64,000 bases of DNA from Qipengyuania sp. SS22 (lineage in GTDB: Bacteria; Pseudomonadota; Alphaproteobacteria; Sphingomonadales; Sphingomonadaceae), in assembly GCF_025736935.1 (NCBI RefSeq), contig NZ_CP107048.1, forward strand, positions 1,616,001 to 1,680,000, written 5' to 3'. This document shows positions 1 to 64,000 of this stretch, one piece after another (position 1 is the first letter of the stretch; each line of letters starts with the position of its first letter). Both the position numbers and the translations under genes were made by a program. Below the pieces are notes generated by a model. The model worked only from the letters and a program-made list of their open reading frames with translations. It was not told the DNA's origin and ran no database searches.

Positions 1-519
1 CAGCGACCATACCGGCCACCACATCACCGCTTCGAGCAGGATATGCGCGCGCGCCGAAAACACCGCGCGCTCGGCATTGTCCTGCCATTCGCCGAAGAAG
101 CGGCGCACCAGGTCGACCACGCGCAGGTAATGCGCCATCAGCGGATCCTGCACTTCGGGATCGAGCGTGCGGATTTCGGACAGCGCGACGGTCAGCCCGC
201 GCTCGCCCGCGCGAATTCGCTTTCTGAGCGCGACATGCGCGCCGATCAGGTGGCGCAATCGCGCCGCCGGGTCGGGCTGCGCCAGCGCCTCGCTCGCCAT
301 CTCCTCCATCAGCGACAGCGTCTGGTCATAGACCGCGACGACCAGCTGTTCCTTGCGCGGGAAATAATAGGTCACGCTGGTGGCATTGAGGCCGATCGCG
401 CGCGCGACTTCGGCCAGCGTGGTCGCCTGCACCCCCACCTCGTTGATCAGCACCGCCGCGGCGTGGACGATAGCCTCGCGCTTTTCGCCGAACTTGCGGG
501 TCGCTGCGGGGCGGCTCAT
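1..519 (-). CDS. TetR-family transcriptional regulator (3' end outside window)
   Basis: The gene reads leftward off the window edge, so 173 codons are visible and the C-terminus is missing. The N-terminus has a TetR-type helix-turn-helix (about residues 10-55, with the stretch LAEVARAIGLNATSVTYYF), followed by the start of a helical ligand-binding domain. The start ATG overlaps the TGA of the acyl-CoA ligase (ATGA, 516-519), so the two are co-transcribed. Such regulators beside acyl-CoA ligases commonly sense acyl-CoA-type ligands; that role here is inference. Confidence 0.85.
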   Translation of the reverse strand, partial: MSRPAATRKFGEKREAIVHAAAVLINEVGVQATTLAEVARAIGLNATSVTYYFPRKEQLVVAVYDQTLSLMEEMASEALAQPDPAARLRHLIGAHVALRKRIRAGERGLTVALSEIRTLDPEVQDPLMAHYLRVVDLVRRFFGEWQDNAERAVFSARAHILLEAVMWWPVWSL

Positions 520-2252
520 GCGAAGAACGTCCCCAGATCCTTCTTGAGGATCTTGCCATTGGCATTGCGGGGCAGCGTGTCCTCGACGAAAACCACGCGC
601 ACGGGGACCTTGAACTTGGCCAGCCGCGCCGCGACCCATTCGCGCAATTCATCTTCGCTCGCGGACATGCCGGGGGCGAGGTGGACGACCGCCGCCGGTT
701 CTTCGCCCAAGGTCGGATGCGCGAGCCCGATCAGCGCCGCGTCGGTCACCGCCGGGTGGTCATAGAGCACGTTCTCGATCTCGGATGAGTAGATGTTTTC
801 GCCGCCGCGGATGATCATGTCCTTGGCCCGGTCGACGATATAGCACCAGCCTTCCTCGTCGAGCTTGGCGAGATCGCCCGTGCGGACCCAGCCGTCGACG
901 AAGGTTTCCGCGGTCGCCTCGGGGCGGTTCCAATAGCCCTTCACTACCATCGGCCCGCGCGCCCACAGCTCGCCAACCTCGCCCACGGGAAGCTCGGTCT
1001 CGCCGTCGTCGCCCACGATCTTGAGGTCGGCCACCCCCACCGGGGGGCCGCAGCTGTCGGGTCGGTTGAGATAATCCTCGGAGGAATGGCCGGTGACCGT
1101 CGCCATGGTTTCGGTCATGCCCCAGCCATTGCCGGGCAGCGCGCCGAAGACCTCGTGGATCTTGCGCACCAGCTCGGGCGCGGCAGGCGCCCCGCCATAG
1201 GCAATCGCCTCGAGGCTGGAGAGATCGTAATTTGCGCGCTCGGGATGTTCGAGCAATTGCCAGGCGATGGTCGGCACACCCCCAGCCAGATTGACCTGCT
1301 CGCGCTCGATCAACTGGAAGGCCTGCAACGGGTCCCACTTGTGCATGAAGACCATCGTATGGCCCGCCGCGACATAGCCCATCAGCCCCGCCGAGCAGGC
1401 AGTCACGTGGAACAGCGGGATGACGGTCAGGCCGACCTTCTGCACCGGTGCGGGCGGTTCCTCGCCGCGCCGCAAGGCGGCCATCGCGCCATTGTAGCCG
1501 CTGGACAGGATATTGGTGCACAGATTGCGATGCGTGCCCAGCGCGCCCTTGGGCTGGCCGGTGGTCCCGCTGGTGTAGAAGATCGTCGCCTCATCCTCGG
1601 GCCCAATTTCGACCTCGGGCAATTCGGCTTGGGGCAGCGAGGCGTACTCGTGCGGCGTACCGAGGACATCCTCGAGCCGCTCCGTGCCATCGGGGGCGGC
1701 ATCGCTACGCGACACCAGCACGGTTTCGAGGTCGGGCAATTCGGCCCGGTGCGGCGCTATTCGATCCCAGCGCTCCGCGTCGCACACCAGCAGCTTGGCA
1801 CCCGAATTGGCCAGGCCGAAGGCGAGTTCGGGCCCGGTCCACCAGGCATTGAGCGGCACGCAGATTGCCCCGATCGTCGTAGCGGCGAAAAAGGCCACCG
1901 GCCATTCGGGCAAATTGCGCATCGCCAATGCGACGCGGTCGCCCTTCTCCACCCCGCGGGCGCGCAGTTCGCCAGCCAGATGTGCAACCGCGCGGAACCA
2001 CGCGTCATAGGTGATCCGCTCGTCCTCGTAGATCGCGAACAGGCGGTCGCCATGCGTGCGGCCCACCATCGCAACCTGCCGCAGGTTGGCCGGCGCGTTC
2101 TTCCATACCCGTGTGGGGACCCCGCAGATGTCGACCGTATCCATTTCGAACCGGGCACCGGGTGCGGTAAGGTAGTCGTGGCATTCGGCTCTGGTCCTTG
2201 CCGGCCAGTCGGCCGACGGCACGAAACCGATCGCGCGCGCGAGATCGCTCAT
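516..2252 (-). CDS. Acyl-CoA synthetase (AMP-dependent ligase, ANL superfamily)
   Basis: A 578-residue class I adenylate-forming enzyme that would activate a carboxylic acid to its acyl-AMP and then to the CoA thioester. Visible family motifs are the P-loop-like YTSGTTGQPKGA, the GWGMTET motif, the GDLAKLDEEGW hinge region followed by DRAKDMIIRGGENI, and the C-terminal PRNANGKILKK with the catalytic lysine. The length is normal for medium/long-chain or aromatic acid CoA ligases; the substrate cannot be read from sequence. A GGGGAG-type ribosome site precedes the ATG. It is translationally coupled to a TetR gene and divergent from a serine esterase and a beta-oxidation enzyme, which fits catabolism of an acyl substrate. 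Confidence 0.93.
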   Translation of the reverse strand: MSDLARAIGFVPSADWPARTRAECHDYLTAPGARFEMDTVDICGVPTRVWKNAPANLRQVAMVGRTHGDRLFAIYEDERITYDAWFRAVAHLAGELRARGVEKGDRVALAMRNLPEWPVAFFAATTIGAICVPLNAWWTGPELAFGLANSGAKLLVCDAERWDRIAPHRAELPDLETVLVSRSDAAPDGTERLEDVLGTPHEYASLPQAELPEVEIGPEDEATIFYTSGTTGQPKGALGTHRNLCTNILSSGYNGAMAALRRGEEPPAPVQKVGLTVIPLFHVTACSAGLMGYVAAGHTMVFMHKWDPLQAFQLIEREQVNLAGGVPTIAWQLLEHPERANYDLSSLEAIAYGGAPAAPELVRKIHEVFGALPGNGWGMTETMATVTGHSSEDYLNRPDSCGPPVGVADLKIVGDDGETELPVGEVGELWARGPMVVKGYWNRPEATAETFVDGWVRTGDLAKLDEEGWCYIVDRAKDMIIRGGENIYSSEIENVLYDHPAVTDAALIGLAHPTLGEEPAAVVHLAPGMSASEDELREWVAARLAKFKVPVRVVFVEDTLPRNANGKILKKDLGTFFA

Positions 2253-2431
2253 TGCACTCCCCCTCGATTCTCGCCTCCACGGGCGACTCTTTTCTCTCTA
2301 GCATCGGTCTAACCCCGCTTGCCCCTGCCACGCAAGCCGCCTTCGAAGTTAAGGTATGAGGGTGGCAAGAACAGATGAATTCGCTATTCGTGCAAAACCG
2401 AAGCATAGGTATGCGCGGAGAGGAGAGCAGG

Positions 2432-3667
2432 ATGTTCGATCTGGCAGATGCCGGGACGCTGGGTTTCGACGCCGACAGGCTGGGCCGAATCGCGCCCTTC
2501 CTAGGCACCACCTATATCGACAATGGCCGCTTGCCCAATGCGCAGCTGCTGGTCGCCCGCGACGGACAGCCGGTGCATTACACCAGGCTTGGCGTGATGG
2601 GCGACGACCAGCGCGAACTGCGCGACGATGCGCTGTTCCGCATCGCCAGCATGACCAAGCCGGTCACGTCGGTCGCCTTCATGCAGCTGGTCGAACGCGG
2701 ACTCGTTGCGCTCGAGGAACCAGTCACCAAGGTGTTTCCCGAATTCGCCGAACTGGCGGTCTATGCAGGCGGCGGCGGGTCGATCCCCTTCGCGCCCGGC
2801 ACGCCAACACATGCGATGCGCTTCGTCGACCTGCTGACGCATATGTCGGGCTTCACTTACGGGCTGCAGAACCGCAACAACATCGATGCGGTCTATCGCG
2901 AGCATAATTTCGACTTTGCCCGCGACCATCTCGACAGCGACGACTTCATCGCGAAACTCGCCAAGCTCCCGCTTGAATTCGCCCCGGGCGAGGGGTGGAA
3001 TTATTCGGTCTCGACCGATGTCCTCGGCGTCGCGGTTGAGCGGATCAGCGGGATGCGGCTGGGCGACTATTTCGTGAAGCACATCTTCAGCCCGCTGGGC
3101 ATGACAGATACGCATTTCGGTGTTGCCGAGGGGCAGAGCGAGCGGCTGGTCGATGCCTATGCCTATCGCCCCGGGCAGGCTCCGAAGCTGATCAATGCGG
3201 GCGCGACCAGCAAGCTCAACCGGGCGGGCACATTCGACAGCGGCGGCGGCGGACTGATCAGCACCATCGCCGATTACCACCGCTTCGCGACCATGCTGCT
3301 CAACGGCGGCGAACTGGACGGCGCGCGCATCATCAGCCCCAAGACCCTGCGGCTGATGCGGACCAACCATCTACCGAACAATGCCGACCTCACCGAAATG
3401 TCGAGCAGCCTGTTTTCCGAGGCCAACAATGCCGGCACCGGTTTCGGCCTTGGTTTTGCCATGGTGATCGATCCGGCGAAGACGCTGATGCCGTCCAGCC
3501 TCGGCGAATTCTACTGGGGCGGCGCGCATTCGACCGCTTTCTTCGTCGATCCGGTCGAACGCATCACCATGGTCTTCATGACGCAGGTCTATCCCTCGTC
3601 GACCTATCCCATCCGGCGGCAGCTCAAGACGCTGATCTATTCCGCCCTCACCCAAACCCACGCCTGA
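2432..3667 (+). CDS. Serine hydrolase of the beta-lactamase (class C / EstB-like esterase) family
   Basis: A 411-residue protein with the class C beta-lactamase/esterase fold. The nucleophile motif S-M-T-K lies at residues 73-76 and the catalytic tyrosine in [11 protein letters not shown] around residue 191. A GGAHS motif near the C-terminus replaces the KTG box. An ATG at 2375 is in frame, but the start at 2432 is preferred because AGGAGAG lies just upstream of it. No signal peptide is evident, so it is probably cytoplasmic. EstB-like family members hydrolyse short-chain esters and generally not beta-lactams. It ends 10 bases before the beta-oxidation gene, so the two are likely one operon; it may release the acid later activated by the neighbouring ligase (inference). 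Confidence 0.88.
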
Positions 3668-3677
3668 GGAGAACCCC

Positions 3678-5714
3678 ATGACCTCCCCCATCCGCACCGA
3701 ACGCCACGACAATGTCCTAGTGGTCATTTCCGACAATCCGCCGGTCAACGCACTGGGCCAGGCAGTTCGCGCCGGGCTCAAGGACGCGATCGAGGAAGCG
3801 CTGGCGGACGACGCCGTCGAGGCTGTGGTTATCCGCTGCGACGGGCAGACCTTCTTTGCCGGCGCCGATATTACCGAATTCGGCAAGCCGCCAGTCGGAC
3901 CCAATCTGCCCGAAACGCTCGACGCGATGGAAGCCAGCGACAAGCCGGTGGTTGCGGCGATCCACGGCACTGCGCTGGGCGGCGGCTGCGAAGTCGCTCT
4001 GGCCTGTCACTACCGCGTCGCCGTGCCCAGTGCGAAGCTCGGCCTGCCCGAGGTCAAGCTGGGCCTGATCCCCGGCGCGGCGGGCACCCAGCGCCTGCCC
4101 CGGCTGGTCGGCGCCGAAGCGGCGCTGCCATTGGTGGTGGGCGGCAATCCGATCCCGGCCAAGAAGGCCGAAGCCATCGGTCTGGTGGATGCGCTGGTCG
4201 GTGCCGACAGCCTCGAAGCCGATGCGATTGCCTTCGCCAAGTCGAAGGTCGGCCAGCCGGTCCCGCGCACCTCGCAAGGCAAGGCCAATGAAGACGGCGT
4301 GCGCGACCCCGACCTGTTCGACCGTTTCCGCGCCTCGCAGGCCCGCAAGATCCGCGGCTTCGACGCCCCCAATGCGGCAATCGCCGCGGTCAAGGCGGCG
4401 GGCGAGCTGTCCTATGAGGATGGCGTGAAAAAAGAGCGCGAGCTGTTCACAGAGCTGATGAGCGGCACGCAGAGCGCCGCCATGCGCCATTACTTCTTCG
4501 CCGAACGCGCCGCGAACAAGATCGACGACGTGCCCAAGGATACCCCGCTGATCCCGATCAAAAAGGTCGGCGTGATCGGTGCGGGCACGATGGGCGGCGG
4601 GATCACGATGAATTTCCTGTCCGCGGGCATCCCGGTAACCATATTGGAGATGGCTCAGGACGCGCTCGACCGCGGTACCGGCGTGATGCGCAAGAATTAC
4701 GAAAACACCGCCAAGAAGGGCCGCATGACCGGCGAACAGGTCGAACAGGCGATGGGCCTGCTGACGCCGACGCTGTCCTATGACGACCTGGCCGATTGCG
4801 ACCTCGTGATCGAAGCGGTGTTCGAGAACATGGACGTCAAGAAAGAGGTCTTCGCCAAGCTCGACAGCGTGGTGAAGGAGGGCGCGATCCTAGCTTCGAA
4901 TACCAGCTATCTCGATGTCGACGAGATCGCCACTGCGACCCGGCGACCAGGCTATGTCGTCGGCCTGCATTTCTTCTCGCCCGCGAACATCATGAAGCTG
5001 CTCGAAGTCGTGCGCGGCAAGGAAACCCGGCACGATGTGCTCGCTACGGTGATGAAGCTGGCCAAGAAGATCGGCAAGGTGGCAGCCGTGTCGGGCGTGT
5101 GCCCGGGCTTCATCGGCAACCGCATGCTGTCGAAACGGCAGGAACAGGCCAATGAGTTGATCATGGAAGGCGCCAATTACTGGGACGTCGACGACGTCCT
5201 GCTCGATTTCGGCTTTCCCATGGGACCTTTCCAGATGGGCGATCTCGCGGGGATTGACATCGGCTGGCACCGCGACCCGAGCAAGGTCACTACGATCCGC
5301 GAGGCGCTGTGCGCGGCGGGCCGTTTCGGCCAGAAGAACGGCAAGGGTTTTTACGATTACGACGAGGCGCGCAACCGCACCCCGTCGGACGAGGTCAAGC
5401 AGATCATCGCCGATTTCGCAGCGCGCGAGGGCAAGGAACAGCGCGAGATCTCGAAGGACGAAATTCGCGAACGGCTGCTCTATCCGATGGTCAACGAGGG
5501 CGCGAAAATCCTCGAAGAAGGCATGGCCCAGCGCGCCAGCGATATCGATGTCGTATGGATCAACGGCTATGGCTGGCCACTCTATACCGGCGGACCGATG
5601 TTCTGGGCGCAGACGATCGGCCTGGACACGGTGGTGGCGGGGCTGGAGCGCTATGACCTGCCGGTCAGCGCCCATCTGCAGTCGGCCGCGGGAGGCAGCG
5701 GAAAGTTCGCCTGA
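3678..5714 (+). CDS. Bifunctional enoyl-CoA hydratase / 3-hydroxyacyl-CoA dehydrogenase (FadB/FadJ type)
   Basis: A 678-residue fusion enzyme for the second and third steps of fatty acid beta-oxidation. The N-terminal crotonase domain (about residues 1-190) has the oxyanion-hole stretch AGADI and two candidate catalytic glutamates, E105 (in GGGCE) and E125 (in LPEVKLG), spaced 20 residues apart as in FadB. The dehydrogenase part begins with the NAD-binding [11 protein letters not shown] around residue 298 and contains the catalytic-histidine stretch [14 protein letters not shown] precedes the ATG at 3678. A thiolase partner is not in the window. FadB and FadJ cannot be separated by sequence alone. 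Confidence 0.95.
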
Positions 5715-5792
5715 TTAACCACGAATCTGCGACAATTTAGAAACGCCGGTATGCAAATCCGTCGAACGGGCAAGTCGTTCGTCCGCTGCGCC

Positions 5793-5821
5793 TTGACAGC
5801 GCAGGGATGGAGGGTTTGAAA
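5793..5821 (+). promoter_or_regulatory. Candidate sigma-70-type promoter of the first TonB receptor
   Basis: A perfect TTGACA (5793-5798) is followed after 17 bases by TTGAAA, leaving a leader of about 50 bases before the receptor start. The same CCTTGACA-N17-TTGAA layout occurs before the second receptor, which supports both. The -10 match is weak. Confidence 0.5.
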
Positions 5822-5875
5822 TGAAAAAAACATAAATGGGCGCGGCAGGGGCCGGGTCCGGTGAGAGGAGAAAAT

Positions 5876-8614
5876 ATGAGACAGTTCGGTTTACGTCACC
5901 AATGCGCCTTCGGCGCGCTCGCCTGCGCACTGGCCCTTACCCCGGCCATCGCCCAGGCGCAGGATACGACGGCAAGTTCCGAGGATGCGGACCTGATCAA
6001 CAATGCCGACATCGACAGCGGCAATGTCATCATCGTCCGCGCGCAGGGCCGTGACCAGGCACTGTCTGACGTTCCGGTCGCGGTCTCCGCAGTATCGGGC
6101 GAAATGCTCGAGAAATCGGGCGTCTCCGACATTCGCGACCTCAACCAGGTCGCCCCGTCGCTGCTGGTGTCCTCGACCGGTAACGAAGCCAATGGCTCGG
6201 CGCGTATTCGTGGCATTGGTACGGTCGGCGACAACCCCGGCCTCGAAAGCTCGGTCGCGGTCTTCGTCGACGGCGTTTATCGCTCGCGCTCGGGCAACGC
6301 GCTGTCCGAACTCGGCCCGCTCGACCGGGTCGAAATCCTTCGCGGCCCGCAGGGCACGCTGGGCGGCCGCAACTCCTCGGCCGGCCTCATCAACATCTAT
6401 ACCGCACCGCCCGAATTCGAGTTCTCGGGCTACGGTGCCTTCACCTATGGCAATTACGACGCGATCAAGATCGAGGGCGGCATCAACGCCCCGCTCAGCG
6501 ATACGGTCGCGGCGCGGATCGACGGTGTCTATTTCGAGCGCGACGGTTTCTATAACGACGTGAACAACGGCACGCGGGTCAACGACCGCGACCGCTATCT
6601 GGTGCGCGGCCAACTGCTGTTCGAACCGACCAGCGATCTCAGCATCCGCCTCGTCGGCGATTATTCGAAGAAGGACGAGGCCTGCTGTGCCGCGACCTTC
6701 GTGCAGCCCAGCTTTGCGCCGCTCGCGCGCGTTTCGCCCGGGCTCGACGGGTACAACCGCCCCGAAGGCGGCCCCGCCCTCACCAGCACCGACAATCCGA
6801 TCGTTCCGATCCTGCTTGGTCTCGGCCAGGATCCGCGTGCGCTGACGCAGTCGACCTTCGACCGCGACATCTACGTCACCCCGGGCCGGACCTATCAGGG
6901 GGAAACCGAAGATTGGGGTATTTCGGGCGAGGTCAATTGGGACTTCGGCGATGTCACGCTGACTTCGATCACCGGCTATCGCCAATATTCGAACACGCAG
7001 GCTTCGGACACCGACTACACGCAGGTCGACCTGTTGTATCGCGCGCCCGGACCCGATGCCGGCGCACGTGAATTCAAGACCTTCACGCAGGAACTGCGCC
7101 TGAACGGCACCGCTTTCAACGACACGCTCGACTGGCTCGTCGGCGCTTATTACGCCAATGAGAAGCTCGAAACGCGCGACAATCTGCGCTTCGGCAATGA
7201 TTACGGCACCTTCGCCAATTGCCGCATCGTGCTGGCGATCAATCCGGCGCTGGCCAATCCGGCAGCAGACAATTGCCTCGGCGCGAACGTTGCCGCCCTG
7301 ACGGGCGCCAATGGCGGCGCGGGCGCATTCGGTGCGGCGACGCCTCTGATCATTGCGGGGATGAACAATCTCGCGCAGGTCCGCGACATCGGCGGCACGG
7401 GCGATCGGTACAACCAGACGAGCGAGAACTTCGCTGTCTTCACGCATAATATCGTGCATGTCACCGATACGGTCGATCTAACGCTTGGCGTTCGTTACAC
7501 CAATGAAACCAAGGACTTCCGCGCCGCATTCAGCAATGACAACGTGTTCTGCCCGCAAAGCCGTGCGCTGCTCGACGGCTTGCTCTCGGTCCCGTCGCTT
7601 GCTGGGCTAGCAGGCGGCCTGATCTCGCTGTCCTGCCAGGGCAATTCGACTGCCGAGCTGGACGGTGTGACGCTGGCGGATTCGCGTGACGAAGACGAGT
7701 TCACCGGCACTGCCATCCTCAGCTGGAAGCCCGATCCCGACTGGTTGGTTTATGGCTCCTTCTCGAAGGGCTACAAGGCCGGCGGCTTCAACCTCGATCG
7801 GTCGGCGCTTGCCGTGCCGGTGGCGTTCGATGCTACCACGCTCAACCCGACCGCACTGCAGTTCGACGCCGAAACCGTCGATGCCTTCGAAGTGGGCGTG
7901 AAATATGCCGCCCGCGACTGGGGCTTCAGCATTGCCGGGTTCCGGCAGGAGTTCTCGAACTTCCAGCTGAACACGTTCAACGGTTCGGTCTACCTCGTGC
8001 AGAACATCAACGGATGTGACAGCGACCTTGGCGGGGCCGACCGCGATGCGGATGCCACCACCGGCGCCTGCGCCGCGGACAACGTTGCCCCGGGCGTCGT
8101 CGCCCAGGGGTTCGAGTTCGAGGCTTCGCTCAGCCCGATCCGCGACCTGACCATGACGATGGGCGTCACCTATTCGGACACCAGCTACGAGGACAATCTC
8201 GTGGGCCAGGACAACGGGTCGCCGCTCGATCCCGCGCTGCGGCTACTTCCGGGCGACAATCTGTCGAACGCCCCCGAAGTGACCGCCACCGCGTCGCTGA
8301 GCTGGACCCCGCCGATCGGCAATTCGGGTCTCTCGGGCCTGTTCTTCATCAACGCCCGCACGACCGACGATTACAACACCGGGTCGGACCTGCTGTATGG
8401 CAAGGAACAGGATGCCTATACGATCGTGAACGGTCGCATCGGGATCACCGGGCCGGACCGTCGTTGGGGTCTCGAACTGTGGGCGAACAATGTGTTCGAC
8501 GTCGACTACACCCAAGTGGCATTCAACACGCCGTTCGTAGCACCGCAGCAGACCTATTCGGCCTTCCTCGCCGAACCGCGGACTTACGGGATCACAGTGC
8601 GCGCAGGTTTCTAA
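5876..8614 (+). CDS. TonB-dependent outer-membrane receptor (first of two)
   Basis: A 912-residue receptor for energised uptake across the outer membrane. A signal peptide (about residues 1-27, ending near AIAQAQ) is followed by a plug domain with SDVPVAVSAVSGEML and the typical VEILRGPQGTLGGRNS region. A long beta-barrel follows, ending in an aromatic residue (VRAGF). The ATG at 5876 is chosen over the in-frame GTG at 5861 because GAGAGGAG lies immediately before it. The barrel type is common in sphingomonads, where such receptors are often loosely annotated; the substrate is unknown. Its position after acyl-CoA metabolism genes hints at uptake of a lipid, ester or aromatic compound (inference). 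A strong terminator follows. Confidence 0.93.
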   Translation: MRQFGLRHQCAFGALACALALTPAIAQAQDTTASSEDADLINNADIDSGNVIIVRAQGRDQALSDVPVAVSAVSGEMLEKSGVSDIRDLNQVAPSLLVSSTGNEANGSARIRGIGTVGDNPGLESSVAVFVDGVYRSRSGNALSELGPLDRVEILRGPQGTLGGRNSSAGLINIYTAPPEFEFSGYGAFTYGNYDAIKIEGGINAPLSDTVAARIDGVYFERDGFYNDVNNGTRVNDRDRYLVRGQLLFEPTSDLSIRLVGDYSKKDEACCAATFVQPSFAPLARVSPGLDGYNRPEGGPALTSTDNPIVPILLGLGQDPRALTQSTFDRDIYVTPGRTYQGETEDWGISGEVNWDFGDVTLTSITGYRQYSNTQASDTDYTQVDLLYRAPGPDAGAREFKTFTQELRLNGTAFNDTLDWLVGAYYANEKLETRDNLRFGNDYGTFANCRIVLAINPALANPAADNCLGANVAALTGANGGAGAFGAATPLIIAGMNNLAQVRDIGGTGDRYNQTSENFAVFTHNIVHVTDTVDLTLGVRYTNETKDFRAAFSNDNVFCPQSRALLDGLLSVPSLAGLAGGLISLSCQGNSTAELDGVTLADSRDEDEFTGTAILSWKPDPDWLVYGSFSKGYKAGGFNLDRSALAVPVAFDATTLNPTALQFDAETVDAFEVGVKYAARDWGFSIAGFRQEFSNFQLNTFNGSVYLVQNINGCDSDLGGADRDADATTGACAADNVAPGVVAQGFEFEASLSPIRDLTMTMGVTYSDTSYEDNLVGQDNGSPLDPALRLLPGDNLSNAPEVTATASLSWTPPIGNSGLSGLFFINARTTDDYNTGSDLLYGKEQDAYTIVNGRIGITGPDRRWGLELWANNVFDVDYTQVAFNTPFVAPQQTYSAFLAEPRTYGITVRAGF

Positions 8615-8631
8615 AGCGCGTTTATCACGAC

Positions 8632-8671
8632 AAAAAGGGGCCCGGCATCACGCGATGCCGGGCCCCTTTTT
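8632..8671 (+). terminator. Rho-independent terminator after the first TonB receptor
   Basis: An 18-base arm (8632-8649) pairs perfectly with 8654-8671 around the 4-base loop ACGC. The arm begins with A5, so the 3' arm ends in T5. Because of the A/T ends it could work in both directions. Confidence 0.93.
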
Positions 8672-8812
8672 CGTGCGCGCCGCCTAAAAAGTCTGGCGCG
8701 GCGGGAAAACTAAGGATTTCCTGGTTTCCGCTACGGCACCGATATCATTGAGCAATTTTGAAAAAGCGGTACGAGTGCGTGCGACAGATTTCCTAATATT
8801 TACCCCTATCCC

Positions 8813-8841
8813 TTGACATAAAGACAAAGAGGGCATTGAAT
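8813..8841 (+). promoter_or_regulatory. Candidate sigma-70-type promoter of the second TonB receptor
   Basis: TTGACA at 8813-8818, a 17-base spacer and TTGAAT at 8836-8841 give a leader of about 45 bases. It lies in an A/T-rich stretch and mirrors the promoter of the first receptor. Confidence 0.55.
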
Positions 8842-8893
8842 TTCGATTGGAAGGTACGCGCGGACAAAAGACGTGCCCCCGAGGGAGAGAGCA

Positions 8894-11866
8894 ATGACCA
8901 GATTCACTTTACGCCACAGTTGCGCGATCTGCGCACTCGCGATTTCGGCTCTGTCGGCGAGCCCTGCTCTCGCCCAAGCGGAGGTCGAGACCGCCGGAGC
9001 GGCGAACCAGAACGATAACCGCATCATCGTTACCGGCTCCTATATCCGCGGCACTCCCGAGGATGCGGCGCTGCCCGTGGACGTCTTCACCGCCGACGAT
9101 CTGGCCGAGCAGGGCGTCGACAGCCCGCTCGAATTCATCAAGGAACTGCCCTCGGTCGGCGCCTCTTTGGGCGACACCAACCAGTTCTCCACCGACGCGC
9201 AGGGCTTCCAGGGCGTCGGCTCGCTCAATTTGCGCGGCCTCGGGCCGCAGCGCACGCTGGTGCTGCTCAACGGCAAGCGCACGATCCTGACGCCGGGCGC
9301 CGGGTTCGTCGATACGCAGCTGATGCCGCTGTTCGCGCTCGAACGGATCGAGCTGCTCAAGGACGGTGCCGGGTCGACCTACGGGTCGGATGCGATTGCC
9401 GGCGTGGCGAACTTCATCACCCGCTCGACCTTCACCGGCTTCGAACTGCAGGGCGATTACAATTTCATCGACGGTTCCGACAACAATTACAGCCTCAGCG
9501 CACTGGCCGGGTTCGAGTTCGCCGATTCCGCCAATTTCGTGATTGGCGCAGGCTGGCAGCACCGCAGCGAACTCGGTGCGAACAAGCGCGATTTTGCCAA
9601 TGTCGGCTACGAAACAAATCCTTCGGCTTATTCGGCGCTCGCCACGCCGGGGCTGTTTGCCGTCAGCTATTTCGATACCGGCACCAATACGGTGAATACG
9701 CAGCTGCGGCCTGACGTCGGTTGTGAGGATCTCGGCGGAACGGTCGATATCGGTCGCTGCTATTTCACCTATGTTCCGTTCGACAACATCACCGAGGACG
9801 AGGACCGTTACCAGGTCTTCGGCGAACTCACGATCGACCTCAGCGATACGATCCGGTTCCAGGCCGACGCGCTTTATTCACGCAGCGAGCTGACCTCGCT
9901 CAACTATTCGCCGGCATTCCCGCCGACACAGGGACCGAACGGTTCGGGCTTCGTCAGCGCGTTCACGACCTCCCCGGCGAACCCCGGGGTGGCGGCCTTC
10001 CTCGACCAGGTCGGACTGCCGCAGAGCTCGCCTACCTCGCCGATCGTGGCGGTCACCAATGTTCTCTTTCGCCCGTTCGGCTTTCTCGGCAATCCGCTCG
10101 ACCCCGATCGCGGTGCCGGCACCGGTGGTGCGGTCAACGATGCCTTCCGCTTCAGCGGCGGCTTCGAATTCGCGCTCAGCGATACGCTCACCTTGAACGT
10201 GGATGGCACGTTCTGGGAATCGGATCGTGAAGCCTACGCGCCCGGCATCATCGGCTCGCGCCTGCAGGCCGCGCTGAACGGCTTCGGTGGCTCCGATTGT
10301 ACCGGGACCACAGCGGGCGAGAATGGGTGCCTGTGGTTCAACCCCTTTGCCAATGCTGGCGCCGGCAACGGGACATTCAACATCGACAATCCGTTCTACG
10401 TCCCGGGCAACGAGAACAGCCAGGAGCTGGTCGGCTGGCTGCAGGTACCCAACGGCACCCGTGAACAGGAATCGCAATTCGTGTTCGACATGGTCCTCGC
10501 GGGCGAAACCGGGATCCAGCTTGGCGGCGGTCCGCTGGCCTTCGCCGTCGGCACCCAGTTCCGCGATACGCGCTATTCCAGCGATCCGATCATCCCGGAA
10601 TCCAATGTCGACATCAATCCGTGCTTCGTCGAAGGCGACCAGAGCTGTGTCGGCACCACCACCGAAGGGGTCGGCCCGTTCATCTTCCTCGGCGGTTCGC
10701 GCCCGGTGAAGTTACAGCAGGACGTTTATGCCTTTTTCGCCGAGGTGAACGCACCGATTACCGACCGGATCGAACTGTCGGCGGCAATCCGTTTCGAGGA
10801 TTACGGCAGCCCGATCGGATCGACGATCAATCCCAAGGGTTCGGCCCGCTTCGAGGTGACCGACTGGCTGACCCTGCGCGGATCGGTGGGCACCACCTTC
10901 CGCGGCCCGCTGGCATCGAACGTGTCGCCCAACTTCGTCACCGCACTCGAAGGCTTCACGGCGGCAGGCGGCAATTACAAGTCGAAGGACATCTACGGTA
11001 ATCCGACCGATCTCGATCCCGAAACCGCCTTCACCTACAATATCGGCGCAATCTTCTCGGCGCCGGTCGGCGGTGGCGATCTGACCTTCTCGGTCGACTA
11101 CTGGTCGATCGATCTAAAAGACCGCATCACGATCACTCCAGGCAATGCGATCGCGAGCTATGTGGGCAATTTCCAGACCACCGGTCAGGAAGCGGTCGAC
11201 TGTTCGAGCCCGCTGGTCAATCTGGTTACCTTCTCGAACAACCAGTGCATCCAGGGCACCACACTGGGGATCGACATCAGCCGCGTGCGGACCGATTTCG
11301 TCAATGGTCCGGACGTCAAGATCGCGGGTCTCGATTTCGCCTTCGACGCCGAATTCCCGCTGGGCGACAAGGCCGAGCTGGGCTTCGGGGCCAATGCGGT
11401 GTGGAATCTCGATTACAGCTTCGACGATTTCATCGTGCAGGATGTCAATGTCCAGCCGGCCTACGATGCGGTCGGCTTCGGCAATTACTTCCGCGATCCG
11501 AACACGGTGCCGGAATGGCGCGCCAATGCCTTCGTCCGGCTTGGCTTCGGCGATTTCAATGCGCGCTATTCGGTCCAGCATATCGACGGCGTGACCGACG
11601 ATCGCTGCGTCACCCGCGATCCCTGCTTCAGCACGGCTGGCGGTGTCGGGACCAACTTCGGTGTCGAGAGCGGGTCGTACACGCAGCACGATTTCTCGGT
11701 CACCTACGATCTCCAGCTTGCAGGTGCGGATGTGCAGGTGCAGGTGTCGGTCGACAACTTCACCGATGCCGAACCGGCCGAGGCACAGCTGCCGCTGGGC
11801 TACAACCCGTTCATCGGCAATGCCATCGGCCGGAACTATCGTCTTGGTATCCGGACCCGCTTCTAG
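8894..11866 (+). CDS. TonB-dependent outer-membrane receptor (second of two)
   Basis: A 990-residue receptor. A signal peptide (about residues 1-27, ending near ALAQA) is followed by a TonB-box-like RIIVTGSYIRG and a plug with GSLNLRGLGPQRTLVLLNGKR and ELLKDGAGSTYGSDAIAG, all hallmarks of the large oar-like/CirA-like receptors of sphingomonads and xanthomonads. The barrel ends RLGIRTRF. GAGGGAGAG precedes the ATG at 8894. Its first residues resemble those of the first receptor (RHxCAxxALA), suggesting related leaders, but the mature parts differ in length and plug type. Substrate unknown. Confidence 0.93.
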   Translation: MTRFTLRHSCAICALAISALSASPALAQAEVETAGAANQNDNRIIVTGSYIRGTPEDAALPVDVFTADDLAEQGVDSPLEFIKELPSVGASLGDTNQFSTDAQGFQGVGSLNLRGLGPQRTLVLLNGKRTILTPGAGFVDTQLMPLFALERIELLKDGAGSTYGSDAIAGVANFITRSTFTGFELQGDYNFIDGSDNNYSLSALAGFEFADSANFVIGAGWQHRSELGANKRDFANVGYETNPSAYSALATPGLFAVSYFDTGTNTVNTQLRPDVGCEDLGGTVDIGRCYFTYVPFDNITEDEDRYQVFGELTIDLSDTIRFQADALYSRSELTSLNYSPAFPPTQGPNGSGFVSAFTTSPANPGVAAFLDQVGLPQSSPTSPIVAVTNVLFRPFGFLGNPLDPDRGAGTGGAVNDAFRFSGGFEFALSDTLTLNVDGTFWESDREAYAPGIIGSRLQAALNGFGGSDCTGTTAGENGCLWFNPFANAGAGNGTFNIDNPFYVPGNENSQELVGWLQVPNGTREQESQFVFDMVLAGETGIQLGGGPLAFAVGTQFRDTRYSSDPIIPESNVDINPCFVEGDQSCVGTTTEGVGPFIFLGGSRPVKLQQDVYAFFAEVNAPITDRIELSAAIRFEDYGSPIGSTINPKGSARFEVTDWLTLRGSVGTTFRGPLASNVSPNFVTALEGFTAAGGNYKSKDIYGNPTDLDPETAFTYNIGAIFSAPVGGGDLTFSVDYWSIDLKDRITITPGNAIASYVGNFQTTGQEAVDCSSPLVNLVTFSNNQCIQGTTLGIDISRVRTDFVNGPDVKIAGLDFAFDAEFPLGDKAELGFGANAVWNLDYSFDDFIVQDVNVQPAYDAVGFGNYFRDPNTVPEWRANAFVRLGFGDFNARYSVQHIDGVTDDRCVTRDPCFSTAGGVGTNFGVESGSYTQHDFSVTYDLQLAGADVQVQVSVDNFTDAEPAEAQLPLGYNPFIGNAIGRNYRLGIRTRF

Positions 11867-11890
11867 GCGGTTCCGGCACCACCCGTCACG

Positions 11891-11920
11891 AAGGGCCCGA
11901 GGCGCAAGCTCCGGGCCCTT
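11891..11920 (+). terminator. Possible weak terminator hairpin between the second receptor and the SDR gene
   Basis: Nine-base arms AAGGGCCCG (11891-11899) and CGGGCCCTT (11912-11920) flank a 12-base interior. No T-run follows, so termination is likely partial at best, and the SDR gene 25 bases further on may be read through. Confidence 0.5.
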
Positions 11921-11945
11921 CCCATTGCTCACAAAGGAAACCACC

Positions 11946-12710
11946 ATGTCGCCATTCGACCTGACCGGGAAAGTCGCTATCGTCACCGGATCGAGCCGCG
12001 GGATCGGCCGCGCCATTGCCGAGGGCCTCGCGGCGCAGGGCGCGCGCGTGGTCATCTCAAGCCGCAAGCAGGACGCCTGCGAGGAAGTTGCCGCCGAAAT
12101 CAATGCCGCGCATGGCGATGGCAGCGCCGTCGCGATCGCAGCGAGTATTTCGGAAAAAGTGCAGCTCGAGGATCTGTTCGTGCAGACCGCCGCCCAGCTC
12201 GGCCCGGTCGATATCCTCGTCTGCAATGCGGCGAGCAATCCCTATTACGGATCGATGGACGGGATTGCCGACGAGCAGTTCCGCAAGATTCTCGACAACA
12301 ATGTCCTGTCGAACCACTGGCTGATCCAGCTGGCGCTGCCCCATATGCGCGATCAGGGCGACGGCGCGATCGTGATCATCAGCTCGATCGGCGGCTTGCG
12401 CGCCTCGACCGAGATCGGCGCCTATTGCATTTCCAAGGCGGCCGACTTCCAGCTGGTGCGCAATTACGCTGCCGAGAATGGCAAGCACGGCATCCGCGTC
12501 AACGGCATCGCGCCGGGGCTGGTCAAAACCGATTTCGCCAAGGCGCTATGGGAAAATCCGCAGGCACTGACCGCGACCGAGAAGGCGCTGCCCATGCGCC
12601 GGATTGGCGAGCCGGGCGATATTGCCGGTGCCGCAGTCTACCTGTCCTCACCCGCCGCGAAATGGACCACAGGCCAGACCATCGTTGTCGATGGCGGGGC
12701 GACGATCTAG
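11946..12710 (+). CDS. Short-chain dehydrogenase/reductase (SDR, classical type)
   Basis: A 254-residue classical SDR using NAD(P)H. The cofactor motif TGSSRGIG is at residues 14-21, NAAS near 94-97, and the catalytic serine, tyrosine and lysine at about S147, Y160 and K164 (Y-x-x-x-K in AYCISK). The C-terminus IVVDGGATI is typical. An open frame extends upstream to 11643 but overlaps the TonB receptor; the ATG at 11946 follows AAAGGAA. Context with acyl-CoA genes suggests a 3-hydroxyacyl or steroid/alcohol substrate, which cannot be settled. It converges on the efflux operon. Confidence 0.92.
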   Translation: MSPFDLTGKVAIVTGSSRGIGRAIAEGLAAQGARVVISSRKQDACEEVAAEINAAHGDGSAVAIAASISEKVQLEDLFVQTAAQLGPVDILVCNAASNPYYGSMDGIADEQFRKILDNNVLSNHWLIQLALPHMRDQGDGAIVIISSIGGLRASTEIGAYCISKAADFQLVRNYAAENGKHGIRVNGIAPGLVKTDFAKALWENPQALTATEKALPMRRIGEPGDIAGAAVYLSSPAAKWTTGQTIVVDGGATI

Positions 12711-12720
12711 CGCGGCCGCG

Positions 12721-14130
12721 TCAGGGTAGTTCGCTGCCGCCGAGCGCCTGCCACAGCACCACGCGCGCGCGCTGCGCCCGGCCCCGTGCTGCCGCCGCAC
12801 GCTCGCCGCTGGCATCGGCGGCGCGGCGCGCCTCGAGCACTGTCAGGAAATCGGCAAGCCCGGCTTCATAGCGGGTATTTGCGAGACGCGCGGCGCGCTG
12901 CAGATTAGCGGCTTCCTGCGCCACCGCTGCGGCTTCGCCGTCGGCTGCCTCGACCAGTCCATAACCCGCCTCGGCATCGCCCAATGCCGTGAAGACGGCA
13001 CCGCGATAGCTCTCGAAAGCGGCGCGCTTTTCCGCCGCCGCGCCATCGATCTCGGCCTCGACCCGGCCGAAGTCGAGCAGGGGCCCCGCGATCGTTGCGG
13101 CAAGCGAACCGACCACGGATGCGCTATCGAACACATCGCCGATCCCAAAGGCTAAAAGGCCGATCGCGCCCGAGAGGTCGAATACCGGGAAGCGGCGGCG
13201 CGCAGTCGCGGCCAGTTCGGCATCCTCGGCCACCAGCGTGGCTGCCGCGACCAGCACATCGGGGCGATTTGCGAGCAAGGCGGAAGGCAAGCTGGCGGGC
13301 GGTGCGGACAGTTCGCCGACAGGCTCACCCAGCGCCAGCGCACTGCGAACCTGCGCCCCGCCCTGCGCGGTCAGCGTGACCAGGCGGCCCAGCAGTCGCG
13401 CGCGTTCGCTTTCCAGCGCGGCGAGGCGGCTACGCGAACTGGCAGAAGAGCTTTCGGCGCGCACACGGTCGAAACCGGGTGCGATGCCCGCGCGCTCGCG
13501 CACACCGGCAAGCCGCGCCAGCTCCTCTGCCGAGCCCAGATCGTTGCGCACTTCCGCCTCGCGTGCCTGCAGCGTGCGCCAGTCGATCACCGTCGCGGCA
13601 ATTTCCGCCAGCAGCGCGCTGCGCACCGCACGCGCGCTGGCATCGGCAGCATCCACCCGCGCCAGGGCCGCACGCTCCTGCGCGCGCAACCGCCCGAACA
13701 GGTCGAGATCCCAGCGCGTGGTCAGATTGGCGGCATAGGACACGCGTTCGGTGTCGAAGCTCACACCGGTCGGCAGGCTGCCGCCGAAGGAATTGGGATT
13801 GGTCCGCGTACCGGTGACCGACGCTTCCGCACCCACCGTGGGCAGCCGTTCGGCCCCCGCGCGATCGGCCCCGGCGCGGGCTTGTTCGACGCGGGCAGCC
13901 GCTTCGGCCAGTGTGGGCGACGAAGCGAGCGCCTGCGCGGCCAGCGTATCGAAGGCCGGATCGCCGATGGGCAAAAGCTGGGCGAGCGCGGTGCCGACAG
14001 GCGCCTCGGGAGCGAACAGGAAGCTGTCGGGCAGGACGGGGACGGGAGTCGCGACGTCAGGCGGCGGCCCGCCGACGCAAGCGGCCAGTGACAGCGCGCT
14101 CGCCGCAACCAGGAGCGAGCGGGCTCTCAT
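12721..14130 (-). CDS. Outer-membrane efflux lipoprotein (TolC/NodT family)
   Basis: A 469-residue outer-membrane channel of a tripartite exporter. The N-terminus is a lipoprotein signal with a lipobox ending at Cys18 (LSLAAC). Two repeated helical-barrel halves follow, with the family's alternating alanine-rich coiled-coil stretches and a NRPDVL motif near the middle (LLANRPDVLVAAA). It is the last gene of a leftward four-gene operon, its ATG overlapping the TGA of the adaptor gene. With the HlyD adaptor and ABC pump it would complete an envelope-spanning export route. Confidence 0.93.
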   Translation of the reverse strand: MRARSLLVAASALSLAACVGGPPPDVATPVPVLPDSFLFAPEAPVGTALAQLLPIGDPAFDTLAAQALASSPTLAEAAARVEQARAGADRAGAERLPTVGAEASVTGTRTNPNSFGGSLPTGVSFDTERVSYAANLTTRWDLDLFGRLRAQERAALARVDAADASARAVRSALLAEIAATVIDWRTLQAREAEVRNDLGSAEELARLAGVRERAGIAPGFDRVRAESSSASSRSRLAALESERARLLGRLVTLTAQGGAQVRSALALGEPVGELSAPPASLPSALLANRPDVLVAAATLVAEDAELAATARRRFPVFDLSGAIGLLAFGIGDVFDSASVVGSLAATIAGPLLDFGRVEAEIDGAAAEKRAAFESYRGAVFTALGDAEAGYGLVEAADGEAAAVAQEAANLQRAARLANTRYEAGLADFLTVLEARRAADASGERAAAARGRAQRARVVLWQALGGSELP

Positions 14131-15110
14131 TCTTCTGCTCCCCGCGCGGCAATATAGCCATCGACCTGTTGGCCGACACGGAACAGCCCATCGGTTTCGG
14201 GCAGTTCGTAAATCACTTGCAGCACGCGGACATCGACGCGTTCGGCCGCGCTGTTGGTGAGCGAGCGCTTCGGCACCACCCGCGGTTCGGCGCGGACGAA
14301 CTTGGCCTCGACCTGGCGATCCGCGGCGCCGCGCGGGCTGACCGTGGCGGGTGCGCCAAGCTGGAGCCGCGGGGCCTGTTCTTCATCGATATCGATGCGC
14401 ACATGCAGCGGCTGGGTCTGCCCCATCTCGATAAAGGGCAGCGCGCCGCCCCCGCCCATCGTGCTGACATATTCGCCCTTGCGGATATTCACCGCGAGGA
14501 TTTCGCCCGCAATCGGTGCGCGGACGGTCAGCCGCGCGATTTCGGTCTCCGCCGACCCGGCGCGTGCCTGCGCGGCCTGCAGGCGCGCCTGCGCCAGCCG
14601 GGCGCGTTCGTTCGCGGAAGCCGCCTCGCCCTCGGCGCGGATCACTTCGGCGCGGCTGACGGCGGCGGGATCCTCGACATTGCGATAAAGCGCGAGCTGG
14701 CGCGCGGCGGTGGCGCGCGCGCTTTGCGCTTCGGCAATCGCCGCACGGGCTTCGGCGATCGCGGCAGTGGCTTCGCGCAGCTGTGCGCGGACCGCCCGAT
14801 CATCGACCGTGAACAGCACGTCGCCTTCTTCGACACGGTCACCCGGTTCGACCAGCAGCCCGGTGATCAGCCCCGACAGCGCCGAGCCGATCTGGATGGT
14901 TTCGCTCGACGGTTCGACCACCCCGGCGCCTGCGACACGGGCCTCGGCGGCGAGGTTCGCCGGCGCATGCGGCGGTTCGCGGCCCGGTTCGGACAGCTCG
15001 CGGTCGGGCAGGCCGACGAGGATGAAGATCACTGCGGCGACCAGGCCAAGCAAGGCGATTACCGGCAGGGTCTGGCGCGAGAAGCTGAGGTTTTTCCAGT
15101 CGAGAGCCAT
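14127..15110 (-). CDS. HlyD-family periplasmic adaptor (membrane fusion protein)
   Basis: A 327-residue adaptor with an N-terminal membrane anchor (about residues 15-33). A lipoyl-like half (SGLITGLLVEPGDRVEEGD), a long alanine/arginine-rich coiled coil (about residues 100-180) and the second lipoyl half with beta-barrel (RAPIAGEILAVNIRKGEY) follow. The ATG at 15110 is preferred over the upstream frame, which runs into the ATPase gene; it lies one base after that gene's stop. It links the ABC pump to the outer-membrane channel. The set resembles MacAB-TolC or cyanobacterial DevBCA. Confidence 0.9.
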   Translation of the reverse strand: MALDWKNLSFSRQTLPVIALLGLVAAVIFILVGLPDRELSEPGREPPHAPANLAAEARVAGAGVVEPSSETIQIGSALSGLITGLLVEPGDRVEEGDVLFTVDDRAVRAQLREATAAIAEARAAIAEAQSARATAARQLALYRNVEDPAAVSRAEVIRAEGEAASANERARLAQARLQAAQARAGSAETEIARLTVRAPIAGEILAVNIRKGEYVSTMGGGGALPFIEMGQTQPLHVRIDIDEEQAPRLQLGAPATVSPRGAADRQVEAKFVRAEPRVVPKRSLTNSAAERVDVRVLQVIYELPETDGLFRVGQQVDGYIAARGAEE

Positions 15111-15111
15111 G

Positions 15112-15855
15112 TCAGTGTCCTTCGGGCATATCGCTGCCGTCGTGCGTGATCCGCCCGTCCTCGAGCACGAGAATCCGGTCGGCGAGGTCGAAAATGCGGT
15201 TGTCGTGGGTGACGATGATGCAGGCGCGATCGGGCGCGACCGCAACTTCGCGCAGCAGGTCCATCACTCGCCGTCCCGAAGAAGCATCGAGCGCGGCGGT
15301 GGGTTCATCACACACCACCAGCCGCGGTTCGTGCACCAGCGCGCGGGCGATCGCGACGCGCTGCTGCTGGCCGCCCGAGAGCTGGCGAGGCAGCTTGTCC
15401 GCCTGATCGCCGATGTTGAGCTTCTCCAGCATGGCGACCGCCCGTGCGCGCGCTTCCAGCCGGTCCATTCCCTGCGCGATCAGCGGAACCGCGGCATTGC
15501 TGGCGGCATCGATCGAGGGGATGAGATTGTACTGCTGGAAGATGAAGCCGATGTTCTGCAGGCGGAATTCGACGAGCGCGGTGTCGTCCAGTTCATAAAT
15601 GTCGGTGCCGAAGACCTTCACCTCGCCCAGCGTCGGCCACAGAATGCCGCACATGATCGAGATCAGCGTGGTCTTGCCCGACCCGCTTTCCCCCACCAGG
15701 AAAGTCAGCTCGCCCGCGCGGATATCGAGATCGATGCCGTGCAGCACGGTAATCGTCTGCTGCCCCGCCTGGAAATCGCGCGTGACACCGCGCGTGCAGA
15801 TTGCCGCGTCGGGCTTGCAGCCGCCAATGGCGCTGGTGTCCAAGATCGTACCCAT
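15112..15855 (-). CDS. ABC transporter ATP-binding protein (MacB/LolD/DevA-like)
   Basis: A 247-residue ATPase with Walker A GESGSGKT (55-62), the signature LSGGQQQR and Walker B VVCDEPTAALD. The extra Q and the length are typical of the MacB/LolD/DevA group, which powers lipoprotein, peptide or lipid export. Its start overlaps the permease stop by one base, and the adaptor starts one base after it, so stoichiometric expression is likely. Substrate unknown. Confidence 0.94.
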   Translation of the reverse strand: MGTILDTSAIGGCKPDAAICTRGVTRDFQAGQQTITVLHGIDLDIRAGELTFLVGESGSGKTTLISIMCGILWPTLGEVKVFGTDIYELDDTALVEFRLQNIGFIFQQYNLIPSIDAASNAAVPLIAQGMDRLEARARAVAMLEKLNIGDQADKLPRQLSGGQQQRVAIARALVHEPRLVVCDEPTAALDASSGRRVMDLLREVAVAPDRACIIVTHDNRIFDLADRILVLEDGRITHDGSDMPEGH

Positions 15856-17012
15856 CAGCGGAACACCGAAGCGGGTTCGGTCCGCAGCACATTGCGCAGC
15901 GCCAGCCAGCCGGTCAGCGCCAGGATCAGGAACACCGCGACCATGCTGATCAGCGGGATCTGCCAGGGAATATAGAACCCCTTGAAGGTCGGATTGGCGG
16001 AAAAGCCCCAGATGAAGAACACCGTCCCGAGCACGCCCAGCCCATAGCCGATCAGCCCGACCAGCCCCGCTTGTACCGCCACCATGCGGCGGATCTTGCG
16101 ATTGGTCACCCCGATCGCCTTGAGCGCGCCGAACTGTTTGATATTGTCGCGGATGAACAGGCTGAAGGTCAGCCCGACAATGGCCACGCCGACGATAAAG
16201 CCAAGCAGGACCGTAATCCCGAAATTGAGCGGGATACCCGTATTTTCGATGATGAAATCGATCCCGTCCTGCGCAAATTCGTCACGCGTCTGCGCCTTCA
16301 GCCCGGTCTCTCGTTCGATCCGTTCCGACAGTGCCTTGGCGTCGGCCGGGTCTTCTGCTCCGACCAGCACGAAGGACAGCCGGTTGCGCGTTCCGGGGAC
16401 GTAGTTCAGCGCCTGGCTGTATTTGGTGTAGAGCACCACCGTGCTGGTGAAGCTCGGCGTCGCATCGGCGATCCCGCGGATCACCGCGCGCTGGTCGTTG
16501 AGTTCGAGCCGCTCGCCGATCGGCGACTGGCCGGGGAACATGCGGGTCGTACCGACATCGTCGATGATCACGCTGCCGGGCTGCGACAGGACATCGGGTG
16601 AGCCTTCGATCATGCGCTTGGGCAGACCGATCAGCGTGGCATCGTCGACTCCGATCACTGCGACCCCTTCGAGGTCACCATCCTTGGTGCGTACGCTGGC
16701 TTGCGCCCGGATATGCGGCACGGCCCAGCCCACGCCGGGCACGCTGCGGACCTTGTCTAGCGCGGTGGAGGGCATGGCATAGGCGACGTCGGTGGTTCGG
16801 CTGACTGGATCCATGACCCAGATATCGGCGCTGGAGACATTGTATACGCCGCTGGCGCCGCGCTCGATAAGATTGACGAAAATGGTCAGCTGCTGGGTGA
16901 TCAGCAGCGTCGAAAACGCGATACCGAAGACCAGCCCATAGAACTTCTGGGCATCCCCGGTGAGCATCCTGATCGCGATCCAGAGCACGTTCGCTTGCCT
17001 TCGCCTGAGCAT
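15855..17012 (-). CDS. ABC transporter permease (DevC/FtsX-like)
   Basis: A 385-residue permease: one N-terminal membrane segment (about residues 25-45), a large periplasmic domain, then three C-terminal segments, the FtsX/MacB topology. Size and order (permease, ATPase, adaptor, outer-membrane factor) match DevC-type exporters. It is the first gene of the operon and starts 10 bases from the tandem palindromes shared with the divergent TetR gene, so it is probably repressed by that regulator. Confidence 0.9.
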   Translation of the reverse strand: MLRRRQANVLWIAIRMLTGDAQKFYGLVFGIAFSTLLITQQLTIFVNLIERGASGVYNVSSADIWVMDPVSRTTDVAYAMPSTALDKVRSVPGVGWAVPHIRAQASVRTKDGDLEGVAVIGVDDATLIGLPKRMIEGSPDVLSQPGSVIIDDVGTTRMFPGQSPIGERLELNDQRAVIRGIADATPSFTSTVVLYTKYSQALNYVPGTRNRLSFVLVGAEDPADAKALSERIERETGLKAQTRDEFAQDGIDFIIENTGIPLNFGITVLLGFIVGVAIVGLTFSLFIRDNIKQFGALKAIGVTNRKIRRMVAVQAGLVGLIGYGLGVLGTVFFIWGFSANPTFKGFYIPWQIPLISMVAVFLILALTGWLALRNVLRTEPASVFR

Positions 17013-17022
17013 TCGTCCAATA

Positions 17023-17058
17023 TTGAACGATTGCGTTCAATTGAACGGAGGCGTTCAA
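17023..17058. promoter_or_regulatory. Two tandem TetR-type operators between the exporter and its regulator
   Basis: Two directly abutting 18-base palindromes, 17023-17040 and 17041-17058, each with arms TTGAACG and CGTTCAA around a different 4-base centre. The second contains the GGAGG ribosome site of the TetR gene. Identical arms with different spacers, in the short divergent intergenic region, strongly suggest protein binding. Confidence 0.88.
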
Positions 17059-17059
17059 A

Positions 17060-17713
17060 TTGTCAAGTAACGAAGCGAAACGTACCGGGCGTCCGGCCGA
17101 CGAGGCCAAGCGCGAGGCGATCCTGGCGGCAGCTGCGGCCAGCTTCTTCGAGCGTGGCTTTGCGGCCAGTTCGATCGAGCAGATCGCGGCCGATGCCGGC
17201 GTTTCCAAGGTCACGATCTACAACCGTTTCGGCGACAAGCGCGCGCTGTTCGCGGCGGCGGTCGAAATGGAATGCGAGCAGATGCGGGGCAGCTTGCAAG
17301 TGCCCGAGGTCGCCTCGGGCAGCCTGCGCGACCGGCTGACCGCCGTGGGCGAGGCCATGGTCGCCTTTACCTCGCGGCCCAAGATGGTCCAGTTCGACCG
17401 CCGCATCGCAGCAGAGACCGAGCATGACCCCGCGGTCGGTGCAGCCTTCCTGGAGGCCGGCCCCCATCGCATGAAGCAGTCTTTCGCGGCGCTGATCGCC
17501 GCCATGCACGAAGCGGGCGAAGTCGAGGTGGCGGACCCTGCACTCGCTGCCGAACAATTCGCCAGCATGTGCAAGGGTATGGGCGATCTCGAACGCCGCT
17601 TCGGCGCCCCCGTCGACCCGCAGCGCAATCGCAAACGGATCGCCGGCGCGGTCGAAGTGTTCTGCCGTGCCTATGCCAGCGACCCGGCCTGCGAGAGCGA
17701 AGCGGGAAGCTAG
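17060..17713 (+). CDS. TetR-family repressor of the divergent exporter operon
   Basis: A 217-residue TetR protein with helix-turn-helix around residues 20-65 (IEQIAADAGVSKVTIYNRFGDK) and a C-terminal domain of the TetR_C_7/AefR type. It starts with TTG; no better start exists, and GGAGG lies eight bases upstream, inside the second operator half, so binding could also block translation signals in DNA or limit its own transcription. Its stop shares the palindrome CTAG with the stop of motB on the other strand. Autorepression plus control of the exporter is the likely arrangement (inference). Confidence 0.9.
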   Translation: MSSNEAKRTGRPADEAKREAILAAAAASFFERGFAASSIEQIAADAGVSKVTIYNRFGDKRALFAAAVEMECEQMRGSLQVPEVASGSLRDRLTAVGEAMVAFTSRPKMVQFDRRIAAETEHDPAVGAAFLEAGPHRMKQSFAALIAAMHEAGEVEVADPALAAEQFASMCKGMGDLERRFGAPVDPQRNRKRIAGAVEVFCRAYASDPACESEAGS

Positions 17714-18537
17714 TTCTCCAGCGAGATCGATATCCGGCGGTTGCGCGGGTCGGTGGGGTCGCCCGCAATCAGCGGTTCGGTATCGGCAACCCCCTCGATC
17801 CGGCGGAACCGCTCGCGCGAAATCCCGTGACGGATGAGATCCTGCCGCGTCGTTTCGGCGCGTCCGGCCGAAAGCGACCAGTTGTTGACCCGCGTCGGGT
17901 CGCGATATTTGAGCGCATCGGTATGGCCGCGCACAGTGATCTTGCCGCCTTCGGGCGCAATTGCCTCTGCGACGAGATCGAGCAGGTCGCGCGCATCGGT
18001 GGTGAGGACCGTCGTGCCGAGCGAGAACATCGAGAAATCCGCATCATCGACCAGATCGATCCGGATGCCGGTGGTGGTGTTGATCATCCGCACCTGGCCC
18101 ATCAGCCGCTTGAGCCGTTCGCGGTCAGCGACCGCTTCGGTTACGCGCTGCTGGATCCGCTTGATGCTCGCCGTGCCTTCCTTGGACCCGCCCGTCGCAT
18201 CGCGGGGAACGGTCAGGGTCTTGGTCCCGGTCTGCCCTGCGGCATGCGGGTAGTTATCGACGTCCACCAGCGAAGAACCGCCCAGAACGCCGTCCGCGCC
18301 CGCGCTTTGTTCCTTGGTCTTCACCAGCGTCGGAGTGAAGTAATCGGCCAGCCCCTTGCGCTGGTCCTCGGTGGTCGCGCCGAGTAGCCAGAGCAACAGG
18401 AAAAAGGCCATCATCGCGGTGACGAAATCGGCATAGGCGACTTTCCACGCGCCGCCATGATGACCCGCTTCGACGACGGTCACCTTCTTGACGATGATCG
18501 GGGCCGGATCGTTGCGCCCGGCGGCGGAGCTGGCCAT
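17710..18537 (-). CDS. motB: Flagellar motor stator protein MotB
   Basis: A 275-residue stator subunit. A cytoplasmic start is followed by a single membrane helix carrying the proton-accepting aspartate, D37 in AYADFVTAMMAFF, then a plug/linker and a C-terminal OmpA-like peptidoglycan-binding domain (RGHTDALKYRDP, NNWSLSAGRAE). It binds the cell wall and, with MotA, forms the ion channel that drives rotation. It starts one base after the motA stop. The motAB pair sits at the downstream end of the flgB-flgL run. Confidence 0.95.
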   Translation of the reverse strand: MASSAAGRNDPAPIIVKKVTVVEAGHHGGAWKVAYADFVTAMMAFFLLLWLLGATTEDQRKGLADYFTPTLVKTKEQSAGADGVLGGSSLVDVDNYPHAAGQTGTKTLTVPRDATGGSKEGTASIKRIQQRVTEAVADRERLKRLMGQVRMINTTTGIRIDLVDDADFSMFSLGTTVLTTDARDLLDLVAEAIAPEGGKITVRGHTDALKYRDPTRVNNWSLSAGRAETTRQDLIRHGISRERFRRIEGVADTEPLIAGDPTDPRNRRISISLEN

Positions 18538-18538
18538 G

Positions 18539-19402
18539 TTACCGCCCTCGCAGCGCGTCGAGGAGTTCGTTCAGCCCGGGCCGCACGCTGTGGCCGAGCC
18601 CCGACCGCGCGCTTTCCACCACCAGCGGCTGCGGATGGCCATAGAGCGAGGCAATGATCACCTGCTTGACCGCGTGGAATATCTGCTCGTCCTGTTCGAG
18701 CACCTGCTTCAGCCGTCCCGCAAGCGGACCGACGATGCCATAGGCAAGCAGCACGCCGAGAAAGGTGCCGACCAGCGCGGCGCCGATCATCTTGCCGAGG
18801 ATTTCAGGCGGTTTGTCGATCGAGCCCATGGTCTTCACAACGCCCAGCACGGCGGCAACGATGCCCAGGGCGGGGAGCGCATCCGATAGTGTTTCGAGAT
18901 TGTGCTGCGGTTCGCGCAATTCGTGGAAATGCGTCTTCATCGCATTGTCCATGACCTCTTCGACCGCATGCGTTTCCAGCGTGCCGGAGGATACCACCAG
19001 CAGCGTCAGCGTGTCGCAGATCAGCGCGACCAGCGCGGTGTTCTTGAGCAAATTGGGATAAGCGCTGAACACGGTGGAATTTTCCGGTTCCTCGAGATGG
19101 CTTTCGAGCGCCACGGGTCCATCGTTCTTGAGCATGCGCATCAGCTGCGTGGTCAAGGCGATCGCATCGATATGGTCCTGCTTGTCGTGCTGGGGCCCCT
19201 TGAAGATCTTCCCGAATGCACGGCCGATCGCCTTCAGCCCGTCGAGCGAATTGCCCGCGACCATCGCGCCGATCGCGGCACCGCCGATGATCAGCATTTC
19301 ATAGGGCATGGCGGCCATCACCGGGCCCAGCGCGCCGCCGCTGAGCATGAAGCCGCCGAACACCATGACGAGCAGGACAACAATGCCGATAATCGCGTAC
19401 AT
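18539..19402 (-). CDS. motA: Flagellar motor stator protein MotA
   Basis: A 287-residue protein with four membrane segments: two near the N-terminus (about 1-20 and 30-50) and two near 180-230, with the family stretch PALGIVAAVLGVVKTMGSI and a charged cytoplasmic loop between. It torques FliG when protons pass through the MotA/MotB channel. A GAAGGAA ribosome site precedes the ATG. Only 26 bases separate it from flgL, so it is probably transcribed with the flg genes. Confidence 0.95.
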   Translation of the reverse strand: MYAIIGIVVLLVMVFGGFMLSGGALGPVMAAMPYEMLIIGGAAIGAMVAGNSLDGLKAIGRAFGKIFKGPQHDKQDHIDAIALTTQLMRMLKNDGPVALESHLEEPENSTVFSAYPNLLKNTALVALICDTLTLLVVSSGTLETHAVEEVMDNAMKTHFHELREPQHNLETLSDALPALGIVAAVLGVVKTMGSIDKPPEILGKMIGAALVGTFLGVLLAYGIVGPLAGRLKQVLEQDEQIFHAVKQVIIASLYGHPQPLVVESARSGLGHSVRPGLNELLDALRGR

Positions 19403-19428
19403 TTGAAAAATTCCTTCGGAAGGCGCGA

Positions 19429-20346
19429 TCAGCGCAGCATTGAGAACAGCGAGAGATTGGCGAGGCGCACGAAGCTGGCCTGGGTCGCCTCGAGAACCGT
19501 CAGCGTCTCCTGCAGCCGGCTCATCGTGACCGCGATATCCGCACCGCCGACGCTCATGCGTTCGTCGGCAATGCGTTCGGTGTTGATTTCGCGGCGCTCG
19601 CTCATGAGATCGATCCAGTTGAGCCGCGCGCCGACAACGGTTTGCGCAGTGGTCACCTTTTCCAGCCCCCGGTCGAGATCGGCGAGCGCCGCCGAACTGG
19701 CATCGGCGGCCGCCTGGCCTCCGCCTGCCAGCGCTATCGCCAGCCCGTCGAGGACCGCGAACAGATCGGTAGGCCCGGATGCGGCGTCGAACTGGAAAAC
19801 TTCCGGCCCGGTCATTCCGGGGATCACCGATTGTCCTTCGCCGATTTCGAGCGGCGTGACGGCGGCAGTGCCGACGAATTGCACGCCATTGCCGCTGCCA
19901 TTGTCGATATAGGCCTTGCCCGCGGCCTGCCCCCCGAGGAGCGCGTGCCCCGTGATGTTGCGGCTGTTGCCGAGCAGCACGAGATTTTCGCGCAGGCTGG
20001 CCACTTCCACGCCGATGGCAGCGCGCTGGTCATCGTTGAGCGTGCTCACTGTCGCCTGCACGGCCAGTTCACGCACCCGCATGACAATATCGGCGATCGA
20101 GCCGAGCGTCTGGTCGGTAAGCGCGAGATCGGCCTCGGCGAGCTCCGAATTGCGGGTGTCGACGCTGGTAATGCGTTCGGTGCGCGCGAGCATCCGCAAC
20201 CGCGCCGCGGCCACGGGATCGTCCGAAGAGCGTTCGAACCGTTCGCCCGTCCCGATCTGCTGCTGCAGCGTTTCGGCCTGCGCGCGCAGGCTGCCGATCT
20301 GGCGCGTGCTGCGTTCATAGAACGCCCCGGTGCTGAGATTGATCAT
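19429..20346 (-). CDS. flgL: Flagellar hook-filament junction protein FlgL
   Basis: A 305-residue flagellin-like protein (HAP3) linking hook and filament. The N-terminal helix region starts MINLSTGAFYERSTRQ and the C-terminal helix (ITVTMSRLQETLTVLEATQASFVRLANLSLF) resembles flagellin D0/D1 ends. It follows flgK with an ATGA overlap, the usual gene order. Confidence 0.93.
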   Translation of the reverse strand: MINLSTGAFYERSTRQIGSLRAQAETLQQQIGTGERFERSSDDPVAAARLRMLARTERITSVDTRNSELAEADLALTDQTLGSIADIVMRVRELAVQATVSTLNDDQRAAIGVEVASLRENLVLLGNSRNITGHALLGGQAAGKAYIDNGSGNGVQFVGTAAVTPLEIGEGQSVIPGMTGPEVFQFDAASGPTDLFAVLDGLAIALAGGGQAAADASSAALADLDRGLEKVTTAQTVVGARLNWIDLMSERREINTERIADERMSVGGADIAVTMSRLQETLTVLEATQASFVRLANLSLFSMLR

Positions 20347-21683
20347 CGCCCGATCCGCAGAAGAGTGTCGAAGATATCGCTGGCCGTCTGCATCGCGCGG
20401 CCCGAGGCCTGGAAGGCCTGCTGGAAGCGGATCAGATTGGCGGCCTCGGAGTCGAGATCGACCCCGGATTGCTGTTCGAGCGAGATGCGCGCGGAGGACG
20501 CGATCGTCTCCAGCGCGCTCTGCGTGACATTGCGCCCCGCGACCTTGCTCGACACGTCGAACAGGATCCCGCTGAGCTCCTGCGCGGGATCGAGCGCGGC
20601 CAGCGACTGGCGCAGCGCGTTGAGATTGGCATCGTCGCGGCTGGAGGCCCCCGCCCCTGCGGGCGCGGTCGCCAGACCGCGGCCCTCGCTCATGACGACG
20701 CGCAGCGCTCCGGCGGTACTGCCGGAGAAGATCGGTTGCCCCTGCGTGCCGTCGAGCGCGACGCCTGCGGCCTGCGCATTGTTCACCGCATCGGCGATGG
20801 TCGCCGCGACCGTATCGAGACGGGTGCGGACCGCCGCCAGTTCGGTCAGCGCGAGCGATGCGCCCGCGAGGCTCCCCGAACCCGGACTCACCGCCTGGCC
20901 GTCGACTGCGAAACTGAGCGTTCCGTCGGCAGCGGTGGCCGAGGACAGGGTCCCCGCAGTGCCGCCCTGGACGAAACTGCGCGGGGGATTGGTACCCAGC
21001 GAAACCGCAACGGTTCCGTCTGCGGCGAAGCTCGTCGTGAGCGCGGTGAAGCCCGACAGGCGTTCGAGCAATTGGTCGCGCTGGTCGAGCAGTGCCGCGC
21101 GGTCGCTGCTGCCGCTGCCGGCGCGCGTCAGCCGCAGGTTTACCCGCGCCAGTTCGCCGCCGATGATGTTGGCATCGGATATCTGCGCTTCGGCATCGAA
21201 CCGCAGGCCATCGCCCACCGCATCGAAACCCGAGGCGGTGATGTTGAACTTGTTCGCCAGCGTCGAGGCTTCGGCGACCACTGCGGCACGCCGCGACGGA
21301 TCGACCGGGTCGCCCGCAAGCTGCTGGAGCGCGGCTTCGAATTCTACGATCGAAGTGAACACGCCCGATTGTTCGAGCGCGCCTTCCATATTGCTCAGGC
21401 CCGTCAGTTCGACATTGGCGCGCTGGAGATCACCCGAAGTCCGGCGTACTTCGCCCTGCAGGAAGGCATCTGCATTGCGGCGAATTTCCGCAACGCGTGC
21501 GCCCGACAGCGAGATATCGCCGATCCGGCCCGCCCCGCCCGAGGCCGAGACTTCCTCGATCCGCAGGCTGCGCCGGACATAGCCGTCGCTCGACGCATTG
21601 GCGATGTTCTGCGCGGTGACGTCGAGCGCGCCGCGCGCCGCGCGTGCGCCGCTGGCGGCGATCGAGAGGAGATCGGAAGCCAT
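20343..21683 (-). CDS. flgK: Flagellar hook-associated protein FlgK
   Basis: A 446-residue junction protein (HAP1). The N-terminus has the axial-protein signature (ARGALDVTAQNIANASSDGYVRR) and the C-terminus the paired helix (EAANLIRFQQAFQASGRAMQTASDIFDTLLRIGR). The middle is shorter than in enterobacterial FlgK (about 550 residues). It shares one base with flgJ upstream and overlaps flgL downstream. Confidence 0.94.
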   Translation of the reverse strand: MASDLLSIAASGARAARGALDVTAQNIANASSDGYVRRSLRIEEVSASGGAGRIGDISLSGARVAEIRRNADAFLQGEVRRTSGDLQRANVELTGLSNMEGALEQSGVFTSIVEFEAALQQLAGDPVDPSRRAAVVAEASTLANKFNITASGFDAVGDGLRFDAEAQISDANIIGGELARVNLRLTRAGSGSSDRAALLDQRDQLLERLSGFTALTTSFAADGTVAVSLGTNPPRSFVQGGTAGTLSSATAADGTLSFAVDGQAVSPGSGSLAGASLALTELAAVRTRLDTVAATIADAVNNAQAAGVALDGTQGQPIFSGSTAGALRVVMSEGRGLATAPAGAGASSRDDANLNALRQSLAALDPAQELSGILFDVSSKVAGRNVTQSALETIASSARISLEQQSGVDLDSEAANLIRFQQAFQASGRAMQTASDIFDTLLRIGR

Positions 21684-21988
21684 CAGCGGTCACCCTGCGG
21701 CAGGAAGCGCGCCAATTGCTGTTCGATCGCCTGGGCGAAGCCGAGCTGGCCGGATTCGGCCGTGACTTCCGCGAAACGCGCATCGCGCATCTCGCGGAAG
21801 GTTTCCTCGCCCTCGCCGCCGAACAGCTCGTTGCCGCCGAAATCGGTGCTACGCGCGCTCGACAGCATCTGCCGCAGCAGAATCGCTTCGAACTGCTGCG
21901 CAGCCTGCCGCAATTCCTCGCGGATCGGCGAGGCTTCACGCTCGGGCAGCGGTGTCGCACCGGCGATATTGATGGGGTAAGTCGTCAT
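21683..21988 (-). CDS. flgJ: Rod-binding protein FlgJ, N-terminal domain only
   Basis: A 101-residue protein equal to the rod-cap half of FlgJ (QQFEAILLRQMLSSARSTDFG and a C-terminal helix). The muramidase half of enterobacterial FlgJ is absent; a separate lytic transglycosylase at 29811 probably supplies that function. Split FlgJ is known in many alphaproteobacteria. Coupled to flgI by an ATGA overlap. Confidence 0.88.
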   Translation of the reverse strand: MTTYPINIAGATPLPEREASPIREELRQAAQQFEAILLRQMLSSARSTDFGGNELFGGEGEETFREMRDARFAEVTAESGQLGFAQAIEQQLARFLPQGDR

Positions 21989-23082
21989 ATGATCACGAGC
22001 TCCGCGGTCAGCGACCCGGCCTGTTTGAGGCCTTCGAGGATGGCGACCAGATCGGCCGGGCTTGCCCCCAGCGCGTTGAGTGCATCGACCACTTCGGCGA
22101 GCGAAGCGCCCGGGCCCACGCGCGACACCACACTGCCTTCTTGTCGCGCGGTGATCGTGCTGTCGGGTTCGAGCGCGGTCTGCCCGCGGCTGAAAGGTTC
22201 GGGCTGGACCACGAGCGGATTCTCGTCGATCCGCACCACCAGGCTACCGTGGCTGATGGCGGCGGGCGCCAGCCTTACCGCGCTGGAGATGACGATCGTG
22301 CCGGTCCGGCTGTTGATCACGACCTTGGCCGCGCGTTCGGCCGGGTTGATATCGAGCATTTCGATATCCGCCATGATTTGCGCGCGCGTGTTGGCACCCG
22401 GCGGCAGCATCAGCGCCAGCGTGACGCCGTCCTCGACCAGCGCCATGCCCGGATAGGCGGCATTGATCGCATCGCGCACACGCGAGATGGTGAGGAAGTC
22501 GGCCTGGTAAAGGTTCCAGCGCAGCACTTCGGTGAAATCGAAATTGCTCGCCACCGCCTGTTCGACGCTGGCGCCGTCGGCAATCCGGCCCACGGTCGGG
22601 ACATTGACGGTCAGCTTCGATCCGTCCTGCCCCGATACGCCGAGACCGCCGACCGCGAGGTTGCCCTGCGCCATCGCGTAGATCTGTCCGTCGGCGCCAT
22701 AAAGCGGCGTCATCACCAGCGCGCCGCCGCGCAGCGACTTGGCCTTGCCCATGGTCGAAACGGTCACGTCGATCCGCTGGCCGGGCTTGGCGAAGGCCGG
22801 CAGTTCGGCAGTGATGATTACCGCCGCCGCATTCTTGAGCGCGGGATTGACCCCCGGCGGAAGCTGCAGACCGAGACGACCCGATACGCCGCGCATGGCC
22901 TGGGTCGCATAGGCGAAATTGTCGTCGCCCGACCCGTCGAGCCCGACGACGATGCCATAGCCGGTCAGCTGGTTCGAGCGGACCGACTGGAACTGGCCGA
23001 GATCGCGCACGCGCTCGGCAGCTGCCGGGACCGGCAGCAGCGCGAGCAGGGCGAAGAAGAAGAGAGCGAAGCGGCGGATCAT
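21985..23082 (-). CDS. flgI: Flagellar P-ring protein FlgI
   Basis: A 365-residue periplasmic ring subunit with a signal peptide (about residues 1-21, cut near PAAA-E). It has family stretches such as VRDLGQFQSVRSNQLTGYG near the N-terminus and a C-terminal segment with SLAEVVDALNALGASPADLVAIL. A longer frame runs back to 23265, but the ATG at 23082 has GAGGAT upstream and begins the signal peptide. It forms the bushing in the peptidoglycan layer and is helped by FlgA (28519). Confidence 0.95.
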   Translation of the reverse strand: MIRRFALFFFALLALLPVPAAAERVRDLGQFQSVRSNQLTGYGIVVGLDGSGDDNFAYATQAMRGVSGRLGLQLPPGVNPALKNAAAVIITAELPAFAKPGQRIDVTVSTMGKAKSLRGGALVMTPLYGADGQIYAMAQGNLAVGGLGVSGQDGSKLTVNVPTVGRIADGASVEQAVASNFDFTEVLRWNLYQADFLTISRVRDAINAAYPGMALVEDGVTLALMLPPGANTRAQIMADIEMLDINPAERAAKVVINSRTGTIVISSAVRLAPAAISHGSLVVRIDENPLVVQPEPFSRGQTALEPDSTITARQEGSVVSRVGPGASLAEVVDALNALGASPADLVAILEGLKQAGSLTAELVII

Positions 23083-23093
23083 GATGACTATCC

Positions 23094-23747
23094 TCAGAAG
23101 GGCGAAATCGCGCCGAAGAAGCGGGACAGCCAGCCTTCGCGGCTGGCGCGCTGGACCGAACCGGCGCCCGAATAGGAAATCCGCGCATCGGCCACCCGGA
23201 TCGACGGGATCCGGTTGTCCTGATCGATATCGGCGAGGCGGATGATGCCCGAAAGCTGCACCCATTCTTCGCCCTGGCTCAGTTGCATGACCTTTTCCCC
23301 GCGCACCAACGCCGTCCCGTTGGGTCGGACCTCGACAATGGTGACGGTCAGGTCGGCCCGGATCGAACTGGCTTGAGAAGCATCGCCCGAACCCTTGAAC
23401 GACGCGCGGCCCGAGGCATTAAGGTCGCTGTCGTCAATGCCGACGAATTCGGGCAGCGACAGGCCGATACTGCCGTCGCGCTTGGTCGAACCGCTGGTCG
23501 ATTTGGACGTCTGCGTCCGCTCGACCAGGGCGATGGTGACGATATCACCGATCCGCGCTGCGCGGTTGCCGTAATAGAGCGGCGCATAGCCGTGGCTGGC
23601 CTGGTAGATGGCCCCGTCGTGGTGGCGGGTCGGCGCGGCCTGGGGCGCGGGCGGAAGTACTGCAGCGAACCCTTCGGGGCGCGCGGAACCACCACCGCAG
23701 GCAGCCAGTGCGAGCGTCAGCGGGACAAGACAGAAAGCGGGTTTCAT
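23094..23747 (-). CDS. flgH: Flagellar L-ring lipoprotein FlgH
   Basis: A 217-residue outer-membrane ring lipoprotein. A signal peptide ends in a lipobox, LTLALAAC, with glycine after the cysteine. Family stretches include RAARIGDIVTIALVERTQTSKST and LSGIIRLADIDQDNRIPSIRVADARISYSG. The ATG at 23747, with GAGGAC eight bases upstream, is chosen over the in-frame ATG at 23762. Confidence 0.95.
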   Translation of the reverse strand: MKPAFCLVPLTLALAACGGGSARPEGFAAVLPPAPQAAPTRHHDGAIYQASHGYAPLYYGNRAARIGDIVTIALVERTQTSKSTSGSTKRDGSIGLSLPEFVGIDDSDLNASGRASFKGSGDASQASSIRADLTVTIVEVRPNGTALVRGEKVMQLSQGEEWVQLSGIIRLADIDQDNRIPSIRVADARISYSGAGSVQRASREGWLSRFFGAISPF

Positions 23748-23758
23748 GGCGAACGTCC

Positions 23759-24547
23759 TCACAGGGTCTGGTTGGCGTTGCGCAGCATTTCGTCGACGGC
23801 GGAGACCATCTTCGAGCTGATTTCATAGGCGCGCTGGCATTCGATCATCTCGACCAGCTCCTCGACGATATTGACGTTCGAGGCTTCGAGCATGCCCTGG
23901 CGGATATTGCCGCGGCCGTTCTCGCCGCCCGGGGCCAGCTCGGCTGCGCCGCTGGCGGCGGTCTCGACGAGAAAGTTGTCGCCGATCGCCTGCAAGCCTG
24001 CGGGATTGGTAAAGCGGGCCACCTGGATCTGGCCGAGCTCGGCCGGTTCGGCCTCGCCGGGCATCGCTGCCGACACGGTGCCGTCGGGCGATACCGCGAC
24101 CGCGGTCGCGCCTTCGGGAATGGTGATCGCCGGCTGCACGGCATAGCCCTGCTGGGTGACCAGCTGCCCTTCGGCGGACTGGGTGAAATTACCTGCGCGG
24201 GTATAGCCGATGCGGCCACCGGGCAGTTCGACCTGGAAATAGCCGTCGCCGTCGAGCGCGAGGTCATAGGCGTTGCCAGTCGTGCTGAGCGCGCCCTGAG
24301 TCATGATCTGGCTGGTCGACTGGACCGCCACGCCGGTACCGAGATTGAGCCCGGTGGCATAAGCGGTTTCGCCCGATGAGCGCTGGCCCGCGACACGCGC
24401 ATCCTGATAGGCGAGCGTGGCAAAATTGGCGCGGTCGCGCTTGAAGCCGGTGGTGCCGACATTGGCCAGATTGTTGGCGATGACGCGCATGCGCGAATCC
24501 TGGGCCTCGAGCCCGGTACGGGCGACCTGAAGGGCTGAAGTGGGCAT
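23759..24547 (-). CDS. flgG: Distal rod protein FlgG
   Basis: A 262-residue axial protein. It has the N-terminal axial signature (DSRMRVIANNLANVGTTGFKRDRANF), the central FlgE/F/G-like domain (ALDGDGYFQVELPGGRIGYTRAGNF) and the C-terminal coil (MLEASNVNIVEELVEMIECQRAYE). The length is the family norm. Confidence 0.95.
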   Translation of the reverse strand: MPTSALQVARTGLEAQDSRMRVIANNLANVGTTGFKRDRANFATLAYQDARVAGQRSSGETAYATGLNLGTGVAVQSTSQIMTQGALSTTGNAYDLALDGDGYFQVELPGGRIGYTRAGNFTQSAEGQLVTQQGYAVQPAITIPEGATAVAVSPDGTVSAAMPGEAEPAELGQIQVARFTNPAGLQAIGDNFLVETAASGAAELAPGGENGRGNIRQGMLEASNVNIVEELVEMIECQRAYEISSKMVSAVDEMLRNANQTL

Positions 24548-24565
24548 GGTCTATCCTTTCCCTGA

Positions 24566-25306
24566 TTAGCCGAGGCGCATGAGCTGCGCGCCGCTTTCGT
24601 CGATTTCGCGTGCGGTCGAGATGACCTTGCTACGCATGGCGAAGAGGCGCTGGGCATCGATCATCTCGACCAGCACTTCGGTGGTTTTCACATTGGATCC
24701 TTCGACCGCGCCGACCTTGACGGTCGCCGCTTCGTCGGTCGGCAGGATGCCGCCGCCTTCGACCCGGAAGAGGCCGTCGAGCCCCTTGCTGATCGGCGAG
24801 CCCTGCCACGCTGCCAGCTTGATCCGGCCGATTTCGGCGGGTGGCTGGTCAGGCGTGGCGGGATCGGCCAGCGTGATCGTGCCGTCGGGCGCGATCGCGG
24901 GAAAGCCGGTCGGCGGGATAGTGATCGGGCCGGTCTCGCCCATTACCGGGAGCCCCTCGCCATTGACGAGCAGGCCGGTGGCCGAAATCGACAGGTCGCC
25001 GCGCCGTGTATAGGCCTCGGTGCCGTCGGTCGCCTGCACCGCCATCAGCGCGTCGGTCGCCATCGCGATGTCGAGATCGCGCCCGGTCTGGACGATTTCG
25101 CCTGCGGCCATATTCGCGCCGCGCACGCGAGCGGTCTGCATCGCGCGCGCCTCGTTGGGCTGCCCCTCGATGGTGACGGCCCGCTGGTCGAGCATTTCGG
25201 CACGAAACCCGAGCGTGTTGGCATTTGCCATATTGCTCGCGATGACACGCTGGCTGTCCATCGACGCCCGCATGCCCGAAAGCGCGGTATGGATGAGGCG
25301 GTCCAT
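24566..25306 (-). CDS. flgF: Proximal rod protein FlgF
   Basis: A 246-residue rod protein with the axial N-terminus (SQRVIASNMANANTLGFRAEM) and the C-terminal coil (AVEGSNVKTTEVLVEMIDAQRLF). It lies between flgE and flgG, the standard place, and its length is standard. Confidence 0.93.
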   Translation of the reverse strand: MDRLIHTALSGMRASMDSQRVIASNMANANTLGFRAEMLDQRAVTIEGQPNEARAMQTARVRGANMAAGEIVQTGRDLDIAMATDALMAVQATDGTEAYTRRGDLSISATGLLVNGEGLPVMGETGPITIPPTGFPAIAPDGTITLADPATPDQPPAEIGRIKLAAWQGSPISKGLDGLFRVEGGGILPTDEAATVKVGAVEGSNVKTTEVLVEMIDAQRLFAMRSKVISTAREIDESGAQLMRLG

Positions 25307-25311
25307 GGCGA

Positions 25312-26124
25312 TCAGGTCCGCAGGTTGATGACGGTCTGCGAGATCTGGGTCGCGGTGTCGATCGCCTTGGCGTTCGCCTGGAAGTTACGCTGGGCGGTAA
25401 TCAGCCCGACGAGTTCCTCGGCGATATCGACGTTCGAACGCTCGAGCGCGCCCGAGAGCAGCGAGCCATTGGCGCCCGAACCGGGCGAACCATAGCTTGC
25501 CGGACCCGACAGGCCGGTGCCTTCCCAGTTTGCCGAGCCGACCTTCTTGAGACCGGTAGGCGAAATGAAGTTGGCCAGCGCGACCCCGCCGACGGGTTCG
25601 ACCGAACCATCGGTATAGGAGGCCTGGACCACGCCCGTGCTGGAGATGGTAACCCCGGCGAATTCGGCACCCGCGGCGTTGGTCTGCGGGACTGTGGCAT
25701 CGCTGATCGCATTGCCGGTCACTGCACCATTGGCATCGACCGGAAACAGCTGCAGCCGGTTGCCCGCACTGTCGGCGATGTGCCCGGTCTCGGTCATCGT
25801 GAACGAGCCTGCGCGGGTATAGAGCGTCGAGCCGTCGGCAGGCGAGCGCATGGTGAAGAAGCCATCGCCGGTCAGCGCGAGATCGAGCGCCGAACCGGTC
25901 TGTTCGACCGGGCCGAGCGAGAAGTTCTGCGTGATCGATTCCACCGAAGCGCCGATCCCCTGGATCATGCGCGGGTTGGTCAGCGCCGAACCGGCGACGA
26001 TCTCGGAGAATTCGGTGCGGCTGCGCTTGAAGCCGTAGGTCTCCGAGTTGGAAATATTATGCGCGATCACGCCGAGCGAGGTCTGCGCATTCTTCATGCC
26101 GTTGAGCGAGGTATAGAAGGACAT
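25312..26124 (-). CDS. flgE: Flagellar hook protein FlgE, unusually short
   Basis: A 270-residue hook subunit. The N-terminus (TSLGVIAHNISNSETYGFKRSRTEF), a FlgE/F/G core (DLALTGDGFFTM, YTRAGSFTMTETGHIADSAG) and the C-terminus (SNVDIAEELVGLITAQRNFQANAKAI) are clear. Typical FlgE proteins have about 400 or more residues because of an outer D2 domain; that domain is mostly missing, so the protein is about the size of FlgG. The assignment as hook, rather than a second rod gene, rests on its place between flgD and flgF and on the C-terminal QRNFQANAKAI typical of FlgE. Confidence 0.88.
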   Translation of the reverse strand: MSFYTSLNGMKNAQTSLGVIAHNISNSETYGFKRSRTEFSEIVAGSALTNPRMIQGIGASVESITQNFSLGPVEQTGSALDLALTGDGFFTMRSPADGSTLYTRAGSFTMTETGHIADSAGNRLQLFPVDANGAVTGNAISDATVPQTNAAGAEFAGVTISSTGVVQASYTDGSVEPVGGVALANFISPTGLKKVGSANWEGTGLSGPASYGSPGSGANGSLLSGALERSNVDIAEELVGLITAQRNFQANAKAIDTATQISQTVINLRT

Positions 26125-26139
26125 CGAATGTCTCCCTGA

Positions 26140-26421
26140 TCAGATTTCGGTGGCGGACTGGGTGGTGACGATCAGCTGGTCGAGCTTGTCCGCGATCTGC
26201 TCGAGCATGGCATTGGTTTCCGACACGCCGGCGAGCGAGGAGAACTGCGCCATCTGGGCGAGCATTTCCTTGTTATCGACCGGATCGAACGGATCCTGCT
26301 GTTGCATCTGGACGGTCAGCAGGCGCAGGAAATCGCCCTGCCCCAGCGCGTCCATGCCGCGGCCGGATGTGGAAGTGGTGGAAGCGACCGGCGAGGTCGT
26401 CTGGGTAGTTATGGTGGTCAT
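26140..26421 (-). CDS. flgD: Hook-cap protein FlgD, minimal N-terminal form
   Basis: A 93-residue protein equivalent only to the conserved N-terminal FlgD region: DFLRLLTVQMQQQDPFDP, then NKEMLAQMAQFSSLAG and a helix. Usual FlgD proteins exceed 200 residues and have a C-terminal Tudor/Ig-like domain, absent here. The stop is clean and the next gene follows in 15 bases, so this looks like the true gene and not a frameshift. Its start overlaps the flgC stop. Confidence 0.9.
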   Translation of the reverse strand: MTTITTQTTSPVASTTSTSGRGMDALGQGDFLRLLTVQMQQQDPFDPVDNKEMLAQMAQFSSLAGVSETNAMLEQIADKLDQLIVTTQSATEI

Positions 26422-26828
26422 TTCATTCTCATCGTTTCGAGCATGAGCTGCTTGGCGGTCGACATGGCCTCGACCATGTTGCGGTACTGGCGCGAGGCTT
26501 CGAGCATCTCGACCATCTCGGCGTTCTCATCGACGGGGGCTTCCCAGACATCGCCATTCTCGTCGGCGAGCGGGTGGCCCGGATCGTGACGGCGGATCGG
26601 CGCGACATCTTCGCGCACCACCCCGCCGACGCGGACCGACGAAAGCCCCGAGGCACGGTCGAGCTCCTGCTCGAACACGGTGCGCATCGGGCGGTAGGCT
26701 TCTTCCTCGCTGCCCGAGACCGAACCCGCATTGGCCAGGTTCGACGCCGCGGTGTTCATCCGCACGAGCTGCGCGGACATGGCGCGGTGGCCAACCTCGA
26801 AGAAGGATGTGGGCCCCGCCATCGTCAT
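26418..26828 (-). CDS. flgC: Proximal rod protein FlgC
   Basis: A 136-residue rod protein with the axial signature near the N-terminus (QLVRMNTAASNLANAGSV) and a C-terminal coil (ENAEMVEMLEASRQYRNMVEAMSTAKQLMLETMRMK). The ATG at 26828, overlapping the flgB TGA, is preferred over the upstream extension, which would swallow flgB. Another ATG lies two codons on at 26822. Confidence 0.93.
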   Translation of the reverse strand: MTMAGPTSFFEVGHRAMSAQLVRMNTAASNLANAGSVSGSEEEAYRPMRTVFEQELDRASGLSSVRVGGVVREDVAPIRRHDPGHPLADENGDVWEAPVDENAEMVEMLEASRQYRNMVEAMSTAKQLMLETMRMK

Positions 26829-27172
26829 TCGCCCCGGATCGCGCGGGTGACGGTTTCGACCCGTCCGCGCAGGAAGTTGAGCGTGGCGGTGTAGGCAACC
26901 GCGTTTTCGGCGAAGGCGGCCTGTTCGGTCGACATCTCGACCGTGTTGCCGTCGAGGCTGGCCATGGTCGGAATACGGTACTGGATCGCGCCATCGGTCG
27001 CGCGGTCGGCCTGCGCGCCGCCCAGGCGTGCCTGCAGCGCGGCAGCAAAGTCCACGTCGCGGGCCTTGTATCCGGGTGTCGCCGCATTGGCGATATTCGA
27101 ACCGAGCACACCCATGCGCTGCGACCGGATCTCCAGTGCCGCCCCGTGAATGCCGAACAAACCTTCGCTCAT
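26825..27172 (-). CDS. flgB: Proximal rod protein FlgB
   Basis: A 115-residue rod protein, first gene of the flgBCDEFGHIJKL-motAB run. It shows the axial stretch QRMGVLGSNIANAATPGYKARDVDF and a C-terminal helix. GGAGG lies seven bases before the ATG. A near-perfect sigma-54 promoter is 33 bases upstream. Confidence 0.93.
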   Translation of the reverse strand: MSEGLFGIHGAALEIRSQRMGVLGSNIANAATPGYKARDVDFAAALQARLGGAQADRATDGAIQYRIPTMASLDGNTVEMSTEQAAFAENAVAYTATLNFLRGRVETVTRAIRGE

Positions 27173-27204
27173 GTGAGCCTCCGCAAAATATACGGGAGAT
27201 GTTC

Positions 27205-27220
27205 AGCAAGGGGCGTGCCA
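27205..27220 (-). promoter_or_regulatory. Sigma-54 (-24/-12) promoter of the flgB operon
   Basis: Reading leftward, TGGCACGCCCCTTGCT matches the RpoN consensus TGGCACG-N4-TTGC at every conserved place. Transcription would begin near 27195, about 20 bases before flgB. The following GAACA is shared with the site at 29763. Confidence 0.93.
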
Positions 27221-27263
27221 AAACCCGATTGCCGCGCCCCGGCAGGCGAAACCGGCAGGATGT

Positions 27264-27303
27264 GGCAAGGTCTTGCCGGAAAGCGGCAAAGTTCGGCTGC
27301 CGC
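27264..27303. promoter_or_regulatory. Inverted repeats, possible activator-binding sites upstream of flgB
   Basis: Two inverted repeats stand side by side: GGCAAG-GT-CTTGCC (27264-27277) and GCGGCA-N9-TGCCGC (27283-27303). They lie 45-100 bases upstream of the flgB sigma-54 site, the usual enhancer distance, and recall the CGGCA-containing ftr elements bound by Caulobacter FlbD. The activator at 48397 could bind them; this is inference. Confidence 0.45.
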
Positions 27304-27304
27304 A

Positions 27305-27331
27305 TAAATCCTGCCCAGCCCGCGCCGTTCT
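27305..27331 (+). promoter_or_regulatory. Sigma-28 (FliA)-type promoter of the MotA-like gene
   Basis: TAAATCCT (27305-27312), 11 bases, then GCCGTTCT (27324-27331) follow the FliA pattern TAAA-N15-GCCGATAA. The start would be about 18-20 bases before the ATG at 27356. Confidence 0.65.
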
Positions 27332-27355
27332 TGGTCAGCAAGGAGTAGCTACCCC

Positions 27356-28012
27356 ATGCTGGAAACCTGGTTCGATCCCGAAGCGATCGCCATTGTCCTC
27401 GTCGGCACGCTCGTCGCCACGCTGCTGCGTTGCGGGGTGGCGGACAGCCGCATCGCCATCGGCGCATTGCGCGGATTGTTCGAACGCGCGTTCGACGTGG
27501 CGCGGGCCAAGGGCGAACTGGCCCTGCAGATCCGCGAGATTGCCGATGACGGCTTTATCCGCGCCGAGCCGCATCATTTCGGCGATAGCGAATTCGACAG
27601 CCTGTCCGATCTGATCATCAGCCAGCGTTCGATCCAGTCGCTTCACGGCGAACACCAGAAATTCAAGGAAGCGCGGCTGGCCAATGCGCAAACCGCCATG
27701 CGCGTGTTCGATTGCGCGGCGGAACTGGCGCCGGTGCTGGGTCTGGCGGGCACGCTGGTCGCGCTGGGCCAGGCGCAGGGAACGGCGGCGCAGGATACCG
27801 GCCTGGTCGGCGCTATCGCCATGGCAGTCGTCACCACGCTGTACGGCCTCCTGGCCGCGAATTTCCTCTTCGCCCCACTGGGCAGCGCGATTGCGCGCAA
27901 GTCGCGGCAGGAAGAGCGCGACCGCGATGCAGTTCTCGAATGGCTCGCCCACGGGATACGCCAGACCGGCGTGGCCAGCGGCGCGCCACACAGCGAGCGC
28001 GACGCGGCATGA
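27356..28012 (+). CDS. MotA/TolQ/ExbB-family proton-channel protein (second stator-like subunit)
   Basis: A 218-residue membrane protein. One hydrophobic segment lies near residues 10-28 and two near 122-143 and 152-176. The last two match MotA/ExbB helices 3 and 4 (APVLGLAGTLVALG; AMAVVTTLYGLLAANFLFAPLG). A charged cytoplasmic region lies between. It is shorter than MotA (287 residues, encoded at 18539) and lacks a fourth clear segment, so it is nearer TolQ/ExbB in plan. AGGAG precedes the ATG. It overlaps the next gene by ATGA, and that gene encodes a one-helix protein with an aspartate at the helix start, as in ExbD/MotB. A FliA-type promoter precedes it. Likely an accessory stator or energising unit; the function is not established. 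Confidence 0.8.
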   Translation: MLETWFDPEAIAIVLVGTLVATLLRCGVADSRIAIGALRGLFERAFDVARAKGELALQIREIADDGFIRAEPHHFGDSEFDSLSDLIISQRSIQSLHGEHQKFKEARLANAQTAMRVFDCAAELAPVLGLAGTLVALGQAQGTAAQDTGLVGAIAMAVVTTLYGLLAANFLFAPLGSAIARKSRQEERDRDAVLEWLAHGIRQTGVASGAPHSERDAA

Positions 28013-28464
28013 TCCTGCGCGCGGCTTCGGGCTGGCAAACGGTAACCGCGGACCTCGCGCTGATCCTGTTCCTGATCACGGCACAGGCGGTGCGCGAGAC
28101 TCCCGCCCCGCCGCCAGAAGTCGAGGCCGAAATCGAAGCCGAGCCCGAGGCTGAAATCGACGTTGAAGAACCGGCGCCGGTGACATCCTCCGCACTTGCG
28201 CTGCACAAGCCCGCGCCGGGCGAAAGCGTCCACGAATGGCTGCTCGCCGCCGTTACCGACGAGCGGCAGGTCGCAACGATTTCGATCGGCTATGCCCCGG
28301 GCCAGCGCGAACAAGCCCTGGCAGAAGGCGAACGCCTGCTGGGTGAAGCCGAGGCCGCCGGCGTCGCCGCGCGGCTGATCGCGATGCCGAACGCGTCCGA
28401 CGACATCCTCGTGTCGGTCGATTACCTCCGCACGGCGCCGGATGGCACGAACCTTGCTCCGTAA
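28009..28464 (+). CDS. Small ExbD/MotB-like membrane protein, partner of the MotA-like protein
   Basis: A 151-residue protein I cannot assign firmly to a named family. A single hydrophobic helix (about residues 13-28, TADLALILFLITAQAV) has an aspartate, D15, where ExbD and MotB carry the proton-binding residue. An acidic, proline-rich linker (about 32-60) follows, then a periplasmic domain of about 75 residues. That domain's stretch ISIGYAPGQREQALAEGERL loosely recalls an OmpA-type fold without its peptidoglycan motif. The ATG overlaps the upstream stop. The sigma-54 promoter of flgA lies inside its last codons. Confidence 0.7.
   Translation: MILRAASGWQTVTADLALILFLITAQAVRETPAPPPEVEAEIEAEPEAEIDVEEPAPVTSSALALHKPAPGESVHEWLLAAVTDERQVATISIGYAPGQREQALAEGERLLGEAEAAGVAARLIAMPNASDDILVSVDYLRTAPDGTNLAP
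28443..28458 (+). promoter_or_regulatory. Sigma-54 promoter of flgA
   Basis: TGGCACGAACCTTGCT is a perfect -24/-12 element located in the last codons of the ExbD-like gene. It would start transcripts near 28469, 50 bases before flgA. Confidence 0.9.
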
Positions 28465-28465
28465 C

Positions 28466-28498
28466 CGCGAAGACCCCCATGCCGGGGGTGGTTTCGCG
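28466..28498 (+). other. Hairpin at the predicted flgA transcript start
   Basis: CGCGAAG pairs with the TTTCGCG arm ending at 28498, and inside it ACCCCC pairs with GGGGGT around a five-base loop, with a two-base bulge. It begins at the predicted sigma-54 start. No T-run follows, so it is either a stable 5' leader structure or an inefficient terminator of the upstream pair. Confidence 0.6.
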
Positions 28499-28518
28499 AA
28501 CCGGAGTCAGGATCGACC

Positions 28519-29034
28519 ATGCGTCACACATTGCCCCTAACACTCGCCGCCGCGCTGTGTGCGAGCGCCGCCGCCGCAGCAGCGCCCATGGACCTGTCGA
28601 TCATCGATCGCGCGGTCACCGATTTCACCGGCGCCGATATCGGCCAGCCAGGGGGCGCCAAGCTACCCGTCGACCGCCGCCTGAGGCTCACCGCCTGCCA
28701 ATCGCCGCTCGACCTGCAATGGTTCGGCCGCGACCAGCGTTCGGTCCAGATCGCCTGTCCGAGTGCGGGCTGGCGTATCTATGTCGCCGTCGACGGCGGT
28801 TCGGGCAGCGGCCGCTACGCCGCCGCCCCCGAATATGGCGAGACGATCGTCGCGCGCGGCGAGAACGTCAGCATCCTCGTGCGCGGCAAGGGGTTCACCC
28901 TCACCCGGCAGGGGGCTGCCGTGGAAGACGGCGCGCGGGGCGAATGGATCAAGGTCCGCGCCACTGGGCAGCGCACCGAAACGCTGCGCGCAATGGTGAT
29001 CCGCCCGGGCCAGGTCGGCATCGATTTGCCGTAA
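28519..29034 (+). CDS. flgA: P-ring assembly chaperone FlgA
   Basis: A 171-residue exported protein with a signal peptide (about 1-22). A C-terminal SAF-like domain has the FlgA stretches RGENVSILVRGKGFTLTRQGAAVEDG and EWIKVRATGQRTETLRAMVI. It helps FlgI polymerise in the periplasm. It is somewhat shorter than the enterobacterial protein (about 220 residues). Confidence 0.9.
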   Translation: MRHTLPLTLAAALCASAAAAAAPMDLSIIDRAVTDFTGADIGQPGGAKLPVDRRLRLTACQSPLDLQWFGRDQRSVQIACPSAGWRIYVAVDGGSGSGRYAAAPEYGETIVARGENVSILVRGKGFTLTRQGAAVEDGARGEWIKVRATGQRTETLRAMVIRPGQVGIDLP

Positions 29035-29035
29035 G

Positions 29036-29051
29036 CGGCAAAATAATTGCC
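29036..29051 (+). promoter_or_regulatory. Candidate sigma-54 promoter of flgM-flgN
   Basis: CGGCAAAATAATTGCC has GG and GC with the correct 10-base gap and TTGC at -12, but a weaker -24 half than the other sites. It sits just after the flgA stop and 62 bases before flgM. Confidence 0.6.
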
Positions 29052-29113
29052 GGGGAGTTAAACCCGCGCATCGATCGCCGTTCTGTTGGTCAACCAGCTT
29101 ATGGAGCGAAACG

Positions 29114-29401
29114 ATGCGTATTGTCGGATTGCCGGAATTCTCGGGAGCAGTGGTGCGTCCAGGCGCAGCAATTACCCCTGCCGGGAAGATTTCTCCCGCG
29201 CAGAAGGTTGCTGCGGAAGCACGCGAGGCCGAAGCTCCCATATCGACATCGCGCGTTTCTGCCGGCCCTGAGGGTCCCGTCGACCACGAACGCGTGGCCG
29301 AGATCCGCAAGGCGTTGGAAACCAATTCCTACCCGCTGGTCCCGACCGAGATCGCCGATGCGATCATCGCGGCGGGCATGTACGGAAAGGTCGGGAAATG
29401 A
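29114..29401 (+). CDS. flgM: Anti-sigma-28 factor FlgM
   Basis: A 95-residue small protein, disordered in the N-terminal half. The C-terminal half has the FlgM helices (VDHERVAEIRKALETNSYPLVP followed by IADAIIAAGMYGK) that bind sigma-28. It would hold FliA inactive until the hook is complete and FlgM is exported. GGAG lies upstream of the ATG. It overlaps flgN by ATGA, and fliA itself lies at 32761. Confidence 0.88.
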   Translation: MRIVGLPEFSGAVVRPGAAITPAGKISPAQKVAAEAREAEAPISTSRVSAGPEGPVDHERVAEIRKALETNSYPLVPTEIADAIIAAGMYGKVGK

Positions 29402-29733
29402 CCCGCAAACAGCAAACACTGGCCACCCTGCAACAGATGCTCGCACTTTTGCAGGGTGAGCGGCAGGCGCTTGCCGCTCTCGACCTCGATCGCATCGTCG
29501 CCTGCACCAATGGCAAGCTCGACCTGTGCGCCAAACTCGATGTGGTCGAGCAGGACAGCCTCGATGAAGAATGCCTGGGTGTGCTCGACGCGGTACGCCG
29601 CCTCAACGAGATCAACCGCCGCCTGCGCAACCTGATCGCCAGCAACGTCCAGAACCGCCTCGGTGCGCTCTCCGGCAGTAGCGAACCCTACGCCGCGCTG
29701 CCCCGCCAGGGCATCAACGTCGCGCTCGCCTGA
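29398..29733 (+). CDS. flgN: FlgN-like export chaperone
   Basis: A 111-residue helical protein after flgM, the usual place for FlgN. The N-terminus has the leucine/glutamine-rich coiled coil LATLQQMLALLQGERQAL and a later helix has RRLNEINRRLRNLIASN. FlgN proteins carry FlgK and FlgL to the export gate. The family assignment is by size, composition and order; conservation in this family is low. Confidence 0.75.
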   Translation: MTRKQQTLATLQQMLALLQGERQALAALDLDRIVACTNGKLDLCAKLDVVEQDSLDEECLGVLDAVRRLNEINRRLRNLIASNVQNRLGALSGSSEPYAALPRQGINVALA

Positions 29734-29762
29734 TAGCGGCGCTACTTCCTAGCCAGGAAATT

Positions 29763-29778
29763 TGGCACGGACCTTGCT
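29763..29778 (+). promoter_or_regulatory. Sigma-54 promoter of the transglycosylase-flhA-fliA genes
   Basis: TGGCACGGACCTTGCT is a perfect -24/-12 element, followed by GAACA as at the flgB promoter. Transcripts would start near 29789. Confidence 0.92.
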
Positions 29779-29784
29779 GAACAA

Positions 29785-29803
29785 CCGGGAACACAATTCC
29801 CGG
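29785..29803. repeat. Perfect short palindrome at the ribosome site
   Basis: Arms CCGGGAA and TTCCCGG flank a five-base loop; the second arm runs into the GGAGG ribosome site at 29802-29806. The predicted transcript start falls inside the first arm, so it may act in DNA more than in RNA. Confidence 0.5.
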
Positions 29804-29810
29804 AGGTTTC

Positions 29811-30665
29811 GTGCCTACAGTCAGTCCAGTCCAGAATGCCGATGTGCAGGGTGCGATCTCCCGCGCCGCGACGCGGACGGGTGTCGATTTCGATTACCTG
29901 CTGGCGCAGGCCCGGCTCGAATCCGGGCTCGACCCCAGCGCCAAGGCCCAGACCTCGAGCGCCTCGGGTCTCTACCAGTTCATCGATTCCACCTGGCTGC
30001 GCACGCTCGACCGGCATGGCGCGAAGCATGGCATGGACTGGGCCGATGCGGCGATCACGCCCAATGGCCGCGTGGCCGATACCGCCACGCGCCAGCATCT
30101 CCTGTCGCTGCGCTACGATGCCGATACCTCGTCGCTGATGGCAGCCGAACTGACGCGCGAGAACGCCGCGGGTCTGCGCACCAGCCTGGGGCGCGAAGCC
30201 GAACCGGCAGAACTCTATCTCGCGCATTTCCTCGGCCTTGGCGGCGCGCAGCAATTCCTGGGGGCGCTGGGCAGCAATCCCGACCAGTCGGCCGCGGCGC
30301 TGATGCCGCGGGCTGCGCGTGCCAACCGCTCGATCTTCTATAGCGGCGGATCGCCGCGTTCGGTCGGCGAAGTCATGACGCTGATGCGCGACAAGGTATC
30401 GGCGGCCTATGGCGACATGCCGATGCCATCCGGCGGCAATCGCGTGGAATTCGACGCGGCCCGCTTTGCCGCGCATGCGCCCGCCAGCACCAGCCGGCCC
30501 AGCCGCGGCAGCCTTGCGCTGCCCGCCCTGCCCGGACCCGGAGGGCCGCGTCCGTCGATGGCCGACACGCTCCGCAACACCTTTGGCGAAGGCGGCGCCG
30601 GCACAGGCCGCGCGAATGAGCATATCGCTGCCGCCTATGGCAAGTTCAGGGCGCTCGGCCTGTGA
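29811..30665 (+). CDS. Lytic transglycosylase (SLT family), flagellum-associated
   Basis: A 284-residue protein with an N-terminal SLT domain: candidate catalytic glutamate E37 in LAQARLESGLDPSAKA and the ASGLYQFIDSTWL motif. It would cut peptidoglycan so the rod can pass, replacing the muramidase half missing from FlgJ (21683). No signal peptide is seen, so it may leave through the flagellar export apparatus, as known for similar enzymes (inference). The C-terminal third is low-complexity (Ala, Pro, Gly, Arg). It starts with GTG after GGAGG, and its TGA overlaps the GTG of flhA. Confidence 0.88.
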   Translation: MPTVSPVQNADVQGAISRAATRTGVDFDYLLAQARLESGLDPSAKAQTSSASGLYQFIDSTWLRTLDRHGAKHGMDWADAAITPNGRVADTATRQHLLSLRYDADTSSLMAAELTRENAAGLRTSLGREAEPAELYLAHFLGLGGAQQFLGALGSNPDQSAAALMPRAARANRSIFYSGGSPRSVGEVMTLMRDKVSAAYGDMPMPSGGNRVEFDAARFAAHAPASTSRPSRGSLALPALPGPGGPRPSMADTLRNTFGEGGAGTGRANEHIAAAYGKFRALGL

Positions 30666-32764
30666 ACCCGCTCCGCTTCATCAACCCCGGCCTCGCGCTG
30701 CCGATCGGTATCCTGACGATCATCCTGCTGATGGTCATGCCGATCCCGGCCATGCTGCTCGACGTCTTCTTCGTGCTCAATATCGCGCTGTCGGTTTCGG
30801 TGCTGATGGCGGCGATGAACGCGCAGAAGCCGCTCGATTTCTCCTCCTTCCCTTCAGTCCTGCTGTTCGCCACGCTGCTTCGGCTCGCGCTCAATGTCGC
30901 GTCGACGCGGATCGTGCTGCTCAACGGGCATGAAGGCGGCGCTGCCGCGGGCAAGGTCATCGAGGCCTTCGGCGCCTTCCTCATCGGCGGCAATTTCGCC
31001 GTCGGTATCTTCGTCTTCCTGATCCTGATGATCATCAACCTGATGGTCGTCACCAAGGGTGCCGGTCGCGTGTCGGAAGTGTCTGCGCGTTTCACGCTCG
31101 ATGCGCTCCCCGGCAAGCAGATGGCGATCGACGCTGATCTCGCCGCTGGGCTGCTGACCGCCGACGAAGCCAAGGCCCGCCGCCGCGAAATCGCCACCGA
31201 GGCCGATTTTTACGGTTCGATGGATGGCGCCAGCAAGTTCGTGAAGGGCGATGCCGTCGCCGCGCTGCTGATCCTGCTGATCAACGTGATCGCGGGTCTG
31301 GTGCTGGGCATGTCGACCCACGATCTTTCGGCGGGCGACGCCGCCAGCTTCTATATCACGCTGGCTGTGGGCGATGCACTGGTCGCTTCGGTCCCGGCAC
31401 TGCTGCTGTCGATCGCGGCCGCGGTTATCGTTACCCGGGTTTCCGATGCGCGCAACCTGACCGACCAGATCAGCGGGCAATTGTCCGATCCCAAGATCTG
31501 GCTGCCCGTCGCCTGCATCCTGTTCATCATCGGCTGCATCCCCGCGATGCCGCAATCGATCATCCTGCCGCTGGCGGCGGGGGCGTTCTGGCTGTGGCAC
31601 AGCCTGCGCAAGCGGGAAGAGGCCGAATTCAACGTTCCCGAGACGGTGGTCATTCCCGACCCGGCGCATATCGCGATCGACGAGGTCACCGACCAGACGC
31701 TGGTTACCATCCAGCTCGGCTATGGCCTCATCCATCTGACCGACGAGAAACACGGCGCCACGCTGATCGCGCGGCTGACCGGGCTGCGCAAGCAGATGTG
31801 CCAGACCTTCGGCTTCATCGTGCCGCAGTTCCGGATCGAGGACAGTTTCGAGGTCGATCCCGACAGCTATCGGATCACGCTTGGCGGCGCAGCAATCGGC
31901 GGCGGCAAGATCAAGCCGCACCATCTGCTCGCCATCGATACGGGCGACGTCATGCATTCGCAGGCCGTCCCCGGCGAAGCGACGATCGACCCCAGCTTCG
32001 GCTGCCCCGCCCTATGGATCGATGCGGGTTCGCGCGACCTTGCGGTGGCCGAAGGCTATCTCGCGGTCGATCCGGAAAGCGTCATCGCCACGCAGATCCA
32101 CCAATTGCTCGCCGTCAGGGCGCAGGATCTGCTCGGCCCCGACCAGGTCCGCGACCTGATCGACCATTTGCGCGGCCGCCATGGCCAGCTGATCGAGACC
32201 ATCACCCCGCAGCCGCTGTCGCTCGCGGCGGTGACCCGGCTGCTCAAGGCACTGCTCGCCGACGGGATTTCGCTGCGCCATTCGCTGCGCGTCTTCTCGA
32301 GCCTTTCGCTCGCCGCGCAGCAGACTGTCGAACACGACCGCCTGATCGACATCGTCCGCGCCGATCTTGGCGCGATGATCGTCGCCGAGGCCTGCCCGCC
32401 CGATGCCAAATTGCCGGTCATCACGCTGGCCGCCCAGCTCGAGGACATGGTGGTCGGCGGGCTGCAGGACCCGGCTTCGGGCGAGATCGTGATCGAACCC
32501 GACCTCGCCCGCTCGATCGGCGAGCGTATCGCCGCCATCGTGGCGCAGCGCGATCCTGCCGCCACCCGGCCTGCACTGATCGTCCAGCCGCGCGCGCGCC
32601 GCGCGCTGACCGCGCTGCTGCGCCTGCGCGCGCCGCATTGCCTGGTGCTGTCGATCAACGAACTCCCCGCTGCCCAGCCGATCGAAGTGATCGCGGTGGT
32701 CGGCGACGAAGCGCCTGCACAACCCGCCCAACTCGGCCATGAAACGGAGGCCCTCGCGGCATGA
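30662..32764 (+). CDS. flhA: Flagellar type III export gate protein FlhA
   Basis: A 700-residue export-gate subunit. About eight membrane segments lie in the first 330 residues, with the FHIPEP-type cytoplasmic stretch around residues 145-170 (RVSEVSARFTLDALPGKQMAID). The large cytosolic domain follows, which docks chaperone-substrate complexes. It begins with GTG inside the transglycosylase stop and overlaps fliA by ATGA. Confidence 0.96.
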   Translation: MNPLRFINPGLALPIGILTIILLMVMPIPAMLLDVFFVLNIALSVSVLMAAMNAQKPLDFSSFPSVLLFATLLRLALNVASTRIVLLNGHEGGAAAGKVIEAFGAFLIGGNFAVGIFVFLILMIINLMVVTKGAGRVSEVSARFTLDALPGKQMAIDADLAAGLLTADEAKARRREIATEADFYGSMDGASKFVKGDAVAALLILLINVIAGLVLGMSTHDLSAGDAASFYITLAVGDALVASVPALLLSIAAAVIVTRVSDARNLTDQISGQLSDPKIWLPVACILFIIGCIPAMPQSIILPLAAGAFWLWHSLRKREEAEFNVPETVVIPDPAHIAIDEVTDQTLVTIQLGYGLIHLTDEKHGATLIARLTGLRKQMCQTFGFIVPQFRIEDSFEVDPDSYRITLGGAAIGGGKIKPHHLLAIDTGDVMHSQAVPGEATIDPSFGCPALWIDAGSRDLAVAEGYLAVDPESVIATQIHQLLAVRAQDLLGPDQVRDLIDHLRGRHGQLIETITPQPLSLAAVTRLLKALLADGISLRHSLRVFSSLSLAAQQTVEHDRLIDIVRADLGAMIVAEACPPDAKLPVITLAAQLEDMVVGGLQDPASGEIVIEPDLARSIGERIAAIVAQRDPAATRPALIVQPRARRALTALLRLRAPHCLVLSINELPAAQPIEVIAVVGDEAPAQPAQLGHETEALAA

Positions 32765-33486
32765 AGTATGACCACTCCCATTTCAATGCGCAGCGCGCCT
32801 ATGCGAGCGAGATCAACGAGCGGATCGGAAACTTCCTGCCGATGGTCCGCAAGCTGGCCTGGTATTACGAGGGCAGTTGCGGCGCATCGGTCGATGTCGA
32901 CGACCTGCTCCAGGCGGGGATGATCGCGCTGACCGAATGCGCGCAGCGTCACGACCGGCCGAGCGAGGATGGCTTTGCCGCCTATGCGAAGATGCGCGTG
33001 CGCGGGGCGATGATCGACCTGTTGCGCGGGCAATCGCCGCATGCGCGCGGTGCCGCAGCGCAGCGCCGCCGGATCGATGCGACCATAGACCGCCTGCACA
33101 GCGCCTTGGGGCGCGATCCCTCGGCTGAGGAGATTGCGCGGGAACTACATGTTTCAGTGGGGGAATATCACGATATGCGAACACAATTGGCGACGCGGGT
33201 CGTGGATCTGGAAGACTGTTATTCCGATTCCAACCCCGCTTTCGGCTCGACCGAGCCCGATGCCGAGGCGCGGCTGCTCGAAGCCGATGACCGGACGGCG
33301 CTCGCCGAAGCCATCGCGCTGCTTCCCGAGCGGTTGCAGCTGATCGTGAAGCTCCATTTTATCGAGGAGCTGAACCTGACCGAAATTGCCGCGGTGCTCG
33401 ATGTCAGCGTTCCGCGTGTCCACCAGCTCAAATCATCCGCGCTGGCGAAGCTCCAACTCGCTATCGTCGAACGCTCGAGCGATTAA
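32761..33486 (+). CDS. fliA: Flagellar sigma factor FliA (sigma-28)
   Basis: A 241-residue sigma-70-family factor. Region 2 includes DVDDLLQAGMIALTECAQRH and FAAYAKMRVRGAMIDLLR. Region 3 has AAQRRRIDATIDRLHSALGR and PSAEEIARELHVS, and region 4 the helix-turn-helix LTEIAAVLDVSVPRVHQLKSSALAKL. It would direct late flagellar genes from TAAA-N15-GCCG sites such as those at 27305 and 33494, held in check by FlgM. Confidence 0.95.
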   Translation: MKYDHSHFNAQRAYASEINERIGNFLPMVRKLAWYYEGSCGASVDVDDLLQAGMIALTECAQRHDRPSEDGFAAYAKMRVRGAMIDLLRGQSPHARGAAAQRRRIDATIDRLHSALGRDPSAEEIARELHVSVGEYHDMRTQLATRVVDLEDCYSDSNPAFGSTEPDAEARLLEADDRTALAEAIALLPERLQLIVKLHFIEELNLTEIAAVLDVSVPRVHQLKSSALAKLQLAIVERSSD

Positions 33487-33493
33487 CAATTGC

Positions 33494-33520
33494 TAAACGG
33501 TGTATGGCTACCGCCGCGAA
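33494..33520 (+). promoter_or_regulatory. Sigma-28 (FliA)-type promoter of the unknown gene at 33626
   Basis: TAAACGGT (33494-33501), 11 bases and GCCGCGAA (33513-33520) fit the FliA pattern, directly downstream of fliA. Confidence 0.6.
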
Positions 33521-33625
33521 AATCGGTGCGGAATTTAGGGTTCAGCCGATGACATGGGTCTTAGTGAAGGTGTACTGACACCGCAACGCGCCCCCTTCAG
33601 GGCTCGTCCGTTGGGAATGCAAGAA

Positions 33626-34030
33626 ATGTCACTCTGGGAAACCAGGATCCTGACCTTTGTCGAGGCCTGCTCGGTCGGTGGGTTCGGAGCCGCGAACGAA
33701 GCGATTCTGGCGCTGGCCGATATCCTCGACGAAGCCCCCGAAGAAGTCGCCCCGATCATCTCGCCGCGCGCCAGCCGCGAGCGGCTGACCCAGCTGATCG
33801 CGGTCGATGCGCAGATCTGCGCCGCCATGGAACTGGTCGGACCGCTGTGCGGGATCCTCGTATCCCGCTCGGCGATGGGCTCGTCCTCGGGACTGGTGAA
33901 GATTGTCGACGAGGTCGAGGAAGGCAATTTCTTTGCCGCCGATCCGGCAGTCGCCCTGCTGGGTGCCTATGGCCGGGCACTGGTCTCGGTCATGACCTCG
34001 GGCACCATACCCAGCAATATCGCCAGCTAA
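33626..34030 (+). CDS. Hypothetical protein, probable late flagellar gene
   Basis: A protein of 134 residues from the ATG at 33626; in-frame ATGs at 33617 and 33554 would lengthen it. The 33626 start is preferred because GGGA lies nine bases upstream and similarity to a folded protein begins there. It is mostly helical, rich in Ala, Leu and Glu, with no signal peptide and two cysteines, one in MELVGPLCGILVSRSAMG. I recognise no family. It lies between fliA and a LuxR-type regulator and has a FliA-type promoter, so a role in late assembly, motor control or motility signalling is possible. Confidence 0.7.
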   Translation: MSLWETRILTFVEACSVGGFGAANEAILALADILDEAPEEVAPIISPRASRERLTQLIAVDAQICAAMELVGPLCGILVSRSAMGSSSGLVKIVDEVEEGNFFAADPAVALLGAYGRALVSVMTSGTIPSNIAS

Positions 34031-34060
34031 GCCAGCCGCGCCCGTCGCTGCGGCACCGGC

Positions 34061-34720
34061 CTATTGCAAGACCGGCGCCTGAGCGAGAGTTTCGCCCCGC
34101 CGGATGGACGGGTCCGCAAACAGCTGCGCTGCGCCGGAAGCCCCACCTTCGACCGCCACGCGGATAGCCTGCGTCGCAGTACGCACATCGAGCCGAACCA
34201 TCAGATTGGCGCGATGCGCCTCGACCGTGCGCGGGCTGATACCCAGGAAGCGCGCGATTTCCTTGCTCGTGCCATAATCCAGCATGCAGCCGAGCACCTG
34301 GCGCTCGCGATTGCTCAGCATGTCGAGCCGCCGGCGCGCCGCGCTGGTGCGTTCGCGCTGCGCGAGCCGGGCCGCGAAGCTGCCCTGCAACTTGGCGTAT
34401 TCGCCCATGATTTCGGTCGGGTCGATGGGGAAGCCGACGTAGGACGCGACCCCTGCCTGCATCGCGCGGACAACGCGCCGTATATCCGGCTGCTGCGCAT
34501 AGGCGATCACGGGCAGCCACGAGCGCTGTTCCAGCGCCTCCACCAGGCCCGCAACATCGTCGCGTTCGTCGCAATAGAGAACCAGCCCCTGCGAGGGCAT
34601 ATGTTCGGCAAATTCGGCGACGGTTTCGAACGGTTCGGAGTGAATCTGGCGGTCCATCAGCAAACGGCACACCTGTGCTCGGCGCGCCGCAGCGCTGTCG
34701 ATCACGAAAACCTTCAACAT
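34061..34720 (-). CDS. LuxR/FixJ-type regulator with a degenerate receiver domain
   Basis: A 219-residue protein. The N-terminal half (about 1-120) resembles a CheY-like receiver, but key residues are missing. The expected phospho-acceptor region reads LVLYCDERDD, where C50 or D51 replaces the usual LLD, and the lysine after the SYV strand is F97. The C-terminal half has a clear LuxR helix-turn-helix (LSNRERQVLGCMLDYGTSKEIARFLGIS and RTVEAHRANLMVRL are both visible). It probably works without classical phosphorylation. The start at 34720 is preferred over 34765. A 179-base gap from fliS, unusual in this compact run, may hold its own promoter (TTGCGA at 34760-34765, TGTTAT at 34737-34742 on the minus strand; weak). 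Confidence 0.82.
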   Translation of the reverse strand: MLKVFVIDSAAARRAQVCRLLMDRQIHSEPFETVAEFAEHMPSQGLVLYCDERDDVAGLVEALEQRSWLPVIAYAQQPDIRRVVRAMQAGVASYVGFPIDPTEIMGEYAKLQGSFAARLAQRERTSAARRRLDMLSNRERQVLGCMLDYGTSKEIARFLGISPRTVEAHRANLMVRLDVRTATQAIRVAVEGGASGAAQLFADPSIRRGETLAQAPVLQ

Positions 34721-34899
34721 GTAACAAGTCCCAGGGATAACAACGTACTGTCCGACAAGTCGCAACTGCCGGGCGGTCTCGATGTTCGCTTGGGATGCGC
34801 ATCGTGCGCGAAGCCATCGAGACGTGGGCCCCGATACAATTCCTCTGCGCCGATTGCGATGGCCGCGTTCTCCATTTTGGAGATCGCGCTCGGGCCCGA

Positions 34900-35292
34900 T
34901 CAGGCTTGTGTCGCGCCCAGTTTCGCCGCGCGGAAGGCAGCCGAAATTTCACGCAGATCACCGCGCAATTGCGCGATTTGCTCGAGATCGATGGCACGGA
35001 TCGAATCGAGCAGCATGCTTTTCGCCGCGCCGTAGAATTGCGCCAGGCTGTCGGCCATTTCGGCTTCGCGGTCGATCCCGATCTCCAAAGCGGTCAACGC
35101 GGTGACGCAGCGCGTCAGCACGCGGCTGCGCGCGGCGCGGTCGTGGCGCGATTCGGCGATCTCGAGGAGGCCCAGATTGTCGATCAGGTCGTCGAGGCAG
35201 AACAAGACGAGGTCGTCGCGCCCGCTGGCCATCAGCCGGGCATCGAAATTGCTTTGCCGGTAGGCATCGCCGGGTCGGGCACGGGCCAGCAT
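34900..35292 (-). CDS. fliS: Flagellin export chaperone FliS
   Basis: A 130-residue helical protein beginning MLARARPGDAYRQSNFDAR. The N-terminal tyrosine-containing segment, the MADSLAQFYGAAKSMLLDS stretch and the location right after fliD mark it as FliS. It caps the flagellin C-terminus before export. It starts one base after the fliD stop. Confidence 0.85.
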   Translation of the reverse strand: MLARARPGDAYRQSNFDARLMASGRDDLVLFCLDDLIDNLGLLEIAESRHDRAARSRVLTRCVTALTALEIGIDREAEMADSLAQFYGAAKSMLLDSIRAIDLEQIAQLRGDLREISAAFRAAKLGATQA

Positions 35293-35293
35293 G

Positions 35294-36712
35294 TCAGTTC
35301 CCCTGGTTGTTCCAGATATCAATCTGGGATTGGAGGAAGGACAGGGTCGATTGCGACGCGGTAATCCGGCTTTCGGACTTGGCGAAGCGCGCGACCATGC
35401 TCGAGCGGAAGGTTTCCTGCTGTTCGGCGAGCTTTTCGAGATCACGCGTGATCTGATCCGATTGCGACTGGTAACGCGCCACCGATCCGGCCAGTGTTCC
35501 CGGATCGCTCGCCATGCTGTTCGAACGCGCCATCCGGTCGATCGTGGAATAAATCCCGTTGATCCCGGTGGTGAACATGGCGGCCACGCCCGAGGCATCG
35601 CGCGCCAGCGCATCGACCAGCTTGGCCTCGTCGAAGCGGAAGCTGCCGTCACGCTCGATCGCCAGGCCCAGTTCGGCCAGCGTTTTCGGAGCCCCTTCCG
35701 CCGCATTGGGCATGATCACGGTGGAGCCGAGTGCGGACAGATCGCGGCGCAGCGCACGCGCGCCGCTATCGCGGGAAAGGTCCCCGGTCATCGGATCGAC
35801 CGCGCTGCTCAGCTCGCCGGCGATTTCGTTGAGCGCGCCGGTGATGTCCTGCATCATGCCGGAGATCGCGCTGGTCGCGCTGTTGAAGCCGATCGTTGCT
35901 GGGGCGCCGCTATTGGTGCCCGTCAACATCAGCGACAGGCCCGGCGCAATGCTGTCGATCTTGTTCGACGCGCTGCGGCGGGCAAGGCCATCGAGGAGGA
36001 ATTCGGCATCGACGGAGGTCTTGACCAGCCGCGCGGGATCGTCGCCCGGCTGCCAGGCCAGTGCCGACAGGCCCGGGTTCGCACCGTCTTCGGTCGCTTC
36101 GATGGTGAAGCCGTTCTGGACCCCATCGGCCCCCTTCACCACCAGCTGTGCGCCCGCATCGGTCTGCGCGACATAGGCATTAAGCCCGGCGTTCTTCCCG
36201 TTAATCGCGGCGGCCACCTGCGAGAGCGTCGCCCCGGGGTCAATGTCGATCGTCAGCGGGGTCTTCCCCGTGTCTTCGGCGAAGCTCGCATTGGTCGTCG
36301 AGCCGAAACGGATGGTAAGCGTGCCGGCCCCGACCGTGTCGGTTGCACTGGCATAGGTCGGCCCGGTGAGGATCTGGTTGCTCGCCAACTGGGTGACTTC
36401 GAGCGAATAGGTGCCCTTGCCCACCGATCCCAGCGGCGTGGACACCGCCGCGACCGCGGCATTGCTGATCGTCGGCAGCGGCGCAAGATCGCCCGTCCGC
36501 AGGCGATCGCCCAACGCCGTGGCGAAGGTGGAGAGGCTGCTGCGGATCGACCCCGCAAGCGAGATTCGCCGCTCGAGCGTTTCCGACTGGTCGGCCAGCC
36601 GCTGGTTGCGCCCGGCGAACTGCGCCTCGGCCAATTGTTCGGCCAGACCGGTCATGTCTATGCCGCTGCCAATGCCGAGCGAAGTGGCGATCGAGGAACT
36701 GGAAATACTCAT
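35294..36712 (-). CDS. fliD: Filament cap protein FliD
   Basis: A 472-residue cap protein. The N-terminal FliD stretch (GIDMTGLAEQLAEAQFAGRNQRLADQ) and the hook-associated motif ASNKIDSIAPGLSLMLTGTNSG are visible. The C-terminal coiled coil includes GTLAGSVARYQSQSDQITRDLEKL and a family-type end (SRITASQSTLSFLQSQIDIWN). It allows flagellin to polymerise at the tip. Coupled to flhB by an overlapping start. Confidence 0.94.
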   Translation of the reverse strand: MSISSSSIATSLGIGSGIDMTGLAEQLAEAQFAGRNQRLADQSETLERRISLAGSIRSSLSTFATALGDRLRTGDLAPLPTISNAAVAAVSTPLGSVGKGTYSLEVTQLASNQILTGPTYASATDTVGAGTLTIRFGSTTNASFAEDTGKTPLTIDIDPGATLSQVAAAINGKNAGLNAYVAQTDAGAQLVVKGADGVQNGFTIEATEDGANPGLSALAWQPGDDPARLVKTSVDAEFLLDGLARRSASNKIDSIAPGLSLMLTGTNSGAPATIGFNSATSAISGMMQDITGALNEIAGELSSAVDPMTGDLSRDSGARALRRDLSALGSTVIMPNAAEGAPKTLAELGLAIERDGSFRFDEAKLVDALARDASGVAAMFTTGINGIYSTIDRMARSNSMASDPGTLAGSVARYQSQSDQITRDLEKLAEQQETFRSSMVARFAKSESRITASQSTLSFLQSQIDIWNNQGN

Positions 36713-37869
36713 CGCTCTGATAACGACGCATTGCGCGGCGGATTAACCGGCACCCGGCCATCCGCGTCGAACCGCAGCGCGGCGGGCACCTCGATTGCCG
36801 GGAGCGGCGGCGCTTCACCGCGCTTGAGCGAGAAGACATAGGCCAGCACCGAGGCAATCGCGCCATACAGGTCTTCGCAAATGATCTGCCGCTCGCGCGT
36901 GGTATAATAGACCGAGCGGGCCAGCTGCGGGATCTCGAGCGTCGGCAGATCGAGTTCGCGCGCCAGCTCCTTCATCGCCATCGCCTTGTCGCCGCGCCCC
37001 TTGGCGAGGACGATCGGGGCCGAGGCCTTGTCCGGATCATAGGTCATCGCGACCGCGAAATGGGTCGGGTTGGTGATTACGAACTGTGCCTCGCGCATTG
37101 CCCCGGAAACCGATCCGGTAGCGATATCGCGCTGGCGCTGCCGCCGCGCGGCGCGCATTTCGGGTGAGCCTTCGGTTTCCTTGTTCTCGTCGCGCAGCTC
37201 CTGATAGCTCATCTTCAGCCGCTTCTGCTGGCGCAGCCACTGGATCGGCAGGTCGACGAAGGCGATCACGACCAGCCCGGCACCCAGCGCGAAGATCAGC
37301 GAGACGATGGCATGCCACGCGGCGGTCAGCTGGGCCGACAGATTGCCCCGCCCCAGCCCGATGACCGTTTCCATGCTGGTCCACCACCAGGCCGCAGCAA
37401 TACTGCCGAGCAGCGCGACCTTGAGAATGCCCTTGCCCATTTCGACCAGCCCTTGCGGGCCGAACATGCGCTTGAGCCCGGACATGGGATTGATCCGCTG
37501 CCCCTTGGCCTTGAGATTGGCCGCCACCCAGCGCCCGCGGCCGAAACCCAGCTGCGAGATGAGCGTGACGAGGATGACCGGCACGGCCAGCGTCAGGATT
37601 GCAGGAACACCAAGCAACAGCCCCTGCATCAGCAGGCCATCGACACTGAAATCGCGAATATCGCGCGCATCGAACAGGAAGGCTTCGCGCGTCAGCTGTG
37701 CCAGCCCTTCGAGCAGCAGCGGCCCGGCAATCGCCAGCCACGCACCGCCGAACAACATGACGGCGGCGGTGCCCGCATCCTTGGAACGAAGGACATCGCC
37801 CTTCTTGGTCGCATCGGCCAGCCGCTTCTCGGTTGGTGCAAAGGTCTTTTCGCCGGCGGTCTCGCTCAT
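36709..37869 (-). CDS. flhB: Flagellar export specificity-switch protein FlhB
   Basis: A 386-residue protein with four membrane segments (about 30-220) and a cytoplasmic domain holding the self-cleavage site NPTH at residues 267-270. Cleavage switches export from rod/hook to filament proteins. The N-terminus EKTFAPTEKRLADATKKGDV is typical. Confidence 0.96.
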   Translation of the reverse strand: MSETAGEKTFAPTEKRLADATKKGDVLRSKDAGTAAVMLFGGAWLAIAGPLLLEGLAQLTREAFLFDARDIRDFSVDGLLMQGLLLGVPAILTLAVPVILVTLISQLGFGRGRWVAANLKAKGQRINPMSGLKRMFGPQGLVEMGKGILKVALLGSIAAAWWWTSMETVIGLGRGNLSAQLTAAWHAIVSLIFALGAGLVVIAFVDLPIQWLRQQKRLKMSYQELRDENKETEGSPEMRAARRQRQRDIATGSVSGAMREAQFVITNPTHFAVAMTYDPDKASAPIVLAKGRGDKAMAMKELARELDLPTLEIPQLARSVYYTTRERQIICEDLYGAIASVLAYVFSLKRGEAPPLPAIEVPAALRFDADGRVPVNPPRNASLSER

Positions 37870-38651
37870 TGCACGATCACACTTTCGGTCTTTTCGAGCG
37901 CATCGCCGACGAGGCCGGTGAACTGGTCGTAGATCAGCGGCGCGGAAATGATCAGCGCGGCCAGCCCGGCCAGCACGCCCGCGGGCAGGCCGAGGGCGAA
38001 AAGGTTGAGCGACGGTGCGGAACGGCTCAATATCCCGGTCAGCACCTGCACCAGCAGCAGGATCACGGTGACCGGCAGGGCGATCCGCAGCGCGGTTTCG
38101 AACATGAAGCTGGCAAAGCCCGTGATCGCCGCGAAGCGTTCTGCCCCCAGCCAGGTCTGGCCCGGCGGGAAGGCGTTGTAGCTTTCGGTGACCAGTGCGA
38201 TCCAGTGCAGATGCGCGCCGGTCGCTAGGAAGATCAGCGTCAGCACGATCATGAAATACTGGCCGAAGGAAGTGGTGGTCCCGCCACCCATCGCATCGGG
38301 CGATACCGCCATGCTCATGCCCATGCCGCCGCCGATCAGTTCGGCGGCCACGGTCGGCGCAGCAAAGGCGAGCTGGAGAATGAAGCCGAGCGCCAGCCCG
38401 ACGATCACTTCACCCGCCACCGCGAGCAATCCGTCGAGCGAGAGCAGGGCCACCGGAGTCTCGACCGCCGGCATCCAGACCGACACGAAGATCGCCAGCG
38501 CCCCGGTGATCGCGACACGAACCGACATCGGCACCGAAGTCGCGCCGAAGAAGGGCGCGGCAAGCAGCGCAGCACCCAGCCGCGTCATCAGGAAGACGAC
38601 GCGCCACATGTCCTGCTCCAGCGCACCCAAGCCGAGATCGAGGCCGTTCAC
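37866..38651 (-). CDS. fliR: Flagellar export protein FliR
   Basis: A 261-residue polytopic protein of the export gate core (FliP5-FliQ4-FliR1). Several long hydrophobic helices and the stretch ELIGGGMGMSMAVSPDAMGG fit the family. It overlaps flhB by ATGA and follows fliQ by 10 bases. Confidence 0.94.
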   Translation of the reverse strand: MNGLDLGLGALEQDMWRVVFLMTRLGAALLAAPFFGATSVPMSVRVAITGALAIFVSVWMPAVETPVALLSLDGLLAVAGEVIVGLALGFILQLAFAAPTVAAELIGGGMGMSMAVSPDAMGGGTTTSFGQYFMIVLTLIFLATGAHLHWIALVTESYNAFPPGQTWLGAERFAAITGFASFMFETALRIALPVTVILLLVQVLTGILSRSAPSLNLFALGLPAGVLAGLAALIISAPLIYDQFTGLVGDALEKTESVIVQ

Positions 38652-38661
38652 GGCAAGGCCC

Positions 38662-38934
38662 TCAGTCGCCGATCGCCGCGATTTCGGCGAAGATATCCTG
38701 CGTGAAATCGCCCACCAGCGCCATCATCGAGGCACCGAGAATGACCAGCACGAAGGCCACCGCGCCCAGCTTGGGGACGAAGGTAAGCGTCTGTTCGTTG
38801 ACCGAGGTGGCGGCCTGCACCAGCCCGATCACGAGACCGATGGCGAGGCTCGCCAGCAGGATCGGGGCGGCGACCAGGGCGGCGATCCACAACATGCGGT
38901 CGGCCATGGAGAGGAGGATGGCGCTTTCGTCCAT
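38662..38934 (-). CDS. fliQ: Flagellar export protein FliQ
   Basis: A 90-residue protein with two membrane helices (about 15-38 and 52-75) and the conserved loop QAATSVNEQTLTFVPKLGAV. It belongs to the export gate core. Confidence 0.95.
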   Translation of the reverse strand: MDESAILLSMADRMLWIAALVAAPILLASLAIGLVIGLVQAATSVNEQTLTFVPKLGAVAFVLVILGASMMALVGDFTQDIFAEIAAIGD

Positions 38935-38939
38935 GAGAT

Positions 38940-39707
38940 CTATCCGAAGCTTGAGGCTAGCGAACCCATCAGCAGCGCCCAGCCGTCGACGAGGACGAAC
39001 AGCAGCAGCTTGAAGGGTAGCGAAACGATCATCGGGCTCATCATCATCATGCCGAGGCTCATCAGCACGCTGGAGACGACGAGGTCGATGACCAGGAACG
39101 GCAGGAACAGCATGAAGCCGATCTGGAAGGCGGTTTTGAGTTCGCTGGTCACGAAAGCGGGCAGCAGGATCGAGAACGGCACGTCCTGCGGGCTGGCGAA
39201 CTGTCCTGCCCCGGCAATGTCGGCGAACATTTCCAGATCGTATTCGCGTGTCTGGCGGATCATGAAGCCGTGGAACTGGTCCCCGGCGCGTTCTATCGCG
39301 ACCTCGGCACCGATTTCGCCTGCGGAATAGGGCGCGATGGCATTTTCATTCACCCCTTCGAGCGTCGGGGCCATGATGAATAGCGAGAGGAACAGGCTGA
39401 TCCCGATCAGCACCTGGTTGGGCGGCGATTGCTGCAGACCCAGCGCCTGCCTCAGGATCGCCAGCACTACGATAATCCTCGTGAAGCTGGTCATCATCAG
39501 CAGCAGCGCGGGCAGGATGGTCAGCAGGCCCATCACCAGCAACAGCTGCAGCGACAGGCTCAGCGGTTCGCCGCCGGCGCCCGCCATCTCGCCAAATGCG
39601 CGGTCGAGCGCGCCCGACACTGCGGCGTCGCCGGTCTGCGCGCGGACGAGCGCGGGATAGGCCAGCGCAGCCAGCGTGGCGGCAAGTTTCGCGAGACGCG
39701 CGATCAT
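38940..39707 (-). CDS. fliP: Flagellar export protein FliP
   Basis: A 255-residue protein with a signal-peptide-like N-terminus and four membrane helices. Family stretches include LLMMTSFTRIIVVLAILRQALG, QSPPNQVLIGISLFLSLF and LPFLVIDLVVSSVLMSLGMMM. The ATG at 39707 overlaps the fliO stop; the longer open frame upstream covers fliO. Confidence 0.96.
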   Translation of the reverse strand: MIARLAKLAATLAALAYPALVRAQTGDAAVSGALDRAFGEMAGAGGEPLSLSLQLLLVMGLLTILPALLLMMTSFTRIIVVLAILRQALGLQQSPPNQVLIGISLFLSLFIMAPTLEGVNENAIAPYSAGEIGAEVAIERAGDQFHGFMIRQTREYDLEMFADIAGAGQFASPQDVPFSILLPAFVTSELKTAFQIGFMLFLPFLVIDLVVSSVLMSLGMMMMSPMIVSLPFKLLLFVLVDGWALLMGSLASSFG

Positions 39708-39985
39708 GCGACGATGTCCTGCGCTTCCAGCCGCGCCGGTGCCTCGGCCAGCCGGACCAGCCCGTTGCGCGAGGTCGAGACGAGGATTTCGCGCCCGTGG
39801 AATTCGATCACCGCGAGGCGCAGCGTGGGCGACAACATCGTGCTTTCGACGATCCGCACGGCCTTGCTGCCGCCAGTCGGCGCGCCGAACTGGCCCTGCA
39901 TCTTTTTGGCCAGTTTCAGGCTGCCCCAGATCATGACGCCGATCAGCGGCAGCAGGACCAGCAGCTTGAGGACGTACCAGAGCAT
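39704..39985 (-). CDS. fliO: Flagellar export-gate assembly protein FliO
   Basis: A 93-residue protein with one N-terminal membrane helix (about 3-22) and a short cytoplasmic domain (RIVESTMLSPTLRLAVIEFHGREILV) typical of FliO, which stabilises FliP during assembly. Order fliN-fliO-fliP is standard. Confidence 0.88.
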   Translation of the reverse strand: MLWYVLKLLVLLPLIGVMIWGSLKLAKKMQGQFGAPTGGSKAVRIVESTMLSPTLRLAVIEFHGREILVSTSRNGLVRLAEAPARLEAQDIVA

Positions 39986-40308
39986 CAGGCTGCCTCGCCT
40001 GCACCGGTTGAAGTGACCGTGATCGGCTGGGCACGCCGTTCGACCGACGCTTCGTTCGAACCCGCGCCGACGATCTCGATCACGCGGATCGCGAAACGAT
40101 TGCCTTGGGCCACCACTTCGCCGCGCGCGATCAGCTTGCCATTGACGAACATGTCGAGCGGTTCGTCGGTCAGGCGATCGAGCTCGATCACGCTCGATTC
40201 CCCCAGCGCGAGCACGTCGCGCAGGCGCATCGACTTGCGGCCGAGTTCCACGGTGAGGCGGACATCGATGTCCTGGATAAGGCCGAAGCCATCTGCATGC
40301 GAAGCCAT
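39985..40308 (-). CDS. fliN: Flagellar switch protein FliN
   Basis: A 107-residue C-ring protein made mainly of one SpoA domain: DVRLTVELGRKSMRLRDVL, then SVIELDRLTDEPLDMFVNGK and IARGEVVAQGNRFAIRV. It shares one base with fliO and follows fliM by six bases. Confidence 0.94.
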   Translation of the reverse strand: MASHADGFGLIQDIDVRLTVELGRKSMRLRDVLALGESSVIELDRLTDEPLDMFVNGKLIARGEVVAQGNRFAIRVIEIVGAGSNEASVERRAQPITVTSTGAGEAA

Positions 40309-40314
40309 AAGGAG

Positions 40315-41211
40315 TTACTCCGAAAGGGAAGTTTGATTGAGTTCGAGCGCGACACGGTCGTCGAGTTCACCGACACAGCCATGCGCAATGGTAAGATTGC
40401 CGATCAGCAGCGGAACGTTGCGGTTGACCGCAACGGGGATGACCGATCCGGGCGTGAGACTGGCCAGCTGTGCGATCGACATCGGCACGTCGACCAGCAC
40501 CGCACGCAGCGGCAGGTCGACATGCGCGATCGCCGAGCCTTCGATCCCGCGCGCACCGATCGTGCGTCCGGTAGCGGGCGAAACGGCGCGTGTGCCGACG
40601 ATCTCGGCAATCATCGACTGGCACATGGCGAGCCGGACGGTCCACGAACGCGAGATCTTCGGGCTGCTCACCGAAAGCGTCACGGTCCACACGCTTTCGC
40701 TCGCAGCGAAAGGTGCGACCTGTTCGACTTCGTCGCCATTGGCGGCGGCGGCGATTTCGCGCCGGTCGCTGGTACGCCGCAGCACATCAGCCATACGGTC
40801 CTCGAACTGCTGCGCAAACCGCAGCGCCGAAGCGGGCAGGACGGTGCAGCGTTCGTCGACGTCGCCGGTCCCGCCAAGAATGCGTTCGAACTGCGCGACG
40901 ATTTCGCCGATCCGCGCGGAGATCAGGATCCCGCGGCTTTCCTGACCGAGCGCGAAGAAGCTGTGACGGTGCGCCGCACCGACCTTGGCATACCATTCGC
41001 CCACCGGCAGCAGTTCGGTCTCGGCAATCTCTGCAACCAGCGTGCGGTCGTCGCACAGCGCGCCCAGTTGCACGGCCGCCTGTTCGGCGAAGCCGCGGGC
41101 AAAGCGCGCGAATTCGAGGTCGAGATCGGGCGGGGTCGCCGCGCGGCTCAACAGCTCTTCGCAATGGCTCGCGGCACGGGCCGCAGGTGCGGGGATCGCG
41201 GAGGAGATCAT
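40315..41211 (-). CDS. fliM: Flagellar switch protein FliM lacking the usual CheY-binding N-terminus
   Basis: A 298-residue C-ring protein. The middle domain is divergent but keeps a GG-x-G motif (ILGGTGDVDER) and the C-terminus holds a SpoA domain (SIAQLASLTPGSVIPVAVNRNVPLLIGN). Standard FliM proteins start with a short LSQxEIDALL segment that binds phospho-CheY; here the N-terminus is MISSAIPAPAARAASHCEELL and no such motif is present. No che genes are in the window. It overlaps fliL by ATGA. Confidence 0.88.
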   Translation of the reverse strand: MISSAIPAPAARAASHCEELLSRAATPPDLDLEFARFARGFAEQAAVQLGALCDDRTLVAEIAETELLPVGEWYAKVGAAHRHSFFALGQESRGILISARIGEIVAQFERILGGTGDVDERCTVLPASALRFAQQFEDRMADVLRRTSDRREIAAAANGDEVEQVAPFAASESVWTVTLSVSSPKISRSWTVRLAMCQSMIAEIVGTRAVSPATGRTIGARGIEGSAIAHVDLPLRAVLVDVPMSIAQLASLTPGSVIPVAVNRNVPLLIGNLTIAHGCVGELDDRVALELNQTSLSE

Positions 41212-41792
41212 TGGACGATGAACGAGCGGAAATAGACGCTGTCGACGCCGCCGAAGCCTTCGCGTTCCTCGAGCGTTTCGTTGATCGCCTTGGTCAGGCG
41301 CTTCTGCAGCTCTTCCTTGCCGTGAATGCTGGCCAATTCGGCTTCGCCGGTAGCGGCCAGTTCGGCGAGAATGCGCGAGCGAAGCGCCGTTTCATGCTCG
41401 CCGAGCCACATCAGCACGCGCCCGTCGTAATGCGTCGAAGCAGCCAGGCTGATCTGCACCAGCGCGCCGCTGTCGGCGAGGTTCGAGGTGAACTGCTCGG
41501 TGAAGTCGTAATAGGCGGTGCGGTATTCGCCCCCGCCCACACCATAAACGATCGCAGCGCCCTTCGCATCGTCGTCACCGCCGGCGGGATAGGGATCCTC
41601 GTCGCCCTTGAGGACCAGCTTGGGGTTGTGGTCCTCTTCTTCCGCGGCCTGGGCGTTGAGCACGCCGCTGGCGAAAGCGGCATAGGTGCCGCCGCCCCCC
41701 GCGCCGAGAAGCACGAAGGCGAACAGCGCCAGCTTGAGCTTGCCGCCCTTCTTTTTCGGTACGGGATCCTGAGGGTCATTTTCGTTCGACAT
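41208..41792 (-). CDS. fliL: Flagellar basal-body protein FliL
   Basis: A 194-residue protein with a lysine-rich cytoplasmic start, one membrane helix (about 19-41), an acidic linker and a periplasmic domain ending EEREGFGGVDSVYFRSFIVQ, the FliL end. It supports stator function around MotAB. Confidence 0.9.
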   Translation of the reverse strand: MSNENDPQDPVPKKKGGKLKLALFAFVLLGAGGGGTYAAFASGVLNAQAAEEEDHNPKLVLKGDEDPYPAGGDDDAKGAAIVYGVGGGEYRTAYYDFTEQFTSNLADSGALVQISLAASTHYDGRVLMWLGEHETALRSRILAELAATGEAELASIHGKEELQKRLTKAINETLEEREGFGGVDSVYFRSFIVQ

Positions 41793-41824
41793 AATGCTAT
41801 CCTGCTGAAATCGGGTGCCGCGGC

Positions 41825-43075
41825 TCAGGCGTAGAGCGCGTCGTCGGAGGACGGTTGCGCGGGCGTCTGGGGCTGATTGGGAGCGCGCTCGCCATGGCGG
41901 CTGCGCTGGTCGGAAGTCTGTTGGCGCTGGTCATCGCCGGCCGCGTTGCCGGAGCCCGTGCCCGCATTGTTCGCCGCGCCGCCGCGCTCGCCGCCGGTCT
42001 GGCCGGCTTGGGTCGCGGACGACGTCGATTGTGCCGCCAGTTCCTGCGGGCGGGTAGCGCCGCGGTCATTGGCCATTGCCGCCGCGAGCGCGCGTTGCGC
42101 CTCGCCATCCTCGGCGGCGATTTCGACATTCATGCCGCCAGCCGAGTGGTCGAAAGTAAGGGTCAGCGCGCCGAATTCCTTGTGCGCGACGGCAATCGCA
42201 GCCGGTTTGGAAAGGTCGAACTGCCGTGCCGCAGTAAGTTGCTCGACGACGCGTTCGACATTGGCGAACTGGTCGGTGGCAATGGGCCGCGGCGCGCTCG
42301 AAACGGGTTGTATGGTGGATGCGCTGCCGTCCACAGCCACGGCGAGTGCTTGCGGCGTGGCTTTCGCTGCATCCGTGGCCGCGTCGGTACGCGGCATGGA
42401 AGCGAGTTTTTCCGCCAGAGCCTTGTCGCCGATCTTGCGTTCGGCGATGGCCGAGCGTTCGACCGCCCCGGCCCCTTGCAGTGCAGCAGCTTCGCGTTCC
42501 GGTGCGGTCACAACCCGCGCTGCTTCCGCGCGACCACGCTCAGTCGCAGCTGGCAATTCCATTGCGGCCTTGCCGGTCTGGAGCGATGACACCATGCCGG
42601 CAGCGCGCGGATCACGCGGTTGCTGGGCTGCGGAGATACGGACCTCGAAACCTTCGACCGGCGGTTCACCCGTCGCATCGGCAAGCCCTGCCCCCGGCGC
42701 AGTTGCGCGGGGCGTGGGCGCGGTCATCGCTTGGTCGGTTTTCGGACCGGTCAGGACCAGAGAGCCAGCCGCCTGTTTGCCCTCTCCGCCTTTGGCTTCG
42801 ATGCCAGTCGGCACCGCGAGCGTATTGTCGAGAACCGGCAGCCCCAGGGCGGCAAGCGGCAATTCCTTGCCGGTCGGCAAATCGCCCGCTTGCCGGTCCC
42901 CTTCCGCCGTATCGTCCTGGCTGGCCGACGGCGTGAACGACGCCAGCTGCTCCAGCAGGTCGGCAAAACCGTCAGTCCCCTCTGAACCCGCGCTTTTCTG
43001 CCCGTTCTCGCTGGTGAGCCCGGTGGCAGAGGACGCGGTGTCGAGCGACTTCGGTAGGGCGATTGAAAAGGTCAT
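41825..43075 (-). CDS. fliK: Flagellar hook-length control protein FliK
   Basis: A 416-residue protein, low-complexity and disordered through most of its length. A C-terminal FliK domain is visible from about residue 270: VERVVEQLTAARQFDLSKPA, IAVAHKEFGALTLTFDHSAGG and VEIAAEDGEAQRALAAAM. The tail is rich in Gln, Gly and Pro. It measures hook length and triggers the FlhB switch. The ATG at 43075 is chosen over the upstream extension. A sigma-54-like site lies 32-47 bases before it. Confidence 0.85.
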   Translation of the reverse strand: MTFSIALPKSLDTASSATGLTSENGQKSAGSEGTDGFADLLEQLASFTPSASQDDTAEGDRQAGDLPTGKELPLAALGLPVLDNTLAVPTGIEAKGGEGKQAAGSLVLTGPKTDQAMTAPTPRATAPGAGLADATGEPPVEGFEVRISAAQQPRDPRAAGMVSSLQTGKAAMELPAATERGRAEAARVVTAPEREAAALQGAGAVERSAIAERKIGDKALAEKLASMPRTDAATDAAKATPQALAVAVDGSASTIQPVSSAPRPIATDQFANVERVVEQLTAARQFDLSKPAAIAVAHKEFGALTLTFDHSAGGMNVEIAAEDGEAQRALAAAMANDRGATRPQELAAQSTSSATQAGQTGGERGGAANNAGTGSGNAAGDDQRQQTSDQRSRHGERAPNQPQTPAQPSSDDALYA

Positions 43076-43106
43076 AGAAAGTCCGTTTGTCGTGTGCGGA
43101 CTATCT

Positions 43107-43122
43107 ATCAAGAAGCGTGCCA
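43107..43122 (-). promoter_or_regulatory. Sigma-54-like promoter upstream of fliK
   Basis: Reading leftward, TGGCACGCTTCTTGAT has a perfect -24 half and correct spacing, but A replaces C in the -12 GC. It lies in the only sizeable gap (60 bases) of the fliE-fliR run and could give fliK-L-M-N-O-P-Q-R an extra start. Confidence 0.55.
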
Positions 43123-43135
43123 AACTCTGGGGTGA

Positions 43136-43531
43136 TCAGCCCTTTTCCAAGCCGGCGACGATCGAGCGCACCAGTTCGCGCGTGCCTTCCTGGGCCTTGC
43201 GCAAACGCATGTCCGACTGGGCAAAGGCCTCGCGCCGGGTTTGCGATTGCAGTTCGGCTTCTTCAGCCTGCCGCGAGCTCACTTCGGACAATTTCTGCAG
43301 CTGATCGCGCATCGTCTTGCCACTGCGCAGGTCGGCCCCGACCATATCGTCGGCGCGCTGCGCGTAATGCGCGGCGAGCGTGCGCGTACGTTCCGCCACT
43401 CCGGACAATCGCGTGCGTGTCGCTTCGGCTTCGCTCGCAGCAGCCGCCGACTGCATCCGTTCGACGGTCCGGACGCGCTGGATCAATTGCGCGCGTTTGA
43501 GTTTCTTGCGTTCAGGCGTCACTGCCGACAA
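43136..43531 (-). CDS. fliJ: Flagellar export protein FliJ
   Basis: A 131-residue, almost wholly helical, charged protein that fits the FliJ antiparallel coiled coil. It follows fliI with a 20-base overlap. FliJ links the FliI ATPase to FlhA. The family is poorly conserved, so the call leans on order and coiled-coil character. Confidence 0.82.
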   Translation of the reverse strand: MSAVTPERKKLKRAQLIQRVRTVERMQSAAAASEAEATRTRLSGVAERTRTLAAHYAQRADDMVGADLRSGKTMRDQLQKLSEVSSRQAEEAELQSQTRREAFAQSDMRLRKAQEGTRELVRSIVAGLEKG

Positions 43532-44843
43532 GCTCGGTCAGCTGGGCGAAGGATGTGTCGATATCGATGCTGTCCTGCCCGCCCTGCGAGAGGAACTGGC
43601 ACATGCGCGGGTGCAACGCGATCGCCTCGTCGAGCAACGGATCGGTCCCCTGCCGGTACGCCCCCATCATCACCAGATCGCGATTGGCTTCGTAGGTCGC
43701 GCTCAGGGCGCGAAAACGGCGCGCGGTCGCGGCCTGTTCGGCGGACACGATATCGTTCATCACGCGGCTCAGCGAAGCGCCCACGTCCACCGCGGGATAT
43801 TGCCCGCGCTGCGCAATCTCGCGCGACAGCACGATATGGCCATCGAGGATCGCGCGCGCGGTATCGACCACCGGATCGTTCTGGTCGTCGCCATCGGCCA
43901 GCACCGTATAAATGCCGGTCATCGCGCCGCCTGATTCTTCCGAATTGCCCGCGCGTTCGATCAGTTTGGTGATCGTTGCCAGCGCCGAGGGCGGATAGCC
44001 GCGCGCGGCGCCGGGTTCGCCCAGCAAGATGCCGATTTCACGCGCCGCATGCGCGACGCGGGTAAGGCTGTCGAGGATCAGCAGCACGCGCTTGCCCTGC
44101 GAGCGGAGGTGCTCGGCGAGCGAAGTCGCCAGCATCGCCCCGCGCAATCTCAGATTGGCCGCATGGTCGGCAGGCACGGCGACAATCGCGGTATTGGCCG
44201 CGCGGTCCCCAGCCATGTGCCGCGTGACGAAATCGGAAACTTCGCGCGCGCGTTCGCCGATCAGCCCGACCACGATCGCATCGGCCTGCGCGCTTTCGAC
44301 GATCATGTCCATCAGCACCGATTTGCCAACGCCCGACCCGGCCATGATGCCGATCCGCTGCCCGACCCCGAAGGTGGTCAGCGCGTTGAGCGAACGAATG
44401 CCGCTATCGAATACTTCGGTAACCCGCGACCGGTCGAGTGCCCCGACCCGGTAGCCACCTGCGGGCCAGGCGGTGGTCGCACCAATCGGTCCGCGCCCGT
44501 CGATAGGCTCGCCCGATCCGTCGACCGCACGTCCCAGGAACTCGCGGCCTACGCTCAGCATGCCCGGTTGCCCCTCGGGACGCACGATGGCGCCCGGGCG
44601 CAGCAATACCGTATCGCCGAGCATCATCATCATCGTATGGCCGTTGCGAAAGCCGATGGTTTCCGCGCGGTGTTCGGTCGATGCGCCCTGCGCGATCGTA
44701 CAGATCGTACCGATCGGCACGCCCAGTCCGGAAACCTCGATCAGCCCGCCATCGCAAGCGACCACCCGGCCGAACCGGCGCGGGGCCAGATCGAGCGATG
44801 CCGATGCGACCGACGCGAAGGTCTCGTCGATCAGGGTTTGCAT
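43512..44843 (-). CDS. fliI: Flagellar export ATPase FliI
   Basis: A 443-residue F1-beta-like ATPase. Walker A is AGSGVGKS (168-175), followed by VVGLIGERAREVSDFV and Walker B-type VLLILDSLTRVAHAARE. The C-terminus shows GTDPLLDEAIALHPRM. The ATG at 44843 is preferred over 44876; either start overlaps the end of fliH, by 13 or 46 bases. Confidence 0.96.
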   Translation of the reverse strand: MQTLIDETFASVASASLDLAPRRFGRVVACDGGLIEVSGLGVPIGTICTIAQGASTEHRAETIGFRNGHTMMMMLGDTVLLRPGAIVRPEGQPGMLSVGREFLGRAVDGSGEPIDGRGPIGATTAWPAGGYRVGALDRSRVTEVFDSGIRSLNALTTFGVGQRIGIMAGSGVGKSVLMDMIVESAQADAIVVGLIGERAREVSDFVTRHMAGDRAANTAIVAVPADHAANLRLRGAMLATSLAEHLRSQGKRVLLILDSLTRVAHAAREIGILLGEPGAARGYPPSALATITKLIERAGNSEESGGAMTGIYTVLADGDDQNDPVVDTARAILDGHIVLSREIAQRGQYPAVDVGASLSRVMNDIVSAEQAATARRFRALSATYEANRDLVMMGAYRQGTDPLLDEAIALHPRMCQFLSQGGQDSIDIDTSFAQLTELVGSDA

Positions 44844-45406
44844 GCGGCGAAGATTTCGGCGAGCGCGCGCTGCCATTGCTGCGGGCCGTCCTCGACCCCG
44901 CCGTCATCGGTTTCCACGCGCAAGCCGCCGCGTTCGACACTGGCGTCGGGCACCAGTTCGAGGTCTGCGGACAAATCGCCGCGGACCAGTTCGAGATCGT
45001 CGGGGTGGATATGGATAATCCGCTCGTCATGCTTGCGCTGGAACATCGCGGCGGCTGCTTCGACTCGCCGGGCTAGCCCTTCGGTGTCGAGCGCAAGCGG
45101 GAGGACCGCTTCCTCGCACAGCGCATGGACCGTTGCCAGCATCCGTTCGCGCAGCTGGCGTTCGCTTGCCGCGTCGAAGCGGGCGAAAGCCAGCTCTATC
45201 GCGGTACGGGCGGCGCGTTCGGCCTTGAGGCGGGCCTCGAAATCGGCATGCGCAGAAATCTGGCCGTCTTCATAGCCCGCGCGATAGGCTTTCTCGCCCG
45301 CGTCTTCCGCAACCGGCGGCGCGGCGTCTTCCTGGATCTTGGTGTAGCGGTTGTCGCGGGAGAAGCTCCCCCGCTTGCCGAGCGCGGCATAGGCGACCCT
45401 AGACAT
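44831..45406 (-). CDS. fliH: FliI regulator FliH
   Basis: A 191-residue protein with a long Ala/Glu/Arg-rich helical region (about 40-110, AGYEDGQISAHADFEARLKAERAA) and a C-terminal FliH/HrpE-like domain (IIHIHPDDLELVRGDLSADLELVPDASVERGGLRVET). It binds FliI and delivers it to the C-ring. It lies between fliG and fliI and overlaps both. Confidence 0.87.
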   Translation of the reverse strand: MSRVAYAALGKRGSFSRDNRYTKIQEDAAPPVAEDAGEKAYRAGYEDGQISAHADFEARLKAERAARTAIELAFARFDAASERQLRERMLATVHALCEEAVLPLALDTEGLARRVEAAAAMFQRKHDERIIHIHPDDLELVRGDLSADLELVPDASVERGGLRVETDDGGVEDGPQQWQRALAEIFAACKP

Positions 45407-46418
45407 AGTCCTCGTCCCCTTCGCCCATGATGATGTCGCCCTGCGCGATCAGGCGCTTGGCAATTGCGACGACTTCCTTCTGCGCCGCTTCGACATCGCT
45501 CTTCTTGACCCGGCCGCGCATCTCGATCTCGTCGCGCAGGCCATCGGCCGCGCGCGAGGACATCGCGCCATAGAACTGTTCGCGGCGGTCTTCTTCCAGC
45601 CCCTTGAGCGACATGATCAGCGTATCGCTTTCGACCTCGCGCAGCAGCACGCCGGTCATCTTCATATCGAGCGCGAACAGATGCTCGAACTTGAACATCT
45701 CGTTCTCGAGTTCCTTGGCGAGCTTCTTGTCGATCTTGCCGATGGTCGGGAGCACGCGTTTCTCGACGCTGCGATGCGACTGGTTGATGATCTCCGCGGC
45801 ATGCTTGATCCCGCCCATTGTCAGCGGGATGGTCCCGTGCAGTTTCTCGATCTTGGCGTTGAGCGTGCCTTCAAGAATTTCGATCGCCTGCCGCGACACG
45901 GGGCCGAGCTTGGCCACGCGGTGCAGCACCGGCGTATGCAAATCCTCGGGCAAGGCGGACAGCGCGGCTGCAGCGACATCGGCATCGAGCTGCAACAGCA
46001 GCACCGCGATCGCCTGCGGATGTTCGTCGGCGAGGATTTCTCCAATGATCTTGGGATCGAGCCAGCGCAGCAGACCCAGTGCGGGAAGGCTGGCTTCCTC
46101 GGATTCGGGTGCGACCTGGCGCATGAGGTTGTCGGTCTTCACCTCGCCCACCGCCCCATTGAGGAGCTTGCGGACGCTGTCGACCCGGCCATGACCGGAA
46201 ATGCCGCTATTCTCGGTCGAGCGCGAGAAACCGGCGATGGCATCGACGATGGACTGCGGTTCGACTTCGCCGATGCCGCACATCGTGCCCGCCAGTTGGC
46301 GCAATTCGTCGGGTGTAAGCTGGCCGAGGATCTTCGAGGCATCCTCTTCGGCGAGCAGCATGACCATGATGGCCGCCTTGTCGGTGCCGCCGAGCAGCTG
46401 GGGTGTGGGCGCGGTCAT
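45399..46418 (-). CDS. fliG: Flagellar motor switch protein FliG
   Basis: A 339-residue rotor protein with the three FliG domains. The middle domain has ILADEHPQAIAVLLLQLDADVAAAAL. The C-terminal torque domain has EHLFALDMKMTGVLLREVESDTLIMSLKG with the charged residues that face MotA. Overlaps fliF by ATGA. Confidence 0.96.
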   Translation of the reverse strand: MTAPTPQLLGGTDKAAIMVMLLAEEDASKILGQLTPDELRQLAGTMCGIGEVEPQSIVDAIAGFSRSTENSGISGHGRVDSVRKLLNGAVGEVKTDNLMRQVAPESEEASLPALGLLRWLDPKIIGEILADEHPQAIAVLLLQLDADVAAAALSALPEDLHTPVLHRVAKLGPVSRQAIEILEGTLNAKIEKLHGTIPLTMGGIKHAAEIINQSHRSVEKRVLPTIGKIDKKLAKELENEMFKFEHLFALDMKMTGVLLREVESDTLIMSLKGLEEDRREQFYGAMSSRAADGLRDEIEMRGRVKKSDVEAAQKEVVAIAKRLIAQGDIIMGEGDEDYV

Positions 46419-48034
46419 GTGGATGCTCCTTGCCGCGCATCTTCCGCGAGCAGGCGGCGCAGTGCGAGCACGGCGTCGTCAGGGTTCTCGCGTGCGATCC
46501 GCTGGGCCAGTTCGATCTGTCCATCGAGCGCCTGCCGGTCGTAAGGCGTCGCAGCGCCCATGTTCGGTCCGCCAAGCGCGGGAGTGCCTCCCGCCTGCGG
46601 ATCGAGCACGCCGCCGTTCTTCACCCCGCTGCGCAGGGCATTGATCGCAGGACGCACCGCGAGGAGCAGCACCAGCAGCACGGCGAGGATCGCCACGCCA
46701 TTGCGTACCGCCATCCCGAACCAGCTGGTTTCGTAGAACGGCACCGCTTCGGTCTCGACCTTTTCAAAGGCGCGCATCACCACGGTGACCTGGTCGCCGC
46801 GATCCGCACGCGCCCCGACCGTAGCCGACACGAGCTCCTTGACCTTGTTGATATCCGCCGCGCTCGCCTTGGCCAGCGCCGCCTGGTCGATCGCCACGGC
46901 GACCGAGAGATATTTGATCGACCCCGGAGTGAGATTGGAGACCGACACTTCGCGACCCATTTCATAAACGCGCGTGGCGCTGCTTTCGCCCACACCGCCG
47001 CCGGGGGCGGCTTCGGCCGTATCTTCGGGCCCACCCTGCCGGGCTTCGGCATCGGCGGGCGGCGTATTCGCCAGCACGCCGGGAATACCGCCTGCCTGGA
47101 CGCCGCCGCTCTGCGACAATTGCGTCGTCTCGCGGCGGACGGTGCCGTCCTTGTCATAGCTTTCGCGCGCCGAGGTGACCTCGTTCATGTCGAGATCGAC
47201 CTGGACCTGCGAGGTAAAGGCGCCGCTGCCGAACATCGGCGAGAGAAGCTGGTCGACCTGCGCGTTGAGCTTGGCTTCCATCTGCGCCTGCAGGTCGAGC
47301 CGCCCGCTGTTGGGATCGCGCGCTTGCGTCAGCAGCTTGCCGTGCTGGTCGACGACCTTCACCGCATCGATGCTCAGCCCAGGAACCGAACCTGCCACCA
47401 GATTGGTTATCGCCATCACCTGGCCATCGGTCAGCTGGCGCCCGCGCGCCATACGCACCATGATCGATGCGGAAGGGGCGACATCCTCGCGCACGAAGAC
47501 CGAGCGTTCGGCCTTCGCAATATGCACGCGGACCGCCTCGACCCCGTTGATTTCCATGATCGTCAGCGTGAGCTCGCGCTCCTGTGCGGCGCGCAGGCGG
47601 TCGCCCTCGAGCGTCCGGCTGGCGCCCATCGGCAGGCTTTCGATAAGATCGGTCCCGCTTTCCGGCGAGGCGAGCGAGCCATCGGAGGCAACCATCATCC
47701 GCGCGCGATAGACATCGTCTTCGCCCACGGTCAGCGCACCCGTGCCATTGTCGATCGTGTAGTCGATCCCCGCCTGGTCGAGCGAGGCGACGACGCCGGC
47801 GCGCTCGGCATCGCCGAGCGAGGAATAAAGAACGCGCTGCGGCGCGGGTGACAGCGTCGCCCAGGTCAACGCCAGCAGGCCAAGGCCGGCGGTCCCGGCG
47901 AACCAGGGCAGCACCTTCCTGACAGAGGGTTGCGCGGTAAAGGCGCGCAGGCGTTCGCCGAAGGTGCCCGAACCGCTTGTCAGCGGCGTCAGCATGCCCG
48001 CGCCGGTGTTATCGGCAGGAACCAATCCGGTCAT
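46415..48034 (-). CDS. fliF: Flagellar MS-ring protein FliF
   Basis: A 539-residue ring protein with two membrane helices (about 41-60 and 430-450) flanking a periplasmic region. Ring-building motifs include LYSSLGDAERAGVVASLDQAGI, RTLEGDRLRAAQERELTLTI and VRVHIAKAERSVFVREDVAPSASIMV. The C-terminal tail, which binds FliG, ends AQRIARENPDDAVLALRRLL. Confidence 0.96.
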   Translation of the reverse strand: MTGLVPADNTGAGMLTPLTSGSGTFGERLRAFTAQPSVRKVLPWFAGTAGLGLLALTWATLSPAPQRVLYSSLGDAERAGVVASLDQAGIDYTIDNGTGALTVGEDDVYRARMMVASDGSLASPESGTDLIESLPMGASRTLEGDRLRAAQERELTLTIMEINGVEAVRVHIAKAERSVFVREDVAPSASIMVRMARGRQLTDGQVMAITNLVAGSVPGLSIDAVKVVDQHGKLLTQARDPNSGRLDLQAQMEAKLNAQVDQLLSPMFGSGAFTSQVQVDLDMNEVTSARESYDKDGTVRRETTQLSQSGGVQAGGIPGVLANTPPADAEARQGGPEDTAEAAPGGGVGESSATRVYEMGREVSVSNLTPGSIKYLSVAVAIDQAALAKASAADINKVKELVSATVGARADRGDQVTVVMRAFEKVETEAVPFYETSWFGMAVRNGVAILAVLLVLLLAVRPAINALRSGVKNGGVLDPQAGGTPALGGPNMGAATPYDRQALDGQIELAQRIARENPDDAVLALRRLLAEDARQGAST

Positions 48035-48037
48035 GGC

Positions 48038-48400
48038 TTAGACCCCCATCCGCATGGTTTCCTGATACGCAGCAAGCAGCTTGTTGCGGACCTGGAGCGT
48101 GGCTTCGAAGGCGACCCCGGCTTCCTGTCGGGCCAGCATCACCTTGGCGATATCGGTTTCCTCGCCGCGTTCGTACGCCGCGGTTACCCGGCCGGATTCG
48201 CTCTGGACCGCGTTCACATTGTCGAGCGCGGTGCGGAGCGTATCGCCGAAGCTGGGTGCCGAGGTCGGCCCCTCGGTCGGGGCCGCGGGTTGTGGCTGGT
48301 GCAGGTCCTGAAGGACCTTGGACCGGTCGATGATCTGCTGGCGCAGCGCGATGATCTGTTCGATCGAACCGCCGCCGCCAACGCCGCCTACGGGGTTCAT
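48038..48400 (-). CDS. fliE: MS-ring-rod junction protein FliE
   Basis: A 120-residue protein with the FliE C-terminal region: SFGDTLRTALDNVNAVQSES, ETDIAKVMLARQEAGVAFEATLQVRNKLLAAYQ and the end MRMGV. It lies between fliF and the sigma-54 activator. Confidence 0.93.
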   Translation of the reverse strand: MNPVGGVGGGGSIEQIIALRQQIIDRSKVLQDLHQPQPAAPTEGPTSAPSFGDTLRTALDNVNAVQSESGRVTAAYERGEETDIAKVMLARQEAGVAFEATLQVRNKLLAAYQETMRMGV

Positions 48401-49650
48401 CGGCCTGCTCCCACGGCGATACCGGCTTCACGGAACGAGGCCAGGCGATACCGCAGGGTGCGTTCGCTGATACCCAGCGCGCGGGCGGCGTTGGCGCGGT
48501 GGCCACCGACCGAGTCGAGCGCTTCCATGATTGCGCGGGCTTCGGAGATCTGGACGATCTTCGACAGCTTGGCCGGACCTTCGGGCGCGGCCACGGGCTG
48601 CGCTTCGGCCGGTTTCTCGACTGCGCGGGCGGTCATGTCGAAGACGATATGTTCGGGCCCGATTTCGCTCTCGCCCTGGGCGAGCAGCAAGGCGCGGCGC
48701 ATGACGTTTTCGAGTTCGCGCACGTTGCCCGGCCAGGGATACTCGGCCAGCGTGGCAATCGCGGCATCGCCGATCCACGGCACGCGGTCGCCCTTGGCGA
48801 CGTGGCGCAGCAGCATGGCAAACGCCAGCGGTGCGATGTCGGCGCGGCGTTCGCGCAGCGGCGGCATCTCGATGGGAAAGACGTTGAGGCGATAGTAAAG
48901 GTCGGCGCGGAAGCGGCCCTCGGCCACTTCATGCGGAAGATCGCGGTTGGCGCAGGCGATGATGCGGACATCGACCTTGATCGGGCGGGTCGCGCCGATC
49001 GGCACCACTTCGCCTTCCTGCAGCGCACGCAGCAGCTTCGCCTGGAGCGACAACGGCATTTCGGCGATTTCGTCGAGCAGCAGCGTGCCACCATCGGCCG
49101 CGCGGAAGAAGCCCTCCCCCGCCGCATTGGCGCCGGTGAACGAGCCTTTCTCGTGCCCGAACAGCATGGCCTCGAGCATGGTTTCGGGGATCGCCGCGCA
49201 ATTGACCGCGATGAACGGCTGGTCCGCGCGGGTGCTGCGCCGGTGAATGAAAGTGGAGAGCACTTCCTTGCCCGTACCCGTGGGTCCGTTGATCAGCACC
49301 GGAATGTCGGTCCGCGCGAGCCGGTCGGCCAGCGCAATGATCGACAGCGACGCCGGATCGGCCGCAACCGGGCCCTGCCCGGCATAGGTCATTGCGACCA
49401 GCGCAGCGATGCTGCTTTCGGCAATCGGGTCGGTATAAGTAAGCGAGCCGCCTGTCCCGGCCAGTTCGATCGCGGGCGTTTCGCCGCGCGCCACGGTGAT
49501 CGTGCGGGCATCGCGGCTGGCCGCGAGGTCGCTCGCATCCGCCAGCGTAACCGGTCGATCCATGAAGAGCGAGGACGCAATGCCCGCCATCCGTGCCTCG
49601 ATCGTCCCATGCACGCGCATAAAGCCCGTGGTTTTCGTAATCCCGTCCAT
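48397..49650 (-). CDS. Sigma-54-dependent flagellar activator (FlbD/FlrC-like, no receiver domain)
   Basis: A 417-residue enhancer-binding protein. A divergent N-terminal segment (about 1-95) has no recognisable receiver. The AAA+ domain has Walker A GPTGTGKE (122-129), the sigma-54 contact loop GSFTGA (169-174; the usual form is GAFTGA) and Walker B GGTLLLDEIAEM (187-198). The C-terminal Fis-type helix-turn-helix is GHRANAARALGISERTLRYRL. It heads the long fli run and presumably switches on the -24/-12 promoters at 27205, 28443 and 29763. The ATG at 49650 is preferred; an in-frame GTG lies at 49662. Confidence 0.92.
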   Translation of the reverse strand: MDGITKTTGFMRVHGTIEARMAGIASSLFMDRPVTLADASDLAASRDARTITVARGETPAIELAGTGGSLTYTDPIAESSIAALVAMTYAGQGPVAADPASLSIIALADRLARTDIPVLINGPTGTGKEVLSTFIHRRSTRADQPFIAVNCAAIPETMLEAMLFGHEKGSFTGANAAGEGFFRAADGGTLLLDEIAEMPLSLQAKLLRALQEGEVVPIGATRPIKVDVRIIACANRDLPHEVAEGRFRADLYYRLNVFPIEMPPLRERRADIAPLAFAMLLRHVAKGDRVPWIGDAAIATLAEYPWPGNVRELENVMRRALLLAQGESEIGPEHIVFDMTARAVEKPAEAQPVAAPEGPAKLSKIVQISEARAIMEALDSVGGHRANAARALGISERTLRYRLASFREAGIAVGAGR

Positions 49651-49783
49651 TTGTGCCCCCACTTGGCATGTCTTAGCGACAGACCCCGAAATGCGGCACG
49701 GACGTCAAAAGATTGGATAATTTTAGGGCTGGTAGATTTACGAGGATGGTTAACTCGAAACCCCGGTAATTTGGACAACACCC

Positions 49784-49810
49784 TTAATACCGGAAAGTTC
49801 CTGCCGGTCT
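49784..49810 (+). promoter_or_regulatory. Candidate sigma-28-type promoter of fliC
   Basis: TTAATACC (49784-49791), 11 bases, GCCGGTCT (49803-49810) resembles the FliA pattern with one mismatch in TAAA. The leader would be about 54 bases. Confidence 0.45.
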
Positions 49811-49870
49811 GGTTTGCGACTGCCACATCCTGACCGGGGGCAGTGACCGTAGACCAAAGGGAACATTGTC

Positions 49871-50698
49871 ATGAACGTCATCAACACCAATATCGGCGCG
49901 CTCAAGGCCGCCAATGCTTCGAATGCCGCGGGCAAGGCCCTCGGAACCGCCATGGAACGCCTGTCGACCGGCAAGCGTATCAACTCCGCCAAGGACGACG
50001 CGGCCGGCCTCGCCATCACCACCAGCATGACCTCGCAGGTGCGTGGCATGAACCAGGGTATCCGCAACGCCAATGACGGCATCTCGATGGCGCAGACCGC
50101 AGAAGGCGCGCTGAGCGAAGTCACCAACATGCTGCAGCGCCAGCGCGAACTGACGGTTCAGGCGTCGAACAACACCTATTCGGCCGACGACCTCGCCAAC
50201 CTCGCTTCGGAAATGACCGCGCTGAACACGCAGATCACGAGCGTTCTGACGAACTCCGAGTTCAACGGCCAGAAGCTGTTCGACGCTTCGGCAGGTACTG
50301 CCGGTGTCGTGACCGTCCAGGCCGGCGCGAACGAAGCTGATGCGATCGACATCGATCTTTCGACCGACCTTACGGGCGATGCCACGCTGACCGCTGCAGC
50401 AGGCGTCGATGTAACGGCCCTCGCCGCTGGCGACATCGCCCTGTTCGACGACGCGATCAAGACGGTGTCGACCGTTCGCGCCGGCCTCGGTGCTTCGCAG
50501 AACCAGCTGGAATCGGCTGTCACCAACCTCAACAACAACATCACGAACCTGTCCGACGCACGTTCGCGGATCGAAGACACCGACTACTCGGCTGAAACGA
50601 CCGCGCTCGCCAAGTCGCAGATCCTGAGCCAGGCTTCGAGCGCGATGCTCGCACAGGCCAACCAGAGCCAGCAGAACGTGCTTTCGCTGCTCCGTTAA
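49871..50698 (+). CDS. fliC: Flagellin FliC
   Basis: A 275-residue filament subunit: N-terminal D0/D1 helices ([42 protein letters not shown]), a short variable centre and C-terminal helices ([40 protein letters not shown]). The length matches the small flagellins of alphaproteobacteria, which lack surface domains D2/D3. No flaF or flbT follows. A strong terminator ends the transcript. Confidence 0.97.
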
Positions 50699-50726
50699 TC
50701 TTCCCCTACCCACTTAACGGGAAGAT

Positions 50727-50759
50727 GGCCCGTCGCTCGCAAGAGCGGCGGGCCTTTCT
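50727..50759 (+). terminator. Rho-independent terminator after fliC
   Basis: A 12-pair stem with one G-T pair (50727-50738 with 43-54 of the same line) and a GCAA loop, followed by TTTCT. Confidence 0.9.
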
Positions 50760-50882
50760 CGTTTCGGGGTTCGACGCGCCGCGATTGAAGCGTCGCCCAG
50801 TGCCAAACCTAGTATTTTTACGTATCATGACCGACAGGCAATGTTGCCGGGAAATCATCCAGGGTTTTTGCAGGAAATCGAC

Positions 50883-51446
50883 ATGTTATCAGCAGCATAC
50901 GAACCCCATAAAGACTTCATTGGCTGCGCACGCGCGGAGCCGCGGACCAATATGTTCGTCATGGCGGCGCTGGTTACCGGCAATTCGCGCGAGACGGTCA
51001 AGGTCCGCAATATGTCGCCCGGCGGCGCCCTGATCGAGGGCCAGGTCCTCCCGCAGCCCGATACCCCCTGCCTGTTGCATCGCGGCGATATCTCACTCGA
51101 GGCTGTGGTGGTGTGGATCACGCCCGGCAAGGCAGGGATCAAGTTCCGCCACCGCGCCAATGTCGGCCTATGGCTTCCCTCGGGGCGCCGGACGCAATCA
51201 GAAGTCGACGTCGCAGTGCAGACCGCCAAGGCCGAACTGGTCGCCGCTCCGGTGGCCAAGGTCGCCGCCCCGCTGTTCTCTGCCGAACTCAGCCGTGAGG
51301 ATGTGGCGCATACGGCCGCCGCCATGGAAGCGCTCGCCGACGACCTCGCCGAAGACCCGGCGGTGGTGGCGCGCTTCATGACCAAGCTGCAGACGCTCGA
51401 CATCGCCGCGCAGACCCTGCGCAAGCTGGCCGATCAACTTCCCTGA
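50883..51446 (+). CDS. PilZ-domain protein (probable c-di-GMP receptor)
   Basis: A 187-residue protein with the full PilZ nucleotide motif: R17-x-x-x-R21 (RAEPR) and N43-x-S-x-x-G48 (NMSPGG). A beta-barrel follows to about residue 105 and an Ala-rich helical tail. AGGAA precedes the ATG at 50883, preferred over 50841. Lying just after fliC it may adjust motility to c-di-GMP, as YcgR does, but it lacks the YcgR N-terminal domain. Confidence 0.88.
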   Translation: MLSAAYEPHKDFIGCARAEPRTNMFVMAALVTGNSRETVKVRNMSPGGALIEGQVLPQPDTPCLLHRGDISLEAVVVWITPGKAGIKFRHRANVGLWLPSGRRTQSEVDVAVQTAKAELVAAPVAKVAAPLFSAELSREDVAHTAAAMEALADDLAEDPAVVARFMTKLQTLDIAAQTLRKLADQLP

Positions 51447-51468
51447 GCCCGACCGCTCCCGGCGGTTC

Positions 51469-51486
51469 TTTCGATAATAGTCGAAA
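51469..51486. promoter_or_regulatory. Candidate ArsR operator
   Basis: The inverted repeat TTTCGA-N6-TCGAAA lies 43 bases before the arsR-arsC start, where an ArsR autorepressor would be expected to bind. Confidence 0.5.
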
Positions 51487-51528
51487 CATGCCTTGACGTC
51501 GGGATTGGCGCCGAATATTTCGACACTC

Positions 51529-52374
51529 ATGGAAATGAGCTCTCCGACAGCGGTCGAGGCGCTGGGTGCGCTGGCGCAGGAACATCGACTCGCGCTGTTC
51601 CGCTTGCTGGTACAGGCGGGTGAGGACGGCATGCCCGCTGGCGCGATTGCCGAGGCGCTCAAGATCCCCAATTCATCGCTGTCGTTCCACCTCGCGCATC
51701 TGTCGCGCGCAGGACTGATCGCGCAGCGCCGCGAGGGGCGCTCGCTCATCTACAGCGCCGACTATGCGGCCATGAACGCGCTGGTCGGCTTTCTCCTGGA
51801 AAATTGTTGCGGCGGAGAAGATTGCACCACGCCCGCTCCCGGAGGAGGCCTCCCCATGCGCGAACGCTACAATGTCCTGTTTCTTTGCACCGGCAATTCG
51901 GCCCGCTCGGTGCTTGGCGAGGCACTGCTGAACAAGCTTGGCGGAGGGCGCTTTCGCGCCTTCAGCGCCGGGAGCGACCCCAGGGGCGCGGTACATCCGA
52001 TGACGATCGAGGTGCTGGACAGCTTCGGCTATCCGACCGCCGACCTGCATTCGAAGAACTGGGACGTCTTTACCGGTGCCGATGCGCCCGAGTTCGATTT
52101 CATCTTCACCGTATGTGACAATGCCGCGGGCGAAAGCTGTCCGGTCTGGCCCGGCAAGCCGCTCACCGCGCATTGGGGCGTCGAAGACCCCGCGGCAGTC
52201 GAAGGCGACGGCCAGCGTGCGGCCTTCGTCGATGCGCTGAGCTATCTCAAGCGGCGGATCGAACTGTTCCTGATGCTGCCCCATGCCGGGCTCGACGAGC
52301 TGGCGATGAAAGGCAAGCTTGCCACCATTGGCCGCGAAGCAGGCGCCAGCGCCAGGGCGCGCGGCGCCGAATGA
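51529..52374 (+). CDS. ArsR repressor fused to an arsenate reductase (LMW-phosphatase type ArsC)
   Basis: A 281-residue two-domain protein. Residues about 1-100 are an ArsR/SmtB winged helix ([18 protein letters not shown]) ending with C93, C94 and C99, a likely arsenite site. From about 112 a low-molecular-weight phosphatase-like reductase begins, with catalytic loop C120-T-G-N-S-A-R126 and a C-terminal HWGVEDPA aspartate. It would sense As(III) and reduce As(V). ATGs at 51529 and 51535 are both possible; a TTG at 51493 is less likely. Its TGA overlaps the acr3 ATG. Confidence 0.92.
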
Positions 52375-53441
52375 CCCGGACGATCGCTACACCCGCCCCG
52401 GCGGCCTCGCCGCTCGGCACGTTCGAACGGTATCTGTCGCTCTGGGTGGCGCTGGCTATCTTCGCCGGGCTTGCGCTCGGACTCGTCGCACCCGGAGTGG
52501 CGGGGGCGCTTGCCGGCTTCGAATATGCTTCTGTCAATCTGGTCGTCGCGGTGCTGATCTGGGCGATGATCTATCCGATGATGGTGGGCGTCGATTTCGC
52601 CAGCGTGAAGGACATCGGGCGCAAGCCCAAGGGGCTGGTAATCACGCTGGTCGTGAACTGGCTGATCAAGCCCTTCACCATGGCCGCGCTGGCGTTGCTG
52701 TTCTTCGACTACCTCTATGCCGGGCTGATGACCGAAGGCGATGCCGACCAGTATATCGCCGGGCTGATCATTCTCGGTGCCGCGCCCTGCACCGCCATGG
52801 TGTTCGTGTGGTCGCAGCTGACCAGGGGCGATCCCGCCTATACGCTGGTGCAGGTGTCGGTGAACGATCTGGTGATGATCGTCGCCTTCGCGCCCATCGT
52901 GGCGCTGTTGCTGGGTGTGACCGATATCGTCGTGCCGTGGGAAACTCTGCTGCTGGCGGTCGGGCTCTATGTCGTGATCCCGCTCGCCGCGGGCGCGCTG
53001 ACCCGGCGGCGGGTGATCGCAAGCCATGGCGGCGACACGGCTTCGGTCGATGCATTCACCGCGCGGCTCAAGCCATGGTCGATCTTGGGCCTGCTGGCGA
53101 CGGTGGTGCTGCTGTTCGCCTTCCAGGCCGAAACCATCGTTGCCAACCCGCTGCTGATCGCGCTCATCGCAATTCCGATCATCATCCAGTCCTATGGCAT
53201 TTTCGCGCTCGCCTATGCCGCGGCCAAGGCATGGAAGGTCCCGCACGACATCGCTGCGCCCTGCGCACTGATCGGCACCTCCAATTTCTTCGAACTGGCC
53301 GTGGCGGTCGCTATCGGCCTGTTCGGCCTGACCAGCGGGGCCGCGCTGGCCACCGTGGTCGGCGTGCTGGTCGAAGTCCCCGTTATGCTGTCGCTGGTGG
53401 CCTTCGCCAACCGCACACGCAGCAGCTTCCCCGCAGCCTGA
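52371..53441 (+). CDS. acr3: Arsenite efflux transporter of the ACR3 family
   Basis: A 356-residue protein with about ten membrane helices. C140 in [15 protein letters not shown] is the essential cysteine position of ACR3 transporters, and EVPVMLSLV carries the conserved glutamate near the end. It exports the As(III) made by the upstream reductase. Confidence 0.95.
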
Positions 53442-53457
53442 ACTCGAGCGAACCCGC

Positions 53458-54198
53458 ATGTCCCGCATCCGTACCCTCCCCGATCCCGATCACCTGCCTG
53501 CGCTGCGCAGCGAATTTGCCCATCGTAATCCCGCACTGGGACTTGGCGCGACCGACCCGCCGCCGCGGATCCTGTTGCTTTACGGGTCGCTGCGCGAACG
53601 GTCCTTTTCGCGGCTCGCGGTGGAGGAGGCGGCGCGGCTGCTGCAATGGTTCGGCTGCGAGACGCGCATTTTCGACCCGTCGGACCTGCCGCTCCCCGAC
53701 CAGGTCGAATATGACGACCACCCGGCGGTGCATGAATTGCGCGAATTGTCGCTATGGTCCGAAGGGCAGGTGTGGTGCAGCCCCGAACGCCACGGGCAGG
53801 TCACCGGTATCCTCAAGGCGCAAATCGACCATTTGCCGCTGGCCATCCAGGGCCGCCGCCCGACCCAGGGGCGCACGCTGGCGGTGATGCAGGTTTCCGC
53901 CGGATCGCAGAGCTTCAACACGATCAACACCTTGCGCGTACTTGGCCGGTGGATGCGCATGGTCACGATCCCCAACCAGTCGTCGATCGCCAAGGCCTAT
54001 ATGGAATTCGACGAGGACGGCCGGATGAAGCCTTCGAGCTATTACGACCGCATCGTCGACGTGATGGAGGAACTGGTCCGCTTTACCGTACTGATGCGCC
54101 CCCATGCCGAGCAAATGGTCGACCGCTATTCGGAACGCAAGGACCAGGACCAGCCGGTGGCGACGCATGTCGAGAAGGCGGGGCTCGCCCGCGGCTGA
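53458..54198 (+). CDS. arsH: ArsH, NADPH-dependent FMN reductase
   Basis: A 246-residue flavoprotein with the FMN phosphate loop [10 protein letters not shown] (43-52). Further ArsH stretches are [23 protein letters not shown] and [20 protein letters not shown]. ArsH proteins oxidise trivalent organoarsenicals or act as quinone/azo reductases. Third gene of the ars operon, 16 bases after acr3. Confidence 0.95.
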
Positions 54199-54286
54199 GC
54201 GGACTTCGCGGTTTTGTCCTGACGGTTACGCTTGCGCGACCGATGCGTATGGGGTTGGTTCAGGCGAACAGGCTCAGGGTGCTGCC

Positions 54287-55291
54287 ATGCGAGAAATACG
54301 ACCGGATCGAAGACAGGTGCTGGCCATGGCGGGCGCGCTGCCGGGCTTGCTTGCGTCGCCGCTCGCCGCGAAAGCGCGGGTCATGCAGATCGGCGTAAAC
54401 CTGATCGAGGACCCGGCCGCGCCGTTCGGCAGCGCGCGGGCCCGCCAAAGCTTTGCCAATCTGGCGGAGGCGGGTGCCACCACAGTCGCGCTGGTACCGT
54501 TCTTCTGGCAACCGGGCGCGAGCGACCCGGCACTGGTCCGGGGCAGCGCGCTCCCGCGCGACCGGCTGTTTCTCGGGATCAAGGAGGCCGCGCGGGTCGG
54601 GCTCGATGTGCTGGTCAAACCGCATGTCTGGGTGCCCGAACGCTGGGCGGGGAGCGTGGTGTTCTCCAGCGAGGGCGACTGGCAAAGCTGGTTCGACGCC
54701 TATGCAACCGCGCTTATCGACTGCGCCGAAACCGCCGCCGAAGCGGGTGCGGATGTATTGAGCATCGGGACCGAATTGTTGCAGACGAGCGCGCGGCCCG
54801 AATGGACGCGGCTGATCGCGCGGGCACGCGAGGTGTTTCCGGGCCGGCTGACCTATGTCGCGCACAATTCCGCCGAGGCGCAGCAGGTGGGCTTCTGGAA
54901 CCTGCTCGATATCGTGACCATGTCCTCCTACCCGTCGCTGGGCGCGCCAACCGACATGACGTCATGGCGCCGCGCGATAAACGGCGAAATCGGCGCCCTG
55001 AGAGCGTTGGCGGATCGTCATGCGAAGCCCGCCTGGCTGGGCGAGATCGGCATCCGTTCGGCCGCCGATGCGACCTACAAGCCATGGGAAAGCGCCGAGG
55101 AGCGCGACGCCGCGCCAGATCCGGCGCTGCAGGCGCGTGTCCTCCGTCTCTGGCTCGACGCGGCGCAGCAGGGCGGGATCGATACCGCGCTGGTATGGCG
55201 ATGGCTCAGCGACCCGCAGGGCGGCGGCCCCGAGGACACCGACTTCACGATCCAGAACAAGCCCGCGCAAAGCCTGCTGCGCCGGCGCTAG
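54287..55291 (+). CDS. TIM-barrel glycoside hydrolase (GH113-like), exported
   Basis: A 334-residue protein. The N-terminus RPDRRQVLAMAGALPGLL with a hydrophobic stretch and ASPLAAKA resembles a Tat-type signal. The barrel has the candidate acid/base E163 in SIGTELLQ and candidate nucleophile E253 in WLGEIGIRS, in the order and spacing of GH113-type enzymes. The ATG at 54287 is used; the open frame before it overlaps arsH. It converges on the polysaccharide locus and may trim that polymer, as BcsZ does for cellulose (inference). A beta-mannanase-like activity is the nearest known one. Confidence 0.8.
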   Translation: MREIRPDRRQVLAMAGALPGLLASPLAAKARVMQIGVNLIEDPAAPFGSARARQSFANLAEAGATTVALVPFFWQPGASDPALVRGSALPRDRLFLGIKEAARVGLDVLVKPHVWVPERWAGSVVFSSEGDWQSWFDAYATALIDCAETAAEAGADVLSIGTELLQTSARPEWTRLIARAREVFPGRLTYVAHNSAEAQQVGFWNLLDIVTMSSYPSLGAPTDMTSWRRAINGEIGALRALADRHAKPAWLGEIGIRSAADATYKPWESAEERDAAPDPALQARVLRLWLDAAQQGGIDTALVWRWLSDPQGGGPEDTDFTIQNKPAQSLLRRR

Positions 55292-55293
55292 CC

Positions 55294-56100
55294 TCAGAAC
55301 GAGACCCAGACGCCCCCGAAGAAGCCGCGCTCGCGCAAGGCGTTCTCGCCCGCGATCGTGCCGACAAGGCCAGCCTGCAACGAGACCGATTGCGAGACGG
55401 TGAGCACGCCGCTGACCTGCATGTTGTGATAGCGATATTCGTCGAAAATCCCCTGCCCGGCGCCATCGCTGATCGTATTGAGCGATTGCACCATCAGCAG
55501 GAAATCGGGATCGGGACGATAACCCAGCGTCAGATCGGCGTGGAATTCGTTGGGCGGATCGCCGTCGCGCAGCCGATAGCTCGCCTGGCCATCGATAAAG
55601 CCGCTGTCTTCGCCGAAGGCCAGATTGTGAAAGCCGCGCAGACGAAAATCGTATTCGGCATCGGTGCTGCCGACCTGCGCCAGATTGTCGTCACGCGAGA
55701 CCCCGGGGATCCGCGCGGTCGCTTCGACAGCCAGCCAGCCGTCGGTGTTCTCGGCAAAACGATAGCGGCCGCCGATATCGGTATAGCCCAGCCCGCTGTC
55801 GTCATCGCCGCCTTCGACCGAGACATTGCGGAAGCTCGGCTTGAAGATCAGCGTGAGATCGGGAGCGACTTCATATTCGGCCAGCAGGTACAGCTCGACC
55901 TTCTCGTAATCGGCAATGTCGATGCTGTCGCCATTGGCGTCGAAGCCGCGGGTGCTCTTCGAATAGTAGAACGTCGCGATGGCCTGGCCCTTGTTCGAGC
56001 CATCGCCCGCCTCGGTTGCGGTCAGCGTCTGCGCATGGGCCTGGGGGGCTGCCAGCAGGCAGGCGAGGGCAATTGGGATGCCGTACAGTTTTCCCATCAT
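55294..56100 (-). CDS. Outer-membrane beta-barrel protein of the polysaccharide locus
   Basis: A 268-residue protein with a signal peptide (about 1-25, cut near QAHA-Q). Alternating beta strands follow (ATFYYSKSTRGFD, VELYLLAEYEVAPDLTLIFKP), and the last residues GGVWVSF fit a porin-like end. It is the last gene of a leftward operon, coupled to the response regulator by an overlap. It might be the outer-membrane exit or a matrix anchor; no named family is assigned. Confidence 0.75.
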   Translation of the reverse strand: MMGKLYGIPIALACLLAAPQAHAQTLTATEAGDGSNKGQAIATFYYSKSTRGFDANGDSIDIADYEKVELYLLAEYEVAPDLTLIFKPSFRNVSVEGGDDDSGLGYTDIGGRYRFAENTDGWLAVEATARIPGVSRDDNLAQVGSTDAEYDFRLRGFHNLAFGEDSGFIDGQASYRLRDGDPPNEFHADLTLGYRPDPDFLLMVQSLNTISDGAGQGIFDEYRYHNMQVSGVLTVSQSVSLQAGLVGTIAGENALRERGFFGGVWVSF

Positions 56101-57059
56101 TGTCGCTCCAGCAATTCCTGTTTGGTCCGGTCGATGATCGTATCCGCAGCCGCTGCCAGACCAGCAGGCTCGGCCCATACGGTCCGGGTCCAGAGCGCTA
56201 CATGCTCGGCCTGGATCGAATTCCCGTGGTGGATCGCGGCCTGTTCGACCGCTTCGGCAGCCCGCGCGTTCCAGTCTTCCAGCTCGCTCGCCGAGGATGC
56301 GCCGGGATGAATCAGCATGAACGATCCCGGCCCATAGGCAGTCAGATAGACCGCCAGCGGCGCGGGGATCGCCTGCAACATGCCCGCCACCTGCGCCAGC
56401 AATGCCTCGCCCTTCTCCTGACCATGCGCCCCGACATAGGCCCCATAGTCGATAATCCGGACCAGGCTCAGCGCGGCAGGTCGGCCACGCGCGCGGCAAT
56501 CGGAGATGACCAGTTCGAGCACCCGGTCCTTGAGCAGATTGGTGGTTGGATCGATCAGGCTGAGCGTCAGCTGGCCCTGCCGCAGCGCGGCGTTCTGGAC
56601 CCGCAGATCTTCCTCGCGCAGCGCACGCCGTTCCTGTTCGCGGCGCATCCGCAACAGGTTCCGGATACGTGCAAGCAGCCGCATCTCGTCGATCGGTTTG
56701 GTGAGGAAGTCGTCCGCACCCGCCATGAATGCCTGGTTGAGCGTTTCGGTGTCGTTGGTCGCGGTGAGCATCAGGATCGGCAGGTCGCGCGTGCCCTTGG
56801 CCAAACGCATCCGCGCGCAGACTTCCAGCCCGTCGATATCGGGCATCATGATGTCGAGGACCACGCACTGGTACGGGTGTTCGGCGGTGCTATCGGCCTC
56901 GCCATCGGGAGTGATCCCGCACATCTTGAGAGCTTCCAGGCCGCCGCTGGCAATATCGATCTGGTCGAAATTGCCACGCGCCAGCAGCGCGCGGGTGATC
57001 AGCGCGCTTTCGCGGACATCGTCGACCACGAGGATGCGGGACTGATTACCTTCGGTCAT
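56097..57059 (-). CDS. Response regulator with a degenerate GGDEF domain
   Basis: A 320-residue protein. The receiver (about 8-135) has D13, D14, phospho-acceptor D69 (VVLDIMMPD), T99 and K121. After a helical linker (140-165) comes a GGDEF-like domain ([20 protein letters not shown]) in which the signature reads YGPGSF (242-247) instead of GGDEF. So it should be phosphorylated but probably cannot make c-di-GMP. It may act by binding in the synthase complex. Confidence 0.85.
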
Positions 57060-58522
57060 CGTGGGGCCTCGCTGCTCAATTCATATACCCGCCAACGTGC
57101 CCCGTCGTATCGCAACCGGTAACCGGGCAGGCCTTTCTCGTACAGTGTCGGGAAGATGCGACCAACCCGGTCACTTCCGTAGCCGGATTCGCGATTGCGG
57201 ACGACCAGCGTGCTGGCATCGGTCCTCCTCCGGATCGAGACGGTGCGGAATTGCTGTGTCCCGCTGGACAAGACCCCGGTGGCGTCCTCGCGCAGCGCGA
57301 TCACCGCGGGTGCTGCTTCGGCATCGAACAGCACGTCCTCGCGGCCCGACAGCGCGCGTGCAACGCCTGCGAGTTCGGGATCGCTGACCGGCACCGGGCG
57401 GTTGGCCAGCGCCGCTTTCCAGCGCTCGGTCTCGGGCGCGGTATCGACGCTGACGAGCAAGGCCCCGCCAATCGCCCCGGCAGCCAGCAGCAGCAGCTCC
57501 ACCCGCTTGAGCCGCGCGATTGGCCAGCGCGCGACACAGGCGGCGGCTGCAGTGACCCCGAGGCTGGCGGCCAGCGCGGCCGAGGGGAACAGGCCGAAGG
57601 ACAGCGCCAGCAGCATCGCCGCCAGCACAGTCAGGAACAGCGCCAGCACCGCATAGCGCAGCGGTGCCATCCCGCGCGCGGCGAAGAAAAAGCCGATCGC
57701 GATCGGGCATACGGCGAACAGGCTGACCAGCGCGAGGCTGATATTCCGCCAGTCGGCCACCGGCACGCGGCCGGTGGGATCGGCGCCCAGCCCGGCGGAT
57801 TCCCGGCTGACCGCACCGATGAAGTCGAAGGTCTGGTCGGCGAAAACCCAGTTCACATAGATGAACGAAGCAATCGAGAAGAGCACGGGGAAGAGCAGCG
57901 TCAGATACATCGCCGCCGGCGCAATGCGCAGCCGGTCAATCGGGATGACCAGCGCAAGAAACGGCAGGCTGGCGAATGCCAGCACCATTCCGAACGGATG
58001 CGCGAAGGCCATCAGGCACAGGCCGAGCGAGACCAGCATCAGATCGTTGACGCGTTCGCCCCGGCGCAGGCTGAAGGCTCCCAGCGCGGTCAGCCACAGC
58101 CCCCAGTGGACGAGAATGAACCCGATCCCCTCGGTCGCGCCGCGCAGGAATACCGGATTGAGAGCCAGCACCGCACTGGCGGCGGAGGCTTCCCATAGTG
58201 ACAATCCGTTCGCACGGAACGCCCAGAACCAGGCGAGCACAAGCAGCGCCGCCAGCACCGCGCTCAACACCGCCAGCCCGGTGGTTCCGGCGACGGGCAC
58301 GAAGTGGTTGAGCCCGATCCCGGTGATATAGGGCAGCGGCGGAAAAGCGGTGACGATATCCTCGAACCGGATCAGCCCCTCGAGGCTCAGCAGCGTCCGC
58401 CCGTGCAGGTCGAGATTGCTGGCCGAAACATAGCCGCGCGCGTGGAGGATAAGGGCCAGAGCGACCAGCACGATGCCCAATATGATCGGCATGGCATAGC
58501 CGGTGATCCTGCGCGCCGTCAT
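57056..58522 (-). CDS. Polytopic membrane protein of the polysaccharide locus
   Basis: A 488-residue protein with about ten or more membrane helices through residue 360 and a hydrophilic C-terminal domain of about 130 residues. The topology resembles GT-C-type glycosyltransferases (N-terminal loop [20 protein letters not shown]), but no clear catalytic motif was seen. It overlaps the genes on both sides, so it is part of the synthase operon. It may modify, flip or polymerise the product. Confidence 0.75.
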
Positions 58523-60405
58523 CCCGCAGCCTGGCTCGCCTGCGCCTTGCTGACTTCAGCGGCGGTGTGTTTCGACAGCCCGTGCTCGGTCTTTTCCCAG
58601 TAGAATGGCTTGGTGATCAGCTGCCACGCGCCCTTCCACGCGGCGATCGACATCAACACCCAGTACCAGAACACGGTCAGGCTGTAGGGCACCAGCGACA
58701 GCCAGTTGCGGCGGAAGGGCGCCAGCATCATCACGAAGATGAACAGTCCGTTCCCCGCCAGCAGGTTGAACACCGAGAGATACAGCAGGACAGGCGGAAA
58801 CAGCGGATCGAACAGCCCGGTCTCGGTCAGCAGCCAGAGCACGAATATCGCCCAGAACACCGGATTTAGCAGGCCCGAGAGCATGGTCCCGCCGATGAAG
58901 AAGATGAAACCCAGCAGCCCGAGCACACCGATGCTCTTCACCAGATGGACCGGGCGCCGCGTATGCACCAGCATGGTCTGCATGTAGCCCTTGATCCAGC
59001 GCGAACGCTGCCGGATCCAGTTCGACTGCGAGACATTGGCTTCCTCGAAGGTCGTCGAAGCGACCAGCCGGACTTCATAGCCCTTCTGCGTCAGGCGAAT
59101 GCCCAGATCGGCATCCTCGGTGACATTGAACGGGTCCCATGCGCGCAATTCGCGCAGCACATCCATGCGAAAATGGTTCGACGTGCCCCCCAGCGGGATC
59201 GGTACCTTGAGCTTCTCCAGCCCCGGAAGCATCAGGTCGAACCACAGCGAATAATCGAGCGTGAACAGGCGCGTCAGCCAGTTCTCCTCGCGGTTGAAGT
59301 AATTCAACCGGCACTGGACGCAGGCGACATTGGCGGGCGAGCGGTCGAAGGTCACGACCACCTTCTTGAGTTGGTCTGGTTCGGGCTTGTCCTCGGCATC
59401 GTAGATGACGAGGTAATCGCCGCGCGCGAATTGTAGCGCGTAATTGCACGCCTTGGGCTTGGTCTGCGGCTGCGCGGGCGGGACCAGGATGATCTCGAAA
59501 ATATCCTCCAGCCCCAGCGCGGTGGCGGCATCGATGGTCAACTGGTCGCCTTCCTCGAGGACGATCTTGATGTCGAGCCGGCTGGTCGGATAGTCGAGTT
59601 CGCGCAAGGCATTGGCGAGGATCGGCAGCACGTCGGGCTCGCGAAACATCGGTACCAGCACGGTATAGACCGGCAGGTCCTCGTCGCGCAGCAGGCCGAC
59701 CGCCGCATCCATCTGCCGCTCGCTGGCGTGCTGGTGCTTGCCACCCGCCCAGATCAGCACGGTCTTGAACAGGAAGTTGCCGAGGTAGAACAGCGTCATC
59801 ACGATGTTCAGAGCGATCAGCGTCGAGATCGGGGCCAGCGCCAGCCCCAGCGCAAACGCGCTCAACATCGCCCAGCCGACAACCAACTGGACCGGCGTAA
59901 ACACGGTCTGCGCCGACATCACCGGATCGTGTTCGGCCAGATCGAATACCGCGGCGTGCAGGAAACGTTCGGAAAAGACGCTCTGCACCGCCTGCTGGAT
60001 CTGCTTCTTCGAAGCGATGCCAATCTTGACGCTCGCGCCCCATTTGCGGCGGGCATAGAGGATCAGCTCGGGCCCCGGACGCGACGTGACGATCGTCGTC
60101 ACCCCGTCCTCACACCGCCAGGGCACTGCGAGTTCGCGCATGTAGTTGGCGACTTCCGCGACCTCGAGGAGGTCGGGATCGAGCGGGTCCTTCTCCAGAT
60201 CGACCTGTTCAACGCTGAACCGGTCGGCGAGTGCGCGGTAATAGTCCTCCGGCTCGATCCAGTTCTTGGTCAGCATGACATCGGCGAGATTGGACCCCCA
60301 CCGCGCAGCCAGTTCGCTCGCCTCGTTCAGCTGCCGTGCCGAGACGAGGTTACGTTCGGCGAGGAAGTCACCGGTCCAACTGTCGATCGAGAGAAGGTTG
60401 CCCAC
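58519..60405 (-). CDS. GT2 polysaccharide synthase with N-terminal MshEN/GspE-N-like domain
   Basis: A 628-residue membrane glycosyltransferase. Residues about 20-145 resemble the GspE-N/MshEN domain ([20 protein letters not shown] then YYRALA), which in other proteins binds c-di-GMP. Two membrane helices (about 172-220) follow, then the GT2 core with YDAED (335-339), TED (429-431) and QRSRW (466-470), then several membrane helices. The family of NfrB (phage N4 adsorption) also joins GT2 and MshEN, but there the MshEN lies C-terminal. The start is uncertain: GTG at 60405, two bases after the upstream stop, is preferred over an ATG at 60498 inside the next gene. Confidence 0.87.
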
Positions 60406-60407
60406 GA

Positions 60408-62306
60408 TCAGTCTTTGGTTTTGTTGGCGACGATCACGCGGCGGAGGAGATAGACGAAGCCCAGTGTCACCAGCACCCAGCCGAGGCCGATCAACCACAG
60501 GCGGTATTGGCGCAGGAACTGGCTGAAGGTGTTTTCCTCCGGATAGCGGATGTCGATCAGCCGTTCGCGCGCATTATGGAAGGCGAAGTCGAGTTGGTCC
60601 CCGGCGAGGAAGGCGACATTGCCATAGCTGAGCACCGGCGGCGAGGCGCTGGTCGCCAGCGCGGCAAAATCCGCGCCCGGCTTGATCCAGACCACGGTGC
60701 GGCCGCCCTGTTCGAGCAGTTGGACCGTGGTCAGTTCGCCAATGGCTTCGGCATCGAGGAGCGTCTGCCCGTTCTCGCCGTCGATCGTGACCGCACCCTG
60801 GTCGAAGCGCACGATCGGATCGGTCCCGGCGGGGGCCTGGTCGCCGACATACACCACGGCGCCCGCTTCGGGCATCTCCGAATAGGACACGCTGACCGCC
60901 CCCTCGCCGCTTGCAAGCGGGCCGAGCAGCGACGCCACCGGCCCAAGCTGGTCTGCGCCGGACATCACCAGCGTAAAGCCGCCGTTGAAGACCGCGGGAA
61001 GATCGGAAAAATCGCCGATCGTCCCTACGGGATCGAGCTTGACGTGGCTGGAAGGAAGCAACTGCGCCGGATAGCCTTGCGGCGCAAACTTGCAGTCCCC
61101 GCCTGCGGGCTGCCGCGCGACGCTGACCTCGAGATTGTTGCGCGACGTGACGAGCCCTTGCGGGAAATCCACATCGAGGCGCGTACGGCCATCGTCCTCC
61201 GCCTCGGCGCTTGCCAGCAGCACGCCGTTGAGCAGCACCGCGATGACCGGGCGCGTGGTCCCGCCATCTTCCGCCGCCGCGACGTCCACCACCATACCGG
61301 TCATGCGCTGCCCGGCAGGCACCGCGCTGGTGGGGATAGCCACGTTCCATTGCCCGCGATCGACCACGTTCTGGATAGATGTGTCGCCGCCCAGATCGCC
61401 CACCGTGAGCGTAGTTGCCGCAGCGCCCGCATTGCGCTGGGCTGCCCCCGCAGCAGGCGAAGCGACAAGCGCATTCCACCGGCTGCGTAACAGCCGCGCG
61501 CTGGCGACGGGATCGTCACCGCCGATCTGCAACACCGGCTCCCCGGCCTCACGCTGCACCGAAAGTGCGGGCGATGCGGGATCGGCGAAGATGACCCGCG
61601 AAACCTGCCACCCCTCGCCGAAGCCAGGACCGGTCCCGCGATTGCCGGCAAGCCGTGCATCCGCCCCGCCCAGCATCAATGTCAGCGCGGCCGCGGTTTG
61701 CGCGGCACTGGCGCTCGCAGGCAGATCGACGTCGATCGCGGTGGGCATCGCGGCTGCGACCGCAGCCACCCGGGTCAGGCTGCCGCCGTCGAGCTGCGCC
61801 TGCAAGCCGCCACTGCCGGCGAAGGAGAGATAGGCACCCGACAATCGCTGATCGACACAGCGGTCTTCGGTAATTGCGCCCGAATAGACGATGCGCGCTG
61901 CCAGGAAGCCCTGCTCGATCAGCGAGGCGTCGATGGGGATATCGATCACCCCTTCGGAAAACCCGTTCGGCAGCGCAGTCGTGTAGAGCGTCCTGCCGCC
62001 CACTTCGATCGATAGCGCGCGGCGACTGTCGAAGGAGGAGGCCGTCCGGTAGGGCAGCACGAGCCGCAGGTCCTGCGCGCCGGCATCCGCGGGAATGGGG
62101 AAATAAATCTCGCGCGAACCCGACAGGCCGGCGATCTCGAAGCCATCGGGAAACCCGCGCTCCTTCAGCGTGATCACCCTTGTGACTGTGCTGGTCGGTG
62201 GCGTGCCTTGCGTACCATTTCCCGAAATGGCGGGCGCTTGCGCAGCCCCTGCTGTGGTTACCATTGCCACCGCCGCGGCAACGCAGAGGAGTTTCGGATT
62301 CACCAT
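60408..62306 (-). CDS. BcsB-like periplasmic subunit of the polysaccharide synthase
   Basis: A 632-residue exported protein with a signal peptide (about 1-25). Carbohydrate-binding-like beta domains follow (RTASSFDSRRALSIEVGGRTLY, SGAITEDRCVDQRLSGAYLSF) and a C-terminal membrane helix with basic tail (LWLIGLGWVLVTLGFVYLLRR). This is the cellulose-synthase BcsB plan, though shorter. GAAGGA lies five bases before the ATG at 62306. First gene of the operon; it would guide the chain across the periplasm. Confidence 0.82.
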   Translation of the reverse strand: MVNPKLLCVAAAVAMVTTAGAAQAPAISGNGTQGTPPTSTVTRVITLKERGFPDGFEIAGLSGSREIYFPIPADAGAQDLRLVLPYRTASSFDSRRALSIEVGGRTLYTTALPNGFSEGVIDIPIDASLIEQGFLAARIVYSGAITEDRCVDQRLSGAYLSFAGSGGLQAQLDGGSLTRVAAVAAAMPTAIDVDLPASASAAQTAAALTLMLGGADARLAGNRGTGPGFGEGWQVSRVIFADPASPALSVQREAGEPVLQIGGDDPVASARLLRSRWNALVASPAAGAAQRNAGAAATTLTVGDLGGDTSIQNVVDRGQWNVAIPTSAVPAGQRMTGMVVDVAAAEDGGTTRPVIAVLLNGVLLASAEAEDDGRTRLDVDFPQGLVTSRNNLEVSVARQPAGGDCKFAPQGYPAQLLPSSHVKLDPVGTIGDFSDLPAVFNGGFTLVMSGADQLGPVASLLGPLASGEGAVSVSYSEMPEAGAVVYVGDQAPAGTDPIVRFDQGAVTIDGENGQTLLDAEAIGELTTVQLLEQGGRTVVWIKPGADFAALATSASPPVLSYGNVAFLAGDQLDFAFHNARERLIDIRYPEENTFSQFLRQYRLWLIGLGWVLVTLGFVYLLRRVIVANKTKD

Positions 62307-62532
62307 GACTATCCTTCGGCTGGCTTCAACCATCGCATATCGTTCCCTAACACTTCACGCAGATGGTTTAGAAGACCTTACGAAAAGAAGTTCTCAACTA
62401 TTCCGGGAGGGATTTTATAACTTTCTTTCCTTAACGCCCGATACACACGATTTTCGACGGGATTGTGCCATGGATAACAACCTTGCATAACCGCGGCGGA
62501 ATTCGGGCAGGTCGACAACAAGCAGAGTGGGT

Positions 62533-64000
62533 ATGAATTTGGACATCGAGATGGTTCTGTTGGGTTTCGTACTGGGAACCGTCATGGCCGCCGTACCGCT
62601 GGCGATCTGGTTTCGCAGTGCCATCCGCGATGCCCGTGCCCCGGCCAAGCCGGTCGCCGCAGAAGACCTGGATCCACGCGACCTGATCGAGCACCCCGAC
62701 TTCGAATCGATCGCTGCCGATATTCCCGATATGGCAGTGGTGATCGGGCCTGACCGGGTGCGCCGCTACATGAGCGCGGCCTGCGAAAAACTGCTCGGCT
62801 ATACGCCGGAGGAGATGGTTGGCCAGCCGCCGATCAACGGCATTCATCCCGACGACCGCGCCGCGACGATGGTGGCGAGCGAGAAGCTGTTCCAGGGTGC
62901 GGTCCCCCGCACGCTGACGACCTATCGCCACAAGCACCGGGATGGTCACTACGTCTGGCTCGAGGCCCATTTTGCATCGCGCCAGGATCCTGAAACCGGC
63001 GAGTTGCAGGATTTCGTCGGCATCGTCCGTGACATCGGCGCACGGCGGCGCGAAAAGTTGCTCGATACCGAGCGCAATGCGCGACTGCGCGAAAACAACC
63101 GCCTGCTGCAGATGGCGGAGGGGATCGCCAATATCGGCCATTGGCGGATCGACGTTCAGGAGGATTCGCTGTTCTGGTCGGACCAGCTCTACCGTATCCA
63201 CGGCGTCCCCGAAGATTACGTCCCCGATCTCGAGAAGGGCATCGACTTCTATTACGAAGAAGACCGGCCGATGGTCTCCGAAATGGTCGAGAAAGCCCTC
63301 AACGAGGGCGAGAATTTCGAGTTTACCGCACGGATCGTGCGTCCGAACGGCGAATTGCGCCATGTGGCGGCCATCGGACACGCCGAAACCTCGCCCACCG
63401 GTGAAGTGATTACGCTGTTCGGCGTTTTCGAAGACATTACCGAAACCGTGCTGATCGAAGAGCGTCTGCGGCAATCGCGCGACGCGGCAGAGAGCGCGGC
63501 GAAGGCGAAGACCCATTTCCTCGCCAATATGAGCCATGAAATTCGCACCCCGATGAACGGTGTCATCGGGTTTGCCGACCTGCTGCTGGAAAGCGATCTG
63601 TCGGAAGAACATCTCAATTACGCGCGGATGATCTCGGACTCGGGCAAGGCAATGCTGCGCCTGCTCAACGAATTGCTCGACCTGTCGAAGATCGAGGCGG
63701 GGCGCATGCAGCTGTCCCGCGAACCCGTCGATTTCGGACACCTCGTGCGCAGTAGCATGCGCTTGTTCGAACCGAACGCCAAGGCTCAGGGCATCGTGCT
63801 GGAAGCCGATATCGCACCGGGCATGCCCAATGGGACCGGTGACAAGCTGCGCGTGCGCCAGATCATTCTCAATCTGATCGGCAATGCGATCAAGTTCACC
63901 GAACGGGGATCGGTGCGGATCGAGGCGCGTGAGGATGCCGGCTCGATCGTCATCCGCGTGATCGATACCGGGGTCGGCATTCCGGCGGACAAATTGTCCT
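62533..64000 (+). CDS. PAS-domain hybrid or sensor histidine kinase (3' end outside window)
   Basis: 489 codons are visible. One N-terminal membrane helix (about 5-28), a first PAS/PAC (about 60-180, with LLGYTPEEMVGQPPINGIHPDDR), a second PAS/PAC (about 200-310) and a HisKA domain with the phosphorylated histidine in NMSHEIRTPMNGVIGF follow. The start of a HATPase domain (ILNLIGNAIKFTERG and DTGVGIP) reaches the window edge. It is divergent from the polysaccharide operon, and it could phosphorylate the response regulator at 56097 (inference). Confidence 0.92.
   Translation, partial: MNLDIEMVLLGFVLGTVMAAVPLAIWFRSAIRDARAPAKPVAAEDLDPRDLIEHPDFESIAADIPDMAVVIGPDRVRRYMSAACEKLLGYTPEEMVGQPPINGIHPDDRAATMVASEKLFQGAVPRTLTTYRHKHRDGHYVWLEAHFASRQDPETGELQDFVGIVRDIGARRREKLLDTERNARLRENNRLLQMAEGIANIGHWRIDVQEDSLFWSDQLYRIHGVPEDYVPDLEKGIDFYYEEDRPMVSEMVEKALNEGENFEFTARIVRPNGELRHVAAIGHAETSPTGEVITLFGVFEDITETVLIEERLRQSRDAAESAAKAKTHFLANMSHEIRTPMNGVIGFADLLLESDLSEEHLNYARMISDSGKAMLRLLNELLDLSKIEAGRMQLSREPVDFGHLVRSSMRLFEPNAKAQGIVLEADIAPGMPNGTGDKLRVRQIILNLIGNAIKFTERGSVRIEAREDAGSIVIRVIDTGVGIPADKLS

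Follow-up and report, generated by a model that had tools for sequence, protein, structure and literature searches.

An additional stator-type gene pair without MotA helix 1 in the flagellar cluster of Qipengyuania sp. SS22

The stretch of DNA analyzed here (the window; 64,000 nucleotides of Qipengyuania sp. SS22) carries two genes between flgB and flgA that we call P1 and P2. Their reading frames share an ATGA overlap, and P1 has a MotA_ExbB domain (Pfam, E 2.6e-11) with a stator fold, in agreement with a sequence-only reading of the window that had described overlapping genes for a MotA/TolQ/ExbB-family protein and a one-helix partner. To the left of the pair on the minus strand are flgB and then hook and ring genes, and to the right are flgA, flgM, flgN, a transglycosylase gene and flhA. 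The features referred to below are:

17710..18537, minus strand: canonical motB, complete, with Pfam MotB_plug and OmpA
18539..19402, minus strand: canonical motA, complete, with Pfam MotA_N and MotA_ExbB
26825..27172, minus strand: flgB, the divergent neighbour, named by position and sequence, with matches in relatives
27206..27220, minus strand: sigma-54-like site for the divergent flgB operon
27305..27327, plus strand: sigma-28 (FliA)-like site TAAA-N15-GCCG, 51 bases before P1
27356..28012, plus strand: P1, a PomA-type MotA homologue without MotA helix 1, 218 aa, three predicted membrane helices
28009..28464, plus strand: P2, MotB-derived, 151 aa, one helix with Asp15, a disordered linker and a short OmpA-like domain
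28443..28457, plus strand: sigma-54-like site TGGCAC-N5-TTGC within the P2 gene at its 3′ end, presumably the promoter of flgA
28519..29034, plus strand: flgA (Pfam ChapFlgA), the next gene 3′ of P2
32761..33486, plus strand: sigma-70-family factor (Pfam Sigma70 regions 2, 3 and 4) fitting fliA, a name inferred from its place

Since motB and motA are both complete at 17710-19402, P1P2 is additional to them, as had been claimed. The canonical genes closely follow flgL on the minus strand and seem to belong to the flgB operon. No curated Pfam or NCBIfam family names P1 or P2; in databases, relatives are entered as 'hypothetical protein', as 'chemotaxis protein MotA' or as 'MotA/TolQ/ExbB proton channel family protein'. 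Two relatives named 'alanine racemase' and 'Energy transducer TonB' find no support for those names here, and the weak matches of P2 and its relatives (alanine racemase, EccE and others) all fall below cut-offs.

Profile comparison, as the earlier reading had proposed, and fold comparison showed PomA to be the top match of P1 on both counts, far enough ahead of TolQ and ExbB to rule out P1 as a member of that group. The match to NCBIfam PomA (E 3.6e-13) starts at profile position 28 and is far below the model cut-off, and P1 does not have the four helices of MotA/PomA. A hydrophobic helix precedes the match in all 35 relatives outside this family-specific group and is missing from 61 of 62 group loci. 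When the sequence ahead of P1 was searched for a concealed helix 1 across these 62 loci, the sole exception was a somewhat hydrophobic stretch (KD 1.68) in L096, upstream of the likely start; in the window, the P1 frame opens 16 codons ahead of the start. In a tree with 35 four-helix relatives, the 38 P1 sequences of alignment A3 (38 of 55 distinct P1) formed a single branch with an SH-aLRT of 99. PomA residues P151, G154, T158 and P199 are retained in 38/38 P1 and T186 in 36/38, with Ser in the other two, and window P1 has all three channel residues P151, T158 and T186. Thr158 is PomA-like, and the canonical MotA of the window has Ala there in its printed sequence. A Thr at this place also occurs in the H+-driven TolQ and ExbB, and therefore Thr158 is not proof of sodium use. 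PomA R88, K89, E96, E97 and E99, which we take to be charged rotor-facing residues, correspond to A, D, E, P and H in window P1, E96 being retained.

P2 had no family match near the cut-off in Pfam or NCBIfam. Its single membrane helix spans residues 9-28 with D15 at its start, and the proposed check of this aspartate found it invariant in 27/27 aligned P2 sequences. The ion-binding Asp of the stator helix is present in P2 of 59/59 loci, giving the one-helix arrangement of MotB/PomB; the lineage III alignment (A6) omits the P2 of L054, L057 and L061, which have a weak stator motif and nonetheless carry the Asp. The acidic linker described previously holds for the window strain and its near kin, where it is strongly acidic, and does not extend to other relatives, in which these columns are mostly gaps. 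The periplasmic domain is short with an OmpA-like topology, and it had been read as having no clear wall-binding motif. Consistent with this, the two wall-binding positions (Asp and Arg) are Ala96 and Glu106 in window P2, which matched neither MotB_plug nor OmpA in Pfam. Across the three lineages of P2, the wall-binding Asp is found in 1/28 lineage I sequences (alignment A7, 28 chosen P2), 5/7 in lineage II and 5/6 in lineage III, and the wall-binding Arg in 5/28, 7/7 and 6/6, respectively. Among lineage II and III P2, OmpA was matched in 5/6 and MotB_plug in 6/6 (E up to 0.03, partly below cut-off), and among lineage I P2 neither was matched (0/4). P2 is therefore still a recognizable MotB with wall-binding residues in two of three lineages, so that the unanchored form is derived. 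No TolR/ExbD periplasmic domain matched P2 in Pfam, and none was among the matches listed in the other comparisons, where a missing row does not amount to exclusion.

The pair was seen in Sphingomonadaceae only, in 87 of 199 family genomes. The P1 profile (E < 1e-20) matched 90/199, and three genomes (G298, G320 and G322) were removed after inspection showed matches of the four-helix kind at another place; G175, with a decayed P1, is still among the 87. FlhA (PF00771, E < 1e-50) was found in 137/199 genomes, though some of these matches may be type III secretion, and MotA_N in 126/199. FlhA accompanies the pair in 86 of the 87 genomes and canonical MotA (MotA_N) in 85, while among the 62 genomes in which FlhA was not strongly matched one carries the pair (G367, 77% complete, with the pair, L096, beside flgB and flgA). 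With G298, G320 and G322 set aside, the pair is absent from 51/137 FlhA genomes. The neighbourhood survey bore out the expected co-occurrence with flagellar genes, as flgB flanks the pair in 59/59 loci and flgA in 58/59, the remaining locus (L038) having no flgA within its 3.6 kb. Among 31 loci fetched from pair-less genomes, 17 have flgB and flgA without P1 between, and the other 14 have one or both genes missing from the stretch or unrecognizable. The FlhA tree (74 rows) requires 5 presence changes of the pair, so it has been lost, or gained, more than once. Not every P1-profile match is the same system: 20 extra-family matches, chosen from the matches in 289 sampled genomes of the class, are four-helix MotA lying by fliG/flhA (11) or motB (9), and none is between flgB and flgA.

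Several individual loci depart from the usual arrangement. In G175 (L090:8947-9625) the channel residues and threonines of the decayed P1 are gone and no P2 follows it, and in G349, another genome of that genus, both genes are absent (L084); P1 and P2 seem to be lost together. A diguanylate cyclase (GGDEF) gene in the opposite direction lies between P2 and flgA at L043:11110-12210. G297 (contigs C2 and C3) has two FlhA genes, and its pair is 3.3 kb from the flgB/flgA-type cluster copy and not by the other. In the pair-less G261, 1.6 kb with LPP20 and FlgT_N genes lies between flgB and flgA (L108:10779-12235). FlgT_N occurs in 3/199 family genomes, none with the pair, which is too few to carry meaning, and a search for FlgT_C in the window's own genome gave no match.

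A TAAA-N15-GCCG site before P1 had previously placed the pair among late flagellar genes, and this site was found where predicted, resembling the sigma-28 (FliA) consensus. The window has 7 copies of TAAA-N14-16-GCCG where 3.17 would be expected, and 2/100 shuffles reach 7. In 10 aligned upstream regions of lineage I (Erythrobacter-type), TAAA and CGTTCT are invariant, with GCCG in 7 and GTCG in 3. The exact motif is in 11/55 upstream stretches of all lineages, near-copies included, an undercount because another start was picked for some loci (e.g. L009, which does have the motif). Two further sites, at 29059-29080 just before flgM (29114) and at 33494-33516 ahead of a 158-aa gene at 33554 that has neither a name nor a Pfam match, point to possible further late flagellar genes.

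Perfect sigma-54-type sites (TGGCAC-N5-TTGC) number three in the window against 0.11 expected, and lie before flgB, inside the P2 3′ end and ahead of the transglycosylase gene. The second (28443-28464) is promoter-type and coding sequence at once: it encodes the P2 tail DGTNLA, and this explains why that tail is conserved. Allowing up to 1 mismatch, such a site lies close to the end of P2 or shortly past it in 23/27 lineage I, 0/7 lineage II and 5/6 lineage III loci, and before P1 in 1/35, 7/7 and 0/9, respectively; the mean for randomized sequences is no more than 0.47 loci in any set. This placement suggests a single early operon of the pair with flgA in lineage II, and in the window's lineage a separate start for flgA and a late-type one for the pair. 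These sites suggest late expression of the pair in the window and early co-expression with flgA in the Sphingomonas-like lineage.

Compared with L002, L003 and L007, P1 has a dN/dS of 0.14-0.24 and P2 one of 0.14-0.35, and the pair is under purifying selection. Within P2, amino acid changes are fewest in the helix and most in the linker.

Among known systems, P1P2 is most like the sodium-driven stator PomA/PomB (PDB 8brd, 8zyv), which gives the best fold and profile match to P1 and shares its channel residues and the Asp in the one-helix partner. It differs in that P1 is without helix 1 and P2 is about half as long, with no plug match and, in lineage I, no wall-binding residues. The window's own MotA/MotB are of the same overall kind and in the same cluster, but this MotA belongs to a different subtype, with B. 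subtilis MotA as its closest PDB match, and has helix 1 and MotA_N, and the canonical MotB, unlike P2, has the plug and OmpA domains. TolQ/TolR and ExbB/ExbD also join a channel protein of three membrane helices to a short one-helix partner, although P1 is much nearer PomA in fold and sequence and the pair is in a flagellar cluster. ZorA/ZorB (Zorya) matched lower than TolQ, and no Zorya genes were among the neighbouring genes looked at. SiiA/SiiB of Salmonella is not known to be flagellar. SiiA also differs in being described as peptidoglycan-binding in its entry title.

P1P2 is thus homologous to PomA and MotB, with helix 1 missing and the channel residues and Asp15 conserved, and it sits and co-occurs with flagellar genes, with wall-binding residues lost in lineage I. 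Retention of Asp15 and the channel residues argues that ion flow still matters, while the absence of helix 1, the altered rotor-facing positions and the loss of the wall-binding residues argue against an ordinary stator in lineage I. P1P2 is probably a second ion-driven, stator-type accessory unit of the flagellum and not an ordinary wall-anchored torque generator here, and may have a role other than ordinary swimming torque. The unanchored accessory unit proposed earlier is partly supported. The ancestor would have been a PomA/PomB-like stator in which MotA helix 1 disappeared a single time, ahead of the divergence of today's sphingomonad pairs. Five P1 would form a ring around two P2, turned by ion flow past Asp15 and expressed later than canonical motAB; its role would be accessory, with the P2 domain gripping another periplasmic flagellar part or the unit modulating the rotor. 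More tentatively, it is possible that a stator became a wall-free rotary energizer driven by ions, shedding MotA helix 1 and then its wall grip, and now acts in a Tol/Exb-like way within the motor to drive or hold a periplasmic or outer-ring flagellar part, with intermediates in living sphingomonad lineages.

Dual-stator bacteria offer a precedent for a second stator, and P1P2 could be an ordinary one that exerts torque on FliG using a different ion or at a different load, P2 being held by a means other than the usual Asp/Arg site. Its location within the flagellar cluster, the wall-binding residues of lineages II and III and the PomA-type Thr158 where canonical MotA has Ala would fit, but the Thr is ambiguous as to the ion for the reason given above, and with helix 1 gone, the rotor-facing residues changed and wall-binding residues absent in the window's own lineage we consider this unlikely. 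Still less likely is a Tol/Exb-type energizer of assembly or the outer membrane, in which P1P2 would power P/L-ring or outer-membrane building steps by the P-ring chaperone FlgA. The three-helix topology, the adjoining flgA and the shared early sigma-54 operon of lineage II are in keeping with it, yet flagellar stators are the nearest kin, the window's lineage has a late-type site for the pair and a separate one for flgA, and pair-less relatives retain flgA and the ring genes. That the pair is a decaying stator copy with no present function is very improbable given dN/dS well below 1, a nearly invariant P2 helix, conserved promoter-like sites and channel residues kept in every P1 save for the two Ser at T186, even though helix 1 and wall-binding residues are lost, many flagellate relatives lack the pair and a truly decayed P1 without P2 exists in L090.

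The textbook working stator is a four-helix MotA with a wall-anchored MotB. This natural Sphingomonadaceae variant has no helix 1, and part of it has no wall-binding residues either, which raises the question of what is really required for ion-driven rotation. These lineages offer living intermediates between flagellar stators and Tol/Exb-type energizers, and relatives that have the cluster without the pair provide ready-made controls.

Elsewhere in the cluster, FlhA (30662-32764) is separated in the tree from the other FlhA of its family and order by a very long branch of 4.5 changes per column, and the whole flagellar system of the window seems to be fast-evolving. FlgD (26140-26421) is 93 aa only, with little beyond the N-terminal FlgD region.
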